Shown: in pieces, positions 1-64,000 of the stretch | How the letters are laid out: each line of letters begins with the position of its first letter | Numbering within the stretch: position 1 is the first letter of the stretch | DNA from: an uncultured Bacteroides sp. | GTDB taxonomy: Bacteria > Bacteroidota > Bacteroidia > Bacteroidales > Bacteroidaceae | DNA: 64,000 bases | Direction of reading: 5' to 3' | Assembly (NCBI GenBank): GCA_902388495.1 | Contig: CABMPP010000021.1 | Location: 5,412 to 69,411 of the forward strand | Translations under genes and position numbers: made by a program | The notes under the pieces: model-generated | Told to the model about the DNA's origin: nothing | Databases searched by the model: none | What the model saw: the letters and a program-made list of their open reading frames with translations, nothing else

Positions 1-442
1 GAAAAGAATAAAAGTACAGATTGTAATTCAGGCGATATTTGTCTTGGGGGAAAAGATGATTTCCACGTACTCCCAGCAAATAGAATAGAACCGTAGAAAC
101 GTCTCCATACAGAGAAACATTGGAAGGCGGAAGGATGGTATCTTTCCGGTCGGTACGGTAAAGCCCGGCTGCTACCAATCCAATTCCAAACTTTGTATCG
201 CTGGAATAATGGGGGCCGCCTATCACACTGAAATCAAACTTTTTATTCTTCTTCTCTTTATTGGCGTCGTTGAAATAATCGAGAAACTTTTTGAAGAAAG
301 TACGCTTCACGTGAATTGAATCTGAGGTAGGCGCGAAGGTCGAATCTGCAGCAGTATTTGCTTCTGCAGGACGTGCTTGTGCATAAATAGCAGTATTTGT
401 TATCAGCAACAATAATATCCATCTTGTTAGTTTTGTGCTCAT
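1..442 (-). CDS. BamA/TamA-like outer membrane protein, N-terminal part (runs off the left edge)
   Basis: An open frame starts with ATG at 442-440 on the minus strand and runs off the window edge with about 147 codons and no stop. It begins with a signal peptide (hydrophobic WILLLLITNTAIYAQA, cut near residue 21), then a Ser/Thr/Ala-rich linker, then a stretch containing KKFDFSVIGGPHYSSDTKF. That stretch resembles the first barrel strands of Bacteroides surface-antigen (D15/BamA-like) proteins. A promoter core lies just upstream at 469-476. The family call rests on these strand motifs only; the barrel is outside the window, so the exact subfamily is uncertain. Confidence 0.6.
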   Translation of the reverse strand, partial: MSTKLTRWILLLLITNTAIYAQARPAEANTAADSTFAPTSDSIHVKRTFFKKFLDYFNDANKEKKNKKFDFSVIGGPHYSSDTKFGIGLVAAGLYRTDRKDTILPPSNVSLYGDVSTVLFYLLGVRGNHLFPQDKYRLNYNLYFYSF

Positions 443-468
443 TTGGATTAAGGGGAAAACTTTGGGAG

Positions 469-476
469 CAAAGTTA
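469..476 (-). promoter_or_regulatory. Promoter core (-7 element) for the BamA-like gene
   Basis: On the minus strand the bases read TAACTTTG, matching the Bacteroides -7 consensus TAnnTTTG, 27 bp before the ATG at 442. I saw no clear -33 TTTG at the ideal spacing. Confidence 0.5.
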
Positions 477-652
477 GTTTTTTGCTATTACTATTACAAC
501 AATGTTACTTCCCTTTTTGTTTCCACATTTTCTGTTTTAGTGTTCCAATTTATAGCAGTTTCTGAGTTCACTCTTTTTAACCGCATTATCCATAGAACTT
601 TCCGTCGCGCACAGTGTTTCTTTATATACAAAGAACAACATGAAATTAGATT

Positions 653-1939
653 ATGAAGACAGCGATGGATATTCCCGACAAAGAGGGACGGAAACGACTG
701 GTTATCGTAGGTGGCGGCTTCGGAGGACTGAAGTTGGCACGAAAACTGAGAAGTGACAAGTATCAAGTGGTTTTACTGGATAAGAACAATCATCATATTT
801 TCCAACCATTACTTTATCAGGTGGCTACGGCAGGCATCGAACCCAGTGCCATATCTTTCCCCTTCCGCAAAATATTCAAGAAGCGGAAGTATTTCCACAT
901 ACGCATTTGCGAGGCACAGCAAGTAATCCCCGAGAATAATCTCCTGGAAACCTCTATTGGTACTTTGGCTTACGACTATCTGGTGATTGCCACCGGATGT
1001 GATACAAACTATTTCGGGAACAGTGATATGGCAAAACAGACCATGGCTCTGAAAAACACATCGGAAGCTCTGTTCAACCGCAACCAGATATTGGAAAGTT
1101 TCGAGCAAGCCCAAAATACCGGCAACGAAGAGGAACGCAGGCGGCTGATGACTTTTGCCATCGTGGGCGGTGGAGCTACAGGAATTGAACTGGCAGGCGC
1201 TTTGGCCGAAATGAAGAAGTTTGTGTTGCCACAAGATTATCCCGACCTGAATATCGACGAAATGCGCATTCTCTTGATAGACGGTTCTCCCAGACTCTTG
1301 TCGGCTTTCTCGGAAGCATCTTCTGCAGAAGTGGCCGACTATCTGAAAAAGCGAGGGGTAGAGATCCGATTGAACCTGAGAGTAATAAGTTATGAAAATC
1401 ATCGGCTGGCGCTGAGTGATGAAACTGCCATCGAAACCCGGAATGTATTTTGGGTGGCCGGAGTGAAAGCCAATAGCCTGCAGGGATTGCCTGCCGAAGC
1501 TTACGGCCCGGGCAACCGCCTGAAGGTAGACAGTTATAACCGTTTGTATCAATATCCTAATATCTTTGCTATCGGAGATACGGCACTTATGATTTCTCCC
1601 GATTATCCCAAGGGACATCCGCAGGTTGTACAACCCGCCATACAGCAGGCACAGAATCTGATACAGAATCTGCAACGTGCGGAACAAGGATTGCCTTTGC
1701 AGCCGTTCGCATATCATAATAAAGGTTCTATGGCAACTATCGGGCGCAATCATGCCGTAGTAGAACTTAAAAAGTTGCGTTTCGGCGGTTTTCCCGCATG
1801 GGCAGTATGGCTGTTCATCCATTTAATGAGCATTGTAGGCGTAAAGAATCGCCTGTTTATCTTCTTCGACTGGATGTGGAGCTACTTTACTTACGACCCT
1901 TCCCTGCGAATTATCATCAAACCTTTGAAACGAGAGTAA
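653..1939 (+). CDS. ndh: Type II NADH:quinone oxidoreductase (NAD(P)/FAD-dependent)
   Basis: This is a 428-residue flavoprotein that would pass electrons from NADH to menaquinone at the inner membrane face without pumping ions. The N-terminal dinucleotide fold VIVGGGFGGLKLAR (about residues 17-30) binds FAD. A second Rossmann motif, FAIVGGGATGIELAG in the middle of the chain, binds NADH. The FAD-contacting IFAIGDTAL motif follows. The C-terminus is rich in Trp, Phe and Leu (WAVWLFIHLMSIVG), as expected for the amphipathic membrane anchor of NDH-2 enzymes. The length is normal. ATG at 653 gives the longest sensible start; an in-frame ATG at 665 is an alternative. The gene stands alone, and the sodium-pumping or Rnf-type route to quinone is encoded elsewhere (see the rnf operon at 48-53 kb). 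Confidence 0.9.
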   Translation: MKTAMDIPDKEGRKRLVIVGGGFGGLKLARKLRSDKYQVVLLDKNNHHIFQPLLYQVATAGIEPSAISFPFRKIFKKRKYFHIRICEAQQVIPENNLLETSIGTLAYDYLVIATGCDTNYFGNSDMAKQTMALKNTSEALFNRNQILESFEQAQNTGNEEERRRLMTFAIVGGGATGIELAGALAEMKKFVLPQDYPDLNIDEMRILLIDGSPRLLSAFSEASSAEVADYLKKRGVEIRLNLRVISYENHRLALSDETAIETRNVFWVAGVKANSLQGLPAEAYGPGNRLKVDSYNRLYQYPNIFAIGDTALMISPDYPKGHPQVVQPAIQQAQNLIQNLQRAEQGLPLQPFAYHNKGSMATIGRNHAVVELKKLRFGGFPAWAVWLFIHLMSIVGVKNRLFIFFDWMWSYFTYDPSLRIIIKPLKRE

Positions 1940-2034
1940 ACTACTATCTCTCGCAAAAGTCTGATAAATAGCTACTTTTATTCCTTTACGAACAGATTTT
2001 AAGTTCAATTTATAGGTATTTTATGTAAAAAGAC

Positions 2035-2042
2035 TATATTTG
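2035..2042 (+). promoter_or_regulatory. Promoter core for the DUF3332 gene
   Basis: TATATTTG matches TAnnTTTG, 67 bp before the ATG at 2109. An A/T-rich tract precedes it, but no convincing TTTG box was seen. Confidence 0.45.
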
Positions 2043-2108
2043 CAGCTACTTAAAATAGCTGAATAAGCTATAAGTTGGTTAAACAGAATAAAATTAAAAA
2101 GAGAAATT

Positions 2109-2663
2109 ATGAAAAAATTCAATTTTAAAATGGCTGCAACCGTGATGATCTGTGGTGCATTTCTTTTCAGTTCTTGTATCGGTTCTTTCGGATTGCATAG
2201 CAAGTTGGTAAACTGGAATCAAAGTATTGGTACTAAGTTTGTTAACGAGTTAGTCTTTTTGGCGTTTAATATCATTCCCGTATATGGTGTATGTTACCTG
2301 GCAGATATATTGGTTATCAACTCTATCGAATTCTGGAGTGGTACTAATCCGATGGCAAGCATTGGCGACGTAAAGACGGTGAAAGGCGAAAATGGCAACT
2401 ACCTGGTAGAGACGCTCGAAAACGGTTACTCCATCACGAAAGAAGGCGAAACAGCCTCTATGGAACTTATCTATAACAAGGAATTGAATACGTGGAATGT
2501 TGTTGCCGATGGCGTAAGCACTGAATTGCTGCAAATAAACAATGACGGTACTGCACAAATGACTCTTCCGAACGGTGAAGAAATGACTGTTACGCTGGAT
2601 GCCCAAGGTGTGGCTGCTGCCCGCCAGGCTACCATGATAAACAGCTATTACGCTTTTAATTGA
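2109..2663 (+). CDS. DUF3332 family lipoprotein
   Basis: A 184-residue protein with a lipoprotein signal peptide (hydrophobic MAATVMICGAFLFSS then Cys in LFSSCIGS). The segment after the Cys (SFGLHSKLVNWNQSIGTKF, then a hydrophobic stretch VFLAFNIIPVYGVCYLADILVI) is typical of DUF3332 proteins of Bacteroidales. The C-terminal half is polar and beta-rich (YSITKEGETASMEL, TLPNGEEMTVTLDAQG). Function is unknown. It is monocistronic, with a convergent terminator after it. The family is recognised from the overall pattern; confidence that it is a real gene is high. Confidence 0.85.
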   Translation: MKKFNFKMAATVMICGAFLFSSCIGSFGLHSKLVNWNQSIGTKFVNELVFLAFNIIPVYGVCYLADILVINSIEFWSGTNPMASIGDVKTVKGENGNYLVETLENGYSITKEGETASMELIYNKELNTWNVVADGVSTELLQINNDGTAQMTLPNGEEMTVTLDAQGVAAARQATMINSYYAFN

Positions 2664-2676
2664 TAATGGATAATGA

Positions 2677-2750
2677 ATAATGGATAGTTGATAATGATAT
2701 TCGGCATACATGCGTATGCTAAATTATCCTTTATCAACTATCCATTATTA
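2677..2750. terminator. Bidirectional terminator between convergent genes
   Basis: A perfect 19-bp inverted repeat (left arm 2677-2695, right arm 2732-2750) with a 36-nt loop sits between the stop codons of the DUF3332 gene (+) and the TamL-like gene (-). The arms are A/T-rich, so it can act in both directions. Confidence 0.65.
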
Positions 2751-2752
2751 AT

Positions 2753-5065
2753 TTAGAACGGATACCCTACTGCAAAGTGGAAAGCAAAATCACGACCGAA
2801 ATCAGGACGAATAATCGGATAACGGTCTTTTCCTTTTTCATATACCGGATTGAGCGCTTTCATACCTCCATCAAAGCGCAGCACAAAGAAGTCCAGATCG
2901 AGACGCAATCCTAAACCATAGGCTACTGCAATCTGCTTATAGAACTTATCAATTTCGAATTTACCTCCCGGCTGGTCTTTATAATTGCGGATAGTCCAGA
3001 TATTTCCTGCATCTACAAAGAGTGCTCCTCTGAATTTCCAGAACAGACGTGTGCGGTATTCAATGCTGGCATCCAGCTTGATGTCTCCCGACTGATTCAA
3101 GAAATTGCCGTCGCCGGGGAAAGAGCCGGGACCTAAATCGCGGACTGACCAACCTCGTACACTATTGGCTCCACCCGAAAAGTAACGTTTCTCAAAAGGA
3201 ATTATGGTTGCATTGCCATAAGGGACGGCAATCCCGGCACCCATGTGGAATGCCAGAGAGTTACGGTTGTCAATAACCACATTTTTGGCAAAGTCAAAAT
3301 CCCCTTTAAGATACTGGGCAAAAGGTATATTCAGCAAGGTATATTCTTCTTTATTGTTCTTCTTCATTCCCCCTATCTTTGCCAAAGCATAAAGCATATT
3401 GCCGGCAGACTCAAAATTGACACGTATCGTATAAGAATTGCCGATGACGGAGTTATTCATCAAAGCTCTTCCGGCACTGTTAAACGTATAGCTATATCCG
3501 GTGCGGACAATGAAACGGTTCTCATAATTGTATTGAAGAATGTAGTTCTCATCTCTCTCCAAGTATTTTTCCCTGAAATCCGGATCTATCCAGGGCATGT
3601 ACAGATAGTTGATATCCAGCAAGTCGATGCGATGTTGAGAGCGCTGTTGTTGTACTCCCCATTTATAGCTCCAGCCGGCTGATGCCACAATGCGTGTAAA
3701 CTCCGGGCGCATCTGATAGTTGTATTGCAATCCGAACTCGGTGGTAGCTCTTATTCTCCGCTTGAAGTCACTGGAAATGAACGGAAACATGAAGCGCGGA
3801 AAGTTGATGGTTGCCTCCGCACCCAGCTCGATATAGTCCTGGTTCAACCCGCTTTGCAGACCCGACACGGCTTCGTAGGCTCCGCGCAGTCTTAGCATAA
3901 ATGCTTCAGATCCCTTGAACATGTTACGATTGTGGAAGGCTACGGCTGCTGCTGCACCCAAATCACCGGCAGAGTTTGTACCTTCTACTTCAAAAGATAC
4001 CGATTGGTGCTTGCTTTTCGTCAGCATCACATAAGCATTCAGTTTGGCACTGTCGGCCTGCTGGGTTTCAAAGAAACGGATATTGGTGTATTTCAAGGTC
4101 TGCAAGCGTCCGAAGTTGGAGTAGGTGCGCTGCACATTCTGTTCATTATACAGGGTTCCAGGGGTGATGCGCAGATTGGACGTCAACACCTTGGGGCGCA
4201 GATACAACTTGTCTTTATAGTAAATGGGATATCCGTTATAGTGCAGGGAATCGTTTACTTCGATGCTGTTGCTTAAAGAAGACGATTGCAACACATTATA
4301 ATCCGTAATAAAACTCACCTTATTAATGGTGTATTGGCGATGTTTTTGCGGTTCATCTTCATTGCGCTGCCTGAAAGGAGCCAAATGCAGCGTCAAATCC
4401 ACCAGGTAAGTGTTCCTCACAGTGTCTGCGGTATAAGAGATATAATCTTTGTTGAATTTATAATATCCGTTCTGCAAAAGATGATTTGTGATACGCTGAC
4501 GTTCCGCATCCAGTACATTGACATCGAAATACATGCCTTCGGACAAATAGGTTTCCGCAGAATCCTGTTGCAGGTATTCCTTGATCTTATCATCTTGAAT
4601 GTCGTATCTCAGCGTCCGAACTTTATATGGCTTGCCGGTAGTAACCTTATAAGCCAGCTTCATCTTCTTCTTTTTAACTTGTTCCACCGATTCTACTTTG
4701 GCACCCATATAGCCCATATTCTGCACAGCCTTGGTTATTTCCTCGCTGGTACGTTCCGTTTCCTCCTCACTGAAGATGACGGGAGCATCCCCCAATTTAC
4801 GCAAAGTACGGTTAATCCAGCGCGTAGAGTCGCGTCCGGACCAGTTATAGACATATAGCTGTGTTTTTATCAGACTAAACCACTTCGAATTAGGATTTTG
4901 ACGGACGTATGGCGACAGACTGGATGGCTTCACTTCTTTATTGTCTGTATGTATACGCACTTCATCCAGCAAATACGAACCGTCCGGTACATATTTGGTA
5001 GAAGAACAAGAAGCCAATAAAAGTACGATAGTAGCGAGTATCGCGTAGCGGAAGCCTTTATTCAT
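2753..5065 (-). CDS. TamL-like outer membrane lipoprotein (BamA/TamA superfamily)
   Basis: This 770-residue protein begins with a lipoprotein signal peptide (YAILATIVLLLASC). POTRA-like modules follow over about residues 25-330 (for example the SEGMYFDVNVLDAERQRITNHL and LYNEQNVQRTYSNFGRL segments). A 16-strand-type barrel ends in FAFHFAVGYPF, with the aromatic C-terminus used as a beta-signal. The FEKRYFSGGANSVRGW motif is the conserved loop-6 VRGF/Y region of Omp85 proteins. The lipid anchor combined with a TamA-like barrel is the hallmark of TamL in Bacteroidetes, thought to work with an inner-membrane TamB-like partner in envelope biogenesis. No tamB neighbour is present here. Promoter core at 5096-5103. 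Confidence 0.85.
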   Translation of the reverse strand: MNKGFRYAILATIVLLLASCSSTKYVPDGSYLLDEVRIHTDNKEVKPSSLSPYVRQNPNSKWFSLIKTQLYVYNWSGRDSTRWINRTLRKLGDAPVIFSEEETERTSEEITKAVQNMGYMGAKVESVEQVKKKKMKLAYKVTTGKPYKVRTLRYDIQDDKIKEYLQQDSAETYLSEGMYFDVNVLDAERQRITNHLLQNGYYKFNKDYISYTADTVRNTYLVDLTLHLAPFRQRNEDEPQKHRQYTINKVSFITDYNVLQSSSLSNSIEVNDSLHYNGYPIYYKDKLYLRPKVLTSNLRITPGTLYNEQNVQRTYSNFGRLQTLKYTNIRFFETQQADSAKLNAYVMLTKSKHQSVSFEVEGTNSAGDLGAAAAVAFHNRNMFKGSEAFMLRLRGAYEAVSGLQSGLNQDYIELGAEATINFPRFMFPFISSDFKRRIRATTEFGLQYNYQMRPEFTRIVASAGWSYKWGVQQQRSQHRIDLLDINYLYMPWIDPDFREKYLERDENYILQYNYENRFIVRTGYSYTFNSAGRALMNNSVIGNSYTIRVNFESAGNMLYALAKIGGMKKNNKEEYTLLNIPFAQYLKGDFDFAKNVVIDNRNSLAFHMGAGIAVPYGNATIIPFEKRYFSGGANSVRGWSVRDLGPGSFPGDGNFLNQSGDIKLDASIEYRTRLFWKFRGALFVDAGNIWTIRNYKDQPGGKFEIDKFYKQIAVAYGLGLRLDLDFFVLRFDGGMKALNPVYEKGKDRYPIIRPDFGRDFAFHFAVGYPF

Positions 5066-5095
5066 ACAACGTCATTGATTGCGCATTAACAGCTA

Positions 5096-5103
5096 CAAAT
5101 ATA
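5096..5103 (-). promoter_or_regulatory. Promoter core for the TamL-like gene
   Basis: The minus strand reads TATATTTG (TAnnTTTG consensus), 31 bp before the start codon at 5065. Confidence 0.5.
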
Positions 5104-5152
5104 CTTGTATTTTTTTGTTCCCGAAATAAAAACGCCGGAAGAGTGCTGAGTT

Positions 5153-5184
5153 TTTGATTATATAGAAATAATCACGTATTTTTG
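5153..5184 (+). promoter_or_regulatory. Full Bacteroides-type promoter for the SPOUT methylase gene
   Basis: A TTTG -33 box (5153-5156), a 20-bp spacer and TATTTTTG (5177-5184) form a near-ideal Bacteroides promoter. The expected transcript start near 5191 lies downstream of a possible in-frame TTG at 5182. Translation must therefore start at the ATG at 5209. Confidence 0.75.
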
Positions 5185-5208
5185 TCAAACGATAACATTT
5201 ACCATAAT

Positions 5209-5970
5209 ATGGCACTAAGTAAAAACCGCATTAAATATATCCATTCTCTGGAACTGAAGAAGAACCGGAAGGCCGATAAAGTTTTTCTGGCAGAAGGCCC
5301 TAAACTCGTAGGTGATTTATTGGGACATTTCCCGTGCAGCTTCCTCGTTGCGACCGGCGAATGGCTTTCCAAGAACACGCACCTCGCTGTAGAAGATGTA
5401 ACGGAAGTTTCAGCAGAAGAACTATCCCGTGCCAGCTTGCTGAAAACGCCCCAGCAAGTGCTGGCTGTTTTTCACCAACCGGATGATGAGTGGGATGCTT
5501 CTGTCATCAGTCACTCTCTTTGCCTGGCATTGGACGACGTACAAGATCCAGGTAATTTAGGAACAATCATCCGCCTTGCCGACTGGTTCGGCATAGAACA
5601 CATCTTCTGTTCTCCCAATACGGTAGACGTTTACAATCCCAAAACCATACAAGCCACGATGGGTGGCATTGCACGCGTAAAGTTGCACTACACTCCCCTG
5701 CCCGACCTGATCCGTTCTTTAAAAGATATCCCTGTTTACGGTACTTTCCTGGATGGAGAAAATATGTATGAGCAACCTTTAACTTCCCACGGACTGATTG
5801 TAATGGGCAATGAAGGCAATGGCATCGGAAAGGAAGTGGAGCAATTAATCAACCGTAAGCTATACATCCCGAACTATCCTGCAGACCGTGAAACATCCGA
5901 GTCGCTGAATGTGGCCATTGCTACCGCAGTTGTCTGCGCCGAGTTTCGGCGACAGGCCGCATCGTTGTAA
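5209..5970 (+). CDS. SPOUT (TrmH/SpoU-family) RNA 2'-O-methyltransferase
   Basis: A 253-residue enzyme expected to methylate a ribose in rRNA or tRNA with S-adenosylmethionine. The N-terminal part (KNRIKYIHSLELKKNRKADKVFLAEGPKLV) is the SpoU substrate-binding domain. The knotted SPOUT domain follows, with motif 1 DDVQDPGNLGTIIRLADWFG, motif 2 LIVMGNEGNGI and motif 3 ESLNVAIATAVVCAEFRR. A longer reading from TTG at 5182 overlaps the promoter core, so the ATG at 5209 is preferred. The 3' end overlaps the convergent small gene (5921-6253) by about 50 bp. The exact RNA target cannot be told. Confidence 0.88.
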   Translation: MALSKNRIKYIHSLELKKNRKADKVFLAEGPKLVGDLLGHFPCSFLVATGEWLSKNTHLAVEDVTEVSAEELSRASLLKTPQQVLAVFHQPDDEWDASVISHSLCLALDDVQDPGNLGTIIRLADWFGIEHIFCSPNTVDVYNPKTIQATMGGIARVKLHYTPLPDLIRSLKDIPVYGTFLDGENMYEQPLTSHGLIVMGNEGNGIGKEVEQLINRKLYIPNYPADRETSESLNVAIATAVVCAEFRRQAASL

Positions 5971-6253
5971 AGTCGAAGGGATAAAACAGATAAGGAATTA
6001 AAAAAGGCAGTTCTTCTTCTATATTTTGGGGAACTGCCGATAAAGTATCGTCAGATTTATCAAAGAAGTCGGATTCTTCACTTTGCTCTGAATAACGTAG
6101 CAAAGCAATAACCCCGGGAAACCATTCTGTATTCTCCGTTTCTTCTGTCAGTGGAGAAATAGAGAAGATATGTTCCTCTTCCATCACTATGACATGCTGT
6201 TTCAAATAACCATATTCCGGCAGTAACAGAAAATGTGAAGCATATCGTTTCAT
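5921..6253 (-). CDS. Conserved-looking small hypothetical protein (110 aa)
   Basis: I do not recognise a named domain. The predicted protein is acidic (MEEEHIFSISPLTEETENTEWFPG) with an aromatic C-terminal stretch (LIPYLFYPFDF). It starts 7 bp after the stop of the DUF4296 gene and so is the last gene of the ileS-dksA-lspA-DUF4296 transcript. The sequence (KRYASHFLLLPEYGYLKQHVIVMEEEHIFSISPL) reads like a designed beta-hairpin start such as those seen near amidohydrolases, but no hydrolase follows. Its last 50 bp lie opposite the end of the methylase gene, which is unusual. Confidence 0.65.
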   Translation of the reverse strand: MKRYASHFLLLPEYGYLKQHVIVMEEEHIFSISPLTEETENTEWFPGVIALLRYSEQSEESDFFDKSDDTLSAVPQNIEEELPFLIPYLFYPFDFTTMRPVAETRRRQLR

Positions 6254-6260
6254 GATCCGT

Positions 6261-7223
6261 TTATTTACGTGGCTTTTCGATCTCCTTCAGTGTAGGACGA
6301 GGACGAAGATTCCTGCGATTAACCGAAACACTTTCTACTTGTTGCTCTTGGAGTTCAACCGGTTTCAGCATCTCCGGTTTCTTTCCGATGCTATCCTTCT
6401 TTATGCTATCCGTTGCTTGTTGCAGACTGTCTTTAGGAGCAATCGCCAAGCTATCTGTAGCATGATAGCGCATCATGGATATACGGTCTACCAATAATGG
6501 TTGCGGAGATTCCTGCATCGGATAGTAAATGAATCCGCGTATCTCCTTTATCTGTCCCAAAGTATCAGCAAACAGACTGATTGTTTCGATTCCCGTTTCT
6601 TTCACCTTCTGAATAGCGCTGACAACACTGTCGTTCTTTTCGTAAAGAACCTGCATCGCCATCAAAGGGGCATGGATGCTGTCCGGCGCGCCGTTATGGA
6701 AACGGAAGCGTACACTCCAACGCAATGTATCCCGGTCGTGGAAATTGGTGTCCGAAGGCAGTGTAAATATAATCTTATTATCCAAAGGCATGCCCGTCAA
6801 CTGATAGATATGCTGCCATATCCATACGTCGATACTATCGCCGGGAAGGGATTCCTTCGGCTTATTATCGCGCAGGGCGATCAAGTGGTTGATGCCGTCT
6901 CTGTCGGCTTTCAACCGCAGGTTTACCTTTTCATAAATCTTGGTGAGGACTTCCGGATTGCGGGCATACCAAACCATAGAAGAGTCAAAGTCGGCTTGGG
7001 TAATACCATATTTTTTGAAAACCGATTCAACGTATAGCAGACGTTTATAACTCTCGTTATACGGCACTTCTTCTCCCATAGCTTTGGCTATGTGATAGTC
7101 ATAAAGCACGTTTTCCATTTTGGCATCCGGCAACACGGTTTTAGGTCTTTTCACCTGACAAGCCGTCAAACAGAATGCCAAAAGGATTACGCTATACCAT
7201 TGAATTCGATTCTTTCCTTTCAT
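6261..7223 (-). CDS. DUF4296 family lipoprotein
   Basis: A 320-residue protein with a lipoprotein signal (VILLAFCLTAC). The N-terminal DUF4296 domain (about residues 30-115) shows the characteristic MENVLYDYHIAKAM and YVESVFKKYGITQADFDSSMVWYARNPEVL. The middle is beta-rich (SVRFRFHNGAPDSIH) and the C-terminus is charged and proline-rich (NRRNLRPRPTLKEIEKPRK). Its start overlaps the end of lspA by 4 bp (ATGA-type junction), so translation is probably coupled. The function is unknown; linkage to lspA is common in Bacteroidales and fits an envelope role. Confidence 0.85.
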   Translation of the reverse strand: MKGKNRIQWYSVILLAFCLTACQVKRPKTVLPDAKMENVLYDYHIAKAMGEEVPYNESYKRLLYVESVFKKYGITQADFDSSMVWYARNPEVLTKIYEKVNLRLKADRDGINHLIALRDNKPKESLPGDSIDVWIWQHIYQLTGMPLDNKIIFTLPSDTNFHDRDTLRWSVRFRFHNGAPDSIHAPLMAMQVLYEKNDSVVSAIQKVKETGIETISLFADTLGQIKEIRGFIYYPMQESPQPLLVDRISMMRYHATDSLAIAPKDSLQQATDSIKKDSIGKKPEMLKPVELQEQQVESVSVNRRNLRPRPTLKEIEKPRK

Positions 7224-7849
7224 GATTTCTTTATGGCATGATAGGAGTCGTTCAAATATTTACTGTAGAACAACAGCAGAGCAATGATGCCACAGCTGAT
7301 TGCTGCATCGGCAAAATTAAAAATCGGACTGAAGAAAATGAAATGTTCTCCTCCTACAAAGGGCATCCATTCGGGCCAGTTCGTATCAATAATAGGGAAA
7401 TAGAACATATCCACGACCTTTCCGTAAAACAGCGGAGCATATCCACCTCCTTCGGGCATGAAAGAGGCTATTTGCGAATGGGTGCTCTCATTAAACAGTA
7501 CACCATAGAATACACTGTCAATGATATTACCCAAAGCTCCGGTCAGAATCAAGGATACACAGACGATGAATCCGGTCTTCATTCCCTGCTTCACGAACTT
7601 GTACAAGAACCAGCCTATCACTCCTACAGCAATAATACGGAAGGAAGTGAGAAACAGTTTCCCGAATATTTCCATACCGAAGGCCATGCCGTTGTTCTCT
7701 GTAAAGTAGATGTAGAACCAGTCGGTGACACGTATACTTTCGTGCCAATACATGTGCGTTTTGATCCACACCTTTATTATTTGATCGATAATCAGTACCG
7801 AAAAAATAATAAGCAAGGCAATGCGGCCTTTCGTGAAAAATTTACCCAT
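7220..7849 (-). CDS. lspA: Lipoprotein signal peptidase (signal peptidase II)
   Basis: This 209-residue inner-membrane aspartic protease cleaves signal peptides of lipoproteins after diacylglyceryl transfer. Four membrane helices are visible, and the two catalytic aspartates sit in GNIIDSVFYG and IFNFADAAISCG. The conserved early NxG-like segment is TENNGMAFGM. It is longer than the E. coli enzyme because of an insert (about residues 115-150), as is usual in Bacteroides. It lies between a DksA-like gene (2 bp upstream) and the DUF4296 gene. The many lipoproteins in this window are its likely substrates. Confidence 0.95.
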   Translation of the reverse strand: MGKFFTKGRIALLIIFSVLIIDQIIKVWIKTHMYWHESIRVTDWFYIYFTENNGMAFGMEIFGKLFLTSFRIIAVGVIGWFLYKFVKQGMKTGFIVCVSLILTGALGNIIDSVFYGVLFNESTHSQIASFMPEGGGYAPLFYGKVVDMFYFPIIDTNWPEWMPFVGGEHFIFFSPIFNFADAAISCGIIALLLFYSKYLNDSYHAIKKS

Positions 7850-7851
7850 CC

Positions 7852-8232
7852 TTATTTCTTGCCGTTATTTTTAGCTTCGATGCTCAGTGTTGCATGAGGT
7901 ACGGCACGTAAGCGTTCTGCCGGAATCAACTTACCGGTTTCGCGGCAAATGCCATACGTTTTGTTCTCTATACGTACCAAAGCAGCCTGCAAACCTTGAA
8001 TAAACTTCAACTGACGTTGTGCCAGGCGTGTGGTTTCTTCCTTGGACAAGGTGTTGGCACCTTCTTCCAATACTTTATACGTAGGAGATGTATCATCGGT
8101 ATCATTACCGTCTGCACCTGTCAGACTGGCTTTCAGCAATTCATAATCGCGCTGTGCCAATTCTAACTTTTCCATAATAATGGCGCGGAATTCTTCCAAT
8201 TCAGCATCCGAGTATCTTGTCTTTTCTGCCAT
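7852..8232 (-). CDS. TraR/DksA-family protein with a degenerate zinc finger
   Basis: A 126-residue protein with a coiled-coil N-terminal part (ELEEFRAIIMEKLELAQRDYELLKASL), an Asp-rich turn (GNDTDDTSP) and the C-terminal signature YGICRETGKLIPAERLRAVPHAT. DksA-type proteins act through the secondary channel of RNA polymerase, with acidic residues at the coiled-coil tip. Only one of the usual four zinc-ligand cysteines is present, so zinc is unlikely to be bound. It is 23 bp downstream of ileS and 2 bp upstream of lspA, in one transcript. Family assignment is firm; its effect on transcription is inference. Confidence 0.88.
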   Translation of the reverse strand: MAEKTRYSDAELEEFRAIIMEKLELAQRDYELLKASLTGADGNDTDDTSPTYKVLEEGANTLSKEETTRLAQRQLKFIQGLQAALVRIENKTYGICRETGKLIPAERLRAVPHATLSIEAKNNGKK

Positions 8233-8255
8233 AATAAAATGTGTGTTTTTAGTAA

Positions 8256-11200
8256 TTATTCTTTTACAACACTCACAAATAGTTTGAAGTCGTCAAACTC
8301 TAGTTCCGTACCATTTTCAACATTCTCTTCAAGCTTCAATGAGGTTCCTAAAACTTGGTTACAAATATAGTCTTTATATTCGTTTACCGCATCATCTGTT
8401 TGGGGATTTTTTGATAACGTAATATTTATTTTGTCCGTTATTTCAAATCCACTTGATTTACGGATATTCTGAATGCGGTTCACCAACTCGCGGGCAATAC
8501 CTTCACGACGAAGCTCTTCGGTGATAGTAACCTCCAACGCTACGGTTAATTTACCCTCGTTGGCTACCAGCCATCCCGGGATGTCTTCACTGAAGATTTC
8601 TACGTCAGTCGCTTCAATAACTGCTTCCGCACCATCCAGCGTTAAGGTATACGAACCGTTCTTTTCCAGTTCTGCAATTGCTTCCTGTGACATTTCTGTT
8701 ACAGCAGCCGCCACAGCCTTCATTTGCTTGCCGAACTTCGGTCCCAGTTTCTTGAAATCGCACTTTACCTTCTTTACCAGCACACCGGCTGCACCGTCTA
8801 CAAACTGGATTTCCTTTACGTTCACCTCATTCATGATCAGTGCTTTCACTGCTTCGATGTGGGCACGCTGCTCTTCGTTCACCACCGGTATCATGATGCA
8901 TTGCAGCGGCTGGCGGACTTTGATGTTCACTTTACGGCGCAGTGCCAATACCATGGAAGTAACGTCTTGTGCCATCTGCATGCGTGCTTCCAGTTCCTTG
9001 TCTATCATTTCCTCCTTGCATTCGGGGAATTGTGACAGGTGAACAGAAACCACATTATCACGTCCTGTTGCTGCAATCAGGTCCATGTAGAGCTTGTCGG
9101 CATAGAACGGAGCAATAGGCGACATTAGTTTGGCAACCGTTTCCAAACAAGTATAAAGAGTCTGGAAAGCAGACAGCTTGTCTTGCGTCATACCTCCACC
9201 CCAGAAACGTTTACGGTTCAGACGAACGTACCAGTTGGAGAGGTTGTCATTCACGAAGTCAGAGATCAAACGTCCGGCTTTAGTCGGCTCGTATTCATTG
9301 TAACAAGTATCTACCTCTTTCACCAGCGTGTTCAGTACAGAAAGAATCCAGCGGTCTATCTCCGGACGTTCTGCCATAGGTACATCGGCTTCTTTGTATT
9401 CAAATCCGTCCACATTGGCATAGAGGGCAAAGAATGAATACGTATTATATAAAGTACCGAAGAATTTGCGGCGTACTTCTTCTATTCCATCCACGTCGAA
9501 CTTCAGGTTATCCCATGGGGAAGAATTCGTAATCATGTACCAGCGCAACGGGTCGGAACCGTATTTATCAATCGTAGTGAATGGATCGACTGCATTACCC
9601 AAGCGCTTTGACATCTTGTTGCCGTTCTTGTCCAGCACCAATCCGTTAGAGATTACAGCTTTATAAGATACACTGTCGAACACCATCGTAGCAATGGCAT
9701 GCAACGTAAAGAACCAGCCACGAGTCTGGTCTACGCCTTCAGCGATGAAATCGGCAGGATATACCTGATGGCTGTCCAGCAATTCCTTATTCTCGAACGG
9801 ATAGTGTATCTGTGCATACGGCATAGCGCCCGAATCAAACCATACATCGATCAGATCCGTCTCACGCTTCATCGGCTTTCCGTCTTTGGAAACAAGGATG
9901 ATATCATCCACGTAAGGACGGTGCAAGTCTATCTTGTCATAGTTTGCTTCTGTATATACACCCGGTTGGAAATCTTTATCCTTATAAGGATTCGATTCCA
10001 TCAGTCCGGCAGCTACAGATTTTTCTATTTCATTGTACAGTTCTTCTACAGATTCGATGCACATTTCTTCGCTACCATCTTCCGTACGCCAAATGGGCAG
10101 CGGGGTTCCCCAGTAACGGGAACGGCTCAGATTCCAGTCATTCAGGTTTTCCAGCCACTTGCCGAAACGTCCCGTGCCGGTGCTTTCCGGTTTCCAGTTG
10201 ATGGTCTTGTTCAGTTCCATCATGCGCTCCTTGCAAGCGGTGCTGCGGATGAACCAGCTATCCAGCGGATAGTACAATACCGGTTTGTCCGTACGCCAGC
10301 AGTGCGGATAGTTGTGCACGTGCTTCTCTATCTTGAATGCCAGATTGCCGGTCTTCATCATCATGCAAATTTCGATATCCAGCGATTCGGCAGCTTGTGC
10401 AGCCTGTTCATCGTACTTGCCGTCAACGGTGAATTGCGGGTCGTAGGCGTTTTTCACCCACTTGCCTTGATAATCCTTATATAAATCAACGTTCACGCAT
10501 TCCTTCACAAACTTTTCATCCAGTTCGTCCAGCAAATAGAACTTGCCGGTGAGGTCTACCATCGGGCGGGTCTCTCCTCTTTTGTTGATCATGAACAAGG
10601 AAGGTATGCCGGCAGCACGAGCCACGAAGGCATCATCGGCACCGAATGTCGGGGCGATGTGCACGATACCCGTACCGTCTTCAGTCGTTACGTAGTCACC
10701 GGAGATTACACGAAAACCTTTATCGCTGACGCTCCAGTCACCGTTTTCGTTTACACTTACCGGCTTCACCCACGGAATAAGTTGCTCGTATTCCATACCT
10801 ATCAGATCAGTACCCTTATATTCGGCTACCACTTTAAACGGAATCAGTTTATCTCCGGGCTTATAGTCCTCTAATGCAATATCTTTCGCCTTTTTATTGA
10901 AGTGGGTGTAGAGTAAGGCTTTTGCCAATACTACAGTCATTTTCTCACCCGTATATCCGTTGTAAGTCTGTACGGCCACATAGTCTATCTTCGGTCCCAC
11001 GCAGAGGGCTGTGTTCGAAGGTAATGTCCACGGAGTAGTGGTCCATGCAATGAAGTAAGGAGTACCCCACTCTGCCATTTCGGGCTTCGGGTTCTTCATC
11101 TTGAACTGTCCTACCACGGTAGTATCTTTTACGTCGCGGTAACATCCGGGTTGGTTCAGCTCGTGTGAGCTAAGTCCCGTGCCGGCAGCAGGAGAATATG

Positions 11201-11744
11201 GCTGGATGGTATACCCTTTATAAAGAAGTCCTTTCTTATAAAGTTGCTTCAGCAGCCACCACAAAGTTTCGATGTAACGGTTGTCGTAGGTGATGTAAGG
11301 ATCGGTCATATCTACCCAGTAACCCATCTTGTGCGTCAAGTCTTCCCACTCTTTGGTGAATTTCATGACGTCCTTACGGCAGGCAGCATTATATTCAGCT
11401 ACAGAGATGGTCTTGCCGATATCCTCTTTCGTGATGCCGAGTGCCTTTTCCACACCCAATTCCACCGGAAGCCCGTGTGTATCCCAGCCAGCCTTACGCT
11501 TCACCTGAAAACCCTTCATGGTCTTGTAACGGCAGAAAATGTCCTTAATGGAGCGGGCCATTACGTGGTGAATGCCCGGCATACCATTAGCCGAGGGAGG
11601 TCCTTCGTAAAATACGAAAGAAGGACAACCTTCACGTTCTGTCATACTCTTGGCGAAAACCCCGTTTTCATCCCATTTCTTCAACACTTCCTTGTTTACC
11701 TGCGAGAGGTCGAATTGCGAATACTCAGCAAACTTCTTAGCCAT
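8256..11744 (-). CDS. ileS: Isoleucyl-tRNA synthetase, type 2-like, with a GIHH instead of HxGH motif
   Basis: The 1,162-residue enzyme charges tRNA-Ile and edits Val-tRNA. Features in order are the class I active site, where the usual HxGH signature reads G57-I-H-H60 (context PPSANGMPGIHHVMARS); the editing insert (TTTPWTLPSNTAL and FGADDAFVA); the KMSKR loop (NKMSKRLGNAVDP); and an anticodon-binding domain with a long C-terminal extension. The length and the absence of a terminal Cys4 zinc finger fit type 2 IleRS. The swapped GxHH motif is known from some type 2 enzymes and is linked to very strong mupirocin resistance. It leads the operon ileS-dksA-lspA-DUF4296. Promoter core at 11831-11838; no T-box leader was seen. 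Confidence 0.96.
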   Translation of the reverse strand: MAKKFAEYSQFDLSQVNKEVLKKWDENGVFAKSMTEREGCPSFVFYEGPPSANGMPGIHHVMARSIKDIFCRYKTMKGFQVKRKAGWDTHGLPVELGVEKALGITKEDIGKTISVAEYNAACRKDVMKFTKEWEDLTHKMGYWVDMTDPYITYDNRYIETLWWLLKQLYKKGLLYKGYTIQPYSPAAGTGLSSHELNQPGCYRDVKDTTVVGQFKMKNPKPEMAEWGTPYFIAWTTTPWTLPSNTALCVGPKIDYVAVQTYNGYTGEKMTVVLAKALLYTHFNKKAKDIALEDYKPGDKLIPFKVVAEYKGTDLIGMEYEQLIPWVKPVSVNENGDWSVSDKGFRVISGDYVTTEDGTGIVHIAPTFGADDAFVARAAGIPSLFMINKRGETRPMVDLTGKFYLLDELDEKFVKECVNVDLYKDYQGKWVKNAYDPQFTVDGKYDEQAAQAAESLDIEICMMMKTGNLAFKIEKHVHNYPHCWRTDKPVLYYPLDSWFIRSTACKERMMELNKTINWKPESTGTGRFGKWLENLNDWNLSRSRYWGTPLPIWRTEDGSEEMCIESVEELYNEIEKSVAAGLMESNPYKDKDFQPGVYTEANYDKIDLHRPYVDDIILVSKDGKPMKRETDLIDVWFDSGAMPYAQIHYPFENKELLDSHQVYPADFIAEGVDQTRGWFFTLHAIATMVFDSVSYKAVISNGLVLDKNGNKMSKRLGNAVDPFTTIDKYGSDPLRWYMITNSSPWDNLKFDVDGIEEVRRKFFGTLYNTYSFFALYANVDGFEYKEADVPMAERPEIDRWILSVLNTLVKEVDTCYNEYEPTKAGRLISDFVNDNLSNWYVRLNRKRFWGGGMTQDKLSAFQTLYTCLETVAKLMSPIAPFYADKLYMDLIAATGRDNVVSVHLSQFPECKEEMIDKELEARMQMAQDVTSMVLALRRKVNIKVRQPLQCIMIPVVNEEQRAHIEAVKALIMNEVNVKEIQFVDGAAGVLVKKVKCDFKKLGPKFGKQMKAVAAAVTEMSQEAIAELEKNGSYTLTLDGAEAVIEATDVEIFSEDIPGWLVANEGKLTVALEVTITEELRREGIARELVNRIQNIRKSSGFEITDKINITLSKNPQTDDAVNEYKDYICNQVLGTSLKLEENVENGTELEFDDFKLFVSVVKE

Positions 11745-11830
11745 CTTTTTTATCTGATTTTACTATTTTATACTTATGGTAGAAGCTATTTTCCTATCGT
11801 TTAGGAGATACCCTCTTTATTTTAAGGGTG

Positions 11831-11838
11831 CAAATTTA
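11831..11838 (-). promoter_or_regulatory. Promoter core for the ileS operon
   Basis: The minus strand reads TAAATTTG (TAnnTTTG), 87 bp before the ileS start codon, leaving a short leader. The rest of the 289-bp gap to the recombinase gene is A/T-rich and shows no other feature I can support. Confidence 0.5.
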
Positions 11839-12033
11839 CAAAAAACTTATAGAAAAGAGCGTTTTGAGAAGAAAAAATCTCTCGACTTTGCAATTAGCGC
11901 ATTTCGCTTGTCAATTCCTCCACAAACTCGCTTAAAAGTGATGAATTGGTCATCCGTATGTTTTAATTTGTGTTCTAGTATAATGCTTCGTGCATCTTAT
12001 AAATCCAGTTACAAATTAAATTAAAAAAGAATT

Positions 12034-13338
12034 ATGACAAGTTTGACATTAGTCTACCGCCCTTCCACCAAAGAGGGGCATCATCCCGGGAGCCTTTCCC
12101 TGCGTATTGTCCATCACAGACGTAACAAAACCGTTATCCTTTCCGGATGCCGCATTTTCAATGAAGAATGGGACAAAGCCGGGCAGCGCCTCATTTATCC
12201 TCATAACGATCCAGCCCGTGCATCCTACCTGAGGGAAGTCGACGCACGTATCAAATCCAGTATGAATCTCCTTTCCGGTTTTATATCCGAACTTCAGAAG
12301 AAAGGGCGTTATACAGTCGAGGATATTCTCTCCCTTTTCCGTGAGAAGAAAGACGAGAACAAGTTGTCCGGCTATGCTTCCCGTCTCTCTCGCGAGTTGG
12401 AGAAGCGCGGCCAGTACCGCACTTCGCGTGCTTACCGCACCGTTGCCCGTGGTCTCGTGAAGTTCAATAAAGGTGAGGATATCCCTTTGAAGCATATTAA
12501 TGCCTGCCTTATCAAAGATTTCGAGCTTTTCTTGCGCGACAAGGGGTGTTCTCCCAATACTCTTTCGTACTACATGCGCAACCTGCGTGCTATCTATAAC
12601 AAGGCCATCGCCGAACACCGCGTCTTTCCTCATCCTGATGGTGCGCCCTTCTCCAGTGTTTTTACGGGTGTTACCAGAACGATGAAACGTGCCCTTACCG
12701 TTGATGAAGTCAAGTCTCTCCACAATCTGGATCTTTGCGGGCTCTTGCATAGTCAGCCCCCTTTCAGCCGCGAATACGAAACCCTGAAGGGACTCTATGA
12801 CGCCCAGCGTTACTTCACGTTCTGTTTTGACGCTCGTGGTATGTGCTTTGTAGACCTTGCCTATCTTTTGAAGAGTAATATTCGTGGCGGTGTCCTGCGG
12901 TATGTACGCAAGAAGACGGGCCAGCAGATCGAGGTACGGCTTACGGATGAGATGCGTGACATTATCTCGAGTTTCTCCGATGAAACCTCCTGTATCCCGT
13001 ACGTTTTCCCTATCATCCGCGATCCGGATAAAAACGCCCGCATTCAGTACGAAAACGGGCTGCGCATCCAGAATGCCCGTTTGAAGAAACTGGCCTCCCT
13101 TGCCGGAATCAAAAAGCCTCTAAGTACCCATTGGGCACGGCATTCATGGGCTAACATCGGTAAACAGGAAAATATCCCTCTGCGGGTAATCAGTGAGTGT
13201 CTGGGCCATACCTCGGAACGTACAACCTTGATTTATCTGGACCAGCTTGACAATTCCCTCCTGGATGCCGCCAATGAACGCATTACGAGCGTCATCCTAC
13301 GCCCTTCCCTTCCGAAGCGTGAAAATTCTGTGTGTTAA
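12034..13338 (+). CDS. Tyrosine recombinase, probable invertase of the adjacent switch
   Basis: A 434-residue site-specific recombinase of the Bacteroides integrase type. It has an N-terminal arm-type domain (LTLVYRPSTKEGHHPGSLSLRI), a SAM-like core-binding domain (about residues 110-205, with NTLSYYMRNLRAIYNKAI) and a catalytic domain. Catalytic residues visible are Arg268 (FDARGMCFVDL), His366-x-x-Arg369 (STHWARHSW), a second His in LGHTSERT, and the nucleophile Tyr401 (LIYLD). All are intact. It ends 72 bp before one of two perfect 27-bp inverted repeats that bound a 1,240-bp segment, so it is probably the enzyme that flips it. No excisionase, relaxase or phage genes are near, which argues against an integrated element. 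Confidence 0.93.
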   Translation: MTSLTLVYRPSTKEGHHPGSLSLRIVHHRRNKTVILSGCRIFNEEWDKAGQRLIYPHNDPARASYLREVDARIKSSMNLLSGFISELQKKGRYTVEDILSLFREKKDENKLSGYASRLSRELEKRGQYRTSRAYRTVARGLVKFNKGEDIPLKHINACLIKDFELFLRDKGCSPNTLSYYMRNLRAIYNKAIAEHRVFPHPDGAPFSSVFTGVTRTMKRALTVDEVKSLHNLDLCGLLHSQPPFSREYETLKGLYDAQRYFTFCFDARGMCFVDLAYLLKSNIRGGVLRYVRKKTGQQIEVRLTDEMRDIISSFSDETSCIPYVFPIIRDPDKNARIQYENGLRIQNARLKKLASLAGIKKPLSTHWARHSWANIGKQENIPLRVISECLGHTSERTTLIYLDQLDNSLLDAANERITSVILRPSLPKRENSVC

Positions 13339-13375
13339 AAATGGGGATACAAAGCTTGGAATAGTGATTTTTTCT

Positions 13376-13383
13376 TACCTTTG
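13376..13383 (+). promoter_or_regulatory. Promoter core facing into the invertible segment
   Basis: TACCTTTG matches the -7 consensus exactly and has the same bases as the cores before fabD and the thiamine operon. It lies between the recombinase stop and the left inverted repeat and fires rightward. In the present orientation it would make RNA antisense to the AraC-type gene. After inversion the same promoter would read that gene in the sense direction with a leader of about 265 nt. No good -33 TTTG at 19-21 bp was found. Confidence 0.5.
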
Positions 13384-13410
13384 TCCCATTCTTGATAAGA
13401 ATAATTTCCC

Positions 13411-13437
13411 ATCCGACACTTGCAAAGTGCCGGATGG
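13411..13437 (+). repeat. Left 27-bp inverted repeat of the invertible segment (IR-L)
   Basis: The 27 bases, beginning ATCCGACACTTGC and ending GTGCCGGATGG, are the exact reverse complement of 14624-14650. The repeat is itself an imperfect palindrome: two 11-bp arms (ATCCGnCACTT) face each other about a 3-bp centre, as expected for the paired binding sites of a tyrosine recombinase. Confidence 0.9.
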
Positions 13438-13466
13438 TTGCTGTTTGCCAGCATGGAAACCGTGGG

Positions 13467-13474
13467 CAAAGATA
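13467..13474 (-). promoter_or_regulatory. Promoter core inside the invertible segment (currently faces away from the pilus genes)
   Basis: The minus strand reads TATCTTTG (TAnnTTTG exact), 37 bp beyond the stop codon of the AraC-type gene and 30 bp inside IR-L. It now fires leftward, out of the segment and against the end of the recombinase gene, where nothing is encoded on that strand. After inversion it would fire rightward, with a transcript start about 87 bp before the DUF3575 gene. A TTGACA-like sequence lies 23 bp upstream; no TTTG at ideal spacing. Confidence 0.5.
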
Positions 13475-13510
13475 GGCTATAAAATCTTTTATCTGATTGT
13501 CAAAAGCCGT

Positions 13511-14404
13511 TTAATGGTTGTCAATTCTTCCCTTTGCCATTATTCCTTCCGCCCGTATATCCGTGGGTGTCTTTCCAATTTCCTTCTTACAGAACTTGGT
13601 GAATTGAGGCAGATCGCAGAAGCCATTCTCAAAAGCTATCTGTTTGATAGTCTTGTTTGCATCCAGAAGTTGGGTCTTTATCATCTTCGCCCTCTCCCGT
13701 TTCATCCATTTATAAGGTGTAGCTGCAAATATTTTCTTGAATTTCTCCGAGAACTGTCTGGTTGTCAAGTGCATATATTCTGCCATTTCCTCTACATTCT
13801 TGAATCGGTGCCACCTCATTCTTACGTATTCCGAGAACGATGTGTCCTCGCTCAGGATGAGGTACAGGAAATCATAAATATCCTCCTTTGTATAATAGAG
13901 CCTTACCAGCAGAAAGAATTCTTTGATTTTCAATTCGAAATACTCCCCACATTTCACTCCGTCATTGAGGATGTTCATCATCCCGTCCAAGAACTGCCAT
14001 ATTCTTGTATTCATTTCCATGACACTGAATCTTCTCCGTGTTTGGGAAAGGTAGAACCCCGCATTCTTCTTCTGTACCTCATATAGCTTCTCCACCGAAT
14101 AGTTTGCACACAGCACAATAGATCCTCTGATTCGGAAAACGACCATCAGCGCATTGTCTGCTGCTATATAAGAGTATCTGCCTCCTGCCGGCAGAAAGAG
14201 TATCTCTCCCTTTTTGCCTTCATAATCCGGGGCATTTTTGAATATGAAGCGTACCTGCCCCTCTATGAAGAATACTACCTCATTACTCACTGTAGCCACT
14301 TCTCCACTGTCTCCCTTTGCAATTCTTACCATTTCAATGGTCTGTTTTGCTGTCTGCTCCGAGTGTTGGCATCTCTCGTGCTCACCTTTGTATGTCAATT
14401 CCAT
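13511..14404 (-). CDS. AraC-family transcriptional regulator inside the invertible segment
   Basis: A 297-residue protein. The N-terminal half is a cupin-like sensor domain (EVVFFIEGQVRFIF then GEILFLPAGGRYSY). The C-terminal ~100 residues form the double helix-turn-helix of AraC proteins (NVEEMAEYMHLTTRQFSEKF, KTIKQIAFENGFCDLPQFTKFCKKEIGKTPTDIR). It is likely the activator of the pilus operon next door, since it is the only complete regulator in the locus. No TAnnTTTG core was found between its start and the right repeat on its own strand, so in this orientation it may be silent. A related protein without the DNA-binding half is encoded at 22843-23397. Confidence 0.9.
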   Translation of the reverse strand: MELTYKGEHERCQHSEQTAKQTIEMVRIAKGDSGEVATVSNEVVFFIEGQVRFIFKNAPDYEGKKGEILFLPAGGRYSYIAADNALMVVFRIRGSIVLCANYSVEKLYEVQKKNAGFYLSQTRRRFSVMEMNTRIWQFLDGMMNILNDGVKCGEYFELKIKEFFLLVRLYYTKEDIYDFLYLILSEDTSFSEYVRMRWHRFKNVEEMAEYMHLTTRQFSEKFKKIFAATPYKWMKRERAKMIKTQLLDANKTIKQIAFENGFCDLPQFTKFCKKEIGKTPTDIRAEGIMAKGRIDNH

Positions 14405-14423
14405 AATATATTGTTATTCAACC

Positions 14424-14552
14424 GTTTTACAAATGTTCTACATTTCTCTTTTCTTCTTGTCTTTGTCTTCTCTTTCAATTTCTTGTAAATCATCCTTTTC
14501 CACGTCATTTATTCTTTTCTGCTCCTTCCCCTTGTTTTACAAATGTTCTACA
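14424..14552 (+). repeat. Pair of 19-bp direct repeats upstream of the AraC-type gene
   Basis: GTTTTACAAATGTTCTACA occurs exactly at 14424-14442 and again at 14534-14552, 110 bp apart, in the leader of the AraC-type gene inside the invertible segment. This is about eleven helical turns less a few bases. Binding sites for the regulator itself are a reasonable guess. The reverse strand of each repeat contains AACATTTG, one base off the -7 consensus. Confidence 0.7.
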
Positions 14553-14623
14553 AGACTGTTTTGTTCACGAACGATATGCTTCTAACTTCAAGAAAATCAG
14601 CGAAAAAGAAATCTTTTTTTCGT

Positions 14624-14650
14624 CCATCCGGCACTTTGCAAGTGTCGGAT
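14624..14650 (-). repeat. Right 27-bp inverted repeat of the invertible segment (IR-R)
   Basis: The exact reverse complement of 13411-13437, with no mismatch over 27 bp. It ends 38 bp before the start codon of the DUF3575 gene, so inversion exchanges whatever lies upstream of the pilus operon. Confidence 0.9.
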
Positions 14651-14688
14651 TTGAAACCATTTACTAAACCCACGTAAAAATAGATCGA

Positions 14689-15282
14689 ATGAGAATGATT
14701 AATGAAACATCCCGGCTCTTTGCCGTTCTTCTGTTTAGTATCCTTCTGTGCCCTTCACTAAAGGGGCAGGAGCAGAAAAGCGCCACTCCTTCCCTGTCTA
14801 TCAGCAGCAACCTTCTTTATGATGCTACTTCCAGTTTTAACCTCGGTGTAGAATTCAAGGTTGGCTCCAGACTAACTCTTGGGCTTCCCGTTAGTTACAA
14901 TCCTTTTTCTTTTTCTGATAATAAGAAATGGAAACATATTCTTTTTCAACCTGAACTCCGCCGATGGTTCTGTTCTCCTTTCTCCGGTCATTTCCTCGGA
15001 CTGCATACACATTATGGTTATTACAATGTCGGAGGTATCGGCAACCACTACATGAAAGCTAACCGTTTTCAGGGATGGCTCGTTGGCGGTGGGTTCACTT
15101 ACGGGTATCAGTTTAATATGGGCCGAAGCTGGAACCTGGAGTTATCCGCCGGTGTCGGCTACGCCTATCTCGATTATAAACGCTATTCCTGTAAGACCTG
15201 CGGGGATTACAAGGGGGATGAGCATAAGCATTATTTCGGTCCGACGAAAGCTGCCGTCTCCTTTATCTATATCATTAAATAA
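14689..15282 (+). CDS. DUF3575 family outer-membrane protein of the pilus locus
   Basis: A 197-residue protein with a cleavable signal peptide (LFAVLLFSILLCPSLKGQ, cut near residue 26) and a small beta-barrel-like body (SNLLYDATSSFNLGVEFKVGSRLTLGLPVSYNPF, GGGFTYGYQFNMGRSWNLELSAGVGYAYLDYKRY). This is the DUF3575 pattern, often found as the first gene of Bacteroidales Mfa/Fim pilus operons and thought to act in the outer membrane during pilus assembly. The start codon is 38 bp from IR-R, so its promoter must lie within or across the invertible segment. No TAnnTTTG core faces it in the present orientation. The pilin gene follows after 221 bp. Confidence 0.85.
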   Translation: MRMINETSRLFAVLLFSILLCPSLKGQEQKSATPSLSISSNLLYDATSSFNLGVEFKVGSRLTLGLPVSYNPFSFSDNKKWKHILFQPELRRWFCSPFSGHFLGLHTHYGYYNVGGIGNHYMKANRFQGWLVGGGFTYGYQFNMGRSWNLELSAGVGYAYLDYKRYSCKTCGDYKGDEHKHYFGPTKAAVSFIYIIK

Positions 15283-15302
15283 TCTGTAGTTATAAAATAT
15301 AT

Positions 15303-15335
15303 GGGAGATAGTTTCCGGCTATGTTTCTCTCTCCC
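15303..15335 (+). terminator. Possible attenuating hairpin after the DUF3575 gene
   Basis: GGGAGATAG and CTAT...TCTCCC can pair around a short loop about 20 bp after the stop codon. There is no T-run, so at most partial termination is expected. Confidence 0.3.
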
Positions 15336-15438
15336 TTATCGATAGAGATTGTGAATTAATAGTTTTAACGATAATGAAAGGCTGCCTATGGAATAAAAGA
15401 AAGTATAATGTATTAAATAAGAATGATAACAAGTAAAT

Positions 15439-15459
15439 CTATTGATAATGAATCAATAG
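15439..15459 (+). promoter_or_regulatory. Inverted repeat upstream of the major pilin gene
   Basis: CTATTGAT-AATGA-ATCAATAG is a perfect 8-bp inverted repeat with a 5-bp spacer, 45 bp before the pilin start codon in a very A/T-rich leader. It could be an operator or a small mRNA hairpin. The rest of the 221-bp gap shows no standard promoter core. Confidence 0.4.
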
Positions 15460-15503
15460 GATATAAATCAATTAATAAGTATTTCTAATTTAAAATTAAA
15501 CAA

Positions 15504-16889
15504 ATGAACAAATTTAAATTTGCGACTATGGCTTTCGCCGCCCTTACTTTGGGCTTAACAAGCTGTACAAATGACGATGCAATGACCGGCCAACCGGTTG
15601 AATTGGGACAACCCACCGCCATGGGACTTACTATTTCTACTCCGGCAGTTCCCCGTACCTATGGTCTTTCCACCGATGGCAATGCCACTGACGACGAGAT
15701 CGAACTGAAGACAATTAACGTATTGATTTACTCCGAAACGTCCATTCCCGGCAGTTACATTCTTGAGAAGAATGCCTCGCTTGTTGTGGACGACTTTGAT
15801 GCAGTTACGGGTACGCCTGATACTTATAAGCTCAAGTCAGGCAAAGAGATTGCTACTACTACCGGCAACAAGAAAATCTTTGTGGCAATGAACTATCCCA
15901 CTCCTGCTGCTCTTCCCGCCGTTAACAGTCCTCTTACCAGCCTCGCTAATTTTACTCATTCGTTATCAAGCGCCGATGAGCTTTATTCCAACGGTTTCAC
16001 CATGTTCAGCGCGGAAGAAAAGCTTGCAACGCTGGTTGCTGAAACAACTCCGGGTGTTACTCCGGCTGCCAACCAGATAACGGTAGGCGTAAAACGTCTT
16101 GTAGCCAAGGTTACAGTACGTGAGGATATCACACGCGATGGCAGCGGTAAGATAATGAGCCAAGGCGGTGAACTTACCAATCTTGAATTTGCCCTTGGCA
16201 ACGCCAACAAGAGTATTTATCCTTTGCAGAAGCGTGTGGGTACTTCTCCTGCTATCGTTGTTCAGGATCCCAACTGGTCCAGTTTTGCAGCCGGTGATTT
16301 CTTCTCTATTAGCAGTTATGCTCCCGGCTCCACAGCTTACGATAACATTGAGAATGTATCAGTTGCCGCTACAGCCCTTGATGCCACGGCCGTCTATGCT
16401 CCTGAGAATACTGCCGCAACTCATCCTGCAAGTGGTGACAACCTGACTTATGTTTCAGTGCGTGCCCAATACGCTCCTGAATTTTTCTGTGAGGATGATG
16501 GAACCAGCAAAGGCCCGAATACTGCTGCTGCCAAATCATTCTGGACTGTTGTAGCAACAGACGGATCCATCTATTATTTTGATGTTGAAGCAGATGCCGA
16601 CACTTTCCTGGCTGCCAATCCTACTTACACCAAGAGCGACGAATATGTAGACGGCCTCTGCTATTTCCGTGCCTACATCAACAAGAACGGTACGGCCGAC
16701 AGCAATATTTCCGGCTCCACAGCTGCCAAGTTCGACGTACTGCGTAATAATTTCTACGATATGGTTGTTAAGAGCATCAAGGCTCCGGGCTCTGCCACCG
16801 ACAAGGGTGGTGTAGCAGAAGAGACAACTCTTATGGTAGATGTTCAGGTAGAACCTTGGGCTGTTGTTTCAGATAACTATGATTTGTAA
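15504..16889 (+). CDS. Major pilin, Mfa1/FimA-type (type V pilus shaft)
   Basis: A 461-residue fimbrillin. It has a lipoprotein signal (FAALTLGLTSC, Cys21), then a pro-segment with Arg51 in TPAVPRTYG, then the N-terminal beta-sandwich beginning ELKTINVLIYSE, and the C-terminal domain ending VDVQVEPWAVVSDN. In P. gingivalis, type V pilins travel as lipoproteins and are cut after an Arg at residue 46-49. This frees the groove for strand insertion by the next subunit, and Arg51 is in the matching position. It is followed by a hairpin (16927-16953) and the anchor gene. It is clearly a Mfa1/FimA relative; exact naming is left open. Confidence 0.88.
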   Translation: MNKFKFATMAFAALTLGLTSCTNDDAMTGQPVELGQPTAMGLTISTPAVPRTYGLSTDGNATDDEIELKTINVLIYSETSIPGSYILEKNASLVVDDFDAVTGTPDTYKLKSGKEIATTTGNKKIFVAMNYPTPAALPAVNSPLTSLANFTHSLSSADELYSNGFTMFSAEEKLATLVAETTPGVTPAANQITVGVKRLVAKVTVREDITRDGSGKIMSQGGELTNLEFALGNANKSIYPLQKRVGTSPAIVVQDPNWSSFAAGDFFSISSYAPGSTAYDNIENVSVAATALDATAVYAPENTAATHPASGDNLTYVSVRAQYAPEFFCEDDGTSKGPNTAAAKSFWTVVATDGSIYYFDVEADADTFLAANPTYTKSDEYVDGLCYFRAYINKNGTADSNISGSTAAKFDVLRNNFYDMVVKSIKAPGSATDKGGVAEETTLMVDVQVEPWAVVSDNYDL

Positions 16890-16926
16890 AATTGCCTCAT
16901 AGATCCAGTTATAAAACCAATCGGAT

Positions 16927-16953
16927 GGAAGCGGGATTTCGATCCCTGCTTCC
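16927..16953 (+). terminator. Intercistronic hairpin between major pilin and anchor genes
   Basis: GGAAGCGGGAT-TTCG-ATCCCTGCTTCC forms an 11-bp stem with one bulged base and a stable UUCG-type tetraloop, followed by CTTCCTTT. A partial terminator or an RNA-stabilising end would give much more pilin than minor-subunit mRNA. Confidence 0.6.
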
Positions 16954-16986
16954 TTCCTTTATCTTCCACAACTTAAATATTCAATA

Positions 16987-17898
16987 ATGAAACTATATAT
17001 ACGCAAATACCTGCTCAGGCTTTTCTTTCTCTGCCTGCTCTTTCCTGCTTTGTCGGGCTGCATCAAAGAAGACCTTTCGGACTGTCCTGCAGGGATGAAA
17101 CTTTATTTTACCTACGAACCGGCTACTTATGCCCGTACGGGTATCAATGAATCAGAAGTGGAGAAGATTGACCTTTTCGTATTCGATGCCGGTGGTATTT
17201 TACGTGCCGTATATACAGATGAAAGCCCCTCCTTGTCTTCCGACTACTTTATGACAATCAATGACCTTCCTTCGGGCGACTATACTTTCGTTGCCTGGTG
17301 TGGCGTTCCCACCTATTACAAATTCGGCCCTTCCGAAATGGTACCGGGCCGGACCAAGCTGAGTGAAGCGCTGCTTTATCTCGACTATGAAACTGAAGTT
17401 CTGAACGGTGTTTTACCGATTTTCCATTCCCATCTTCCCGCCCATGTAAGCAGCCAGCGGGGCCAAACCCTTTTCCTGCCGTTAGAACAGGCCTACAATA
17501 CCGTCAACCTAACTACGGAAGGCTTATCCCAAAGCGGTGACACCTACCGTATGCGTATTTACGACAATAACGGTACATACAACTTTGACTATACTTTCGC
17601 CGACTGCGGCGACCTCATATATACTGCCCCATGCGTTAGGGATGCCACGGGGCAACTGTCTGCCAGCCTTAATATCCTTAAACTTGCCGACGGCAGAAGT
17701 CCTATATTTGAAATAACTAATGTAACGCAAGGTACCACGCTTTACCGTGCCGACCTTGTCGCCCTGATCAATGAAATCGGCACTGCCACTTACGATACTG
17801 TCCATGTCTACGATATACACTTGAAGTTCGGGCTGGACGTTTCCGTCAGCATCAACGGCTGGTGGGTTGTCAAAGATGGCGAAATCGGATTGAATTAA
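16987..17898 (+). CDS. FimB/Mfa2-type pilus anchor subunit
   Basis: A 303-residue lipoprotein (FFLCLLFPALSGC, Cys25). The N-terminal region MKLYFTYEPATYARTG and the first core strand EKIDLFVFDAGG are typical of the FimB/Mfa2 family, which caps the pilus base and sets its length at the outer membrane. Arg50 sits 10 residues before the first core strand, aligned with Arg51 of the major pilin. In P. gingivalis the anchor keeps its lipid and need not be cleaved, so this Arg may or may not be used. It is 98 bp after the pilin and 25 bp before the tip-like gene. Confidence 0.88.
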   Translation: MKLYIRKYLLRLFFLCLLFPALSGCIKEDLSDCPAGMKLYFTYEPATYARTGINESEVEKIDLFVFDAGGILRAVYTDESPSLSSDYFMTINDLPSGDYTFVAWCGVPTYYKFGPSEMVPGRTKLSEALLYLDYETEVLNGVLPIFHSHLPAHVSSQRGQTLFLPLEQAYNTVNLTTEGLSQSGDTYRMRIYDNNGTYNFDYTFADCGDLIYTAPCVRDATGQLSASLNILKLADGRSPIFEITNVTQGTTLYRADLVALINEIGTATYDTVHVYDIHLKFGLDVSVSINGWWVVKDGEIGLN

Positions 17899-17923
17899 CA
17901 AGATACAATAAAAATAGAGCAAT

Positions 17924-20900
17924 ATGAATAGTCTTAAAATGAAATTACTCTTTTGGCTGGTAGTGTCTGCCGCCATCTTTTCCTCGTGTTCTGCCGAGGA
18001 CGAAAATTACAGCGGTCATACCTCCGGAACGGGTAAAGAGATTGATGTGCAGGTATTGTTCCAGATGCCTGCCGCCTCACCTAAAACGCGTGCGATATCC
18101 GAGGTAGACGAAAACCTTGTCGAAGAGATTGATGTCCTGGCTTTTGAACCGGATGGTGTCGATCCTTCCAAGTGGGTCTTCTCGTACAGTGCCCAAGGAC
18201 ATACTATCCAGGATGTAGCAGAGAGTAACCCTACCAAATCAAAGAAACAGTTTACTGTAAAACTTATCAAGAGTGATGCTCCGCAGACCTTTGTCATCCT
18301 TGCCAATGTGCGTTCGGAACTTACGGCTTTGGGTGAAATCGGTAAAGGCGCCGACAAGGACGAACTGCTTGCCAGACTCCTCTACTCCAGAGCTGGCAGT
18401 TGGAATGCGAATAATGATAAGGACGAAGATGCGTCAGACAAAAACTTTGACTCCTTCCCCATGTGGGGCGAAGTTGAAGCAACCCTTACCGACGCCGTGA
18501 CCCGGATCAGTGACGTGAAGTTACTGAGAGCCATTGCCCGCTTTGATGTGGTGCTGGATAATGCCGTGGTTACAGCCGGAAATTTCACGCTGGATGAAGT
18601 TTATGTCTACAACAGCAAGAATCAGGGCCGCATTGTTCCCGAGCCTGGCAACTTGGAAAGCTTGTCGAAGGTGAAAGCAGCCACCGAACCAACCGGAAGC
18701 ATCAACAATGATACTCCGCTCTTTTATGAAGTCCCCTCTTCCATGAATACGGCGTTTGAAAGAACAATCTACCTGTTTGAAGCCAAAGGCAAGGACGAAA
18801 ACGAATCGTCGAAGGCTACTTGTGTGGTTGTTGGCGGTACGTATGGCACAGATGGTAAGACAACCTATTACCGGCTGGACTTTTTGAAGAAAGAATCTAC
18901 CGATACCTATTATCGCGATATTCTCCGTAATCATAAGTACGTGATGAATATTCAGAGTGTGACCGGCAGCGGTTACGATACTCCTGATAAAGCTTTCAAA
19001 TCCAAATCTTTCAATATGGAAGCCGAAGTTCAGGAATGGGATGATTCCGGTATGAATAATTCCATTTTCGACGGACATTACCAACTCACTGTAAACAAGG
19101 ACTCTCTCTACTTCTATAGCGAAGGCCGGGCCCGGGAGCTGAAAGTATATACGGACTATCCTGATGGCTGGACCATCGAAGACCTGCCATCCTGGCTAAC
19201 CGTAACTCCCTCAAGTGGTGCGGCAGGTGATAAGGTAGATATCCAAGTTACGGCCGATCCTCATACGATACCGATGGACGACCGTGAGTCTTATTTCTAT
19301 ATAACGGCTGGTCGGTTCAAACAGAAGATCAAGGTTGTTCAGACGGTAACGCCAGAGCTGACGATCGATGTAAACAAGAACTCACTTGTATTCCGCAAAT
19401 CGGGAAGCAGTGGCGGTAAATCCATTATTGTAACGACTTATCCCAATGATGCGAATGTCTACTTCACCGAGGTTCCGGGTAGCAATGCGATAGACTGGGC
19501 CAGCGGTGGCTTCCCGGACAGCGGGTATGCCAATATCACGACTTATGTTTTCAAGCCTGCGAAAAATGAATCGGGCTCGTCCAAAACGACTTCAGTCATA
19601 GTCTATGTAATGGGACCCGACGGTACGAGAGCTTCGAAGACAATTGATATCATGCAGCTTGCCACTGACTTGTTGTTCAATGTGACGAAACAGGATTATT
19701 ACCCTGAGACGGCAGGAACGAATACTTTCTCGGTAGATTCTGATACGGACTGGTATGTATACAGCGTAGACGATCTTGGCACCGGTGTAGTCAGTAACTG
19801 GAGCAATACAAATAACGACAAGGGAGTGACGACCTATTCATTTGACCTTACTATTAACGAGACCTGGGACAACCGTAAGGCGATATTTAAGGTTGCCTCT
19901 TCCGATCCGGACTTTGCCGGCCAGGAGATTGTGATAATCCAAGGGCATGCCAATCCTACGATCAAACTAAATGTAAATGCACTTGATTTCGGAACCTCCG
20001 GAGACTCGAAAAGCGTTACAGTGACCTCCAATGCGAAATGGAAGTATGCCGTTAGTACGGGTAACTGGGCTAATACAGTAGCTACTGCCTCTGTCGCTGC
20101 CGGAACAGAGAGCGGAAACCATACCTATCAGACTACTACCGGTACAAATACCGTGACATTTACCCCTAAAGCATGGACTGCAGCTGCGGGTACGCCTGCG
20201 TCAGGAAACACTACGGCAGTGGGGCTCCAGTTTACGACTACGGACCACGACCCTGCCACGGCATCTACAGCCAACTTGACTATCAACCGGACGGTTCCTG
20301 CATTCTTCACACTGAATACCGGCAATACGAGTGCTGCCCGTGCAGGACAGAATATCGCAGTTAATGTCAGTACAAATGCGGCATGGAATGCTACTTCTAC
20401 TGCCGGAACGTCGATTGCTGCTCAAGCTCCGGCGGCGTATGGCACCAGATCGGTGAATATCAATATTCCGGCTAATACGACTTGGGCCAGTAGGACTGTT
20501 ACGGTATCAACAAAATATGGTATCAACACTTCGTCCATATCCACAGCCAAAGGTTCGTTTGCAGTGACACAAACAGGATACTATATTTCTGCAGCTTCAC
20601 GAAATTTTGCCCCTTCTCCGTCAGTAGCTACAAATGCTAATATCACATTGACCGGTGCTTATCCACAAATGAATGTGCGAGTTTTGAACGTAACGGCCAA
20701 TGCCCAACTTGCGGCTACAACTATTGCAGCTCGGGAAAGTGGTGCGGGGACTTCAAATAATATTTCTGTTGCAGCAAACGCAACTTGGGCGAATCGTGTG
20801 CTACGAATACAGTACCAACATCCTGTAAACGGATGGACTCCTGTTGGAGGAGATGTGACTCAAGAGGGATATTCGACTACTGGACTTTCTCGTGATAATG

Positions 20901-21553
20901 TAACGCCTATAGGTGGTGGGTTTGTAATAACTGTTAGAGCTCAATCCTATCTTCCCAACCTTCAATTGAGGGCAATTTCAGGCGGTACTGTTGTTAGTAC
21001 AACTCAACCGACAATTGCTGGCGGTACAACGAACTTACGAACGCAAACGCTGACAATAGGAAACAATCCTCCTCCTGGTGCACGTGAGGTACAGGTGCAA
21101 TATTATCATCCGATATATGGGTGGACTAATTTAGGAAGTCCTTTTGTGCAGCCCGAAGGAAATTATGTACTTACTACAGGGCGTATAGTCGCTTTGCAAG
21201 ATATTCCCAGTATGTATGGTAGCGCAACAATGACATGGACTGATGCAATGGGAATTCCTGCAGAGTATACTTATAAATTATTTGGAGGGGGTATGTATTA
21301 TACACCGAACATGCCAACTGGTTGCGGGAGCTATTCAGAGCCTGGATATCCTGCAGGGACTTGGCGTCTCCCTACGATTGATGAAGTAGACGAAATAGCT
21401 GCGAATAATTGGGCTTCAGTAGCTGCAAGCAAGGGATACTGGAGTTGTACTGAAGATGGACCTTCTGACGGTGCCGCACGTGCACGCGGAATTAACGGAG
21501 GTAGAGTTAGCAAAAACGGGACATACTTTGTAAGATGTGTACGTTGGCCATGA
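17924..21553 (+). CDS. Large tip-like pilus protein with DUF4906-type N-terminus, BACON-like repeats and a lectin-like end
   Basis: A 1,209-residue lipoprotein (LLFWLVVSAAIFSSC, Cys22). Residues ~40-370 form a pilin-like DUF4906 region (Arg56 before EEIDVLAFEPDG). At least five BACON-like Ig domains follow (LTVNKDSLYFYSEGRA; LTIDVNKNSLVFRKSG; LLFNVTKQDYYPETAG; IKLNVNALDFGTSG; FFTLNTGNTSAARAG). Next come two similar ~90-residue units that share the core QY-x-HP-x-x-GWT (VLRIQYQHPVNGWTPVG; EVQVQYYHPIYGWTNLG). The last ~110 residues (GTWRLPTIDEVDEI, GYWSCTED, YFVRCVRWP) resemble DUF1566/C-type-lectin-like folds. Such a modular end suits a ligand-binding adhesin at the pilus tip. From about 20580 on the DNA looks more A/T-rich than before. 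No function was assigned to the end domain beyond fold resemblance. Confidence 0.8.
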   Translation: MNSLKMKLLFWLVVSAAIFSSCSAEDENYSGHTSGTGKEIDVQVLFQMPAASPKTRAISEVDENLVEEIDVLAFEPDGVDPSKWVFSYSAQGHTIQDVAESNPTKSKKQFTVKLIKSDAPQTFVILANVRSELTALGEIGKGADKDELLARLLYSRAGSWNANNDKDEDASDKNFDSFPMWGEVEATLTDAVTRISDVKLLRAIARFDVVLDNAVVTAGNFTLDEVYVYNSKNQGRIVPEPGNLESLSKVKAATEPTGSINNDTPLFYEVPSSMNTAFERTIYLFEAKGKDENESSKATCVVVGGTYGTDGKTTYYRLDFLKKESTDTYYRDILRNHKYVMNIQSVTGSGYDTPDKAFKSKSFNMEAEVQEWDDSGMNNSIFDGHYQLTVNKDSLYFYSEGRARELKVYTDYPDGWTIEDLPSWLTVTPSSGAAGDKVDIQVTADPHTIPMDDRESYFYITAGRFKQKIKVVQTVTPELTIDVNKNSLVFRKSGSSGGKSIIVTTYPNDANVYFTEVPGSNAIDWASGGFPDSGYANITTYVFKPAKNESGSSKTTSVIVYVMGPDGTRASKTIDIMQLATDLLFNVTKQDYYPETAGTNTFSVDSDTDWYVYSVDDLGTGVVSNWSNTNNDKGVTTYSFDLTINETWDNRKAIFKVASSDPDFAGQEIVIIQGHANPTIKLNVNALDFGTSGDSKSVTVTSNAKWKYAVSTGNWANTVATASVAAGTESGNHTYQTTTGTNTVTFTPKAWTAAAGTPASGNTTAVGLQFTTTDHDPATASTANLTINRTVPAFFTLNTGNTSAARAGQNIAVNVSTNAAWNATSTAGTSIAAQAPAAYGTRSVNINIPANTTWASRTVTVSTKYGINTSSISTAKGSFAVTQTGYYISAASRNFAPSPSVATNANITLTGAYPQMNVRVLNVTANAQLAATTIAARESGAGTSNNISVAANATWANRVLRIQYQHPVNGWTPVGGDVTQEGYSTTGLSRDNVTPIGGGFVITVRAQSYLPNLQLRAISGGTVVSTTQPTIAGGTTNLRTQTLTIGNNPPPGAREVQVQYYHPIYGWTNLGSPFVQPEGNYVLTTGRIVALQDIPSMYGSATMTWTDAMGIPAEYTYKLFGGGMYYTPNMPTGCGSYSEPGYPAGTWRLPTIDEVDEIAANNWASVAASKGYWSCTEDGPSDGAARARGINGGRVSKNGTYFVRCVRWP

Positions 21554-21664
21554 CGACATTATGATATGGAGCAAATTTTTTAATTGCAAAGTATAAGAAA
21601 CAAGTGTAAACCTGCTTAATATAAGTGATCAGTGTTTATTTGTCTCTCCTTAAAAACAATAAGA

Positions 21665-22825
21665 ATGAAGGAAAATAATATATATACATTAGCAATCTGT
21701 CCATTTTCCTATATACTTTTTTTATGGATATACCTATCGCTGGCAGCCTGCGATAATTATCACGTATTAGAAGCCAAAAACACTCCTATACGAACAATCT
21801 TGTTTTATATGGGTGGTGACAACAATCTTTCATCAGAAGTAAATTCAAAGATTGAGCAACTGAAAAGCGTAAAGATTTCGCCTTACAGCCGTGTATTGAT
21901 ATACACAGATACTAAAGACGACTTTCCGCAGCTTTTAGAAATCTCTACAACTTCAGGAGGTAATATCTTAAAGACTTTACGTGAATATCCGGAGAGCAAC
22001 TCTGCAGATGCAGAAATCTTTTCTTCCGTATTGTCTGAAATCAGGGAGCATTACCCGTCTTCTTCATACGGACTGGTATTGTTTTCCCACGCTACGGGAT
22101 GGCTACCGGAAGGTACTTATAATAATCCTTCCAGCAGTTCCCGAAACTTCGAAAGTCGTTCGATACTTTTAGATGGTAATTCCGAAATGGAGATTCCCGC
22201 TTTTGCTGCTGCAATCCCCGACGGTATGTTCGATTTCATTGTCTTTGAAGCTTGCTACATGGCAAGTGTTGAAGTTGCTTATGAACTGAAAGACAAAGCG
22301 CGCTCTATCGTTGCCTCTTCAGCCGAGATCGTATCGCCGGGGCTCTCCCGCTGTTATGCCGAAGCCCTGCCCCTGCTCTATCAGCAGAAGGTGGATCTTC
22401 AAGGCTTCTGTCGAGCTATCGAGAAAGATTATGCCACCCGCCCGGATGACTATTCATCGCTCACTTTGAGTTTGATAGATACCAAAGGATTGGATGCTCT
22501 TGCCTCCATCGTTCGGGAATCGAGTTCCTCTTTTCCCAATAATGGAGTTGGCATTCAGACCTTCGACAGGGGTAGCGGTACTCTGTTTTTCGATTTGGAA
22601 GATTGCTATTCGAAATCAGTGAAACAACAAGCCGCAATCCGAACAGCTATCAAAGACTGTGTAAAGTGGAAGACAGCTACACCAGCCTTTATGCCAACCT
22701 ACGGTGGCTTTAATATACGGGCGCATTGCGGTTTGACTACTTACATTCCACAGCAAGATTATAACCGTTTAAACGACGTTTACAAAGAATTTAAATGGTA
22801 TAAATCAATAACCCATAAACATTAA
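21665..22825 (+). CDS. C11-family (clostripain-related) cysteine protease lipoprotein
   Basis: A 386-residue protein with lipoprotein signal ILFLWIYLSLAAC. The C11 core starts at TPIRTILFYMGGDNNLSSEV. The catalytic His is in LVLFSHATGW and the catalytic Cys in FIVFEACYMASVEVAYEL. The in-frame GTG at 21632 is too far upstream; the ATG at 21665 starts just before the signal peptide. Clostripain-type proteases typically cut after Arg. Co-transcription with pilins that carry a conserved Arg at their maturation position suggests it processes them at the cell surface, as gingipain does in Porphyromonas. That role is inferred. It lies 111 bp after the tip-like gene. Confidence 0.85.
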   Translation: MKENNIYTLAICPFSYILFLWIYLSLAACDNYHVLEAKNTPIRTILFYMGGDNNLSSEVNSKIEQLKSVKISPYSRVLIYTDTKDDFPQLLEISTTSGGNILKTLREYPESNSADAEIFSSVLSEIREHYPSSSYGLVLFSHATGWLPEGTYNNPSSSSRNFESRSILLDGNSEMEIPAFAAAIPDGMFDFIVFEACYMASVEVAYELKDKARSIVASSAEIVSPGLSRCYAEALPLLYQQKVDLQGFCRAIEKDYATRPDDYSSLTLSLIDTKGLDALASIVRESSSSFPNNGVGIQTFDRGSGTLFFDLEDCYSKSVKQQAAIRTAIKDCVKWKTATPAFMPTYGGFNIRAHCGLTTYIPQQDYNRLNDVYKEFKWYKSITHKH

Positions 22826-22842
22826 TTTGAAAGGAATACATT

Positions 22843-23397
22843 ATGAATACAGATATGACAGATAACAATGCCGAATTGTCTTGGTTGCTACAACAGTTAC
22901 TACCCTCTTTTAAAGCTCATCAGGAGACTATGAAAGGAGTGCTTTATAATGAGCTCCGGCAAGGATGCATCGAAGACCTGGCAAGCAACAGCAACTACCG
23001 TCTGCTCTTTCTAATGGAAGGCAAGGTGTTTTTGAGAAATGAAGGCATGGAGAAATACTTGCTGTATGGTGGCAATTTCTCGTTGCTTCCACCGGACTGC
23101 CCGATCAGCTGCGCGTCATTGACCCGGTCGCGCTATCTGATTGTAACTTGTACCGGTCTGAGCAGTACCGGTAATCAGTCTTTTATGGAAGAACTGAGAA
23201 ATGCCTCCTGCAGCTCCCTTGCGTCCGTAACTTCATTACCTATTCGAGAGCAGCTTGATACAATACTGTACAACTTTGCTACCTATACTTGCAATGAGTA
23301 TCAATATCCGGATATTTATGATACTTTGTTTGTCATTTTGCGAATTTTATATACACCTGAGGAATTGGTATCGTTGTTGTCTCCCATGCTGCAATGA
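22843..23397 (+). CDS. HTH-less relative of the AraC-type regulator (sensor domain only)
   Basis: A 184-residue protein that matches only the N-terminal half of AraC-type regulators. The cupin-like part GKVFLRNEG...LLYGGNFSLLPPDCPIS corresponds to GQVRFIF...KGEILFLPAGGRYS of the regulator in the invertible segment. The end DTLFVILRILYTPEELVSLLSPML corresponds to the stretch just before that regulator's DNA-binding domain. The stop falls where the helix-turn-helix would begin, and no HTH coding is seen downstream. The gene starts 17 bp after the protease gene and has a good reading frame, so it looks maintained. It may act as a partner or inhibitor of the full-length regulator; this is inference. 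Confidence 0.75.
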   Translation: MNTDMTDNNAELSWLLQQLLPSFKAHQETMKGVLYNELRQGCIEDLASNSNYRLLFLMEGKVFLRNEGMEKYLLYGGNFSLLPPDCPISCASLTRSRYLIVTCTGLSSTGNQSFMEELRNASCSSLASVTSLPIREQLDTILYNFATYTCNEYQYPDIYDTLFVILRILYTPEELVSLLSPMLQ

Positions 23398-23418
23398 CCG
23401 ATTAATAGGGGTTTTATA

Positions 23419-23495
23419 GGGCTACACCCTTTCCTTCGGATGGTTACACCCTTTGGAGGTGATGGCTACACCATTCGGAAGAAAGGGTGTAGCCC
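23419..23495. repeat. 22-bp-period palindromic array (GGCTACACC units)
   Basis: Four units start at 23420, 23442, 23464 and 23486, exactly 22 bp apart: GGCTACACC, GGTTACACC, GGCTACACC and the inverted GGTGTAGCC. The outer edges form a perfect 14-bp inverted repeat (23419-23432 with 23482-23495), so a long hairpin is possible. It sits in the 186-bp gap after the pilus operon and may also serve as its terminator. Confidence 0.75.
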
Positions 23496-23583
23496 TGCAA
23501 AAGAGACGATTTAGTACTACCGGAATTGATGAATAATGTATAAAAGAGAAAGCAAAAAATACCTACACAAAGTTACCTCTTTT

Positions 23584-24462
23584 TTAGTTGAAATATTTCG
23601 CGTACTGCGCAGGTATTCCTTCTATCTGTTTGATTTCTATATCCTTGTAGAACACCTCACCAGCTTCGCTCTGCAACTGTATTTTGCCTTCAACCAGAGG
23701 AATATCTTTTTCTCCGTCCCAGTAGCGGAGGTTCTCAAGCGCCATGGCAACGTTGCCGTTCACGATATACAAACTCTTTCCTTCATAACAGATCAGTTCC
23801 ATCGTGGTCCATTCGTGTGTGGGACTGGTATAATCGGCAGCACGACACTGCGATGCAACACCCTTTGCGCCAAAAGTACAGGCTTGTCCTTCCGGATTGT
23901 AGAAATAATCCTTATCCGATTTGGAGGCTCTGATGTCCGCACGCGTACCGGCAACGCTCCAAAAGTCACCCGAAACGCCTTCATCGGTTCCACCATCCAT
24001 CACTTGGAATTCAAGGCTGCGCATCCATGAGTACCAATAGTCCACGCCTGCCTCGCCTTGCGAATGATACAGAATACCGGAGTCCAGTGCTTTATCAGTT
24101 CGTGGATTCGAGCGCTTTGTACCAAAACGGGTCTTCAGTCTGAAATGGTAGTTCTTATAATCTTGTTTTGTAAAGACACAACCATACGTTTCTCCGGTGA
24201 TATGAAGCACCGGTTCTCCATCTTCCTCAATAACGCTGAACACATTTTGTTCGTTCTTGTCATAGCCGATGGGAGTAATTGTCTGGCCTTCTTCATCTAC
24301 AGGCCGCTGTCCGTTGAAAGTTTCGGGAAATGCGTAACTCTGGTAAATACGCCACTGTGAGAGCTCTTTGTCTAATAAGGAAGTCCATCCTTCATTTTTC
24401 GGTGCACACGATGCAAAAAGTAACAGAATACTACTTGATACAATAAAATAAAATCCTTTCAT
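23584..24462 (-). CDS. DUF1080 family lipoprotein (possible 3-keto-glycoside hydrolase / LamG-like fold)
   Basis: A 292-residue protein with lipoprotein signal FYFIVSSSILLLFASC, a jelly-roll body and the DUF1080 landmarks WTSLLDKELSQWRIY, YGCVFTKQDYKNYHFRLKTRFG, DSGILYHSQGE and SLEFQVMDGGTDEGVSGDFWSV, ending in GKIQLQSEAGEVFYKDIEIK. Family members are secreted sugar-binding or 3-keto-disaccharide-cleaving proteins. A nine-residue longer start at 24489 is possible, but the ATG at 24462 begins directly before the signal peptide. The promoter core at 24502-24509 lies just upstream. It is monocistronic, convergent with the pilus locus. Confidence 0.85.
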   Translation of the reverse strand: MKGFYFIVSSSILLLFASCAPKNEGWTSLLDKELSQWRIYQSYAFPETFNGQRPVDEEGQTITPIGYDKNEQNVFSVIEEDGEPVLHITGETYGCVFTKQDYKNYHFRLKTRFGTKRSNPRTDKALDSGILYHSQGEAGVDYWYSWMRSLEFQVMDGGTDEGVSGDFWSVAGTRADIRASKSDKDYFYNPEGQACTFGAKGVASQCRAADYTSPTHEWTTMELICYEGKSLYIVNGNVAMALENLRYWDGEKDIPLVEGKIQLQSEAGEVFYKDIEIKQIEGIPAQYAKYFN

Positions 24463-24501
24463 AAGTCCCTGTGTTATTTGATAGTACAATTAGATATCGA
24501 A

Positions 24502-24509
24502 CAAATATA
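24502..24509 (-). promoter_or_regulatory. Promoter core for the DUF1080 gene
   Basis: The minus strand reads TATATTTG (TAnnTTTG), 40 bp before the start codon at 24462. Confidence 0.5.
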
Positions 24510-24582
24510 AGATTTTATATTTAACTTCTGCGGATAGTAAATGAAAAAAATGAATTGTAGGAGAATAAAGAGAATTTTATAG

Positions 24583-24590
24583 TAACTTTG
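24583..24590 (+). promoter_or_regulatory. Promoter core for the metal-efflux operon
   Basis: TAACTTTG matches TAnnTTTG, 23 bp before the first gene of the operon (GTG at 24613). Confidence 0.5.
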
Positions 24591-24612
24591 CCGCCAAATA
24601 AACGCAATACAT

Positions 24613-24954
24613 GTGAAAAGGCTGTTTATCAATAGTATGAAGTATCTCCTGATAGTAGTATTCGCATATTACTATGTGGGGAATACAGCCTTTATCCATA
24701 CGCATATCGTCGACGATTACCTCGTCACCCACTCGCATCCGTTTTTCCCCTGGGCACACCATTCGCATAGCGAAACGAACTTGGAAACAGTTTCCATGTT
24801 CAACGCGATATGTATGGACGCTTCGTCCTACATGCCGGTGGTGCCTTTCATACTGTTCTTTTTAGGTTTCATATATTCGCAAAACAAAGTAAGGACTGCC
24901 GCAAGGTGTTTTTGCTTATACTATTTGCGTGCCCCTCCCCGTCGTTGTGCATAA
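24613..24954 (+). CDS. Small His-rich membrane-anchored protein at the head of the RND efflux operon
   Basis: A 113-residue protein I do not recognise by name. It has an N-terminal membrane segment (YLLIVVFAYYYVG), then a histidine-rich extracytoplasmic stretch (FIHTHIVDDYLVTHSHPFFPWAHHSHSE) and a second hydrophobic segment (MPVVPFILFFLGFIYS). The end is basic. It starts at GTG 24613 (an ATG at 24637 is an alternative) and precedes the adaptor gene by 54 bp. The clustered His residues could bind Cu, Zn or Ni and hand the ion to the exporter; this is inferred from the residues and position. Confidence 0.7.
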   Translation: MKRLFINSMKYLLIVVFAYYYVGNTAFIHTHIVDDYLVTHSHPFFPWAHHSHSETNLETVSMFNAICMDASSYMPVVPFILFFLGFIYSQNKVRTAARCFCLYYLRAPPRRCA

Positions 24955-25008
24955 CCAGCATTGGTAAACAAACAATTACCGGATTATTCATACATAACGA
25001 CAATAACA

Positions 25009-26115
25009 ATGAAACATATAGGTTTATTGTGTCTGGTCGGCATGCTGTGCTATGCATGTGCCGGTCAGCGCGAAGAGCAGGAAACACAAGATTTTTCTGT
25101 CTCGGGAGACACGATTCTGGTATCTCCCCAATCTCCCATAGCCGGAAAACTGAAAATAAGCGAAGCCGCCCGGGAACTGCACCAGACGACTTTCAACGTA
25201 TCGGGCGTGGTAAAAGCCATCCCAAGCCATTATGCAGAAATAGCATCCCCCTTTGCCGGACGCGTCACCCGCTCCTTTATCCGCCTGGGACAGAAAGTGA
25301 GCAAGGGCAGCCCGCTGTTCGAAATCAGTTCGCCCGACTTCTTTGAAACCGGCAAGGCATACTATCAGGCCAAGCAAGAAATGGAACTTGCCTCCAAGAA
25401 CCTGCGTCGCGAAAAGGACTTGTATGCGCACAAAGTCAGCGCACAGAAAGAAGTGGAAGAGGCAGAAGTGAACTACGAACTAAAAAAGAAAGATTACGAG
25501 AATGCGCTGGCCGCCCTGAAAGTGTTCCAGATAGAACCGGACCAACTGGTGCTGGGACAGCCTATGATTGTCCGCTCCCCCATCGTGGGCGAAGTGGTGA
25601 AGAACGACATCGTCATCGGCCAGTTTATGAAAGAAGATGCCGACCCCGTTGCCGTGATTGCCGATCTGAACGAAGTGTGGGTAGCCGCCAACGTAAAGGA
25701 GAAAGACATGCCGCTACTCTCTGCCCTGAAGCAAGTGGAGATATCACTGGTATCACAGCTTAACCGCACCTTCAGCGGCAGCATCTACCACGTCAGCGAA
25801 CTGCTGGACGAAAACACGCGCTCGGTAGAAGTGCTGATAGCCTGCGACAACAAAGAACGGCTGATGAAGCCTGCCATGTATGCCTCGGTAAAGTTGACTG
25901 ACGAAGCCGCCGAAACGATACTGATTCCTACAGCAGCCATCTTACAGGAAGAAAACCAGGCGTATGTACTGGTGTCTTTAGGAGATAACAAGTTCCTGAA
26001 ACAGAAAATAGAAACTTCTGCCACCGATGGCGACAGAAGCATCATCACCTCCGGACTGCAACCGGGAGACAAATATGTGTCCGACGGTGCCTTCTATCTG
26101 CTGAATGCTAACTAA
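25009..26115 (+). CDS. RND efflux periplasmic adaptor (CusB/CzcB-like)
   Basis: A 368-residue membrane-fusion protein with a lipoprotein-type N-terminus (HIGLLCLVGMLCYAC). The barrel-sandwich domain is split by an alpha-helical hairpin (ETGKAYYQAKQEMELASKNLRREKDLYAHKVSAQKEVEEAEVNYELKKKDYENAL, read here in parts), and the beta-barrel follows (FAGRVTRSFIRLGQKVSKGSPLFEI; GEVVKNDIVIGQFMKEDADP). A longer in-frame start at 24961 adds 16 polar residues before the signal and is less likely. It links the pump and the TolC-like channel encoded next. 14 bp separate it from the pump gene. Confidence 0.9.
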   Translation: MKHIGLLCLVGMLCYACAGQREEQETQDFSVSGDTILVSPQSPIAGKLKISEAARELHQTTFNVSGVVKAIPSHYAEIASPFAGRVTRSFIRLGQKVSKGSPLFEISSPDFFETGKAYYQAKQEMELASKNLRREKDLYAHKVSAQKEVEEAEVNYELKKKDYENALAALKVFQIEPDQLVLGQPMIVRSPIVGEVVKNDIVIGQFMKEDADPVAVIADLNEVWVAANVKEKDMPLLSALKQVEISLVSQLNRTFSGSIYHVSELLDENTRSVEVLIACDNKERLMKPAMYASVKLTDEAAETILIPTAAILQEENQAYVLVSLGDNKFLKQKIETSATDGDRSIITSGLQPGDKYVSDGAFYLLNAN

Positions 26116-26129
26116 ACACCGCACGACGT

Positions 26130-29100
26130 ATGAAGAAACTTATTTATCTGGCGATACATCGTCGGGGACTGATGATCGTATTGTTTGCCTTCATTGCAGC
26201 AGTGGGTTATTATTCGTGGACAAGGCTTGCCATCGACGCTTATCCCGACATTGCAGATACCACCGTACAGATTGTAACCCAAGTGCCCGGACTGGCAGCC
26301 GAGGAAATAGAACAGCAAATCACCATCCCCATTGAGCGTGCCGTGAACGGCATGCCGGGTCTGAACGTGATGCGAAGCAAGAACACCTTCGGACTGAGCA
26401 CCGTGGTGCTGGTATTTGATGACGGAATTGACGACTACTGGGCACGCCAGCGTGTGCAGGAGCGTCTGGTAGACGTAGAGCTGCCTTATGACGCCGTGCC
26501 GGGACTGAATCCGCTGACCTCTCCTACCGGAGAGATATACCGCTACGTCATCGACAGTGAAAACCTGGACTTGCGCGAAATCACCGACCTGCACAAGTGG
26601 GTCATCATCCCCCGCCTGAAACAAGTGACGGGCGTGGCAGATGTAAGCAACTACGGCGGCATCACCACGCAATATCAGATTGAACTGGACCCGCACAAGA
26701 TGGAAGAATACGGCATTTCCCTTGCTGACGTAACCGAGAAAGTGGAAATGAACAATGTAAATGCCGGCGGCAGCATGCTGAGCCGGGGCGAACTGAGCTA
26801 TGTAATCCGTGGCATCGGCTTGGTGAAAGACCTGGAAGACCTGGGACGCATCGTCATCAAGACCGAGAACGGAGTGCCCGTTTACCTGAACGACATAGGC
26901 AAACTGAAATACGGCAATCTGGAACGCAAGGGCGTACTGGGCTTCTACGACGGCAAACGCAATTACTCCGACGGCGTGGAAGGTATCGTGCAGATGCTGC
27001 GCGGACAGAACCCGTCGCAAGTGCTCGAAGGTGTGCATGCTGCTATTGACGAGCTGAACAACGAAGTGTTGCCCAAAGGCACCTGTATCCATCCCTTTAT
27101 GGACCGCACCAACCTGGTGGACATGACGCTGCACACGGTTTCGCACACCTTATTTATGGGTATGGTACTGGTAGTGCTCGTACTGATTCTCTTCCTGGGC
27201 AACTGGCGCGGCGCTCTGCTGGTGGCACTCACCATTCCCCTCTCCCTACTGATAGCCTTTATCCTGATGCACGTCACCGACATTCCTGCCAACTTGCTTT
27301 CGCTGGGTGCCATCGACTTCGGTATACTGGTGGACGGTTCCATCGTGATGATGGAGACCATCTTGAAGAAACGCGAACGGCATCCCGACGAGGTGCTGAC
27401 CGAGGACTCCATCCTGCGACGCACTACGGAGGTGGCGCGTCCCATCTTCTTCTCCACCCTTATCATTATCACCGCCTACCTGCCGCTGTTTGCCTTCGAG
27501 CATATCGAAAAGAAACTGTTCACGCCGATGGCCTATACCGTAGGCTATGCGTTGATAGGTGCTTTGTGCGTGGCTTTGATATTGATTCCGGGACTCGCCT
27601 ATATGGCTTACCGCAATCCCCGAAAGACGTATCACAACCGCTGGTTGGAGAAGTTGCAAACGTTGTATCACGCCCAGGTGGTTCGCGTCATCGACTGTCC
27701 CAAAGCCGTGATTGGCGTACTGGCAGGCATCCTGCTGCTGGCGGGCGTATTGAGTTATACGGTAGGGAAAGACTTCCTTCCTCCGCTGGACGAGGGGGCC
27801 ATCTGGATTCAGGTGCAGTTGCCTCCGGGCATCTCCATAGAACGTTCCAAGAAGATGGGAGCCGAGTTGAGAAAGGTGTTGAGCGGATTCCCCGAAGTGT
27901 CCTATGTCATGACGCAGGTGGGACGCGATGATGAAGGGGCCGAAGCCTTCTCCCTCTCGCACGTGGAATGCGGCGTCGGACTGAAGCCATACAACACCTG
28001 GACCACGGGACGCAACAAGGCCCGATTGATAGAAGCCATGAACGACTCGCTGATGAAACTGCCGGGCTACTCCGTAGGATTCTCGCAGCCCATCATCGAC
28101 ATGGTGATGGATCAGATAGCCGGTGCGCACAGTGACCTTGCCCTGAAAATCTATGGGGAAGACATCACAGAAACCCGCCACATTGCCGACAGGATAGTAA
28201 ACGTAGTCAAGCAGATTCCGGGTGCCACGGACGTTGCCGTAGACCAGGAACCGCCCCTGCCCCAGTTACAGATTGTAGCCGACCGCGACCGCATTGCCCA
28301 ATACGGACTGAATGTCTCGGATGTAGCCGACCTGATAGAGCTTGCCATCGGTGGGAAAGCCATTTCGCAGATATTTGTAGGCAGCAAGTCCTACGACGTT
28401 ATCTGCCGCTTCAGCGAGGAGACACGCAATACTCCGGAGAATATCGGCAACCTGATGCTGACCTCCGGTTCGGGCGCCAAGATACCTTTGAGCCAGGTAG
28501 CGGACATCAAGATGACGACCGGTGCCAGCACCATCTCCCGCGAGATGAACAAGCGGCATCTGACCATCCACATCAATTTGCGCGGCATCGACCTGACTTC
28601 ATTCTTGCAGAAGGCCAACCGGATGATTGACGAGCAGGTGAAGTACGACCACGAAACAACGCATCTGAAGTGGGCGGGACAATTCGAGAATCAGCACCGC
28701 GCTTACAGCCGACTGGGAGTGGTGGTTCCGCTGGCGCTGGGCATCATGCTGGTGTTGCTGTTTGCAGCGCTGGGCAAGTTCCGTCAGGCGGCATTGCTGA
28801 TGAGCGTCATTCCGTTGGCGCTCTTTGGCGGTATGCTGGCGCTGAATGTGCGGGGGATGACGCTGAATGTATCGTCTGCCGTGGGATTTATTGCACTGAT
28901 CGGTGTGGCGATACAGAACGGAGTGATTATGATTTCGCACATCAACAACCTGCGCAGCCGTGGACGCGACTTGCGCGACTCGGTGATTACCGGTGTGAAG
29001 CATCGTTTCCGCCCCATCCTGATGACGGCCACGGTTGCCGTACTGGGATTGCTACCGGCATCGCTGAGCACAGGCATCGGTTCGGACGTGCAGCGCCCGC

Positions 29101-29222
29101 TGGCCACAGTGATTGTTTACGGATTGCTGTTTGCCACGGTGGTGACGTTGTACATCCTCCCCGCCATCTACTATCTGATAGAGAAAAGAATGGAAGATAA
29201 AAAACAAGACGCTGGAAAATGA
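26130..29222 (+). CDS. RND efflux pump, heavy-metal (CusA/CzcA) type
   Basis: A 1,030-residue proton-driven inner-membrane pump with the two repeated halves of RND proteins (12 membrane helices, large periplasmic loops after helices 1 and 7). The N-terminus is YLAIHRRGLMIVLFAF. The helix-4 signature DFGILVDGSIVMMETIL carries the acidic residues typical of heavy-metal (HME) pumps rather than drug pumps. Other landmarks are GREDEGAEAF-like DDEGAEAFSLSH, QIFVGSKSYDVICRF and AIQNGVIMISHINNLR. The metal cannot be told from sequence by eye; Cu(I), Zn, Co and Ni are candidates. It overlaps the channel gene by 4 bp. Confidence 0.93.
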   Translation: MKKLIYLAIHRRGLMIVLFAFIAAVGYYSWTRLAIDAYPDIADTTVQIVTQVPGLAAEEIEQQITIPIERAVNGMPGLNVMRSKNTFGLSTVVLVFDDGIDDYWARQRVQERLVDVELPYDAVPGLNPLTSPTGEIYRYVIDSENLDLREITDLHKWVIIPRLKQVTGVADVSNYGGITTQYQIELDPHKMEEYGISLADVTEKVEMNNVNAGGSMLSRGELSYVIRGIGLVKDLEDLGRIVIKTENGVPVYLNDIGKLKYGNLERKGVLGFYDGKRNYSDGVEGIVQMLRGQNPSQVLEGVHAAIDELNNEVLPKGTCIHPFMDRTNLVDMTLHTVSHTLFMGMVLVVLVLILFLGNWRGALLVALTIPLSLLIAFILMHVTDIPANLLSLGAIDFGILVDGSIVMMETILKKRERHPDEVLTEDSILRRTTEVARPIFFSTLIIITAYLPLFAFEHIEKKLFTPMAYTVGYALIGALCVALILIPGLAYMAYRNPRKTYHNRWLEKLQTLYHAQVVRVIDCPKAVIGVLAGILLLAGVLSYTVGKDFLPPLDEGAIWIQVQLPPGISIERSKKMGAELRKVLSGFPEVSYVMTQVGRDDEGAEAFSLSHVECGVGLKPYNTWTTGRNKARLIEAMNDSLMKLPGYSVGFSQPIIDMVMDQIAGAHSDLALKIYGEDITETRHIADRIVNVVKQIPGATDVAVDQEPPLPQLQIVADRDRIAQYGLNVSDVADLIELAIGGKAISQIFVGSKSYDVICRFSEETRNTPENIGNLMLTSGSGAKIPLSQVADIKMTTGASTISREMNKRHLTIHINLRGIDLTSFLQKANRMIDEQVKYDHETTHLKWAGQFENQHRAYSRLGVVVPLALGIMLVLLFAALGKFRQAALLMSVIPLALFGGMLALNVRGMTLNVSSAVGFIALIGVAIQNGVIMISHINNLRSRGRDLRDSVITGVKHRFRPILMTATVAVLGLLPASLSTGIGSDVQRPLATVIVYGLLFATVVTLYILPAIYYLIEKRMEDKKQDAGK

Positions 29223-30481
29223 AAAGATATAAGATAGCACTGTTACTTGTCGCCGCTGCCGCCTGCCCGATACAGGCGCAGACAGTGGCACCAATTACTT
29301 ACAAGCAGTATATGCACAAGGTAAGTACGGACAACCTGGAATATGCCGCCGAGAAGATGAACGTGAGTGCCGCCCGTGCAGACGTGATCGCCGCCAAGGT
29401 GTTCGATGATCCGTCGCTCTCCTTCACCTACTCCAACAATGAGGACCATACGTTGCAGATGGGCCAGAGTTATGAACTGGGGCTGTCTCAGAACATCACG
29501 CTGGGCCGACGCGGGGCGGGCATCAAGCTGGCACGCAGTCAAAGTGAGTTGGCGGAAATCGTACTGGATGACTACTTCCGTAACTTACAGGCAGATGCCA
29601 CCCTCGCCTACCTGGAAGTAATGAAGCAGAAGCAACTTTACGACATCAAGAAGAGTGCCTGGAGCAATATGTACGACCTTGCCAAGAGCGATAGCATCCG
29701 CCTGGCAGCGGGTAAGATAATGGAGATGGAAGCTGTTCAGAGCAAGTTGGAAGCGGACATTATGTACAACGACTTGTTGCAGGCAGGAACGGAGTTGGAG
29801 CAAGCCTATACACAGCTTTCTCCCTATATAGGGACAGCAGTGACCGACACCCTTTTCCACCCCGTAGAGGAATTGGAGCAGCCGGAAAAAGAGTTTATAC
29901 TGGGCGATCTGATGCAGTCCGCCATCGAGCGCCGCACTGACTTGCGGGCAGCTCTGAAGAATACCGAAGTGGCACGCCGCGAGTTGACACTTGCCAAACG
30001 CGAGAAGCGTCCCGACGTGGAACTGTCCGTAGGATGGAGCCACAACACGAGGGTGCATAACGAAGAAGCCCCCGCACCGGCATTCGACGGAGTAAGTGCG
30101 GGCATCGCTATTCCGCTGAACTTCTCGTCCCTGAACCGGGGAGCAGTGAATGCAGCCCGGTTCCGTGCCAAGCAGGCAGAGTTGCAATACAACCAGATGT
30201 GCCTGCAAGTGCAACGCGAAGTGATGGAGGCTTATCAGCAGTTCCAATCACAAACGCAGCAGATAAAGCATTACGAACACGGCATCTTGCAGCAAGCGCA
30301 GACGGTACTCGATGGGAAGATATACAGCTACAACCGCGGTGAAGTGTCCCTGCTTGAGATTCTGAATGCACAGCGCACATACGACGATGTGCAGGCGCAA
30401 TACATTGAGACACTGTTCAATTACAATGCGGCGCTGGTAGAGTTGGAACGCAGTTGCGGAATGCATCATCCATTGCCCTGA
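29219..30481 (+). CDS. TolC-family outer membrane efflux channel (CusC/CzcC-like)
   Basis: A 420-residue protein with a signal peptide (IALLLVAAAACPIQAQ). It has the two OEP repeats of TolC proteins, each with long helices (DVIAAKVFDDPSLSFTYSN ... LGLSQNITLGRRGAGIKLA; REKRPDVELSVGWSHN ... GAVNAARFRAKQAELQYNQM). The end is SLLEILNAQRTYDDVQAQYIETLFNYNAALVELER, typical of the family. It shares an ATGA junction with the pump gene, so expression is coupled. A palindromic array lies directly after its stop codon. Confidence 0.92.
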   Translation: MKRYKIALLLVAAAACPIQAQTVAPITYKQYMHKVSTDNLEYAAEKMNVSAARADVIAAKVFDDPSLSFTYSNNEDHTLQMGQSYELGLSQNITLGRRGAGIKLARSQSELAEIVLDDYFRNLQADATLAYLEVMKQKQLYDIKKSAWSNMYDLAKSDSIRLAAGKIMEMEAVQSKLEADIMYNDLLQAGTELEQAYTQLSPYIGTAVTDTLFHPVEELEQPEKEFILGDLMQSAIERRTDLRAALKNTEVARRELTLAKREKRPDVELSVGWSHNTRVHNEEAPAPAFDGVSAGIAIPLNFSSLNRGAVNAARFRAKQAELQYNQMCLQVQREVMEAYQQFQSQTQQIKHYEHGILQQAQTVLDGKIYSYNRGEVSLLEILNAQRTYDDVQAQYIETLFNYNAALVELERSCGMHHPLP

Positions 30482-30569
30482 AACAGATGATGCGTTTGAC
30501 CCGAACAGATGGTCTGTTTGCCCTTAACAGACCATCTGTTTTGCCCCAACGGATGATGCGTTTTGAAGA
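30482..30569. repeat. 22-bp-period palindromic array (AACAGATGATGCGTT units)
   Basis: Four units start at 30482, 30504, 30526 and 30548, exactly 22 bp apart: AACAGATGATGCGTT, AACAGATGGTCTGTT, AACAGACCATCTGTT and AACGGATGATGCGTT. Units 2 and 3 are exact 15-bp inverted copies of each other. The motif recurs in inverted form after yidC (59096). The array begins right at the stop codon of the TolC-like gene. Confidence 0.8.
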
Positions 30570-30664
30570 GAGAAAAAATACGTCCCGTAATGTTCCTGCT
30601 TTGAGAAGAAAAGAATACCTTTACCCGCAAATTCCATCTAACAAACAATAAACATTATTATAAT

Positions 30665-31861
30665 ATGCGTAAACTTATTATGACCGCATTCAGCCTTTTG
30701 CTTTTCCTCGTTTCGCTGAATGCCCAAACACCCGACCGGCATTACACTGTTATCGTTTCACTCGATGGCTTCCGCTGGGATTACCCCACGATGTACAAAA
30801 CTCCCAATTTGGACCGGATGGGACAAGATGGCGTAAAAGCAGTGATGCTACCCTCTTTCCCTGCCTCTACTTTCCCGAACCATTACACCCTTGCTACGGG
30901 ATTGGTGCCCGACCATAACGGTATCATCAACAATACCTTTTGGGATGCAGAGAACCACCGCCAATACTCGATGGGCGACTCCGCCAGCCGCTATAATCCC
31001 GATTACTACTTGGGCGAGCCCATTTGGGTGACTGCACAGAAACAAGGCCTGAAGACGGCAAATATGTACTGGGTAGGCTCCGACATCGCTATCAAAGGCA
31101 CCTATCCCACGCATTACCGGATGTGGAATGCAAAGCCTTTCCTAACCTTCGAACAGCGGATAGACAGTGTTCTCACCTGGTTACAGAAGCCCGAAGCCGA
31201 ACGCCCCCGGCTGGTAATGCTCTACTTTGAAGAGCCCGACGGAAGCGGACATCGCAACGGACCTGTCAGCAAAGAAACGGGTGCCGTGGTTCAGCACATG
31301 GACAGCTTGATGGGAGTGTTGCGGGCAAGAATAGAAAGTCTTCCTTTTGGCGCAGATATCAATCTGATTGTAACTTCAGATCACGGTATGGCCGAAATCA
31401 GTCCGGAACGTGTAGTGGATATGAACAAGTATTTAAAGCCTGAATGGTGTGAAGTAGTAGACGGACGTACACCGACTTCCATCTTTTCCAAAGCCGGCTA
31501 TCGCGATTCCATCTACAATGCACTGAAAGATGTGGCCCACATCCACGTCTGGAAGAAAGAAGAGATTCCTGCCGAACTGAATTACGGTAGTAGCAGCCGT
31601 GTTGGCGACATAGTGGTTGCCCCCGAACTGGGCTGGCAGTTTACGGACGTGGCACGCAACAACAAGGGCGCCCACGGTTACTTCCCGCAAAGCCCCGAAA
31701 TGCAGGTCATTTTCCGTGCCATCGGACCGGACTTCAAGAAGGGGTATACTTCCGAAGGCTTTGTCAATGTAGACATCTATCCCCTTCTCTCCTACCTTCT
31801 GCAAATCGTTCCGGAAAAGACGGATGGGAAGTTTGAACGGATAAAGGATATTCTGAAATAA
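30665..31861 (+). CDS. Nucleotide pyrophosphatase/phosphodiesterase (alkaline phosphatase superfamily)
   Basis: A 398-residue secreted enzyme (signal LLLFLVSLNAQ) of the ectonucleotide pyrophosphatase family, which cleaves phosphodiester or pyrophosphate bonds. Metal ligands and nucleophile are in place: Asp in VSLDGFRWDY, nucleophile Thr in FPASTFPNHYTLATG, Asp and His in EEPDGSGHRNGP, Asp-His in TSDHGMAEIS and His in GAHGYFPQSPEM. The length matches bacterial NPP enzymes. TACCTTTA at 30616-30623, one base off the -7 consensus, may be its promoter. Confidence 0.9.
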   Translation: MRKLIMTAFSLLLFLVSLNAQTPDRHYTVIVSLDGFRWDYPTMYKTPNLDRMGQDGVKAVMLPSFPASTFPNHYTLATGLVPDHNGIINNTFWDAENHRQYSMGDSASRYNPDYYLGEPIWVTAQKQGLKTANMYWVGSDIAIKGTYPTHYRMWNAKPFLTFEQRIDSVLTWLQKPEAERPRLVMLYFEEPDGSGHRNGPVSKETGAVVQHMDSLMGVLRARIESLPFGADINLIVTSDHGMAEISPERVVDMNKYLKPEWCEVVDGRTPTSIFSKAGYRDSIYNALKDVAHIHVWKKEEIPAELNYGSSSRVGDIVVAPELGWQFTDVARNNKGAHGYFPQSPEMQVIFRAIGPDFKKGYTSEGFVNVDIYPLLSYLLQIVPEKTDGKFERIKDILK

Positions 31862-31870
31862 CTCTGTCAC

Positions 31871-31933
31871 CTCTATTAAATAAGAAAGGTGTAGCCGATG
31901 AAATGTCGACTACACCTTTCTTATTTAATAGAG
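31871..31933. terminator. Bidirectional terminator with a perfect 24-bp stem
   Basis: The arms 31871-31894 and 31910-31933 are perfectly complementary over 24 bp with a 15-nt loop, between the convergent phosphodiesterase and xylE genes. The stem is A/T-rich at its base, so it gives a T-run on both strands. Its core (GGTGTAGCC / CTACACC) is the same module as the array at 23419-23495. Confidence 0.85.
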
Positions 31934-31938
31934 AATAC

Positions 31939-33414
31939 TTATTTCTTCTTTTTCCAAAGCTTAGTCATATCCTCCAGCGTCTTGCCCTTCGTCTCAGGAA
32001 CAAGCTTCCAAACGAAGATAGCCGCTACCACACAAATAATGCCATAGAGGGCATAAGCAAACATGTGTCCGAACTTATCTCCCATTTCTCCGAGTCGCAT
32101 ATTGTACATCGGCAGGAACGTGGACGAAACGATAAAGTTGAAAATCCATTGGAAAGCCACTGCAATGGCAACCGCCGTACCACGAATAGTGTTCGGGAAG
32201 ATTTCGGCAATCAGTACCCAGCAGATCGGTCCCCAACTGAACATGAACGATGCACTGTAGACCATGATGCTGATAACGGATACCATAGGAGGAAGACCGC
32301 CCACGAGGTTGCACATAGCCACACCGAATGCTCCTATAGCCATACCGATGGAACCAGAAATGAGCAACGGTTTGCGGCCCCACTTCTCTACAGTGAACAC
32401 AGCCAGCAAGGTGAACAGAATATTGATAACACCCATAAGTACTGTCTGTACCATCGGGTTACCCATGCCCATCGTCTCGAATATACGAGGAGCAAAATAA
32501 AGTACGGCATTGATACCTACAGCTTGCTGGAATACGCTCAGCATGATGCCGATGAAGATAACCATCCATCCGTAAGTGAAGAGGCGTTCTGTCTTTTCTT
32601 CGGCAGTTTCCTTGATTTCTGCCAGGATAACCTTGGCCTGAGCCAGACCGTTGATACGGCTCAATACGCTCAGTGCCTTCTCGTCCTTGCCGGACATGGC
32701 GAGGTAACGCGGCGTTTCGGGCACAAACAAGACTAATATAGTGAACAGACCTGCGGGCACAGCCTCACTGGCAAACATCAAGCGCCAACCGGTTTCGATA
32801 GTCCAGGAAGCAGCTTCCGGATTCATAATCTGATTGACTCCGTTCACCAGGTCGATTACCGGATTGGCATGGCTGCCCAGGATCATGAAGTTCACGAAGT
32901 AAACCACCAACTGACCGAAGATAATGGCAAACTGATTCCACGAAACCAGTGTTCCGCGGATATTACTCGGGGCGATCTCGGCAATATACATCGGACAGAT
33001 GGCAGATGCCAAGCCTACACCGATACCGCCCAATACGCGATAAAGATTGAATGCAACTAATAATGAATAGGAAGGAACGCCATGCTCAAAGAACAGGAAC
33101 TCGGGGTTGTATGAACCCAGTGCCGACAGGAAAAACATGATACCTGCCATAAAAAGAGAATTTTTACGCCCCAGTCTGGAAGCAAAGAATCCTGAAATAG
33201 CACTACCCAGGATACATCCGATCAGTGCGCTGGAAGAGGTAATGCCATGCATCGCGTCCGTATATTGAAAGTCGGCTCCCATGAAGAATGCCTGGAGACC
33301 TTTCTCCGCACCGGAAATCACTGCCGTGTCGTATCCGAACAGCAAGCCACCGATAACGGCCACAAGCACGATGGAGAAGAGGTAGACTCTGCTACCTTTT
33401 TCTGTATAATTCAT
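31939..33414 (-). CDS. xylE: Xylose/H+ symporter, sugar-porter MFS family
   Basis: A 491-residue transporter with 12 membrane segments. Sugar-porter landmarks are GGLLFGYDTAVISGAEKGL in helix 1, RLGRKNS after helix 2, VLGGIGVGLASAICPMYIAEIAP, PETPRYLAMSG between the halves, QQAVGINAVLYFAPRIFE in helix 7 and PETKGKTLEDM at the C-terminus. Its place at the end of an operon with xylB and xylA points to D-xylose import. A 114-bp gap with an imperfect inverted repeat separates it from xylA. Confidence 0.93.
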   Translation of the reverse strand: MNYTEKGSRVYLFSIVLVAVIGGLLFGYDTAVISGAEKGLQAFFMGADFQYTDAMHGITSSSALIGCILGSAISGFFASRLGRKNSLFMAGIMFFLSALGSYNPEFLFFEHGVPSYSLLVAFNLYRVLGGIGVGLASAICPMYIAEIAPSNIRGTLVSWNQFAIIFGQLVVYFVNFMILGSHANPVIDLVNGVNQIMNPEAASWTIETGWRLMFASEAVPAGLFTILVLFVPETPRYLAMSGKDEKALSVLSRINGLAQAKVILAEIKETAEEKTERLFTYGWMVIFIGIMLSVFQQAVGINAVLYFAPRIFETMGMGNPMVQTVLMGVINILFTLLAVFTVEKWGRKPLLISGSIGMAIGAFGVAMCNLVGGLPPMVSVISIMVYSASFMFSWGPICWVLIAEIFPNTIRGTAVAIAVAFQWIFNFIVSSTFLPMYNMRLGEMGDKFGHMFAYALYGIICVVAAIFVWKLVPETKGKTLEDMTKLWKKKK

Positions 33415-33428
33415 GATAATATAAGATT

Positions 33429-33525
33429 AAGAGGATTAATAAGTGCGGTAAAGTGGTAAGGGTGATAAGGTGCTAAAGTAATATTACTCCATCACCCTAT
33501 CACTTTATCACCCCATCACCTTTTT
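33429..33525 (-). repeat. Imperfect inverted repeat between xylA and xylE
   Basis: A purine-rich arm (AAAGTGGTAAGGGTGATAAGG, read in part) faces a run of ATCACCC/ATCACTTT/ATCACCCC copies with a 10-11 bp step. RNA from the operon can fold here, which may limit read-through from xylA into xylE or protect the upstream mRNA. Confidence 0.5.
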
Positions 33526-33528
33526 ATG

Positions 33529-34845
33529 TTAGCAATACATGTTAACGATTGCCTCGTACAATTCTTGCTTGCCACTGGTTTGTTTCGGTTCGCCGTTGGC
33601 TTTTGCGTATGCCACAACGTCTTCCAGGGTCAGCTTGCCTTCTTCGAATTCTTTGCCCTTGCCGCTGTCGAAGGAAGCGTAGCGGTCGGCGAGCATCTTT
33701 TTGTAAGGAGATTCTTCCAACAACTTGGCTGCGCTTTCCAAAGCACGTGCCATAGCATCCATACCTGCAATGTGAGCGATGAAGATGTCTTCCAAGTCAG
33801 TAGAGTTACGACGGGTCTTGGCGTCGAAGTTGGTACCACCATTGCCCAAACCACCGTTACGGATGATTTGCATCATAGCCTGGGTCAGTTCGTAGTTGTC
33901 GATAGGGAATTGGTCGGTATCCCAGCCATTCTGATAGTCACCGCGATTGGCATCGATAGAACCCAGCATACCGTTGTCTACAGCTACAGCCAGTTCGTGT
34001 TCGAAGGTGTGGCCTGCGAGGGTAGCATGGTTTACTTCGATGTTTACCTTGAAGTCCTTGTCCAAGCCGTGAGCTTTCAGGAAGCCGATAACGGTTTCGG
34101 TATCTACGTCATATTGATGTTTGGTCGGTTCCATCGGTTTCGGTTCGATGAGGAATGTGCCTTTGAAGCCACGTGCACGGGCATAGTCGCGGGCGATGGT
34201 CAGCATCTGTGCCAGATGGTCTTTTTCACGCTTCTGGTCAGTGTTCAGCAAAGACATATAGCCTTCGCGGCCACCCCAGAATACGTAGTTCGTGCCACCC
34301 AGTTCGATGGTTGCATCGATAGCGTTCTTGATTTGAACGGCAGCGCGTGCCACTACGTCGAAATCGGGATTGGTTGCAGCACCGTTCATGTAGCGTGCAT
34401 GACCGAATACGTTGGCAGTACCCCACAACAGTTTGATACCGGTTTCAGCTTGTTTTTGTTTGGCGTATGCTACGATCGCTTTCAGGTTAGCTTCATATTC
34501 TTCGATGGTATCGGCTTCGTTGCAAAGGTCTACATCGTGGAAGCAGTAGTATTCGATACCCATCTTCTGCATGAATTCAAAGCCGGCATCCATCTTGTTC
34601 TTGGCTGCCTGCAGTGCATCGGCATCACCGTTCCAGGGGAATTGCTTGGTACCGCCACCAAACTGGTCGCCACCTTCTGCACAGAGTGTATGCCACCATG
34701 CCATGGCAAACTTCAACCAGTCCTTCATCTTCTTACCCATGATAACCTTCTCGGCATCGTAGTAACGATATGCCATCGGGTTCATACTCTCTTTACCTTC
34801 GAATTTAATCTTTCCTATTCCGGGAAAATACTCTTTTGTTGCCAT
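33529..34845 (-). CDS. xylA: Xylose isomerase
   Basis: A 438-residue metal-dependent TIM-barrel enzyme converting D-xylose to D-xylulose. Recognisable pieces are [19 protein letters not shown] (catalytic His region), [38 protein letters not shown] and [15 protein letters not shown] (metal-binding Glu and neighbours). [34 protein letters not shown] and [20 protein letters not shown] follow. It belongs to the long (class II) isomerases. The gene lies 42 bp downstream of xylB. Confidence 0.97.
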
Positions 34846-34887
34846 AATCTTAATTTATTTTTAAAGGGTTAATTATTAATGTTTATC

Positions 34888-36378
34888 TTATTTCGCCATT
34901 GATTTCTCCAAACGATGCTTCCAGCGTGCATACGCATCGGCATATTCCTGACGCTTCGCCTGGTTAGGTTCAATGACATCCAGCTTTTCGAGTGTTGCAA
35001 ACGCTTCGTTGTTGTCTTTGTAGATACCTGCACCGATGCCGGCACCTTTGGCAGCGCCCACCGATCCGTCGGTGTCATACAGTTCGATGACTGCTCCGGT
35101 AACCCCTGCCAGCGTATCGCGGAAGATGGAACTGAGGAACATATTGGCATGTCCTGCATGGATTTTCTGTACGGGAATACCCATACCTTCCATAATGTCT
35201 ATACCATATTTGAACGAGAACACGATGCCCTCTTGCGCTGCACGGACAATGTGCTGCTTGCCGTGCAGGTTAAAGTTCAAGCCACGGATGGAGCAGTTGA
35301 TTTCTTTATTTTCGAGCATGCGCTCCGCACCGTTGCCGAAGGGCAGGATGCTGATGCCTGCACTGCCGATAGGAGCTTGCGATGCCAGTACATTCATTTC
35401 GTTGTAAGAGATGCCTTCGGGAGCGATGGTACGTTTCACCCATGAGTTAAGAATACCTGTACCGTTGATGCACAAGAGAACACCCAGGCGTGTCTGTTCG
35501 TCCGTATGATTGACGTGGGCAAATGTGTTGACACGCGATTTCGGATCGTAGTTCACTTCACCGTTCACACCGTAGACCACACCGGAAGTTCCTGCCGTAG
35601 AGGCAATTTCACCCGGATTGAATACATTCAGTGACAAGGCATTGTTCGGTTGGTCGCCGGCACGGTAAGTAATCGGGGTGTCTTCTTTCAGTCCCAGTTC
35701 TTTTGCAGCAGCAGCATTTACGCGGCCTTGCTCGGAGAAGGTCGGCTTGATATCGGCAATCAGGGAATGGTCGAAACCGTAGTAATCCATCAGGAAGTCG
35801 GCTACACGATTGTTCTTGAAGTCCCAGAACATGCCTTCGGAAAGACCGGAAACCGTTGTGCAGATATCACCGCTCAACTTCATGGCGATATAATCACCCG
35901 GAAGCATGATCTTATAGATTTTCTCAAAGATTGCCGGTTCGTTCTCCTTAATCCATGCCAGTTTGGAAGCGGTAAAGTTACCCGGAGAGTTCAGCAGGTG
36001 TGAAAGACAATGCTTCTCGCCCAGCGTTTCGAATGCTTTCTGTCCGTAAGGAACAGCACGCGAGTCGCACCAGATGATAGAAGGACGCAGTACATTCTGA
36101 TCCTTATCTACACATACCAGCCCGTGCATCTGATAAGAGATACCGATTGCCTTGATTTCGGCCGCGTTAGCACCCGACTCGGCCATGACAGCTTGTGTGG
36201 CCAGTTTCAAGTTCTCCCACCAGGTTTCGGGATTCTGTTCCGCCCACCCCGGTTTTACGGCGATGATAGCCGCTTCTGTCTTCGGAAAGAAAGCAGACGA
36301 TACGCACTTACCGCTTTCTGCGTTTACCAAACTCGCTTTGACGGACGAGCTTCCGATGTCATAACCTAATAGATACAT
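34888..36378 (-). CDS. xylB: Xylulokinase (FGGY family)
   Basis: A 496-residue sugar kinase phosphorylating D-xylulose with ATP. The N-terminal phosphate motif is YDIGSSSVKASLVNAESG. The catalytic-base region and substrate loop include YQMHGLVCVDKDQNVLRPSIIWCDSRAVPYGQKAFE. The second domain shows TAGTSGVVYGVNG and the FGGY hinge-like INCSIRGLNFNLHGKQHIVRAAQEGIVFSF. Length is normal. It starts 48 bp after the regulator gene and is followed by xylA, so regulator, kinase, isomerase and transporter read in one direction. Confidence 0.95.
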   Translation of the reverse strand: MYLLGYDIGSSSVKASLVNAESGKCVSSAFFPKTEAAIIAVKPGWAEQNPETWWENLKLATQAVMAESGANAAEIKAIGISYQMHGLVCVDKDQNVLRPSIIWCDSRAVPYGQKAFETLGEKHCLSHLLNSPGNFTASKLAWIKENEPAIFEKIYKIMLPGDYIAMKLSGDICTTVSGLSEGMFWDFKNNRVADFLMDYYGFDHSLIADIKPTFSEQGRVNAAAAKELGLKEDTPITYRAGDQPNNALSLNVFNPGEIASTAGTSGVVYGVNGEVNYDPKSRVNTFAHVNHTDEQTRLGVLLCINGTGILNSWVKRTIAPEGISYNEMNVLASQAPIGSAGISILPFGNGAERMLENKEINCSIRGLNFNLHGKQHIVRAAQEGIVFSFKYGIDIMEGMGIPVQKIHAGHANMFLSSIFRDTLAGVTGAVIELYDTDGSVGAAKGAGIGAGIYKDNNEAFATLEKLDVIEPNQAKRQEYADAYARWKHRLEKSMAK

Positions 36379-36426
36379 GGTTCAATTTATGATTTTTGAT
36401 TTATGATTTATTTTATTCTAATCTTC

Positions 36427-37158
36427 TCAGCGTCTCACCTTATTATATATCTTCTTGTCGAAGCGATAATAGCGTGCTGCCCGGTGGGCTACGCCCTGCT
36501 GCTTTTCTTCCAGTGGAACGACGTACTCCATAAGGGCTATTTTCTTATGGAAGTTGCGCACATCGTACTGCTTTCCGTACACCAGTTCGTACAATGTACG
36601 CAATTGTGCAGCGGTGAACTTGCGCGGCAGCAAATCGAATAAGGACGAAGGATTGAACTCTACGTACTGACGGACGTAAGTCATAGCCTCCTTTATTATC
36701 AGGTTGTGGTCGAATGCCAACGTCTTGATGTCCGGCATAGCCACCCAGCTGGCCTGATAATCGTCCAGGTCGCGGTTTAACGCCCGGTCTATCTTTACCA
36801 ATGAAAGATAGGCTATGGTGACAATACGTTCTACCTTGGACTGCATGGCACGCTCCAACCAATGAACGTCTTTGGGGTCCTTCGTACGGTTCTTGGAACC
36901 GAATGCCTTGAATTGCATCAGATTCACATTCTTCAATCCCGTCAATTCATTCAGCACCCTTTTGGCTGCTTCGTCCAGGTCCTCGTCCATATAAATCAAA
37001 CTTCCGGGAAGTTTCATATCATGGAAGATTTCTCCTTTCTCCTCGCCCGCACGTCTGATCAACAGAACCTTCAGTTGTTCTCCATCAAAGCCAATCACAA
37101 CACAGTCTACAGAGATGTGATTGTTTGCCAACGGCATTGTTTGTTCCATGTTTTGCAT
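36427..37158 (-). CDS. NrtR-type (NUDIX plus winged helix) regulator of the xylose genes
   Basis: A 243-residue regulator. The N-terminal NUDIX domain (SVDCVVIGFDGEQLKVLLIRR) binds a ligand, and the C-terminal winged helix (SLFDLLPRKFTAAQLRTLYELVYGKQYDVRNFHKKI) binds DNA. The NUDIX box reads GSLIYMDEDLDEAAKRVLNELTGL: it lacks the REUxEE catalytic pattern, so it should sense a sugar or nucleotide rather than hydrolyse one. A start at 37209 would lie upstream of the promoter core (37180-37187), so the ATG at 37158 is chosen. Genes of this type control sugar operons in Bacteroides. It is the first gene before xylB. Confidence 0.85.
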   Translation of the reverse strand: MQNMEQTMPLANNHISVDCVVIGFDGEQLKVLLIRRAGEEKGEIFHDMKLPGSLIYMDEDLDEAAKRVLNELTGLKNVNLMQFKAFGSKNRTKDPKDVHWLERAMQSKVERIVTIAYLSLVKIDRALNRDLDDYQASWVAMPDIKTLAFDHNLIIKEAMTYVRQYVEFNPSSLFDLLPRKFTAAQLRTLYELVYGKQYDVRNFHKKIALMEYVVPLEEKQQGVAHRAARYYRFDKKIYNKVRR

Positions 37159-37179
37159 AATATACTTGTTTAAGCGCTG

Positions 37180-37210
37180 CAAATATAAAGAGGTTTTTCT
37201 AATATGCAAT
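37180..37210 (-). promoter_or_regulatory. Promoter of the xylose regulator gene
   Basis: On the minus strand a TATATTTG core (37180-37187) follows an ATTG -33-like box (37207-37210) with a 19-bp spacer. The predicted transcript starts near 37173, which places translation start at 37158. Confidence 0.65.
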
Positions 37211-37508
37211 ATAGAAAAAGAATATTTTTACTATGTTATAAAGCATTATTTTTCAAACAAATACATATCATACATTGTACAATATCACTTTTGTATGTTA
37301 TCGTATAAAATACAATATGTAATTTAATGATGGGAAAGAAAGTAGTAATTGTATCAGATACGATAACTATAAAGTGCCTAATTTTTAAGGAATTCAGTTT
37401 GCAGTGGTCCGTAATGCGAACCCGGTTCATATTGTATTCCTGATATGCATGAGAAGAGCCTATTGCACAAAAAACGTGCATTTGTGCGGTGAATATCAGA
37501 AAAACCTC

Positions 37509-37516
37509 TACCTTTG
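37509..37516 (+). promoter_or_regulatory. Promoter core for fabD
   Basis: TACCTTTG matches the -7 consensus, 36 bp before the start codon. A TTTG at 37481-37484 is 24 bp upstream, slightly too far for an ideal -33 box. Confidence 0.6.
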
Positions 37517-37552
37517 CACCACTTTTTATTTAAACACTAAAAACAAATAAAG

Positions 37553-38443
37553 ATGAAAGCATTTGTATTTCCGGGTCAAGGTGCCCAATTCGTAGGAATG
37601 GGAAAAGACTTGTACGAAAGTTCGGCTTTAGCCAAAGAGCTTTTTGAGAAGGCAAATGATATCCTTGGATATCGCATTACAGATATTATGTTCAACGGTA
37701 CGGACGAAGACCTGCGCCAGACTAAGGTTACCCAGCCTGCCGTATTCCTTCACTCCGTTATCTCTGCGCTGTGCATGGGTGATGACTTCAAACCTGAAAT
37801 GACTGCCGGTCACTCATTGGGCGAATTCTCTGCATTGGTTGCTGCCGGTGCACTGAGCTTTGAAGATGGCTTGAAGTTGGTTTATGCCCGTGCCATGGCT
37901 ATGCAGAAGGCTTGCGAAGCACAACCCTCTACAATGGCTGCTATCATCGCCCTGCCGGATGAAAAAGTAGAAGAAATCTGTGCACAAGTAAGTGCAGAAG
38001 GCGATGTTTGTGTAGCTGCCAACTATAACTGCCCGGGACAAATCGTTATTTCCGGTTCTATCGAAGGCATCAACAAGGCTTGCGAACTGATGAAAGCTGC
38101 CGGAGCCAAACGTGCTTTGCCTCTGAAAGTAGGCGGTGCATTCCACTCTCCGCTGATGAATCCTGCCAAGGTAGAACTCGAAGCAGCTATCAATGCTACG
38201 GAAATCCACACGCCGAAGTGTCCTGTTTATCAGAATGTGGACGCTCTTCCCCATACCGATCCTGCAGAAATCAAGAAGAACCTCGTTGCCCAGCTGACGG
38301 CTTCAGTACGCTGGACTCAGACTGTAAAGAACATGGTTGCCGATGGTGCTACCGACTTTACCGAATGTGGTCCCGGTGCAGTGCTGCAAGGCTTGGTAAA
38401 GAAGATTGCACCGGCAGAAGTATCTGCTCACGGCATTGCATAA
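37553..38443 (+). CDS. fabD: Malonyl-CoA:ACP transacylase
   Basis: A 296-residue enzyme that loads malonate from CoA onto acyl carrier protein for fatty-acid synthesis. The N-terminus FVFPGQGAQFVGMGKDL, the nucleophile Ser88 in GHSLGEFSALVAAGAL, Gln in VTQPAVFLHS and the catalytic His in GGAFHSPLMNPA are all present. Length is typical. It is transcribed alone: a strong terminator follows, before the thiamine promoter. Confidence 0.97.
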   Translation: MKAFVFPGQGAQFVGMGKDLYESSALAKELFEKANDILGYRITDIMFNGTDEDLRQTKVTQPAVFLHSVISALCMGDDFKPEMTAGHSLGEFSALVAAGALSFEDGLKLVYARAMAMQKACEAQPSTMAAIIALPDEKVEEICAQVSAEGDVCVAANYNCPGQIVISGSIEGINKACELMKAAGAKRALPLKVGGAFHSPLMNPAKVELEAAINATEIHTPKCPVYQNVDALPHTDPAEIKKNLVAQLTASVRWTQTVKNMVADGATDFTECGPGAVLQGLVKKIAPAEVSAHGIA

Positions 38444-38467
38444 TCTTTGACTAAAGATAATCACCTG

Positions 38468-38523
38468 AAAGGTTGTATCAAAATGATAGCGAAAGCATTA
38501 TTTTGATATAACCTTTTTCTTTA
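38468..38523 (+). terminator. Terminator of fabD
   Basis: AAAGGTTGTATCAAAAT pairs with ATTTTGATATAACCTTT (one mismatch) around a short loop and runs into a T-rich tail. Confidence 0.8.
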
Positions 38524-38555
38524 ATTTATCTGCGTATAAAATAAAAACACACTCT

Positions 38556-38589
38556 TTTGTTTGTTATTTCTTATTTTCCCTTACCTTTG
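38556..38589 (+). promoter_or_regulatory. Promoter of the thiamine operon
   Basis: A TTTG box (38556-38559, or 38560-38563) precedes TACCTTTG (38582-38589) by 22 or 18 bp. The transcript would begin just ahead of the riboswitch. Confidence 0.7.
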
Positions 38590-38591
38590 TC

Positions 38592-38675
38592 ACCGTAAAG
38601 ACAAAGGGGTGCCCTCTACGGGCTGAGATCATACCCTCGAACCTGATGCAGTTAGTACTGCCGTAGGAATTGGAT
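38592..38675 (+). ncRNA. TPP (thi-box) riboswitch
   Basis: The conserved strings appear in order: GGGGTGCC, GGCTGAGATCATACCC, GAACCTGATGCAGTTAGTACTG and CGTAGGAA, with a closing AAAGACAAAG-type stem. It lies directly downstream of the promoter and 80 bp before thiS. Thiamine pyrophosphate binding should shut the whole biosynthetic operon. I saw no clear terminator stem between the aptamer and thiS, so blocking of translation is a possibility. Confidence 0.95.
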
Positions 38676-38754
38676 ATTGTTTTCTTCACTAAGTTTGCCG
38701 CATCGGCGCTTCTTTGTATTTACTTCTCATTGTTTTATCTTAAAAAACAGAAAG

Positions 38755-38952
38755 ATGAAAGTATCAGTCAACAACAAAGAAGTGGAAACCTACTCTACCA
38801 CCCTTTTACAACTTGCAGAAGAATTGTCCCTGCCACTCGTGGGCGTTGCCATCGCTGTAAACAACAGTATGGTTCCGCGTGCAAAGTGGGGCGATTATGC
38901 CCTGACTTCGGGAATGTCCATTGTTATTATTAAAGCGGCATGCGGAGGATAA
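38755..38952 (+). CDS. thiS: Thiamine sulfur-carrier protein ThiS
   Basis: A 65-residue ubiquitin-fold protein that carries sulfur as a thiocarboxylate for thiazole formation. It starts MKVSVNNKEVETYSTTLLQL, contains VAIAVNNSMVPRAKW and ends in the required Gly-Gly (IIIKAACGG-type tail). A longer frame from 38677 adds a Phe/Ser-rich stretch next to the riboswitch and is not credible; the ATG at 38755 is preceded by an A/G-rich stretch. It is the first gene of the operon, 3 bp before thiE. Confidence 0.93.
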   Translation: MKVSVNNKEVETYSTTLLQLAEELSLPLVGVAIAVNNSMVPRAKWGDYALTSGMSIVIIKAACGG

Positions 38953-38955
38953 AGC

Positions 38956-39576
38956 ATGGCACAGGTTCAGTTTATCACCCATTATACGGATAAGTATTCG
39001 TATCTGGATTCTGTAGTCATAGCCCTCGAAGGAGGATGCCGGTGGATTCAGTTGCGAATGAAAGATGCATCCATAGAGGAAATAGAATCCATGGCACTGA
39101 ATGTATACACCCTTTGCCGCGCATACAAGGCTACCTTTATCATCGATGACCACGTGGAGCTTGTACGGCGGGTGCATGCCGACGGGGTACATCTGGGAAA
39201 GACAGATATGCCCGTGGCCGATGCACGCCGCCTGCTTGGCAAGAAGTATCTGATAGGCGGCACAGCCAATACCTTCGAAGATGTGCGGATGCACTACGAG
39301 GCAGGTGCCGATTACATAGGATGCGGCCCTTTCCGCTACACCACTACAAAGAAGAATCTCAGCCCGATTTTGGGACTGGAAGGATACGAACGTATCGTCC
39401 GGCAGATGCAGGAAGCGGATATACACCTTCCGATAGTGGCTATTGGCGGAATCACGGTAGAAGACATTCCGAAGATTATTCAGACCGGCGTAAGTGGCAT
39501 AGCTCTCTCCGGCACAGTACTGCGGGCAGATAATCCGGTGAGTGAGATGCGAAGAGTTATAAATCAAATGAAATAA
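38956..39576 (+). CDS. thiE: Thiamine-phosphate synthase
   Basis: A 206-residue TIM-barrel enzyme joining HMP-pyrophosphate and thiazole phosphate. It contains GGCRWIQLRMKDASIEE (substrate Arg and Lys loop), ATFIIDDHVELVRRVHADGVHLGKTDMP, ADYIGCGPFRYTTTKKN and the C-terminal phosphate site LPIVAIGGITVEDIP then TGVSGIALSGTVL. All conserved segments are present, so this is the likely catalytic copy. The operon also holds a more divergent relative (44155-44748). Confidence 0.93.
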   Translation: MAQVQFITHYTDKYSYLDSVVIALEGGCRWIQLRMKDASIEEIESMALNVYTLCRAYKATFIIDDHVELVRRVHADGVHLGKTDMPVADARRLLGKKYLIGGTANTFEDVRMHYEAGADYIGCGPFRYTTTKKNLSPILGLEGYERIVRQMQEADIHLPIVAIGGITVEDIPKIIQTGVSGIALSGTVLRADNPVSEMRRVINQMK

Positions 39577-39585
39577 TAATATACA

Positions 39586-40362
39586 ATGGAAAAATTAGTC
39601 ATTGCGGGACGTGAGTTCAACTCCCGCTTGTTCCTGGGAACGGGAAAGTTCAATTCTAATGAAGCGATGGAGCAGTCCATCCTGGCCTCCGGAACGGAGA
39701 TGGTGACGGTAGCGATGAAGCGCATCGAACTGGATAATAAAGAAGACGATATGTTGGTGCATATCCGCCATCCGCACATCCAGCTCTTGCCGAATACTTC
39801 GGGCGTGCGCAATGCCGAAGAAGCTGTCTTTGCCGCACAAATGGCACGCGAGGCTTTCGGCACAAACTGGCTGAAGCTGGAAATACATCCCGATCCCCGT
39901 TACTTGTTGCCGGATTCCGTTGAGACATTGAAGGCCACGGAAGAGCTTGTAAAACTGGGCTTTGTCGTACTTCCCTACTGTCAAGCCGATCCTACGCTGT
40001 GCAAACGCCTCGAAGAAGCCGGTGCAGCTACCGTCATGCCGTTGGGTGCACCTATCGGTACGAACAAGGGATTGCAAACCCGCGATTTCCTGCGGATTAT
40101 CATCGAACAAGCCAATATCCCCGTTGTGGTAGATGCCGGCATCGGTGCCCCGAGCCATGCAGCGGAAGCGATGGAGATGGGAGCTTCGGCATGCTTGGTG
40201 AATACGGCAATAGCCGTAGCCGGCGATCCCGTAGCCATGGCTGTTGCCTTCAGGCAAGCGGTAGAAGCAGGACGCATGGCATACGAAGCTGGTTTGGGTA
40301 TGCAGGCAGATAGTTTTGTGGCAGAAGCAAGTTCTCCGCTGACGGCGTTTCTCAATGAATAG
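39586..40362 (+). CDS. thiG: Thiazole synthase
   Basis: A 258-residue enzyme that builds the thiazole ring from deoxyxylulose phosphate, dehydroglycine and ThiS-bound sulfur. The Schiff-base lysine is Lys97 in [19 protein letters not shown]. Phosphate-binding elements follow: [35 protein letters not shown] and [17 protein letters not shown]. Length is normal. It is 9 bp after thiE and separated from thiC by a repeat-containing gap. Confidence 0.97.
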
Positions 40363-40384
40363 AGGAGCGCTATAGGCTGTTTTG

Positions 40385-40451
40385 AATGATTTCAGAAATC
40401 ATTGCTCTAATGACTTCTGAAATGATTGCTGCAATGATTTCTGAAATCATT
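40385..40451. repeat. 24-bp-period palindromic array between thiG and thiC
   Basis: Three 19-bp palindromic units start at 40385, 40409 and 40433, exactly 24 bp apart: AATGATTTCAGAAATCATT, AATGACTTCTGAAATGATT and AATGATTTCTGAAATCATT. The first and third are near-perfect palindromes and exact reverse complements of each other. It sits in the 182-bp gap inside the thiamine operon and could fold in the mRNA or as a cruciform. Confidence 0.8.
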
Positions 40452-40541
40452 CGAATAATGAGATAAAAGGAAAAACAGAAATGAAATTGCACTAAACTCT
40501 CCGTTACCTATTAACAATCAGAATTTAGAATAAAGAACTGA

Positions 40542-42236
<1,695 letters not shown>

Positions 42237-42277
42237 TGAAAACTCAACTTTTCATTATCAACTATAAACTAAACAAC

Positions 42278-43417
42278 ATGTTTTCAGACGAATTAGAACA
42301 AATATCCTGGGAGGAAACCACGGAGCGCATCCATGCTAAGACCGATGCCGACGTGCGCCGTGCCCTCTCCCGCGAGCGTTGTGATGTAGAAGACTTCATG
42401 GCGCTCATCTCCCCTGCCGCCATCCCCTACTTGGAGACGATGGCGCGCTTGAGCAAGAAGTACACCGAGGAACGCTTCGGTAAGACTATCTCTATGTTTG
42501 TACCTCTGTACATCACGAACTCTTGCACCAACTCCTGCGTGTATTGCGGTTTCCACATCAGCAACCCCATGCCGCGTACCATCCTGACGGAAGAAGAAAT
42601 TGTAAATGAATACAAAGCCATCAAGCGCCTGGCCCCCTTCGAAAACCTGCTGCTGGTGACGGGAGAGAATCCTGCCAAAGCCGGTGTTCCTTACATTGCC
42701 CGTGCACTGGACTTGGCAAAGCCTTATTTCAGCAATCTGAAGATCGAGGTAATGCCCCTGAAAGCCGAAGAGTATGCCGAACTGAAAGAGCATGGCATGA
42801 ACGGTGTCATCTGTTTTCAGGAAACCTACCACAAGGCGAATTACAATATTTATCACCCCCGCGGCATGAAGTCCAGGTTCGAGTGGCGTGTCAACGGTTT
42901 CGACCGCATGGGACAGGCCGGTGTGCATTCCATCGGCATGGGTGTACTCATCGGTCTGGAAAAAGAATGGCGGACGGACATTACGATGATGGCTCACCAC
43001 CTGCGCTACCTGCAGAAGCATTATTGGAAGACAAAGTACAGCGTCAACTTCCCGCGTATGCGCCCATCGGAGAATGGTGGCTTCCAGCCCAACGTCATCA
43101 TGAACGACCGCGAACTGGCACAAGTCACTTTCGCCATGCGCATCTTCGACCACGATGTGGATATCTCCTACTCCACCCGCGAACCTGCCTCCATACGCGA
43201 CCACATGGCTACGCTCGGCGTAACCACTATGAGCGCCGAAAGCAAAACGGAACCGGGCGGGTATTACAGTTATCCACAGACGCTGGAACAGTTTCATGTA
43301 AGTGATGAGCGCAAGGCGGTGGAAGTAAATGCTGCGTTGAAGCGCTTGGGACGCGAGCCGGTGTGGAAAGATTGGGATGCAAGTTTTGATTTAAAGCATT
43401 ATGCAGGAAGACAATGA
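42278..43417 (+). CDS. thiH: 2-iminoacetate synthase (radical SAM tyrosine lyase)
   Basis: A 379-residue enzyme cleaving tyrosine to dehydroglycine and p-cresol for thiazole synthesis. The CxxxCxxC cluster motif is in ITNSCTNSCVYCGFHISNP. Conserved regions include EEIVNEYKAIKRLAPFENLLLVTGE, EVMPLKAEEYAELKEHG, GVICFQETYHKANY and SYSTREPASIRDHM. A longer start at 42236 would encode residues of A/T-rich spacer (MKTQLFIINYKLNN), so the ATG at 42278 is chosen. Its presence, with no thiO seen, implies an oxygen-independent route, as expected for an anaerobe. It overlaps the next gene by 4 bp. Confidence 0.95.
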   Translation: MFSDELEQISWEETTERIHAKTDADVRRALSRERCDVEDFMALISPAAIPYLETMARLSKKYTEERFGKTISMFVPLYITNSCTNSCVYCGFHISNPMPRTILTEEEIVNEYKAIKRLAPFENLLLVTGENPAKAGVPYIARALDLAKPYFSNLKIEVMPLKAEEYAELKEHGMNGVICFQETYHKANYNIYHPRGMKSRFEWRVNGFDRMGQAGVHSIGMGVLIGLEKEWRTDITMMAHHLRYLQKHYWKTKYSVNFPRMRPSENGGFQPNVIMNDRELAQVTFAMRIFDHDVDISYSTREPASIRDHMATLGVTTMSAESKTEPGGYYSYPQTLEQFHVSDERKAVEVNAALKRLGREPVWKDWDASFDLKHYAGRQ

Positions 43418-44109
43418 ACAGATACAATCGTCAACTCTCCCTTCCCGAAATAGGAGAAGAAGGACAACAGAAACTGCACGATGCCAAAGTGCTGATAGTG
43501 GGTGTAGGAGGACTCAGTTCTCCTATCGCCCTCTACCTGGCCGGTGCCGGTATAGGCACGTTGGGACTTGTAGATGATGATACCGTCAGCATCAGCAATC
43601 TGCAACGCCAAGTACTATACACCGAGGTAGAAGTTGGGCAACCCAAAGTGCACTGTGCTGCCCGGCGACTGCGAGCGCTGAACAGCGAGATTAACGTGCA
43701 AGCCTATCCTTTCCGTCTCAATAGCGAAAACATTTCCGACGTAATAAAGGAGTATGATATCATTGTAGACGGCTGCGATAACTTCGCCACCCGCTACCTA
43801 CTCAGCGACACGTGCAGTGCACTTAGCAAACCTTATGTCTACGGTGCTATCCAAGGCTTCGAGGGCCAAGTCTCCGTCTTCGGTTGCGGTGAACGCCCCA
43901 AGACCTATCGTGATCTTTATCCCGACGAGGCAGAAACACTCCGCATGCCCCCTCCCGACAAATCAGTGATCGGGGTCACCCCTGCTATCGTAGGCAGCGT
44001 GGAAGCAAACGAAACCCTGAAACTGGTCTGTGGCTACGGCGAACCATTAACAGGGAAACTCTGGACGATTGATTTAAGGACGATGCAATCGTATATCCTT
44101 TCTTTCTAA
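43414..44109 (+). CDS. thiF: ThiF/HesA-family ThiS adenylyltransferase, no zinc cysteines
   Basis: A 231-residue E1-like enzyme expected to adenylate the ThiS C-terminus. It contains NRYNRQLSLPEIGEEGQQKL, the nucleotide-binding loop VLIVGVGGLSSPIALYLAGAGIG, LVDDDTVSISNLQRQVLY and VDGCDNFATRYLLSD. The two CxxC zinc pairs found in E. coli ThiF are missing: the first position reads CGERPKTYRDLYPDE and there is no second pair near the end. It is coupled to thiH by an ATGA overlap. MoeB could look similar, but the operon makes ThiF the better name. Confidence 0.88.
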   Translation: MNRYNRQLSLPEIGEEGQQKLHDAKVLIVGVGGLSSPIALYLAGAGIGTLGLVDDDTVSISNLQRQVLYTEVEVGQPKVHCAARRLRALNSEINVQAYPFRLNSENISDVIKEYDIIVDGCDNFATRYLLSDTCSALSKPYVYGAIQGFEGQVSVFGCGERPKTYRDLYPDEAETLRMPPPDKSVIGVTPAIVGSVEANETLKLVCGYGEPLTGKLWTIDLRTMQSYILSF

Positions 44110-44154
44110 ATAATATTATTCTACCGAATGAATTCATCTTATCACAAATAGATT

Positions 44155-44748
44155 ATGAAACTGATAGTCATCACCACCCCTCAGTTCTTCGAAGGCGAAG
44201 CCGCGGCCATCACCTCCCTCTTCCGTGCCGGACTCGAAATCCTTCACCTCCGCAAGCCGGGAGCTTCTGCTGAAGAACTGTCTCACTTGCTCCGCCAACT
44301 ACCTGCCGAATATCTGTCCCGCATCGTTACCCACGAACATTTCCAGCTGGTATCCGCTTTTGGTCTGAAAGGCATTCACCTGAACGGGCGCAATCCGCAT
44401 GCTTCTAACGATTACCAAGGACACATCAGTTGCTCCTGCCACTACCTCAGCGAAGTGATGGAGCACAAGCCTGCCTGCAATTACGTCTTTCTCAGTCCCA
44501 TCTACGACAGTATTTCCAAAGAAGGCTATCCCTCCGCCCATTCCCGCGAGAGCCTGCAACAAGCCCGGCAAGCCGGTATCATCGACTCCCGTGTCATTGC
44601 CTTGGGCGGTATCTCTTCCCGGCATCTTCCGGAAGTCAAAGCCCTCGGCTTCGGCGGTGCCGCCCTCTTAGGAGACATCTGGCAGTGCTCCGAAAGCGAC
44701 CTCATCCCCCACTTCCGGCAACTCCAAGCCCTCACCTCCCCCCTCTAA
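44155..44748 (+). CDS. Second ThiE/TenI-family protein
   Basis: A 197-residue TIM-barrel protein related to thiamine-phosphate synthase and to TenI (thiazole tautomerase). It has LIVITTPQFFEGEAAAITSLFRAGLEILHLRKPGASAEEL, SRIVTHEHFQLVSAFGLKGIHLNGRNP, NYVFLSPIYDSISKEGYPS and VIALGGISSRHLPEVKALGFGGAALLG. The HLRKPG loop is the ThiE substrate loop with R and K kept, but the rest is shorter and more divergent than the first ThiE in this operon. A tautomerase role is the most economical idea; a backup synthase is the alternative. Confidence 0.8.
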   Translation: MKLIVITTPQFFEGEAAAITSLFRAGLEILHLRKPGASAEELSHLLRQLPAEYLSRIVTHEHFQLVSAFGLKGIHLNGRNPHASNDYQGHISCSCHYLSEVMEHKPACNYVFLSPIYDSISKEGYPSAHSRESLQQARQAGIIDSRVIALGGISSRHLPEVKALGFGGAALLGDIWQCSESDLIPHFRQLQALTSPL

Positions 44749-44775
44749 CTTTTCATTATTAATTATTCATTATTT

Positions 44776-45591
44776 ATGCCTCCCATCATCCTCTCCATTG
44801 CCGGTTCCGACTGTTCCGGCGGTGCCGGCATCCAAGCCGACATCAAGACTATATCCGCCTTAGGTGGCTACGCCGCCTCTGTCATTACTGCTGTCACTGC
44901 ACAGAACACGCTGGGCGTACAAGCCGTGCATCCCCTCCCTGCCGACATAGTCCGCACCCAGATAGCCTCTGTCATGGACGACCTGCAACCTGCCGCCATA
45001 AAAATAGGCATGGTCCACAATGCCGACATCGTACATACGATTGCAGAATGCCTGCAAAAATATCGTCCCGAATTCATCGTCTACGACCCCGTAATGATTT
45101 CTACCAGCGGGCGACGGTTGATGACGGAAGAAACTATTCTTGCCATCAAGGAAGAACTCTTCCCTCTATGCACATTAATAACCCCCAATCTGAGCGAAGC
45201 TACCCTGCTGAGCGAACAGAATATCGCCACCATTACAGATATGGAGCAAGCCGCCCAAGAGTTGTCCCGCCGATATCATACTTCCATCCTCATAAAAGGC
45301 GGACATCTATCGGGAAACGAAATGTGCGATGTGCTTTTCAACCATTTTTCCCTGCAAAACACAGCTTCGTTATCGAACTGTACATTCCATACTTCTCCCA
45401 AGATAGAAAGTACAAACCTGCACGGCACCGGTTGTACCCTTTCCTCTGCCATCGCCACCTTCCTGGCTTATGGCCACAATCTTGACGAAGCCATCCGACG
45501 AGCTAAAGCATACATCAGCACAGCCATCAGTAACGGAAGTAATTTGAGAATAGGACACGGAAACGGACCTTTGTGGCATTTCTCTCAATAA
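44776..45591 (+). CDS. thiD: Hydroxymethylpyrimidine/phosphomethylpyrimidine kinase
   Basis: A 271-residue ribokinase-fold enzyme making HMP-pyrophosphate in two steps. It shows ILSIAGSDCSGGAGIQADIKTISALGGYAASVITAVTAQNT (read in parts: substrate-binding start), IVYDPVMISTSGRRLM, ITPNLSEATLLSE, ILIKGGHLSG and the catalytic LHGTGCTLSSAIATFLA. This is the last gene of the thiamine operon, 27 bp after the TenI-like gene. The thiamine pathway encoded here therefore covers both ring branches and their joining. Confidence 0.96.
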   Translation: MPPIILSIAGSDCSGGAGIQADIKTISALGGYAASVITAVTAQNTLGVQAVHPLPADIVRTQIASVMDDLQPAAIKIGMVHNADIVHTIAECLQKYRPEFIVYDPVMISTSGRRLMTEETILAIKEELFPLCTLITPNLSEATLLSEQNIATITDMEQAAQELSRRYHTSILIKGGHLSGNEMCDVLFNHFSLQNTASLSNCTFHTSPKIESTNLHGTGCTLSSAIATFLAYGHNLDEAIRRAKAYISTAISNGSNLRIGHGNGPLWHFSQ

Positions 45592-45620
45592 GAGATACAC
45601 AATATCTTGCGAAAAGATGC

Positions 45621-45628
45621 TATTTTTG
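45621..45628 (+). promoter_or_regulatory. Promoter core for the thioredoxin-fold lipoprotein gene
   Basis: TATTTTTG matches TAnnTTTG 30 bp after the thiD stop and 55 bp before the ATG at 45683. The next gene is therefore probably transcribed separately from the thiamine operon. Confidence 0.55.
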
Positions 45629-45682
45629 CACAAAGTATGAATTGAAACAAATATGTCTAACTCAAATATACCAGTAAAAATC

Positions 45683-46615
45683 ATGAGATACAAATCCTCT
45701 CCCCTCCTATTGCTTTTATGCCTCTGCACAGCATGCAACAACAGCAAAGCCAAAAGTAGTATACAGGCAGTAGAAACTCCTGCCGATACCATCACCACAT
45801 TTGTCCTGCCATCCATTCCCCCTATGCTGAATACTCCCGAACTGCGTGCCGACTACCTGGTGCGGCATTACTGGGAAAACATAAACTTTGCCGACAGCAA
45901 CTATGTGCACCATCCGGAAATCACGGAACAGGCTTGGGTAGATTACATCGACATACTGAAACTTGTTCCGGCAAAGACTGCCGAAACTGCCATAAAGGAG
46001 ATGTTTGCCAAAGCGGAAAAAGAAAAAGTCTGTTATCTCTATATGGCGGAACTGGCAGACAAGTATCTGTACGATCCCAACTCCCCAATGCGCAACGAGG
46101 AACTGTACATCTCCGTACTGGATGCCCTTATCGCCTCTCCCATTCTGGATGATACTGAAAAGATACGTCCGCAAGCACGCCGCGAACTGGCACAGAAAAA
46201 CCGCATAGGAACGCAAGCTCTCGACTTCACTTACACGCTATCCTCCGGAAAACAAAGTACACTATATGCCTTGAATGCTCCCTACACATTACTGTTCATC
46301 AACAACCCCGGCTGCCATGCCTGCGCAGAAACAATCGAAGCTATGAAACATGCTCCTGCCATCAACCGTGCCATCTCGGACAATAAACTGAAAATACTCT
46401 CCCTTTACCCTGACGAGGAACTGGATGAATGGAAAAGACACCTCTCCGACTTTCCTGCCGAATGGATCAACGGCTACGATGCCAAGCAGGTCATCAAAGA
46501 AAAGAACCTGTACGACCTAAAAGCTATCCCTACCCTTTACCTGCTGGATAAAGACAAAAAGGTATTACTGAAAGATGTTACAGCCACAGAGATTGACCAA
46601 TATCTTTTGAAGTAG
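45683..46615 (+). CDS. Thioredoxin-fold lipoprotein with DUF5106-like N-terminal domain
   Basis: A 310-residue protein with lipoprotein signal LLLLLCLCTAC. The N-terminal half is helical (RADYLVRHYWENINFADSNYVHHPEITEQAWVDYIDIL), as in DUF5106. The C-terminal half is a TlpA/thioredoxin domain with the redox pair in FINNPGCHACAETIEAM and the cis-Pro region AIPTLYLLDKDKKVLLKD. It is expected to work as a thiol oxidoreductase facing the periplasm. A longer start at 45653 gives ten polar residues before the signal and is less likely. A clear terminator follows. Confidence 0.85.
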   Translation: MRYKSSPLLLLLCLCTACNNSKAKSSIQAVETPADTITTFVLPSIPPMLNTPELRADYLVRHYWENINFADSNYVHHPEITEQAWVDYIDILKLVPAKTAETAIKEMFAKAEKEKVCYLYMAELADKYLYDPNSPMRNEELYISVLDALIASPILDDTEKIRPQARRELAQKNRIGTQALDFTYTLSSGKQSTLYALNAPYTLLFINNPGCHACAETIEAMKHAPAINRAISDNKLKILSLYPDEELDEWKRHLSDFPAEWINGYDAKQVIKEKNLYDLKAIPTLYLLDKDKKVLLKDVTATEIDQYLLK

Positions 46616-46625
46616 CGAACAAAAA

Positions 46626-46655
46626 AATAAGCCCTGTCTCTCGACAGGGCTTATT
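46626..46655 (+). terminator. Terminator after the thioredoxin-fold gene
   Basis: A perfect 13-bp stem (AATAAGCCCTGTC / GACAGGGCTTATT) with a TCTC loop begins 11 bp after the stop codon. Confidence 0.85.
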
Positions 46656-46710
46656 CACAACACAAACACAAAATAAAACACGACAAAACTACTATGCAAT
46701 CTTACCTGTC

Positions 46711-46815
46711 TATGCCGGGGAGGCATAAGTACCATATTACGGATATTCACATATACATAAACAGCGTCAGGCTGATTTGCAATTTATAAACAAATGCGGG
46801 GAGGCATTTGTTTAT
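46711..46815. terminator. Two hairpins with GGGGA-type loops, downstream of galE
   Basis: TATGCC-GGGGA-GGCATA (46711-46727) and ATAAACAAATGC-GGGGAG-GCATTTGTTTAT (46786-46815, 12-bp stem) share nearly the same loop and closing pairs. The larger one lies 33 bp after the galE stop on the minus strand and is the likely terminator. Confidence 0.55.
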
Positions 46816-46847
46816 TTCCTATTTGTTAAAAAACACAAATTCATTTG

Positions 46848-47882
46848 TTATTGAATGCCTCTCTCACGAAGCTTCAACTGCCACTTCCATGCAGAAAGCA
46901 GTGTTTCTTCAATGCTGGTTTCAGCTTTCCAACCCAATTCATTGTTTGCCAATTCAGGGTTAGCCCATACCTTTTCGATATCACCGGCACGACGACCTAC
47001 AATCTGATAGTTCAGCTTCACACCTGTAGCTTTTTCAAAAGCACTGATCAACTCCAAAACGGAAAGACCACGACCCGTACCGATGTTGAAGACTTCTACT
47101 TTTTCTTTCTGTTTCTTCTCCAGAATACGGTTGATAGCAACTACGTGCGCTTTCGCCAGATCGACTACATTAATGAAGTCGCGGATACAAGAACCGTCGG
47201 GCGTATCATAATCATCACCAAAGACACTCAGTTTCTCACGGATACCGATTGCAGTCTGAGTGAGGTATGGTATAAGGTTCTGCGGTACACCGTTAGGCAA
47301 CTCACCCAGCAATGCAGTGGGATGTGCGCCAATCGGATTGAAGTAACGCAATAAGATGGCATTTATCGGAGCACCGGAAGCAACTGTATCACGAACGATT
47401 TCTTCGTTGATCTGCTTCGTGTTTCCATAAGGTGATTCCGCCTTCTTGATAGGAGCTTGCTCCGTTACCGGAAGTTCGTCCGGCTGACCGTATACGGTAC
47501 AAGAAGATGAGAATACAATTCCCTCTACTCCATGCTTCGGCATCAATTCAAGTAAGTTGATCAGTGAAACCAGATTGTTACGATAGTAAAGCAACGGTTT
47601 CTGAACCGACTCACCTACAGCTTTGCTCGCTGCAAAGTGAATGATAGCTTTAATGCCTTCATATTTGGTAAACACAGCGTCAAGACCGGCAAAATCCAAG
47701 CAATCTATTTTCTCGAAAGCAGGACGGATGCCAGATACTTTTTCAATGTTATCTACAACGTCTGCGCTGGAGTTTGACAAATTATCAATAATAACAACTT
47801 CATAACCTGCGTTTTGAAGTTCGACTACTGTATGAGAACCTATATAGCCGGTTCCGCCAGTAACTAAGATTTTCTCTTTCAT
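46848..47882 (-). CDS. galE: UDP-glucose 4-epimerase
   Basis: A 344-residue short-chain dehydrogenase-fold enzyme interconverting UDP-glucose and UDP-galactose. The NAD-binding motif is TGGTGYIGSHTVVELQNAGYE. The catalytic set is Ser-Ser-Cys (VFSSSCTVYGQPDELP) with Tyr and Lys in ESPYGNTKQINEE. The substrate region is LRYFNPIGAHPTALLGE...NLIPYLTQTAIG. The end (GRRAGDIEKVWANPELANNELGWKAE) is typical of GalE. It has its own promoter core at 47927-47934 and is not part of the rnf transcript, which ends at a separate terminator. Confidence 0.96.
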   Translation of the reverse strand: MKEKILVTGGTGYIGSHTVVELQNAGYEVVIIDNLSNSSADVVDNIEKVSGIRPAFEKIDCLDFAGLDAVFTKYEGIKAIIHFAASKAVGESVQKPLLYYRNNLVSLINLLELMPKHGVEGIVFSSSCTVYGQPDELPVTEQAPIKKAESPYGNTKQINEEIVRDTVASGAPINAILLRYFNPIGAHPTALLGELPNGVPQNLIPYLTQTAIGIREKLSVFGDDYDTPDGSCIRDFINVVDLAKAHVVAINRILEKKQKEKVEVFNIGTGRGLSVLELISAFEKATGVKLNYQIVGRRAGDIEKVWANPELANNELGWKAETSIEETLLSAWKWQLKLRERGIQ

Positions 47883-47926
47883 GTTAAAAATATAGACAAT
47901 TTAGCTTTTAGGTTATCAATACGCTA

Positions 47927-47934
47927 CAAATGTA
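47927..47934 (-). promoter_or_regulatory. Promoter core for galE
   Basis: The minus strand reads TACATTTG (TAnnTTTG), 45 bp before the start codon. Confidence 0.5.
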
Positions 47935-47959
47935 AGGAAATAAATTAAGAAAAACAGAA

Positions 47960-47989
47960 AAAGGGAATAAAAATTAGCTTATTCCCTTT
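47960..47989 (-). terminator. Terminator of the rnf operon
   Basis: An 11-bp stem (AAAGGGAATAA / TTATTCCCTTT) with an 8-nt loop followed on the minus strand by TTCTGTTTTTC, 28 bp after the rnfA stop. Confidence 0.75.
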
Positions 47990-48016
47990 CACTTTTTTTT
48001 TGGAGCTTTTCCTTAT

Positions 48017-48595
48017 TTAGATTTTCACTACCCCTGAGAAGCCCATGAATGCCATAGCAAGCAGGCCGGCAGTAATCAGAGCGATCGGAGTTCCGCGCAT
48101 ACCTTTCGGGATGTTAACCAGGCTCATTTGCTCGCGCAAGCCGGCAAACAGAGTCAATGCCAGACCAAAACCAATAGCAGTAGAGAATGCGTAAACAACT
48201 CCCGTCAGCAAATCATAATCTTTCTGGATGACAAGGATAGCCACACCGAGAATACAACAGTTGGTAGTAATCAACGGCAGGAATACACCTAAAGCCTGAT
48301 ATAAAGAAGGAGAAACTTTCTTCAGAACGATTTCTACCATCTGCACCAGAGCAGCAATCACCAGAATGAAGGTAATAGTCTGCAAGTAACCCAAGTCGAA
48401 AGCATCGAGCACGAACTTCTGTATGAGGAACGTCACAATAGTAGCGATGGTAAGTACGAATGCCACTGCAGCAGACATACCCAACGCCGTCTCCACTTTC
48501 TTGGAAACCCCAAGGAACGGACAGATTCCCAAGAATTGCGACAATACGATGTTGTTTACAAAGATTGCCGAGATAAATATCAATATATATTCCAT
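48017..48595 (-). CDS. rnfA: Rnf electron-transport complex subunit A
   Basis: A 192-residue integral membrane protein with six membrane segments, a partner of RnfE in the ferredoxin:NAD+ oxidoreductase that pumps ions. Family strings: FVNNIVLSQFLGICPFLGVSKKVETALGM, PLITTNCCILGVAILV and FGLALTLFAGLREQM. RnfA and RnfE each contribute a half-site for an intramembrane Fe-S cluster; the Cys in GICPFLG and TNCCILG are in place. It is the last gene of the rseC-rnfBCDGEA operon. Confidence 0.95.
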   Translation of the reverse strand: MEYILIFISAIFVNNIVLSQFLGICPFLGVSKKVETALGMSAAVAFVLTIATIVTFLIQKFVLDAFDLGYLQTITFILVIAALVQMVEIVLKKVSPSLYQALGVFLPLITTNCCILGVAILVIQKDYDLLTGVVYAFSTAIGFGLALTLFAGLREQMSLVNIPKGMRGTPIALITAGLLAMAFMGFSGVVKI

Positions 48596-48605
48596 AGTTT
48601 ACAAA

Positions 48606-49190
48606 TTATGCTTTCTTGAAGCTGTTAATCAAAGCAATGAGGTAACCCAAAGCGATAAATGCACCCGGGGCGAGGACGAAGACCAACATACCGTATTCTT
48701 CGGGAAGAATCGTCAGATTGAAGATTTTGCCTGTTCCCAGGAATTCGCGTACAGCACCCAGCAGTGTCAAGGCGATAGTAAAACCTAAGCCCATGCCCAG
48801 ACCGTCAAAGAAAGAGGAAATCGGACTGTTCTTAGCAGCAAATGCCTCGGCACGCCCCAGCACGATACAGTTTACAACAATCAACGGAATGAACAGTCCC
48901 AACGTAGCATACAGCGAAGGTACATAAGCCTGCATCACCATCTGCAACAGCGTTACGAACGATGCAATCACCACGATGAACGAAGGAATACGCACCATAT
49001 CAGGAATCAAGTTCTTAATAGCAGAGATCACTACATTAGAACAAATCAACACAAACATCGTAGCCAATCCCATCCCCATACCGTTGACAGCAGAAGAAGT
49101 GGTACCCAATGTAGGACACATACCAAGCAGAAGCACAAATGTAGGATTCTCTTTGATAATCCCATTCATCATAACTTTAAAATTATTCAT
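48606..49190 (-). CDS. rnfE: Rnf electron-transport complex subunit E
   Basis: A 194-residue integral membrane protein, a paralogue of RnfA with inverted topology: NNFKVMMNGIIKENPTFVLLLGMCPTLGTTSSAVNGMGMG, LFIPLIVVNCIVLGRAEAFAAKN and FDGLGMGLGFTIALTLLGAVREFLG. Cys residues in GMCPTLG and VNCIVLG match the cluster positions. A longer in-frame start (49334) reads into rnfG coding DNA and carries no family sequence, so the ATG at 49190 is used; 16 bp separate it from the rnfG stop. Confidence 0.95.
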   Translation of the reverse strand: MNNFKVMMNGIIKENPTFVLLLGMCPTLGTTSSAVNGMGMGLATMFVLICSNVVISAIKNLIPDMVRIPSFIVVIASFVTLLQMVMQAYVPSLYATLGLFIPLIVVNCIVLGRAEAFAAKNSPISSFFDGLGMGLGFTIALTLLGAVREFLGTGKIFNLTILPEEYGMLVFVLAPGAFIALGYLIALINSFKKA

Positions 49191-49206
49191 ATCTTCTACT
49201 CCTTTC

Positions 49207-49872
49207 TTAATTAACACTGAGTGTATCCGCAGCTTCGGCAGCTGTGGCATCAGCAGGTTGTTCAACAATCTTTTGAGAAGCGCCCGTATTGCCGTCGGAA
49301 GTTTCCTGACCGGCATAAGCGGCATAAGCTGCATTCACAGCATTCAAAAAAGCACGTGAAGTAATGGTAGAAGCAGTAATGGCATCTACCTGACCGCCAT
49401 CCTTACTTACTGTCAAAGCAGCTTCACCCGGATTCATACCCGTAATGTCGCCCTTACTACCTTTCTTAAACCAATCGGCAGCTTTGGAGCCCAATCCCGG
49501 AGTCTCAGCATGAGACAACAGGGAATAATCTATAATCTTGCCATTGGCATCGAAGCCTACCAGCACCTTCAGTTCACCGCCAAAACCCATTGAAGTAGCT
49601 TCTACGGCTGCACCGATATACTCACCGCCTTTGGTAGCAGGATATACGGAATACTCGATACCGTTCACCTCCTGCACCTTCTTTTCTGCAATCGGGTCGT
49701 TATCGAAGCCCGGAACCACCGCACTGACGGCATCGCTCAATGTCTTGGCATTGGCTTGCGCAATGGGTTCCTTCGTCAGTTCATTCACAAAAGCCAGCAA
49801 TGCTACGGAGATAGCCGTGACTCCCGTAAGCACCAGCAACATATTCTTTAAGGATGATTCTAACTTTTTCAT
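49207..49872 (-). CDS. rnfG: Rnf electron-transport complex subunit G
   Basis: A 221-residue protein with one N-terminal membrane helix (NMLLVLTGVTAISVALLAFVNELT) and an extracytoplasmic FMN-binding domain. The covalent-flavin region shows the pattern QVDAITASTITSRAFLNAV, where a Thr links FMN, and GGELKVLVGFDANGKI before it. The C-terminus is extended with Ala/Thr (PADATAAEAADTLSVN). Its start overlaps the end of rnfD by 4 bp. Confidence 0.93.
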   Translation of the reverse strand: MKKLESSLKNMLLVLTGVTAISVALLAFVNELTKEPIAQANAKTLSDAVSAVVPGFDNDPIAEKKVQEVNGIEYSVYPATKGGEYIGAAVEATSMGFGGELKVLVGFDANGKIIDYSLLSHAETPGLGSKAADWFKKGSKGDITGMNPGEAALTVSKDGGQVDAITASTITSRAFLNAVNAAYAAYAGQETSDGNTGASQKIVEQPADATAAEAADTLSVN

Positions 49873-50861
49873 TTCTTCTTCGCTACCTCCCCAAAGCGTT
49901 TAGGTTTGACATACGTATTAATCAGCGGAGTGAACGCATTCATTATCAGAATAGCGAACGACATACCTTCGGGATATGCACCGAACAGACGGATAACCAC
50001 CGTCAGGATACCGATGCAGACACCATAGATCAGCATACCTCGATGACTCATCGGAGAAGTAACATAATCCGTAGCCATGAAGATGGCGCCCAGCATCAGA
50101 CCACCGGAAAGCAACTGTACCACCGGAGATACATAAAGTGCCGGATTAACCAGATACATGATGCCGGAGAATATAAACACTGTAGCCAAGATGGATACAG
50201 GAACATGCCAGGTAATAATCTTCTTCCATAACATATAAGCCAGTCCCAGCAGCAGAGCCAGTGCGCTGACTTCACCAAGACATCCGCCGTTGTTGCCTAT
50301 CAACAAGTCGAAGGCTCCCGGAAGGTCACTCAGCGACACACCCGGAGCACCATTGATAACCCCCTTCATAATAGCCAGCGGCGTAGCAGCCGTAGTGGCA
50401 TCTGTGTAGGCAGTCAACTGGCCCACAGCCGGCCAAGTCGTCATCTGCACAGGGAAAGAGAGCAGCAGGAACACACGTCCCAGCAATGCAGGATTAAAAG
50501 GATTGCAACCTAAACCACCGAATGACATCTTGCCCACACCGATAGCAAACAAGGCGCCCAGGATAATAATCCAGATAGGCAGGTTGGAAGGTAAATTGAA
50601 TGCCAACAACACACCGGTAATGATGGCAGAGCCATCGCAGATGGTCGTGGTTGCTTTCTTCAGCAGGAATTTGCCGATGGCCCATTCAAAGAACAAGCAG
50701 GCCAGTACGGAGGTAGCCGTAACAATCAGCGCACCCAGTCCGAAAAAGTAAAGCGATACAAGGAATGCCGGAATCAATGCAATAAGCACGCCGTACATAT
50801 TCTTCTTCACGCTGTCACCACCATGAACGTGGGGTGAAAGGGATACGATTAATTTATTCAT
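49869..50861 (-). CDS. rnfD: Rnf electron-transport complex subunit D
   Basis: A 330-residue membrane protein with about ten helices, carrying covalently bound FMN at a Thr within TDATTAATPLAIMKG. Family strings: SPHVHGGDSVKKNMYGVLIAL at the N-terminus, GKMSFGGLGCNPFNPALLGRVFLLLSFP and TDYVTSPMSHRGMLIYGVCIGILT. It lies 6 bp after the rnfC stop and overlaps rnfG. All subunits appear complete. Confidence 0.95.
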   Translation of the reverse strand: MNKLIVSLSPHVHGGDSVKKNMYGVLIALIPAFLVSLYFFGLGALIVTATSVLACLFFEWAIGKFLLKKATTTICDGSAIITGVLLAFNLPSNLPIWIIILGALFAIGVGKMSFGGLGCNPFNPALLGRVFLLLSFPVQMTTWPAVGQLTAYTDATTAATPLAIMKGVINGAPGVSLSDLPGAFDLLIGNNGGCLGEVSALALLLGLAYMLWKKIITWHVPVSILATVFIFSGIMYLVNPALYVSPVVQLLSGGLMLGAIFMATDYVTSPMSHRGMLIYGVCIGILTVVIRLFGAYPEGMSFAILIMNAFTPLINTYVKPKRFGEVAKKK

Positions 50862-50867
50862 ACTTCG

Positions 50868-52205
50868 TTATTTTTTAGCTTGACGTGCACGGATCATTGC
50901 TCCCACTTTACCCTTGCCCAAACGGATGTAATCCAGCATCGGGCGGTTGGAAGGACAAGTGAACTGGCATGAGCCGCATTCGATACACGACATAATGTCT
51001 TCTTTCTCTACTCTTTCAAAATCTCCATGAGCCGAAACCGTGGCAAGCAGGTAAGGTTCCAATCCCATCGGGCAGGCTCCCACACACTTGGCACAACGGA
51101 TGCAAGGCTGTATTTCACCGCGCTTGGCTTCCTTGTCGTTCATGATGAGAATACCGGAACTACCTTTAGCAGTCGGCACATCCGTATTAACCAAGGCCTT
51201 ACCCATCATCGGACCACCGCCGATAATCTTACCCGTATCTTCGGGCAGACCACCGCAAGCATCAATCAACTGTTTCATCGGCGTACCGATACGTGCCAGG
51301 AAGTTAGAAGGTTTTGCCAGTGACTTGCCCGTCACGGTAATGACGCGCTCGAACAAAGGTTTGTTCTTCTGAACTGCTTCATAAACCGCAAACGCCGTAC
51401 CTACATTCTGAACAACAGCTCCGGTAGAGATAGGAAGTGCACCGGCAGCTACCTGGCGACTGATAACAGCATCGATCAACTGCTTTTCACCCCCCTGCGG
51501 ATATTGTACTTTCAAAGGAACCACCTCGATGCCTGCATAGCTGGAAGCGACTTTCGTCATCAACTGAATAGCATCAGGCTTATTATTTTCGATACCGATA
51601 AATGCCTTGTTCACCTTTACAGCTTTCATCAGAATGGATATGCCTACCATGATTTCTTCGGCATGTTCCAACATCAACTGATGGTCGGCAGTCAGATAGG
51701 GTTCGCACTCTACAGCATTGATAATAACACACTCGGCCTTAAATGCGGGAGGAGGACACAACTTCACCTGTGTAGGGAAACAAGCGCCACCCAAACCTAC
51801 GATACCGGCATCGGCTATCTTCTTCACAATCTCCTCGGCTGTCAGATTGCATTCCTTCACCAGTGTATCGGTGCGGTCAATACTTTCTTCCCATTCATCA
51901 CCTTCCACGTCAATGAAGATAGCGGGTTTGGCATAACCGCTGGCATCGACAATCGTGTCAATCTTAGCGACCTTTCCGCTGACAGACGAATGGATAGCTG
52001 CTGATACAAAACCACCGGGTTCGGCAAGCTTTGTACCCACTTTCACTACATCACCTTTGGCTACAACAGGCTTGGCTGGAGCACCGATATGCTGCCCCAA
52101 CAGGATAACGGCCTTTGCCGGAACCTCTGCCTTAATGATAGGCTGATGTGCTGAAAGTTTATTTTCGTGTGGATGAACTCCACCAATTGAAAATGTCTTC
52201 AACAT
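50868..52205 (-). CDS. rnfC: Rnf electron-transport complex subunit C
   Basis: A 445-residue soluble/peripheral subunit that docks NADH and FMN. N-terminus IGGVHPHENKLSAHQPI; NADH/FMN region GIVGLGGACFPTQVKLCPPP and NAVECEPYLTADHQLML; then IGTPMKQLIDACGGLPEDTGKIIGGGPMMG. Two 4Fe-4S motifs near the end: CIRCAKCVGACPMGLEP and CIECGSCQFTCPSNRPML. The subunit is shorter than the gammaproteobacterial form because it lacks the long C-terminal Ala/Lys repeats. Confidence 0.96.
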   Translation of the reverse strand: MLKTFSIGGVHPHENKLSAHQPIIKAEVPAKAVILLGQHIGAPAKPVVAKGDVVKVGTKLAEPGGFVSAAIHSSVSGKVAKIDTIVDASGYAKPAIFIDVEGDEWEESIDRTDTLVKECNLTAEEIVKKIADAGIVGLGGACFPTQVKLCPPPAFKAECVIINAVECEPYLTADHQLMLEHAEEIMVGISILMKAVKVNKAFIGIENNKPDAIQLMTKVASSYAGIEVVPLKVQYPQGGEKQLIDAVISRQVAAGALPISTGAVVQNVGTAFAVYEAVQKNKPLFERVITVTGKSLAKPSNFLARIGTPMKQLIDACGGLPEDTGKIIGGGPMMGKALVNTDVPTAKGSSGILIMNDKEAKRGEIQPCIRCAKCVGACPMGLEPYLLATVSAHGDFERVEKEDIMSCIECGSCQFTCPSNRPMLDYIRLGKGKVGAMIRARQAKK

Positions 52206-52245
52206 ACAATTCTGTATTTTATAGTCGTTTTATTTACTTATTAAT

Positions 52246-53151
52246 TTATGCCTCTGCTTTCGGAGCTTCTGCTACCTTCGGAGTTGCTTCTACTTTCTTT
52301 GCAGCCGGAGCAGCATCATCAGCCTTCGGTTTGCGTGGCGGGAAATTGAGCGCAATGATTGTGTTTTGCGGACAAACCTCCTCGCACTTGCGACAAGATT
52401 TACACTTGTTGGGATCAATATAAGCCAGATTGTTTTCCAGCGTAATAGCTTCGAACGGACATACCTTCACACACTTGCCACAACCGATACAAGCCACGGT
52501 ACAAGCCTTGCGTGCTACAGCACCCTTATCCTTATTTACACACTGCACATATACGCGACGTGACTTCTTGCCTTGCGGACGAATTTCGATAATAGACTTC
52601 GGACAAGCCTTGACGCATGCTCCACAAGCCGTACACTTTGCTTCGTCCACTTCAGGAAGACCGGTTTCGGGGTTCATGTGGATAGCATCGAACTGGCAGG
52701 CAGCCACACAGTCACCACAGCCTAAGCAACCAAAACTACAACCTGTCTCACCACCATAAAGAGAAGCGGCAATAGCGCAACTCTTTGCTCCATCGTATTG
52801 ATTCACACGAGGGCGATTAGCACAAGTTCCATTACATCTCACCACTGCAACCATAGGCTCGGAAGCAGCAGCATCCAAACCCAGGATTTCAGCAACCTGC
52901 GTCATGACAGCCTGCCCGCCTACCGGACAAAACTTGCCTTCCAGCGAACCCGCCTTCACACAAGCGTCTGCAAATCCGCCACAACCGGGGTAACCACATC
53001 CTCCGCAGTTTGCCTGGGGCAAGACTTCTGCCACCTGCGCAATTCGCGGATCTTCATACACGGCAAATTTCTTGGAAGCCATATAAAGGATAGCGGCAGC
53101 TACCAGCGCTATAACTCCCAATGAAATCACTGCAATCAGAATTACATTCAT
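52246..53151 (-). CDS. rnfB: Rnf electron-transport complex subunit B (polyferredoxin)
   Basis: A 301-residue iron-sulfur subunit that accepts electrons from ferredoxin. The N-terminal membrane helix (LIAVISLGVIALVAAAILYMA) is followed by the CGGCGYPGCGGFADAC domain. Four ferredoxin-type clusters come next: CLGCGDCVAAC, CTACGACVKACP, CIGCGKCVKVCP and CKSCRKCEEVCP. A Pro/Ala/Lys-rich tail (KVEATPKVAEAPKAEA) ends the protein, probably flexible. It follows rseC by 38 bp and precedes rnfC by 40 bp. Confidence 0.96.
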   Translation of the reverse strand: MNVILIAVISLGVIALVAAAILYMASKKFAVYEDPRIAQVAEVLPQANCGGCGYPGCGGFADACVKAGSLEGKFCPVGGQAVMTQVAEILGLDAAASEPMVAVVRCNGTCANRPRVNQYDGAKSCAIAASLYGGETGCSFGCLGCGDCVAACQFDAIHMNPETGLPEVDEAKCTACGACVKACPKSIIEIRPQGKKSRRVYVQCVNKDKGAVARKACTVACIGCGKCVKVCPFEAITLENNLAYIDPNKCKSCRKCEEVCPQNTIIALNFPPRKPKADDAAPAAKKVEATPKVAEAPKAEA

Positions 53152-53189
53152 AAATTAGTTGTTTATTAATTATTTGTTTTATGTATTAG

Positions 53190-53609
53190 CTAGTTCATCG
53201 GTTGTATTGAAAATGAGAACTTCTTTCCCAATCGTGACTTGTTCAGCCACAATATATAATAATAAGGTATAAGAAGCGCCAACGAGCAAAGCGCAGAACG
53301 CAACTCGTCATTCCAAATAACCATAAAAATGAATAAAGAGACAATTAAAACGAGGAAAGGAAATACGAAAGCCAACAATACCGCCATTGCCCCCATCGAG
53401 AGTTCTCCTACCACCCATACGCGGTCGCCGGGTTGATACGAAGCAGCATCAGCATCTGTTATATCAATAAGTTTTTCTTTGGTATCAGCAGAGCTACAAT
53501 GCCCCTTTACACTACATGAAGCGCATGCTGAAGTTTGGATTATTCTCACCTTCAGATGAGAACCATTTATGTTTTCCACAATACCTTGATGTCTTATAGT
53601 ATTCGCCAT
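53190..53609 (-). CDS. rseC: RseC/MucC-family membrane protein
   Basis: A 139-residue protein with a soluble N-terminal part holding the Cys cluster TSACASCSVKGHCSSAD, followed by two membrane helices (MGAMAVLLAFVFPFLVLIVSLFIFMV and LCSLALLIPYYYILWL). The family includes RseC, linked to reduction of SoxR and to Rnf/Rsx complexes in proteobacteria. Its place as first gene of the rnf operon suggests a role in Rnf assembly or redox tuning. The promoter core at 53638-53645 drives the operon. Confidence 0.9.
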   Translation of the reverse strand: MANTIRHQGIVENINGSHLKVRIIQTSACASCSVKGHCSSADTKEKLIDITDADAASYQPGDRVWVVGELSMGAMAVLLAFVFPFLVLIVSLFIFMVIWNDELRSALCSLALLIPYYYILWLNKSRLGKKFSFSIQPMN

Positions 53610-53637
53610 TTTGCAAAGTGAGCATTACAAATCGCGG

Positions 53638-53645
53638 CAAATTTA
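53638..53645 (-). promoter_or_regulatory. Promoter core for the rseC-rnf operon
   Basis: The minus strand reads TAAATTTG (TAnnTTTG), 29 bp before the rseC start codon. Confidence 0.55.
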
Positions 53646-53756
53646 CGCATTATTTATGAACTGCAAACCTTTCGAATACTTTTTATGTGCACGTAAACGT
53701 TCTTTTTCCCTTTTTTATGAGGTTTTTCTTCATTTTTTCTATTAAAAGACATAAAA

Positions 53757-53785
53757 AACGCCCCATTGTCATCCAACGGAGCGTT
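53757..53785 (-). terminator. Terminator of the DUF3078 gene
   Basis: On the minus strand AACGCTCCGTTG and CAATGGGGCGTT pair over 12 bp (two G-U pairs) around a tetraloop, followed by TTTTTTATG. Confidence 0.75.
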
Positions 53786-53812
53786 CTTTTTATTTATTAA
53801 CGACCTGTATAG

Positions 53813-55252
53813 TTACCATTTGTAATTGATGCCGAAGCTTAATAATTCTTTTACCTGAAAATAGCTATCTCCTTCTGTCGGGCGGGAACTATCATCATAG
53901 CGGGCATGTACGTAGAGCTTGGTAGAAAGATAACGGTTCAGCACAAAGTTTACAGTATTTTCCCACTCGATGCGCGTCCATTCATAACTGGTCTGGAAAT
54001 CCAGGCGAGAATCCAACACAATAGTAGGAATGATGGTCCACGAAAGCGTCGGTTGCACCTGCGAACCGAAGTTATGCTTCACACTCTTACCTTCGTCCAG
54101 ACCAAAACTGACTTCGTTTACATCCTTGTTTCCTATATAGCGCATCATATACGTCAAGGGAGCCATGAAAACAGACAAACTGAATTTCTTCTTCTTCAAC
54201 TTGTAGTCCATACCGATACTGCTTGTCCAGTCGGCCGGAGCAAAGAAAGCAGAAACCAGTTCTTCGCTATTCGCTTTGTAACCGTTAACGAACTGAGTCT
54301 TAAATTCCGTAGTAATTGTATAGTACCACTTCGATGCAGCCTGAATACCTATCTTACTATACAACCGGAGTTGGTCGGTACTTACCAAATAGTTATGGTA
54401 CTCATCCGACGGTGCCGAACTGAAACCTAACTTGGCATCCAGCAAATTCTCCCATTGAATCTTCTCCTGGTCGTTGTAATTGGCAAACAACTGCAGATTG
54501 GCAAGCAGAGCATTCGTGCTCTCCCCACCCTTATACCAGTTGTCGGAAATGTAGTTCTGAGTAAATTGCAGCGAACCGTTTCCACCCGTCACCCACCAGT
54601 TGGGTTTGTGGATTATGACTTCCGCGTCCTCTTTTACCCTTATCATGTCTTCTTTTCCAAACAATTTTACGACGGATGGTTTAGAAGAAACCTCTTTCTC
54701 TATATTATCCCTATAGCTGCGGCGCTTCATTATCTCTCTTTCGGTTCTTACCACCAGATTAGGATAATCTACATAAGTGCCCAGCAAAGTACGATCCACA
54801 ATCTTATTGGCCCTTTTCTTCGAGGTGAAGCTCAACGTATCTATCGGTAACAACTCACGTGTCAGAGCCGGAACCGTATCAGGCTTCTGAAAGCTCCATC
54901 TCAGCTTGGAATAGCGCCTCATGGGAGCATAATAATAAGTAAGGGGAAGGAATAAGCGATAGTAATCAGGACTGAGAGTTATATAACGCTCCGGTGTAGT
55001 AGGATCGTTCAGATAATCCAAAACGCCAATATGTTTTTCATACAACACCGAAACTGTATCCAGCCTATAACGAGTACCTTCCGGCTTCAGTTTCAAGATC
55101 ATATATTCACTCATTATCCCTGATAAAGTATCAGCCTTAGCGGTTGTTTTCTGTTTTACATTCTTTATGGCGGGCTCCGCCACATCCTGCGCCATCATCG
55201 ACGAAGAAATCATTGCGGCAATCACCCAAATTGAGATGTGTCTATTCTTCAT
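53813..55252 (-). CDS. DUF3078 family outer-membrane-associated protein
   Basis: A 479-residue protein with a signal peptide ([15 protein letters not shown]). The C-terminal two-thirds is a run of beta-strands with the DUF3078 signature [36 protein letters not shown], then [39 protein letters not shown] (both given in parts) and a final aromatic strand [10 protein letters not shown]. It is likely a beta-barrel of the outer membrane; function is unknown. It is divergent from pyrG, with its promoter core at 55279-55286. Confidence 0.85.
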
Positions 55253-55278
55253 AATTCCTAAAACCTATGATTTGAGTG

Positions 55279-55286
55279 CAAATTTA
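55279..55286 (-). promoter_or_regulatory. Promoter core for the DUF3078 gene
   Basis: The minus strand reads TAAATTTG (TAnnTTTG), 27 bp before the start codon. Confidence 0.5.
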
Positions 55287-55437
55287 GCTGAAAATGTTTA
55301 GAATACATAGAAAAACAATTAGAAAACCGAAGAAACGTATCGAAAACTAAATGAAAAACGGAAGAGTGCTTCTTCGATGAAATCGTATTTTTTAATAATT
55401 GTTTTACCGAAACTTTCTGTACTTCCTCTTTTTTTTA

Positions 55438-55445
55438 TAATTTTG
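55438..55445 (+). promoter_or_regulatory. Promoter core for pyrG-yidC
   Basis: TAATTTTG matches TAnnTTTG with a near-match TTTC 20 bp upstream (55414-55417), 71 bp before the pyrG start. The leader is long enough for regulation by nucleotide supply, but no defined structure was seen. Confidence 0.5.
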
Positions 55446-55503
55446 CGCTTTTTAAGTCTGTTGTGTACCAACGGGTACATTTACAATGAGTAACAATTAA
55501 TAA

Positions 55504-57135
<1,632 letters not shown>

Positions 57136-57168
57136 AATTTGTAATTAGTAATTTGTAATTAACAGAGA

Positions 57169-59022
57169 ATGGACAAAAACACCATCACAGGTCTTGTTTT
57201 AATAGCTATCTTGTTAGTAGGTTTCAGTTTTCTGAGCCGTCCCAGCCAGGAGCAACTGGAAGCCCAACAGCACTACTATGACTCCATTGCCCAGGTGCAG
57301 CAACGCGAAGAAGCCTTAAAAGCTAAATCGGAAGCAGCCCTGGCCAACGAAAAAGGAACAGAAGTAGCAGTTGACTCCACCACCCTCTTCTTCGACGCCC
57401 GTCAAGGAACCAACTCGCAAGTGACCATCCAGAACAACCTGGCAGAGATTACGGTAGATACAAAGGGCGGACGCATTGCTTCGGCCACGCTGAAAGAGTA
57501 TATGGGACAAGACAAGAAGACTCCCGTCACATTATTCAGCGGTGACGATGCTTCCATGAACTTTCTCTTCTATAATAAGAAGGAAACCATTCAGACGGAA
57601 GACTACTACTTCACCGCAGTGAACCGCACGGACAGCACTGTCACCATGCGCCTGTCGGCAGACAGCAACAGCTACATCGACTTTACGTATGCCATGCGCA
57701 ACGGCACCTACCTGATAGACTTCACCATCCAGGCAGTCAACATGGAAGGCAAGCTGGCAGCCAGCAACAATTATGTCGACATTGAATGGGCACAACGAGC
57801 CCGCCAGATAGAGAAAGGTTATACGTACGAAAACCGTCTGTCCGAACTGACCTATAAGAAGACCGGAGAAGGCACCGACTACTTGTCCGCCAACAAGAAC
57901 GACGAGAAAGAAGTTCCCGAACGCTTGGACTGGATTGCTTTCAAGAACCAGTTCTTCTCTACGGTATTCTTGGCCGACGCCGATTTTGAAAAGACCAAGC
58001 TGACTTCAAAGATGGAGGCTCAAGGCAGCGGTTACATCAAGGACTACTCGGCAGAAATGAGTACAAAGTTCGATCCGACCGGCAAAGAACCCACACAGTT
58101 GTTCTTCTACTTTGGCCCGAATCACTACAAGACGCTGACTGCTCTCGATAAAGGTCGCACAGAGAAATGGGAGCTGAACCGCTTGGTTTACCTGGGCTGG
58201 CCGCTTATCCGCTGGATAAACAAATGGCTCACTATCAACATCTTCGACTGGTTGTCCAGCTGGGGTCTGAGCATGGGTATCGTGCTGTTGCTGATGACGC
58301 TGATTGTAAAGGCTGTAGTATTCCCCGCAACATGGAAGACGTACATGTCATCGGCCAAGATGCGTGTACTGAAGCCGAAAATCGATGAGATTGGCAAGAA
58401 ATATCCCAAGCAGGAGGATGCGATGAAGAAGCAACAGGAAGTGATGGGGCTATACAGCCAGTACGGTGTCAGTCCGATGGGAGGATGCCTTCCGATGTTG
58501 TTGCAGTTCCCTATCCTGATGGCGTTGTTTATGTTCGTGCCGAGTGCAATCGAACTCCGTCAGCAGAGTTTCTTGTGGGCGGATGACCTCTCCACATACG
58601 ATGCGTTCATCAACTTCCCGTTCCATATCCCGTTCTTGGGCAACCACCTCAGCTTGTTCTGCTTGCTGATGACGGCAACCAATATATTGAACACGAAGTA
58701 CATGATGCAACAGCAAGATACGGGAGCCAATCCTCAGATGGCAGCCATGAAGTGGATGTCGTACCTGATGCCCGTTATGTTCTTGTTCATCTTGAACGAC
58801 TATCCTTCGGGATTGAACTATTACTACTTCATCTCTACATTGATCAGTGTGGTAACAACGCTCATCATGCGGCGAACCACCAACGAAGAGAAACTTCTTG
58901 CCCAAATGGAGGCCAACAAGAAGGACCCGAAGAAGATGAAGAAAACCGGTTTTGCTGCCCGCCTCGAAGCGATGCAAAAGCAGCAAGAGCAGATGATGAA
59001 AGAAAAACAGAATAAGAGATAA
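57169..59022 (+). CDS. yidC: Membrane protein insertase YidC
   Basis: A 617-residue inner-membrane insertase. The N-terminal helix is [20 protein letters not shown] large periplasmic beta-domain follows (about residues 60-350), and then the conserved five-helix core from [16 protein letters not shown] [45 protein letters not shown] (read in parts), with the hydrophilic-groove Arg-bearing segment. [27 protein letters not shown] is the best-conserved stretch. The tail is basic ([15 protein letters not shown] type), suited to ribosome contact. The terminator at 59049-59081 follows. Confidence 0.97.
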
Positions 59023-59048
59023 TCTCTATTCAATATATTCTTTTGCTG

Positions 59049-59081
59049 AAAGCCGGACAATGTATGTTGTTCGGCTTTTTT
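59049..59081 (+). terminator. Terminator after yidC
   Basis: AAGCCGGACAA pairs with TTGTTCGGCTT (one G-U) around a 6-nt loop, followed by a T-run. Confidence 0.85.
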
Positions 59082-59095
59082 AATCTGAAGGAGAA

Positions 59096-59205
59096 AACAG
59101 ATGGTCTGTTGAGCTGAAACGCATGGTCTATTGAGGTCAAACGCATCATCTGTTAGGGTCAAACGCATTATCTGTTTGAAACGGATACATCATCTATTTT
59201 TAAAG
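59096..59205. repeat. 22-bp-period palindromic array downstream of yidC
   Basis: Five units start at 59096, 59118, 59140, 59162 and 59184, exactly 22 bp apart: AACAGATGGTCTGTT, AACGCATGGTCTATT, AACGCATCATCTGTT, AACGCATTATCTGTT and GATACATCATCTATT. Seen on the other strand they match the array after the RND operon (30482), for example AACAGATGATGCGTTTGACC. It lies between the yidC terminator and the MATE gene. Confidence 0.8.
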
Positions 59206-59245
59206 CACTTGAATTACATTCATTATAATATAAGATTTATAGATT

Positions 59246-60577
59246 ATGCAAACTAAATACACCTACAAACAAATCTGGCTTATCGCCTACCCTATCCTTA
59301 TCAGTCTGCTTATGGAGCAAATGATAGGTATGACAGACACCGCCTTTTTGGGGCGCGTAGGCGAAGTGGAGCTGGGAGCATCCGCTATTGCCGGCATCTT
59401 CTACGTAGTCATCTTCATGGTGGCATTCGGCTTCAGCATCGGGGCACAGATACTTATGGCAAGGCGCAACGGTGAGCAGCAATACCGCGAAATCGGTAAT
59501 CTGTTCTATCAAGGCACCTACTTCCAGCTGGGACTGGCCACAGTCATGTTCCTGCTATGCTATTGCCTTGCACCGATGATACTGCGACGCATCGTCTCGT
59601 CCGACCATATTTACGAAGCCGCCATCAGTTACCTGAACTGGCGTATCTTCGGCTTCTTCTTTACCTTTGCAGCAGTTATGTTCCGCGCATTCTTCCTGGG
59701 CACCACGCAGACCAAGACTTTGACGCTGAACTCTATCGTGATGGTATTGAGCAATGTCGTACTCAACTATATCCTTATCTTCGGTAAGTTCGGAGTACCT
59801 GCCCTCGGCATTGCCGGAGCAGCCATCGGTTCTTCATTGTCCGAGTTGATTTCACTGGTATTCTTCATCCTGTATACCCGTTATCGCATCGATATCCGAA
59901 AGTATGGACTAGACAAGATACCGGGCATCCGCCCGGAGATTCTGAAACGAATGCTGAACGTTTCATTGTGGACGATGGTACAGAACTTCTTCTCCCTCTC
60001 CACCTGGTTCCTGCTCTTCCTATATATAGAACATCTGGGAGAACGTTCGCTGGCCATTACCAATATCATCCGTAATGTTTCGGGTATTCTTTTCATGGTG
60101 ATGATGGCCTTTGCTTCAACCTGCGGTTCGTTGGTAAGTAACCTTATCGGTGCGGGAGACATACGCTATGTTCAAGGCACCATACGCCAGCACATACGCA
60201 TCGCTTATGTGTTTGTACTTCCGTTTGCCCTGTTCTTTGCATTGTTCCCGAATCTGATTCTGAGTGTGTATACCGACATTCCTGCACTGAGGGAAGCTGC
60301 TGTACCCTCGCTCTGGGTACTTTGTTCGGCATATCTGTTCCTGGTTCCTGCCAATGTTTACTTCCAGTCGGTATCGGGAACCGGAAATACACGTACCGCC
60401 TTGGCGCTGGAAATGATAACGCTTGCCATCTACGTCTGTTACATCACGTACATCGTCTCTTATCTGAAGCTCGATGTTGCGTTTGCATGGACGTCGGAGC
60501 ATGTATATTCCATCGGTATTTTAACGCTTTGTTATTTCTACATGAAGAAAGGGAAATGGAGTCAGAAGAAGATTTAA
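59246..60577 (+). CDS. MATE-family efflux transporter
   Basis: A 443-residue transporter with 12 membrane segments in two halves. Family landmarks are AYPILISLLMEQMIGMTDTAFLGRVGEVELGASAIAG, AFGFSIGAQILMARRNGEQQYREIG, YILIFGKFGVPALGIAGAAIGSSLSELIS and MAFASTCGSLVSNLIGAGD. MATE proteins export drugs or metabolites with a sodium or proton gradient. The substrate cannot be told. It is transcribed alone between two repeat- or terminator-bearing gaps. Confidence 0.92.
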   Translation: MQTKYTYKQIWLIAYPILISLLMEQMIGMTDTAFLGRVGEVELGASAIAGIFYVVIFMVAFGFSIGAQILMARRNGEQQYREIGNLFYQGTYFQLGLATVMFLLCYCLAPMILRRIVSSDHIYEAAISYLNWRIFGFFFTFAAVMFRAFFLGTTQTKTLTLNSIVMVLSNVVLNYILIFGKFGVPALGIAGAAIGSSLSELISLVFFILYTRYRIDIRKYGLDKIPGIRPEILKRMLNVSLWTMVQNFFSLSTWFLLFLYIEHLGERSLAITNIIRNVSGILFMVMMAFASTCGSLVSNLIGAGDIRYVQGTIRQHIRIAYVFVLPFALFFALFPNLILSVYTDIPALREAAVPSLWVLCSAYLFLVPANVYFQSVSGTGNTRTALALEMITLAIYVCYITYIVSYLKLDVAFAWTSEHVYSIGILTLCYFYMKKGKWSQKKI

Positions 60578-60639
60578 AATATTTCTGTATCTTCGCAACA
60601 TAATAAATATACGACGGATATTCATCAAACACTAATTAT

Positions 60640-62760
60640 ATGAAACAAGTAAACCTATTGTTTATGTCAGCAGCAATGACATTGGCCTCCTGCGGAGGAG
60701 CGAAAGATGCCGGGCAACCGGATGCAGCAGCGCTTATCCAGCGTTCGGACATCAAGATCGAAGGCAAGAGTATGACACCCGAAGCCCTTTGGGCGATGGG
60801 ACGCATTGGCAGCGTAGCCGTATCTCCCGACGAGAAACAGATTGCCTACACCGTATCTTATTACAGTGTACCGCAGAACAAAAGCAACAGCGAAGTATTC
60901 GTTATGAATGCCGACGGCAGCAGTAATACGCAAATTACCCGTGATGCCTGGCAAGAAGGAGAACCTACCTGGATTAAAGACGGCAAGAAGATTGCTTTCC
61001 TTTGCAACGAAAGCGGCAGCAGTCAGGTATGGGAAATGAATCCCGACGGCAGCGGACGTAAACAGTTGACCGAATATGACGGAGATATCGAAGGCTTCTC
61101 CTTCTCTCCCGACGGCAAGAAATTGCTCTTCATCGCCCAGGTGAAGACCGTGAAGAGCACTGCCGATAAACATCCTGATCTGCCAAAGGCAACCGGTATC
61201 ATCGTAACCGACCTTATGTACAAACATTGGGACGAGTGGGTGACGACTGCCCCCCACCCCTTCGTTGCCGACTTCGACGATAACGGCATCAATAACGTAA
61301 CCGATATTCTGGAAGGCGAACCTTACGAAAGTCCGATGAAACCTTGGGGTGGTATCGAGCAGCTGGCATGGAGTCCGTCTTCTGATAAAGTAGCCTATAC
61401 TTGTCGTAAGAAGACCGGGCTGGCGTATGCCATCTCCACGAACTCCGACATCTACATCTACGACCTTGCCAGCAAGAAAACCGTAAATATCACCGAAGAA
61501 AACAAGGGTTACGACACCAACCCGCAGTATTCTCCCGACGGTAAATACATTGCATGGCAGAGTATGGAGCACGACGGTTACGAAGCCGATCTGAACCGTC
61601 TGTTCATCATGAACCTCGAGACCGGTGAAAAGCGTTTCGTCAGCAAGGCGTTCGAATCAAATGTAGACGCTTTCTTGTGGAATAAAGACTCTCAAAGCAT
61701 CTATTTCATCGGCGTATGGCACGGTGAGACACAGATCTACAACATCAACCTTACCGACAGCGATAAGCTGACTCAGCTTACCGATGGCATGTACGACTAC
61801 GCTTCTCTTGCCCTCTGCGGCGACAAAGTGATTGCCAAACGTCACTCCATGAGCATGGGTGATGAAATCTACGCCGTAGCCAATTCCCGCAACGGCGATG
61901 CTTTTGCCGAAGCTACACAGTTGACTTTCGAGAACAAGCAAATCTACGACCAACTGGAAATGGGTAAAGTGGAAGCCCGCTGGATGAAGACTACCGACGG
62001 CAAGCAGATGCTAACATGGGTAATCTATCCGCCTCAGTTCGACCCGAACAAGAAGTATCCTACCCTGCTCTTCTGCGAGGGTGGTCCTCAAAGCCCCGTC
62101 AGTCAGTTCTGGAGCTATCGTTGGAATTTCCAGATCATGGCGGCAAACGATTATATTATCGTAGCTCCCAACCGTCGCGGTCTTCCGGGCTTTGGTGTAG
62201 AATGGAACGAAGCTATCAGCGGCGATTATGGTGGTCAATGCATGAAGGATTATTTCACTGCAATCGACGAAGTTGCCAAAGAGCCTTTTGTGGATAAAGA
62301 CCGTCTGGGTTGTGTCGGCGCCAGCTTCGGAGGTTTCTCCGTATATTGGCTTGCCGGACATCACGACAAACGTTTCAAGGCTTTCATCGCTCACGATGGT
62401 ATCTTCAATATGGAAATGCAATATCTGGAAACAGAAGAGAAATGGTTTGCCAACTGGGATATGGGCGGCGCTTACTGGGAAAAGAACAACGCTACGGCTC
62501 AACGTACTTTTACCAACTCTCCGCATCTCTTCGTCGACAAATGGGATACTCCTATCCTCTGTATCCATGGCGAAAAGGACTTCCGTATCCTTGCCAACCA
62601 GGCAATGGCTGCCTTCGATGCTGCCGTGATGCGTGGTGTTCCTGCCGAATTGCTGATCTATCCCGATGAAAATCACTGGGTGCTGAAACCTCAGAATGGC
62701 GTACTGTGGCAACGCACTTTCTTTGAGTGGTTGGATAAATGGCTGAAGCCGGGTAAATAA
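60640..62760 (+). CDS. S9-family (prolyl oligopeptidase/acylaminoacyl-type) serine peptidase, lipoprotein
   Basis: A 706-residue peptidase with a lipoprotein signal (LLFMSAAMTLASC). A beta-propeller made of TolB-like repeats comes first (VAVSPDEKQIAYTVSYYSV; FSFSPDGKKLLFIAQ; LAWSPSSDKVAYTCRK; PQYSPDGKYIAWQSM). The alpha/beta-hydrolase domain starts near residue 440. The catalytic triad is visible: Ser in CVGASFGGFSVYWLAG, Asp in CIHGEKDFRIL and His in YPDENHWVLKPQN. It probably trims peptides in the periplasm. The -7-like TATCTTCG at 60588-60595 is one base off consensus. Confidence 0.92.
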   Translation: MKQVNLLFMSAAMTLASCGGAKDAGQPDAAALIQRSDIKIEGKSMTPEALWAMGRIGSVAVSPDEKQIAYTVSYYSVPQNKSNSEVFVMNADGSSNTQITRDAWQEGEPTWIKDGKKIAFLCNESGSSQVWEMNPDGSGRKQLTEYDGDIEGFSFSPDGKKLLFIAQVKTVKSTADKHPDLPKATGIIVTDLMYKHWDEWVTTAPHPFVADFDDNGINNVTDILEGEPYESPMKPWGGIEQLAWSPSSDKVAYTCRKKTGLAYAISTNSDIYIYDLASKKTVNITEENKGYDTNPQYSPDGKYIAWQSMEHDGYEADLNRLFIMNLETGEKRFVSKAFESNVDAFLWNKDSQSIYFIGVWHGETQIYNINLTDSDKLTQLTDGMYDYASLALCGDKVIAKRHSMSMGDEIYAVANSRNGDAFAEATQLTFENKQIYDQLEMGKVEARWMKTTDGKQMLTWVIYPPQFDPNKKYPTLLFCEGGPQSPVSQFWSYRWNFQIMAANDYIIVAPNRRGLPGFGVEWNEAISGDYGGQCMKDYFTAIDEVAKEPFVDKDRLGCVGASFGGFSVYWLAGHHDKRFKAFIAHDGIFNMEMQYLETEEKWFANWDMGGAYWEKNNATAQRTFTNSPHLFVDKWDTPILCIHGEKDFRILANQAMAAFDAAVMRGVPAELLIYPDENHWVLKPQNGVLWQRTFFEWLDKWLKPGK

Positions 62761-62785
62761 AAAGACTCTCAAAGGGTATAAACTG

Positions 62786-62822
62786 ACAGTCCCCGATTCT
62801 TTCATTAAGAATCGGGGACTGT
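62786..62822. terminator. Bidirectional terminator
   Basis: A 16-bp perfect stem (ACAGTCCCCGATTCTT and its complement) with a TCATT loop lies between the convergent peptidase gene and transferase gene. Confidence 0.85.
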
Positions 62823-62841
62823 TCTGTTATGTTTTATAGGT

Positions 62842-63792
62842 TTACTTATTCAGATGAAGGCGGAAGTATTTCTTCATAAACAGAATGTAAACCAAACTTA
62901 ATAGTAGAACGCAACCTATTAAATACGTATATGCATATTCTTGATAGTAAATATATCCTATGATAATAATAGCTTGCACCAGCATATAAATGGAGGAAAC
63001 CAGCACATGAGGTAATTTCAACTCATTCGCCATAATCTGATACAAATGCTTCCGATGCGGCAAACCGATATTCTCATGGAGCATCAGCCGATGAATGATA
63101 GTCAGAACACTATCTACACCATAAACGGACAATAAGACAATCCAACTGAAATCACCAGTCTGAATGATTAGTCTGCCTATCAGGAAAAGAAGGATGAAGG
63201 CAATGCTCACAGAACCCACATCACCGGCAAAGCACTTCGCCTTCTTACGGAAATTGAAGAAGCAGAAGACAAGAACGGAACAAATAACGGTATAGATGAA
63301 ATCCGCTTCCACAAAAGTCACCACCTCCTTATTGACATAAGCCAATGCAGTAAGAATAACCAGAGAATAACCGCCAGTTATTCCATTGATGCCATCCATA
63401 AAGTTGTAAGCATTGATAATGCCCGTGCAGACTATCAAGGCAATGAGTATCCACCACCACGACAAGGAAAACAGTCCCCACTGATAAAACATCAAAGCCA
63501 TAGCCGAGAAATGAAAAAGCAGTCTTGTCATTTGTCGGGTAGATTTTATGTCATCCACAAAACTGATGAACGTCACCAGTGTCAAGGCCAGCAGGAACCA
63601 GGGATATTCAAAGCCACTCGTCAGGAAATAGGCCAATGCACCGAAATAGAAGATAATTCCACCACCACGCAAAGTCACTTTCGTATGAGAACTACGTTCA
63701 TTGGGTTTGTCAATGATATTACACTTATCGGCTATCCTAAAATAAAAAAGTTCTGCTAAAAAGAGCAGAACTAATATAATCAGATAATACAT
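62842..63792 (-). CDS. WecA/MraY-family undecaprenyl-phosphate sugar-phosphate transferase
   Basis: A 316-residue integral membrane enzyme (about ten helices) that starts a lipid-linked sugar chain by moving HexNAc-1-phosphate to undecaprenyl phosphate. Motifs present are DKPNERSSHTKVTLRGGG near the N-terminus, FVDDIKSTRQMTRL with the Mg-binding Asp pair, NAYNFMDGINGITGGYSL and the FAGDVGSVSIAF region, and the later HENIGLPHRKHLYQIM with basic residues. This is a glycosyltransferase family 4 member as used for capsule, LPS or enterobacterial-type surface glycan. Its neighbour at the window edge is an epimerase. Confidence 0.92.
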   Translation of the reverse strand: MYYLIILVLLFLAELFYFRIADKCNIIDKPNERSSHTKVTLRGGGIIFYFGALAYFLTSGFEYPWFLLALTLVTFISFVDDIKSTRQMTRLLFHFSAMALMFYQWGLFSLSWWWILIALIVCTGIINAYNFMDGINGITGGYSLVILTALAYVNKEVVTFVEADFIYTVICSVLVFCFFNFRKKAKCFAGDVGSVSIAFILLFLIGRLIIQTGDFSWIVLLSVYGVDSVLTIIHRLMLHENIGLPHRKHLYQIMANELKLPHVLVSSIYMLVQAIIIIGYIYYQEYAYTYLIGCVLLLSLVYILFMKKYFRLHLNK

Positions 63793-63822
63793 AACAGTAT
63801 TTTCCTCTTTAATCTTTAATTG

Positions 63823-64000
63823 TTAATTTATGAATGATTTTATCGTTCTTACTATCCCCTCCTCTGCCCTAACCGGCATCCTATCAATTCCCAAAGCTGC
63901 CTTAATCTTTGCATTACTCACCACATAGTTTTCCGTCAACTTACGCAAACGTTCCGTATTCAAAGGCAAATGGAGTAAGGTGCCCAATCCGGCACAACCT
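63823..64000 (-). CDS. C-terminal end of an NAD-dependent sugar epimerase/dehydratase (cut by right edge)
   Basis: The last 59 codons of a minus-strand frame end at TAA 63823-63825. The protein part reads GLGTLLHLPLNTERLRKL and NAKIKAALGIDRMPV, then GIVRTIKSFIN. This resembles the C-terminus of extended short-chain epimerases found beside WecA-type transferases in Bacteroides polysaccharide loci. The catalytic part is outside the window, so the substrate is unknown. It lies 30 bp upstream of the transferase and is probably in the same operon. Confidence 0.65.
   Translation of the reverse strand, partial: GCAGLGTLLHLPLNTERLRKLTENYVVSNAKIKAALGIDRMPVRAEEGIVRTIKSFIN

What the first reader, a model, noticed from the sequence alone, without database searches (positions are those of the whole stretch)
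13411..14650. A regulator gene on an invertible segment, next to a recombinase and a pilus operon
Seen: two perfect 27-bp inverted repeats (13411-13437 and 14624-14650) bound 1,240 bp that holds one AraC-type gene. A complete tyrosine recombinase gene ends 72 bp outside one end, and the pilus operon starts 38 bp outside the other. Known: Bacteroides use tyrosine recombinases to flip promoters of surface structures. Inference: here the flipped unit carries a whole regulator gene as well as a promoter, so one event could switch both the activator and its target.
Basis: partly seen in the sequence, partly recalled or inferred. Interest (0 to 1): 0.92.

Follow-up and report, generated by a model that had tools for sequence, protein, structure and literature searches.

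The report
Invertible cassette carrying a pilus activator
A gut-type bacterium appears to carry a flippable 1.2 kb DNA cassette that holds both the gene for a pilus activator and the pilus promoter, so a single flip could connect or disconnect both at once; the sequence shown looks like the OFF position.

Summary
I found 11 further elements (12 in all; L099 has a decayed second site). In 11 of 11 intact site pairs the central triplet agrees between copies while varying between elements, as expected of crossover sites. In one element (L005) the cassette lies the other way round. Comparison suggests a two-contact switch. A promoter box outside the recombinase-side site points into the cassette (12/12). 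A box just 3' of araC points out (11/12), with an AraC-like operator in 9/12. The same operator-promoter lies between araC and fimbrial genes, aimed at them, in four non-invertible relatives not used to derive it. Flipping the window cassette in silico recreates that layout; as sequenced, the promoter points away. I predict that regulator and pilus are OFF here and ON after inversion. Not shown: inversion in any strain, transcription, AraC binding. 11 of 12 elements lie in the predicted OFF orientation. New variant of a known kind.

The parts
12034..13338 (+). tyrosine recombinase (434 aa); presumed catalytic R268, K294, H366, R369, H392, Y401 present
   Evidence: Pfam Phage_int_SAM_5 and Phage_integrase above cut-off, Arm-DNA-bind_5 just below; match to IntI4/XerA structures over residues 325-413; R268, K294, R369, H392, Y401 invariant in the alignment of 6 recombinases, H366 is Y in L012. 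Catalytic roles recalled.
13376..13383 (+). Pf: fixed outer promoter -7 box TACCTTTG pointing into the segment
   Evidence: perfect TAnnTTTG starting 36-48 bp before the site in 12 of 12 elements; chance 0.0066 per element
13411..13437 (.). left inverted repeat; 23-bp site core 13412-13434, triplet GCA
13467..13523 (-). Pi: operator-promoter TGNNAA-N15-TGNNAA-N22-TANNTTTG (-7 box 13467-13474), overlapping the araC stop; points out through the left site
   Evidence: zero-mismatch also in fixed relatives L002, L003, L004, L034 and in the four later elements L098-L101
13511..14404 (-). araC-type regulator gene (297 aa), intact
   Evidence: Pfam HTH_18 65 bits, HTH_AraC; 82 relatives at E <= 0.001
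14424..14442 (+). box 1, GTTTTACAAATGTTCTACA
14534..14552 (+). box 2, same sequence; its start lies 91-95 bp from the adjacent site in 10 of 11 measured elements, 83 bp in L101
14624..14650 (.). right inverted repeat; site core 14627-14649
14689..15282 (+). first gene of the pilus operon, DUF3575
   Evidence: Pfam DUF3575 236 bits
15504..16889 (+). stalk pilin, Fimbrillin_C
   Evidence: Pfam 49.7 bits
16987..17898 (+). Mfa2-type anchor pilin
   Evidence: Pfam 148.1 bits
17924..21553 (+). large lipoprotein-like protein, candidate tip pilin (by position and size; inference)
   Evidence: Lcl_C below cut-off
21632..22825 (+). clostripain-family peptidase
   Evidence: Pfam Peptidase_C11 104.7 bits

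Best explanation
The segment is a site-specific inversion cassette moved by the adjacent tyrosine recombinase. It carries a whole activator gene (araC) and, just behind that gene, the promoter and operator through which the activator is presumed to drive the pilus. One inversion makes or breaks two contacts at once. In the flipped state, a fixed promoter beside the recombinase (Pf) reads into araC, and the cassette's own promoter (Pi) reads into the pilus operon, recreating the araC-promoter-pilus order of non-invertible relatives. In the sequenced state, Pf reads antisense to araC and Pi reads away from the pilus toward the recombinase 3' end, so both should be OFF. Shown (sequence comparison): sites, conserved boxes, operator motif, orientation difference, fixed-relative layout. 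Inferred: inversion in this strain, promoter activity, AraC acting at Pi, OFF/ON assignment.
For: (1) Central triplet equal (in inverted sense) in 11 of 11 intact site pairs although it differs between elements; the pattern used to find the sites fixes the ten bases around the triplet (in the later four allowing T/C and A/G at its edges) but leaves the triplet free; outer arms carry 0-3 differences. The one non-element locus with two pattern hits, L066, has unequal triplets. (2) L005 has araC in the opposite orientation relative to recombinase and Pf, with box 2 still 94 bp from the araC-upstream site. (3) Pf in 12 of 12, Pi -7 box in 11 of 12; no perfect TAnnTTTG toward the pilus within 240 bp inside or about 110 bp outside the pilus-side site, in 8 elements and 3 more (L099 not tested). 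(4) Operator TGNNAA-N15-TGNNAA-N22-TANNTTTG read from 7 elements (14 upstream columns conserved in at least 6 of 7; random registers mean 1.9, max 8 in 5000). Zero-mismatch hits in 9 non-redundant loci, all within 180 bp 3' of araC: five of those 7 elements, and fixed relatives L002, L003, L004, L034, which were not used to derive it; block shuffles gave 1 zero-mismatch hit in three passes over 456 kb. The later elements L098-L101 match 4 of 4. (5) Of 56 site-free araC loci listed, 17 non-duplicate ones have a recognisable fimbrial gene; in 16 of 17 the nearest is downstream and codirectional, the exception being L014. (6) In silico flip: Pi to first pilus ATG 94 nt; L002-L004 118, 116 and 74 nt. 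(7) L004, with a recombinase-like fragment 2.8 kb upstream and no sites, falls inside a 29-row set with the window AraC (SH-aLRT 99, quick tree), as expected of a switch frozen in the predicted ON layout.
Against: No reads were available, so inversion is not observed within any strain. 11 of 12 elements are in the window orientation. L005, the one flipped case, is a metagenome-assembled contig, lacks Pi, and has an Mfa2-type gene but no other recognised fimbrial gene downstream. L001 has no recognisable fimbrial gene. L012 matches Pi only at the -7 box and L006 with two mismatches. L008, L100 and L101 have no recombinase hit in the DNA fetched beside them; L099 has a decayed site; araC is frameshifted in L012 and L013. 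Leader lengths vary: 21-400 nt over 12 fixed loci, and 95-515 nt for the six other elements (in L008 and L013 the first ORF is unsure). Pf and Pi are motifs only; -33 boxes are poor. One terminator-like hairpin, no more than chance (shuffles 1.4), lies between Pf and the pilus, so Pf could read through in the present state. L006 also has a perfect box inside the recombinase-side end that points toward the pilus. Elements are related, and L098-L101 share one genome, so counts are not independent.
Confidence: 0.72

Rival explanations
1. The present orientation is ON: AraC activates a promoter in the 220 bp between araC and the right site that reads into the pilus, and flipping turns it off.
For: TTTG-N19-TAACTTCA at 14560-14590 in the right place; box 2, with AraC-like spaced half-sites, lies next to it; 11 of 12 elements are in this orientation.
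Against: No perfect TAnnTTTG toward the pilus near the pilus-side site in the 8 elements nor the 3 testable ones; downstream of box 2 only two isolated T columns reach 7 of 8; the divergent layout is seen in 1 of 17 site-free loci, L014.
Confidence: 0.14
2. An ordinary invertible promoter in which the araC gene is a passenger and does not control the pilus.
For: DNA inversions affecting surface loci, including a phase-variable pilus-like locus, are known in Bacteroides (PMC12632263, sections 11 and 14 read); araC is frameshifted in L012 and L013.
Against: An araC gene is present in all 12 elements; direct-repeat operator at Pi shared with fixed relatives; araC sits upstream of and codirectional with fimbrial genes in 16 of 17 site-free loci.
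Confidence: 0.1
3. The repeats are static regulatory palindromes or terminators and the segment does not invert.
For: Each arm is a palindrome; 11 of 12 elements share one orientation.
Against: Central triplets agree within pairs but vary between elements; a related recombinase lies beside 9 of 12 elements; L005 is in the other orientation; no T-run follows the hairpins.
Confidence: 0.06

Closest known systems
B. fragilis tyrosine-recombinase switch at a phase-variable pilus-like surface locus (Weinacht et al. 2004, cited in PMC12632263; original not read)
   Same: tyrosine recombinase, DNA inversion, pilus-type target
   Different: as I recall it that segment is a promoter without a regulator gene; here the segment holds a complete activator gene and its presumed target promoter, and a second promoter box lies fixed outside
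IVp-I/IVp-II invertible promoters of B. fragilis (PMC4747536, passages read)
   Same: Bacteroides -7 box TAnnTTTG inside an invertible segment upstream of surface genes
   Different: described there as invertible promoters; two unlinked inversions together set output, whereas here one inversion would set regulator and target together
E. coli fimS switch (FimB/FimE; abstracts in the listing, otherwise recalled)
   Same: tyrosine recombinase flips a pilus promoter
   Different: 314 bp promoter segment; no regulator gene on it (recalled); unrelated pilus type
Salmonella hin/H2 segment (recalled)
   Same: invertible segment that carries a gene and an outward promoter
   Different: serine recombinase; the carried gene is the recombinase, not the activator of the target

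Membership tests
tyrosine-recombinase invertible DNA switch of Bacteroidota | recombinase with catalytic R-K-H-R-H-Y | tested here: met
   window protein has all six by alignment and Pfam; roles recalled
tyrosine-recombinase invertible DNA switch of Bacteroidota | paired inverted repeats with identical crossover core | tested here: met
   11 of 11 intact pairs; L099 has lost one site
tyrosine-recombinase invertible DNA switch of Bacteroidota | promoter on the segment whose direction relative to the target changes on inversion | tested here: met
   by sequence only:
tyrosine-recombinase invertible DNA switch of Bacteroidota | both orientations present in one population | not testable with these tools
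   no reads; across genomes 1 of 12 flipped
invertible promoter in the narrow sense (segment without a gene) | no coding sequence on the segment | tested here: not met
   whole araC gene inside
type V pilus locus | stalk and anchor pilins with a clostripain-type peptidase | tested here: met
   Fimbrillin_C, Mfa2, Peptidase_C11; tip pilin by position only
AraC/XylS regulators | C-terminal AraC-type HTH domain | tested here: met
   HTH_18 and HTH_AraC above cut-off
AraC/XylS regulators | N-terminal cupin-like sensing domain | tested here: inconclusive
   Cupin_2 20.4 bits against cut-off 27.2

The most novel reading that the evidence does not exclude
The cassette is a genetic double-pole switch that has spread as a module: one recombinase serves several pilus loci in a genome (G1086 has four elements, two with no recombinase found beside them and three with the same crossover core), so activator cassettes can flip in trans and perhaps be exchanged between pilus operons. 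The paired boxes, box 2 at a nearly fixed distance from one site, would be arm-type sites of the recombinase that bias its direction.
Probability: 0.25. Interest if true: 0.85.

Novelty: new variant of a known kind. Interest (0 to 1): 0.72.

Why it matters
The DNA switches I found described flip a promoter in front of a target, move genes into an expression site, or alter a gene from within. Here one flip would close or open a whole feed-forward circuit: it joins the activator gene to a promoter and the activator's target promoter to its operon. That should give a tight OFF state, and it makes a direct prediction (orientation sets araC and pilus RNA together). [quoted passage not shown]

Tried and rejected
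Search of the window's own genome: none is held. Scan of viral contigs for the regulator: no relative. Site pattern over 393 Bacteroidales genomes with up to 2 mismatches: 6 genomes with hits; in the 8 stretches (1.6-3 kb) around them no relative of araC or recombinase was found, so I treat them as chance. That search also returned nothing for G005, which does have an element with more divergent sites, so the pattern under-counts. AraC-profile searches covered 123, 399 (of a larger family), 101, 56 and 158 genomes; elements came from G005, G006, G007, G004, G002 and G1086, and G001 through. I first read the boxes GTTTTACAAATGTTNNACA as AraC operators. They are absent (up to 4 mismatches, 400 bp upstream) from fixed relatives L002-L004, which keep a 48-51% identical AraC and the Pi operator, so I now favour a recombination role. 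But L014 keeps the box near araC while box 2 is not found and its site is degenerate, and L099 keeps a single box that could be either, so this stays open. The 20-nt complementarity 14514-14533/14761-14780 has no counterpart in the seven other elements tested. Paper searches for a regulator inside an invertible Bacteroides segment listed none that I could recognise as describing one from title, abstract start and the passages I read; the library holds open-licence papers only. I saw passages or short sections of six papers, none whole. PMC10939037 (passage) mentions intragenic inversions in regulatory genes, and PMC11892184 (passage) fimbrillin genes near invertons; neither passage describes this layout.

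Full report
Observation. The 27-bp arms are perfect inverse copies and, among repeats with arms up to 6 kb apart, form the longest widely spaced one in the window. Inside lies one intact araC-type gene on the minus strand; outside lie a tyrosine recombinase (72 bp away) and a pilus operon of DUF3575, fimbrillin, Mfa2 anchor, a large lipoprotein-like protein and a clostripain-type peptidase. The window's own genome is not held. Its IleRS is 84, 83 and 81% identical to those of G472, G448 and G007, the best of 13 genomes compared, which points to a Bacteroides-like genome.

Relatives. A profile of 28 AraC sequences (window and 27 relatives) found 16 loci in named genomes. Seven of these (L001, L005, L006, L007, L008, L012, L013) have the same element: two sites of the form CCGRCACTT-NNN-AAGTGYCGG (arms degenerate in some) around the regulator, with a related recombinase beside six of them (54-58% identical in five; in two pieces in L013). 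A later genus-level search found four more elements in one genome, G1086 (L098-L101; recombinase beside two, 53 and 55% identical). That makes 12 with the window. In the seven genomes of the first set scanned with up to 3 mismatches, sites with 0-1 mismatch occur only as element pairs (G001, G002, G004, G007, and two pairs in G006). G005's own pair is more degenerate (one copy at 3 mismatches, the other beyond). One further hit at 3 mismatches turned up in each of G002 to G006; the backward control pattern gave 0, 0, 0, 2 and 1 there and 1 in G007. G003 (genome of fixed relative L004) has only such a stray hit.

Are the repeats crossover sites? In 11 of 11 intact pairs the central triplet is the same in both copies, in inverted sense, while it differs between elements; the outer arms carry 0-3 differences. 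The search pattern fixes the bases next to the triplet but not the triplet. A stray locus with two pattern hits, L066, has unequal triplets. This is what a recombinase needing identical overlap sequence would preserve. The recombinase keeps the presumed catalytic residues (roles recalled). In L005 the cassette is turned round relative to recombinase and outer promoter, with its internal landmark (box 2) still 94 bp from the same cassette end. The other 11 share the window orientation (by recombinase and/or pilus side; L101's pilus side rests on my reading of the DUF3575-like start). That fits a bias to one state but gives no support for frequent switching.

Promoters. TAnnTTTG is given as the Bacteroides -7 consensus in PMC4747536 (passage). 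A perfect copy lies just outside the recombinase-side site, pointing inward, in 12 of 12 elements (Pf), and one lies just 3' of araC, pointing outward, in 11 of 12 (Pi; absent in L005). Chance of such a box in a 13-bp stretch of this DNA is 0.0066 (related elements are not independent). Good -33 boxes are mostly absent. Near the pilus-side site no perfect copy points into the pilus in the present orientation: none in the 8 elements (240 bp inside, about 110 bp outside), none in the 3 testable. On the opposite strand, 3 of the 8 (L001, L006, L012) have a perfect copy upstream of araC that could serve araC itself; the window has none.

Operator. Anchored on Pi, seven elements show 14 upstream columns conserved in at least 6 of 7 (random registers: mean 1.9, maximum 8 in 5000; two of the seven, L008 and L013, are close copies). 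The pattern is a direct repeat 21 bp apart ending 22 bp before the -7 box, a layout typical of AraC-activated promoters (recalled). As a motif it hits without mismatch in nine non-redundant loci, all within 180 bp 3' of araC: five elements and four fixed relatives (L002, L003, L004, L034) that played no part in finding it. Block shuffles gave one such hit in three passes over 456 kb. The four G1086 elements, found later, all match without mismatch. So 9 of 12 elements match fully; L006 matches with two mismatches, L012 only at the -7 box, L005 not at all.

Fixed relatives give the direction. Of 56 site-free araC loci listed, 17 non-duplicate ones have a recognisable fimbrial gene on the stretch held. 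In 16 the nearest one is downstream of araC and codirectional, and 14 of these 16 have a TAnnTTTG within 500 bp after araC. The exception L014 has a degenerate site and one box, so it looks like a decayed element. Flipping the window segment in silico gives the common layout: Pf 273 nt before araC, Pi 94 nt before the first pilus ATG. Fixed relatives L002-L004 have 118, 116 and 74 nt; over all 12 fixed loci measured the range is 21-400 nt, and for the other elements 95-142 nt in L006, L007 and L012, 232 in L001, and 503 and 515 in L008 and L013 where the first ORF is unsure. L004 has a recombinase-like fragment (about 100 residues, 2.8 kb upstream, no long ORF), no sites, and Pi facing the pilus, and falls inside a 29-row set with the window (SH-aLRT 99 in a quick tree): the look of a switch frozen ON. 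In the present window Pi faces the recombinase 3' end and Pf runs antisense to araC, so I predict OFF for both.

Boxes. The 11 elements with both sites have two copies of GTTTTACAAATGTTNNACA between araC and the adjacent site (weak, 4 mismatches, in L008 and L013); the window has no other copy at up to 3 mismatches. Box 2 starts 91-95 bp from the site in 10 of 11 and 83 bp in L101, about one helical turn less; box 1 lies another 109-124 bp away. The boxes are missing in fixed relatives L002-L004. This suggests arm-type or enhancer sites for recombination. L099, whose second site is decayed (5 mismatches at 521-543), has a single box, 32 bp before araC like box 1 elsewhere and about 95 bp from the site remnant like box 2, as if the DNA between the two boxes had been deleted; L014 keeps only the box near araC. 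A role in araC regulation is therefore not excluded.

Against the reading. No reads, no transcripts. L005, the one flipped case, is a metagenome contig, lacks Pi, and is followed by an Mfa2-type gene but no other recognised fimbrial gene. L001 has no recognised fimbrial gene. L008, L100 and L101 show no recombinase in the DNA fetched beside them; L099 has a decayed site; araC is frameshifted in L012 and L013. One terminator-like hairpin, no more than chance, lies between Pf and the pilus, so read-through from Pf in the present state is possible. Confidence by step (judgement): sites are recombination sites 0.93; the cassette inverts 0.88; the present state is OFF 0.75; Pf drives araC when flipped 0.65.

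Known and new. [quoted passage not shown] I recognised no description of an activator travelling with its own target promoter on an invertible segment in the searches named in Tried and rejected, over an open-licence library only. I call it a new variant of a known kind.

Noticed in passing
window 22843-23397 (+): Last gene of the pilus operon is a 184 aa protein resembling the N-terminal domain of the AraC relatives but ending before the HTH (hhalign E 9e-5, probability 60%). Possibly a partner or brake of the activator.
   Followed up: partly
L098, L099, L100, L101 (one genome, G1086): Four elements in one genome; L100 and L101 have no recombinase hit in the DNA fetched and share 50 bp of identical outer flank including Pf; L099, L100 and L101 have the same crossover core (CACTTGCAGAGTG). 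Cassettes may be served in trans or exchanged.
   Followed up: partly
L099:521-543 and 620-638: Pilus-side site decayed (5 mismatches) and a single box left: a switch apparently locked in the predicted OFF state.
   Followed up: yes
window 14514-14533 and 14761-14780: 20-nt sequence in the araC leader, 95% complementary to the start of the DUF3575 coding region; no counterpart in the seven other elements tested.
   Followed up: partly
L012, L013: araC carries a frameshift in both metagenome-assembled loci, and in L013 the recombinase too; decay or assembly error.
   Followed up: no
L039:1384-1401 and 2563-2580: An 18-bp inverted repeat of different sequence (TATGTAGTTGTCGGACAC) flanks a distant AraC gene: possibly another invertible family.
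   Followed up: no
window 17924-21553: Candidate tip protein ends in a weak Lcl_C-like domain, a fold I recall from variable, ligand-binding tips; no retroelement was looked for.
   Followed up: no
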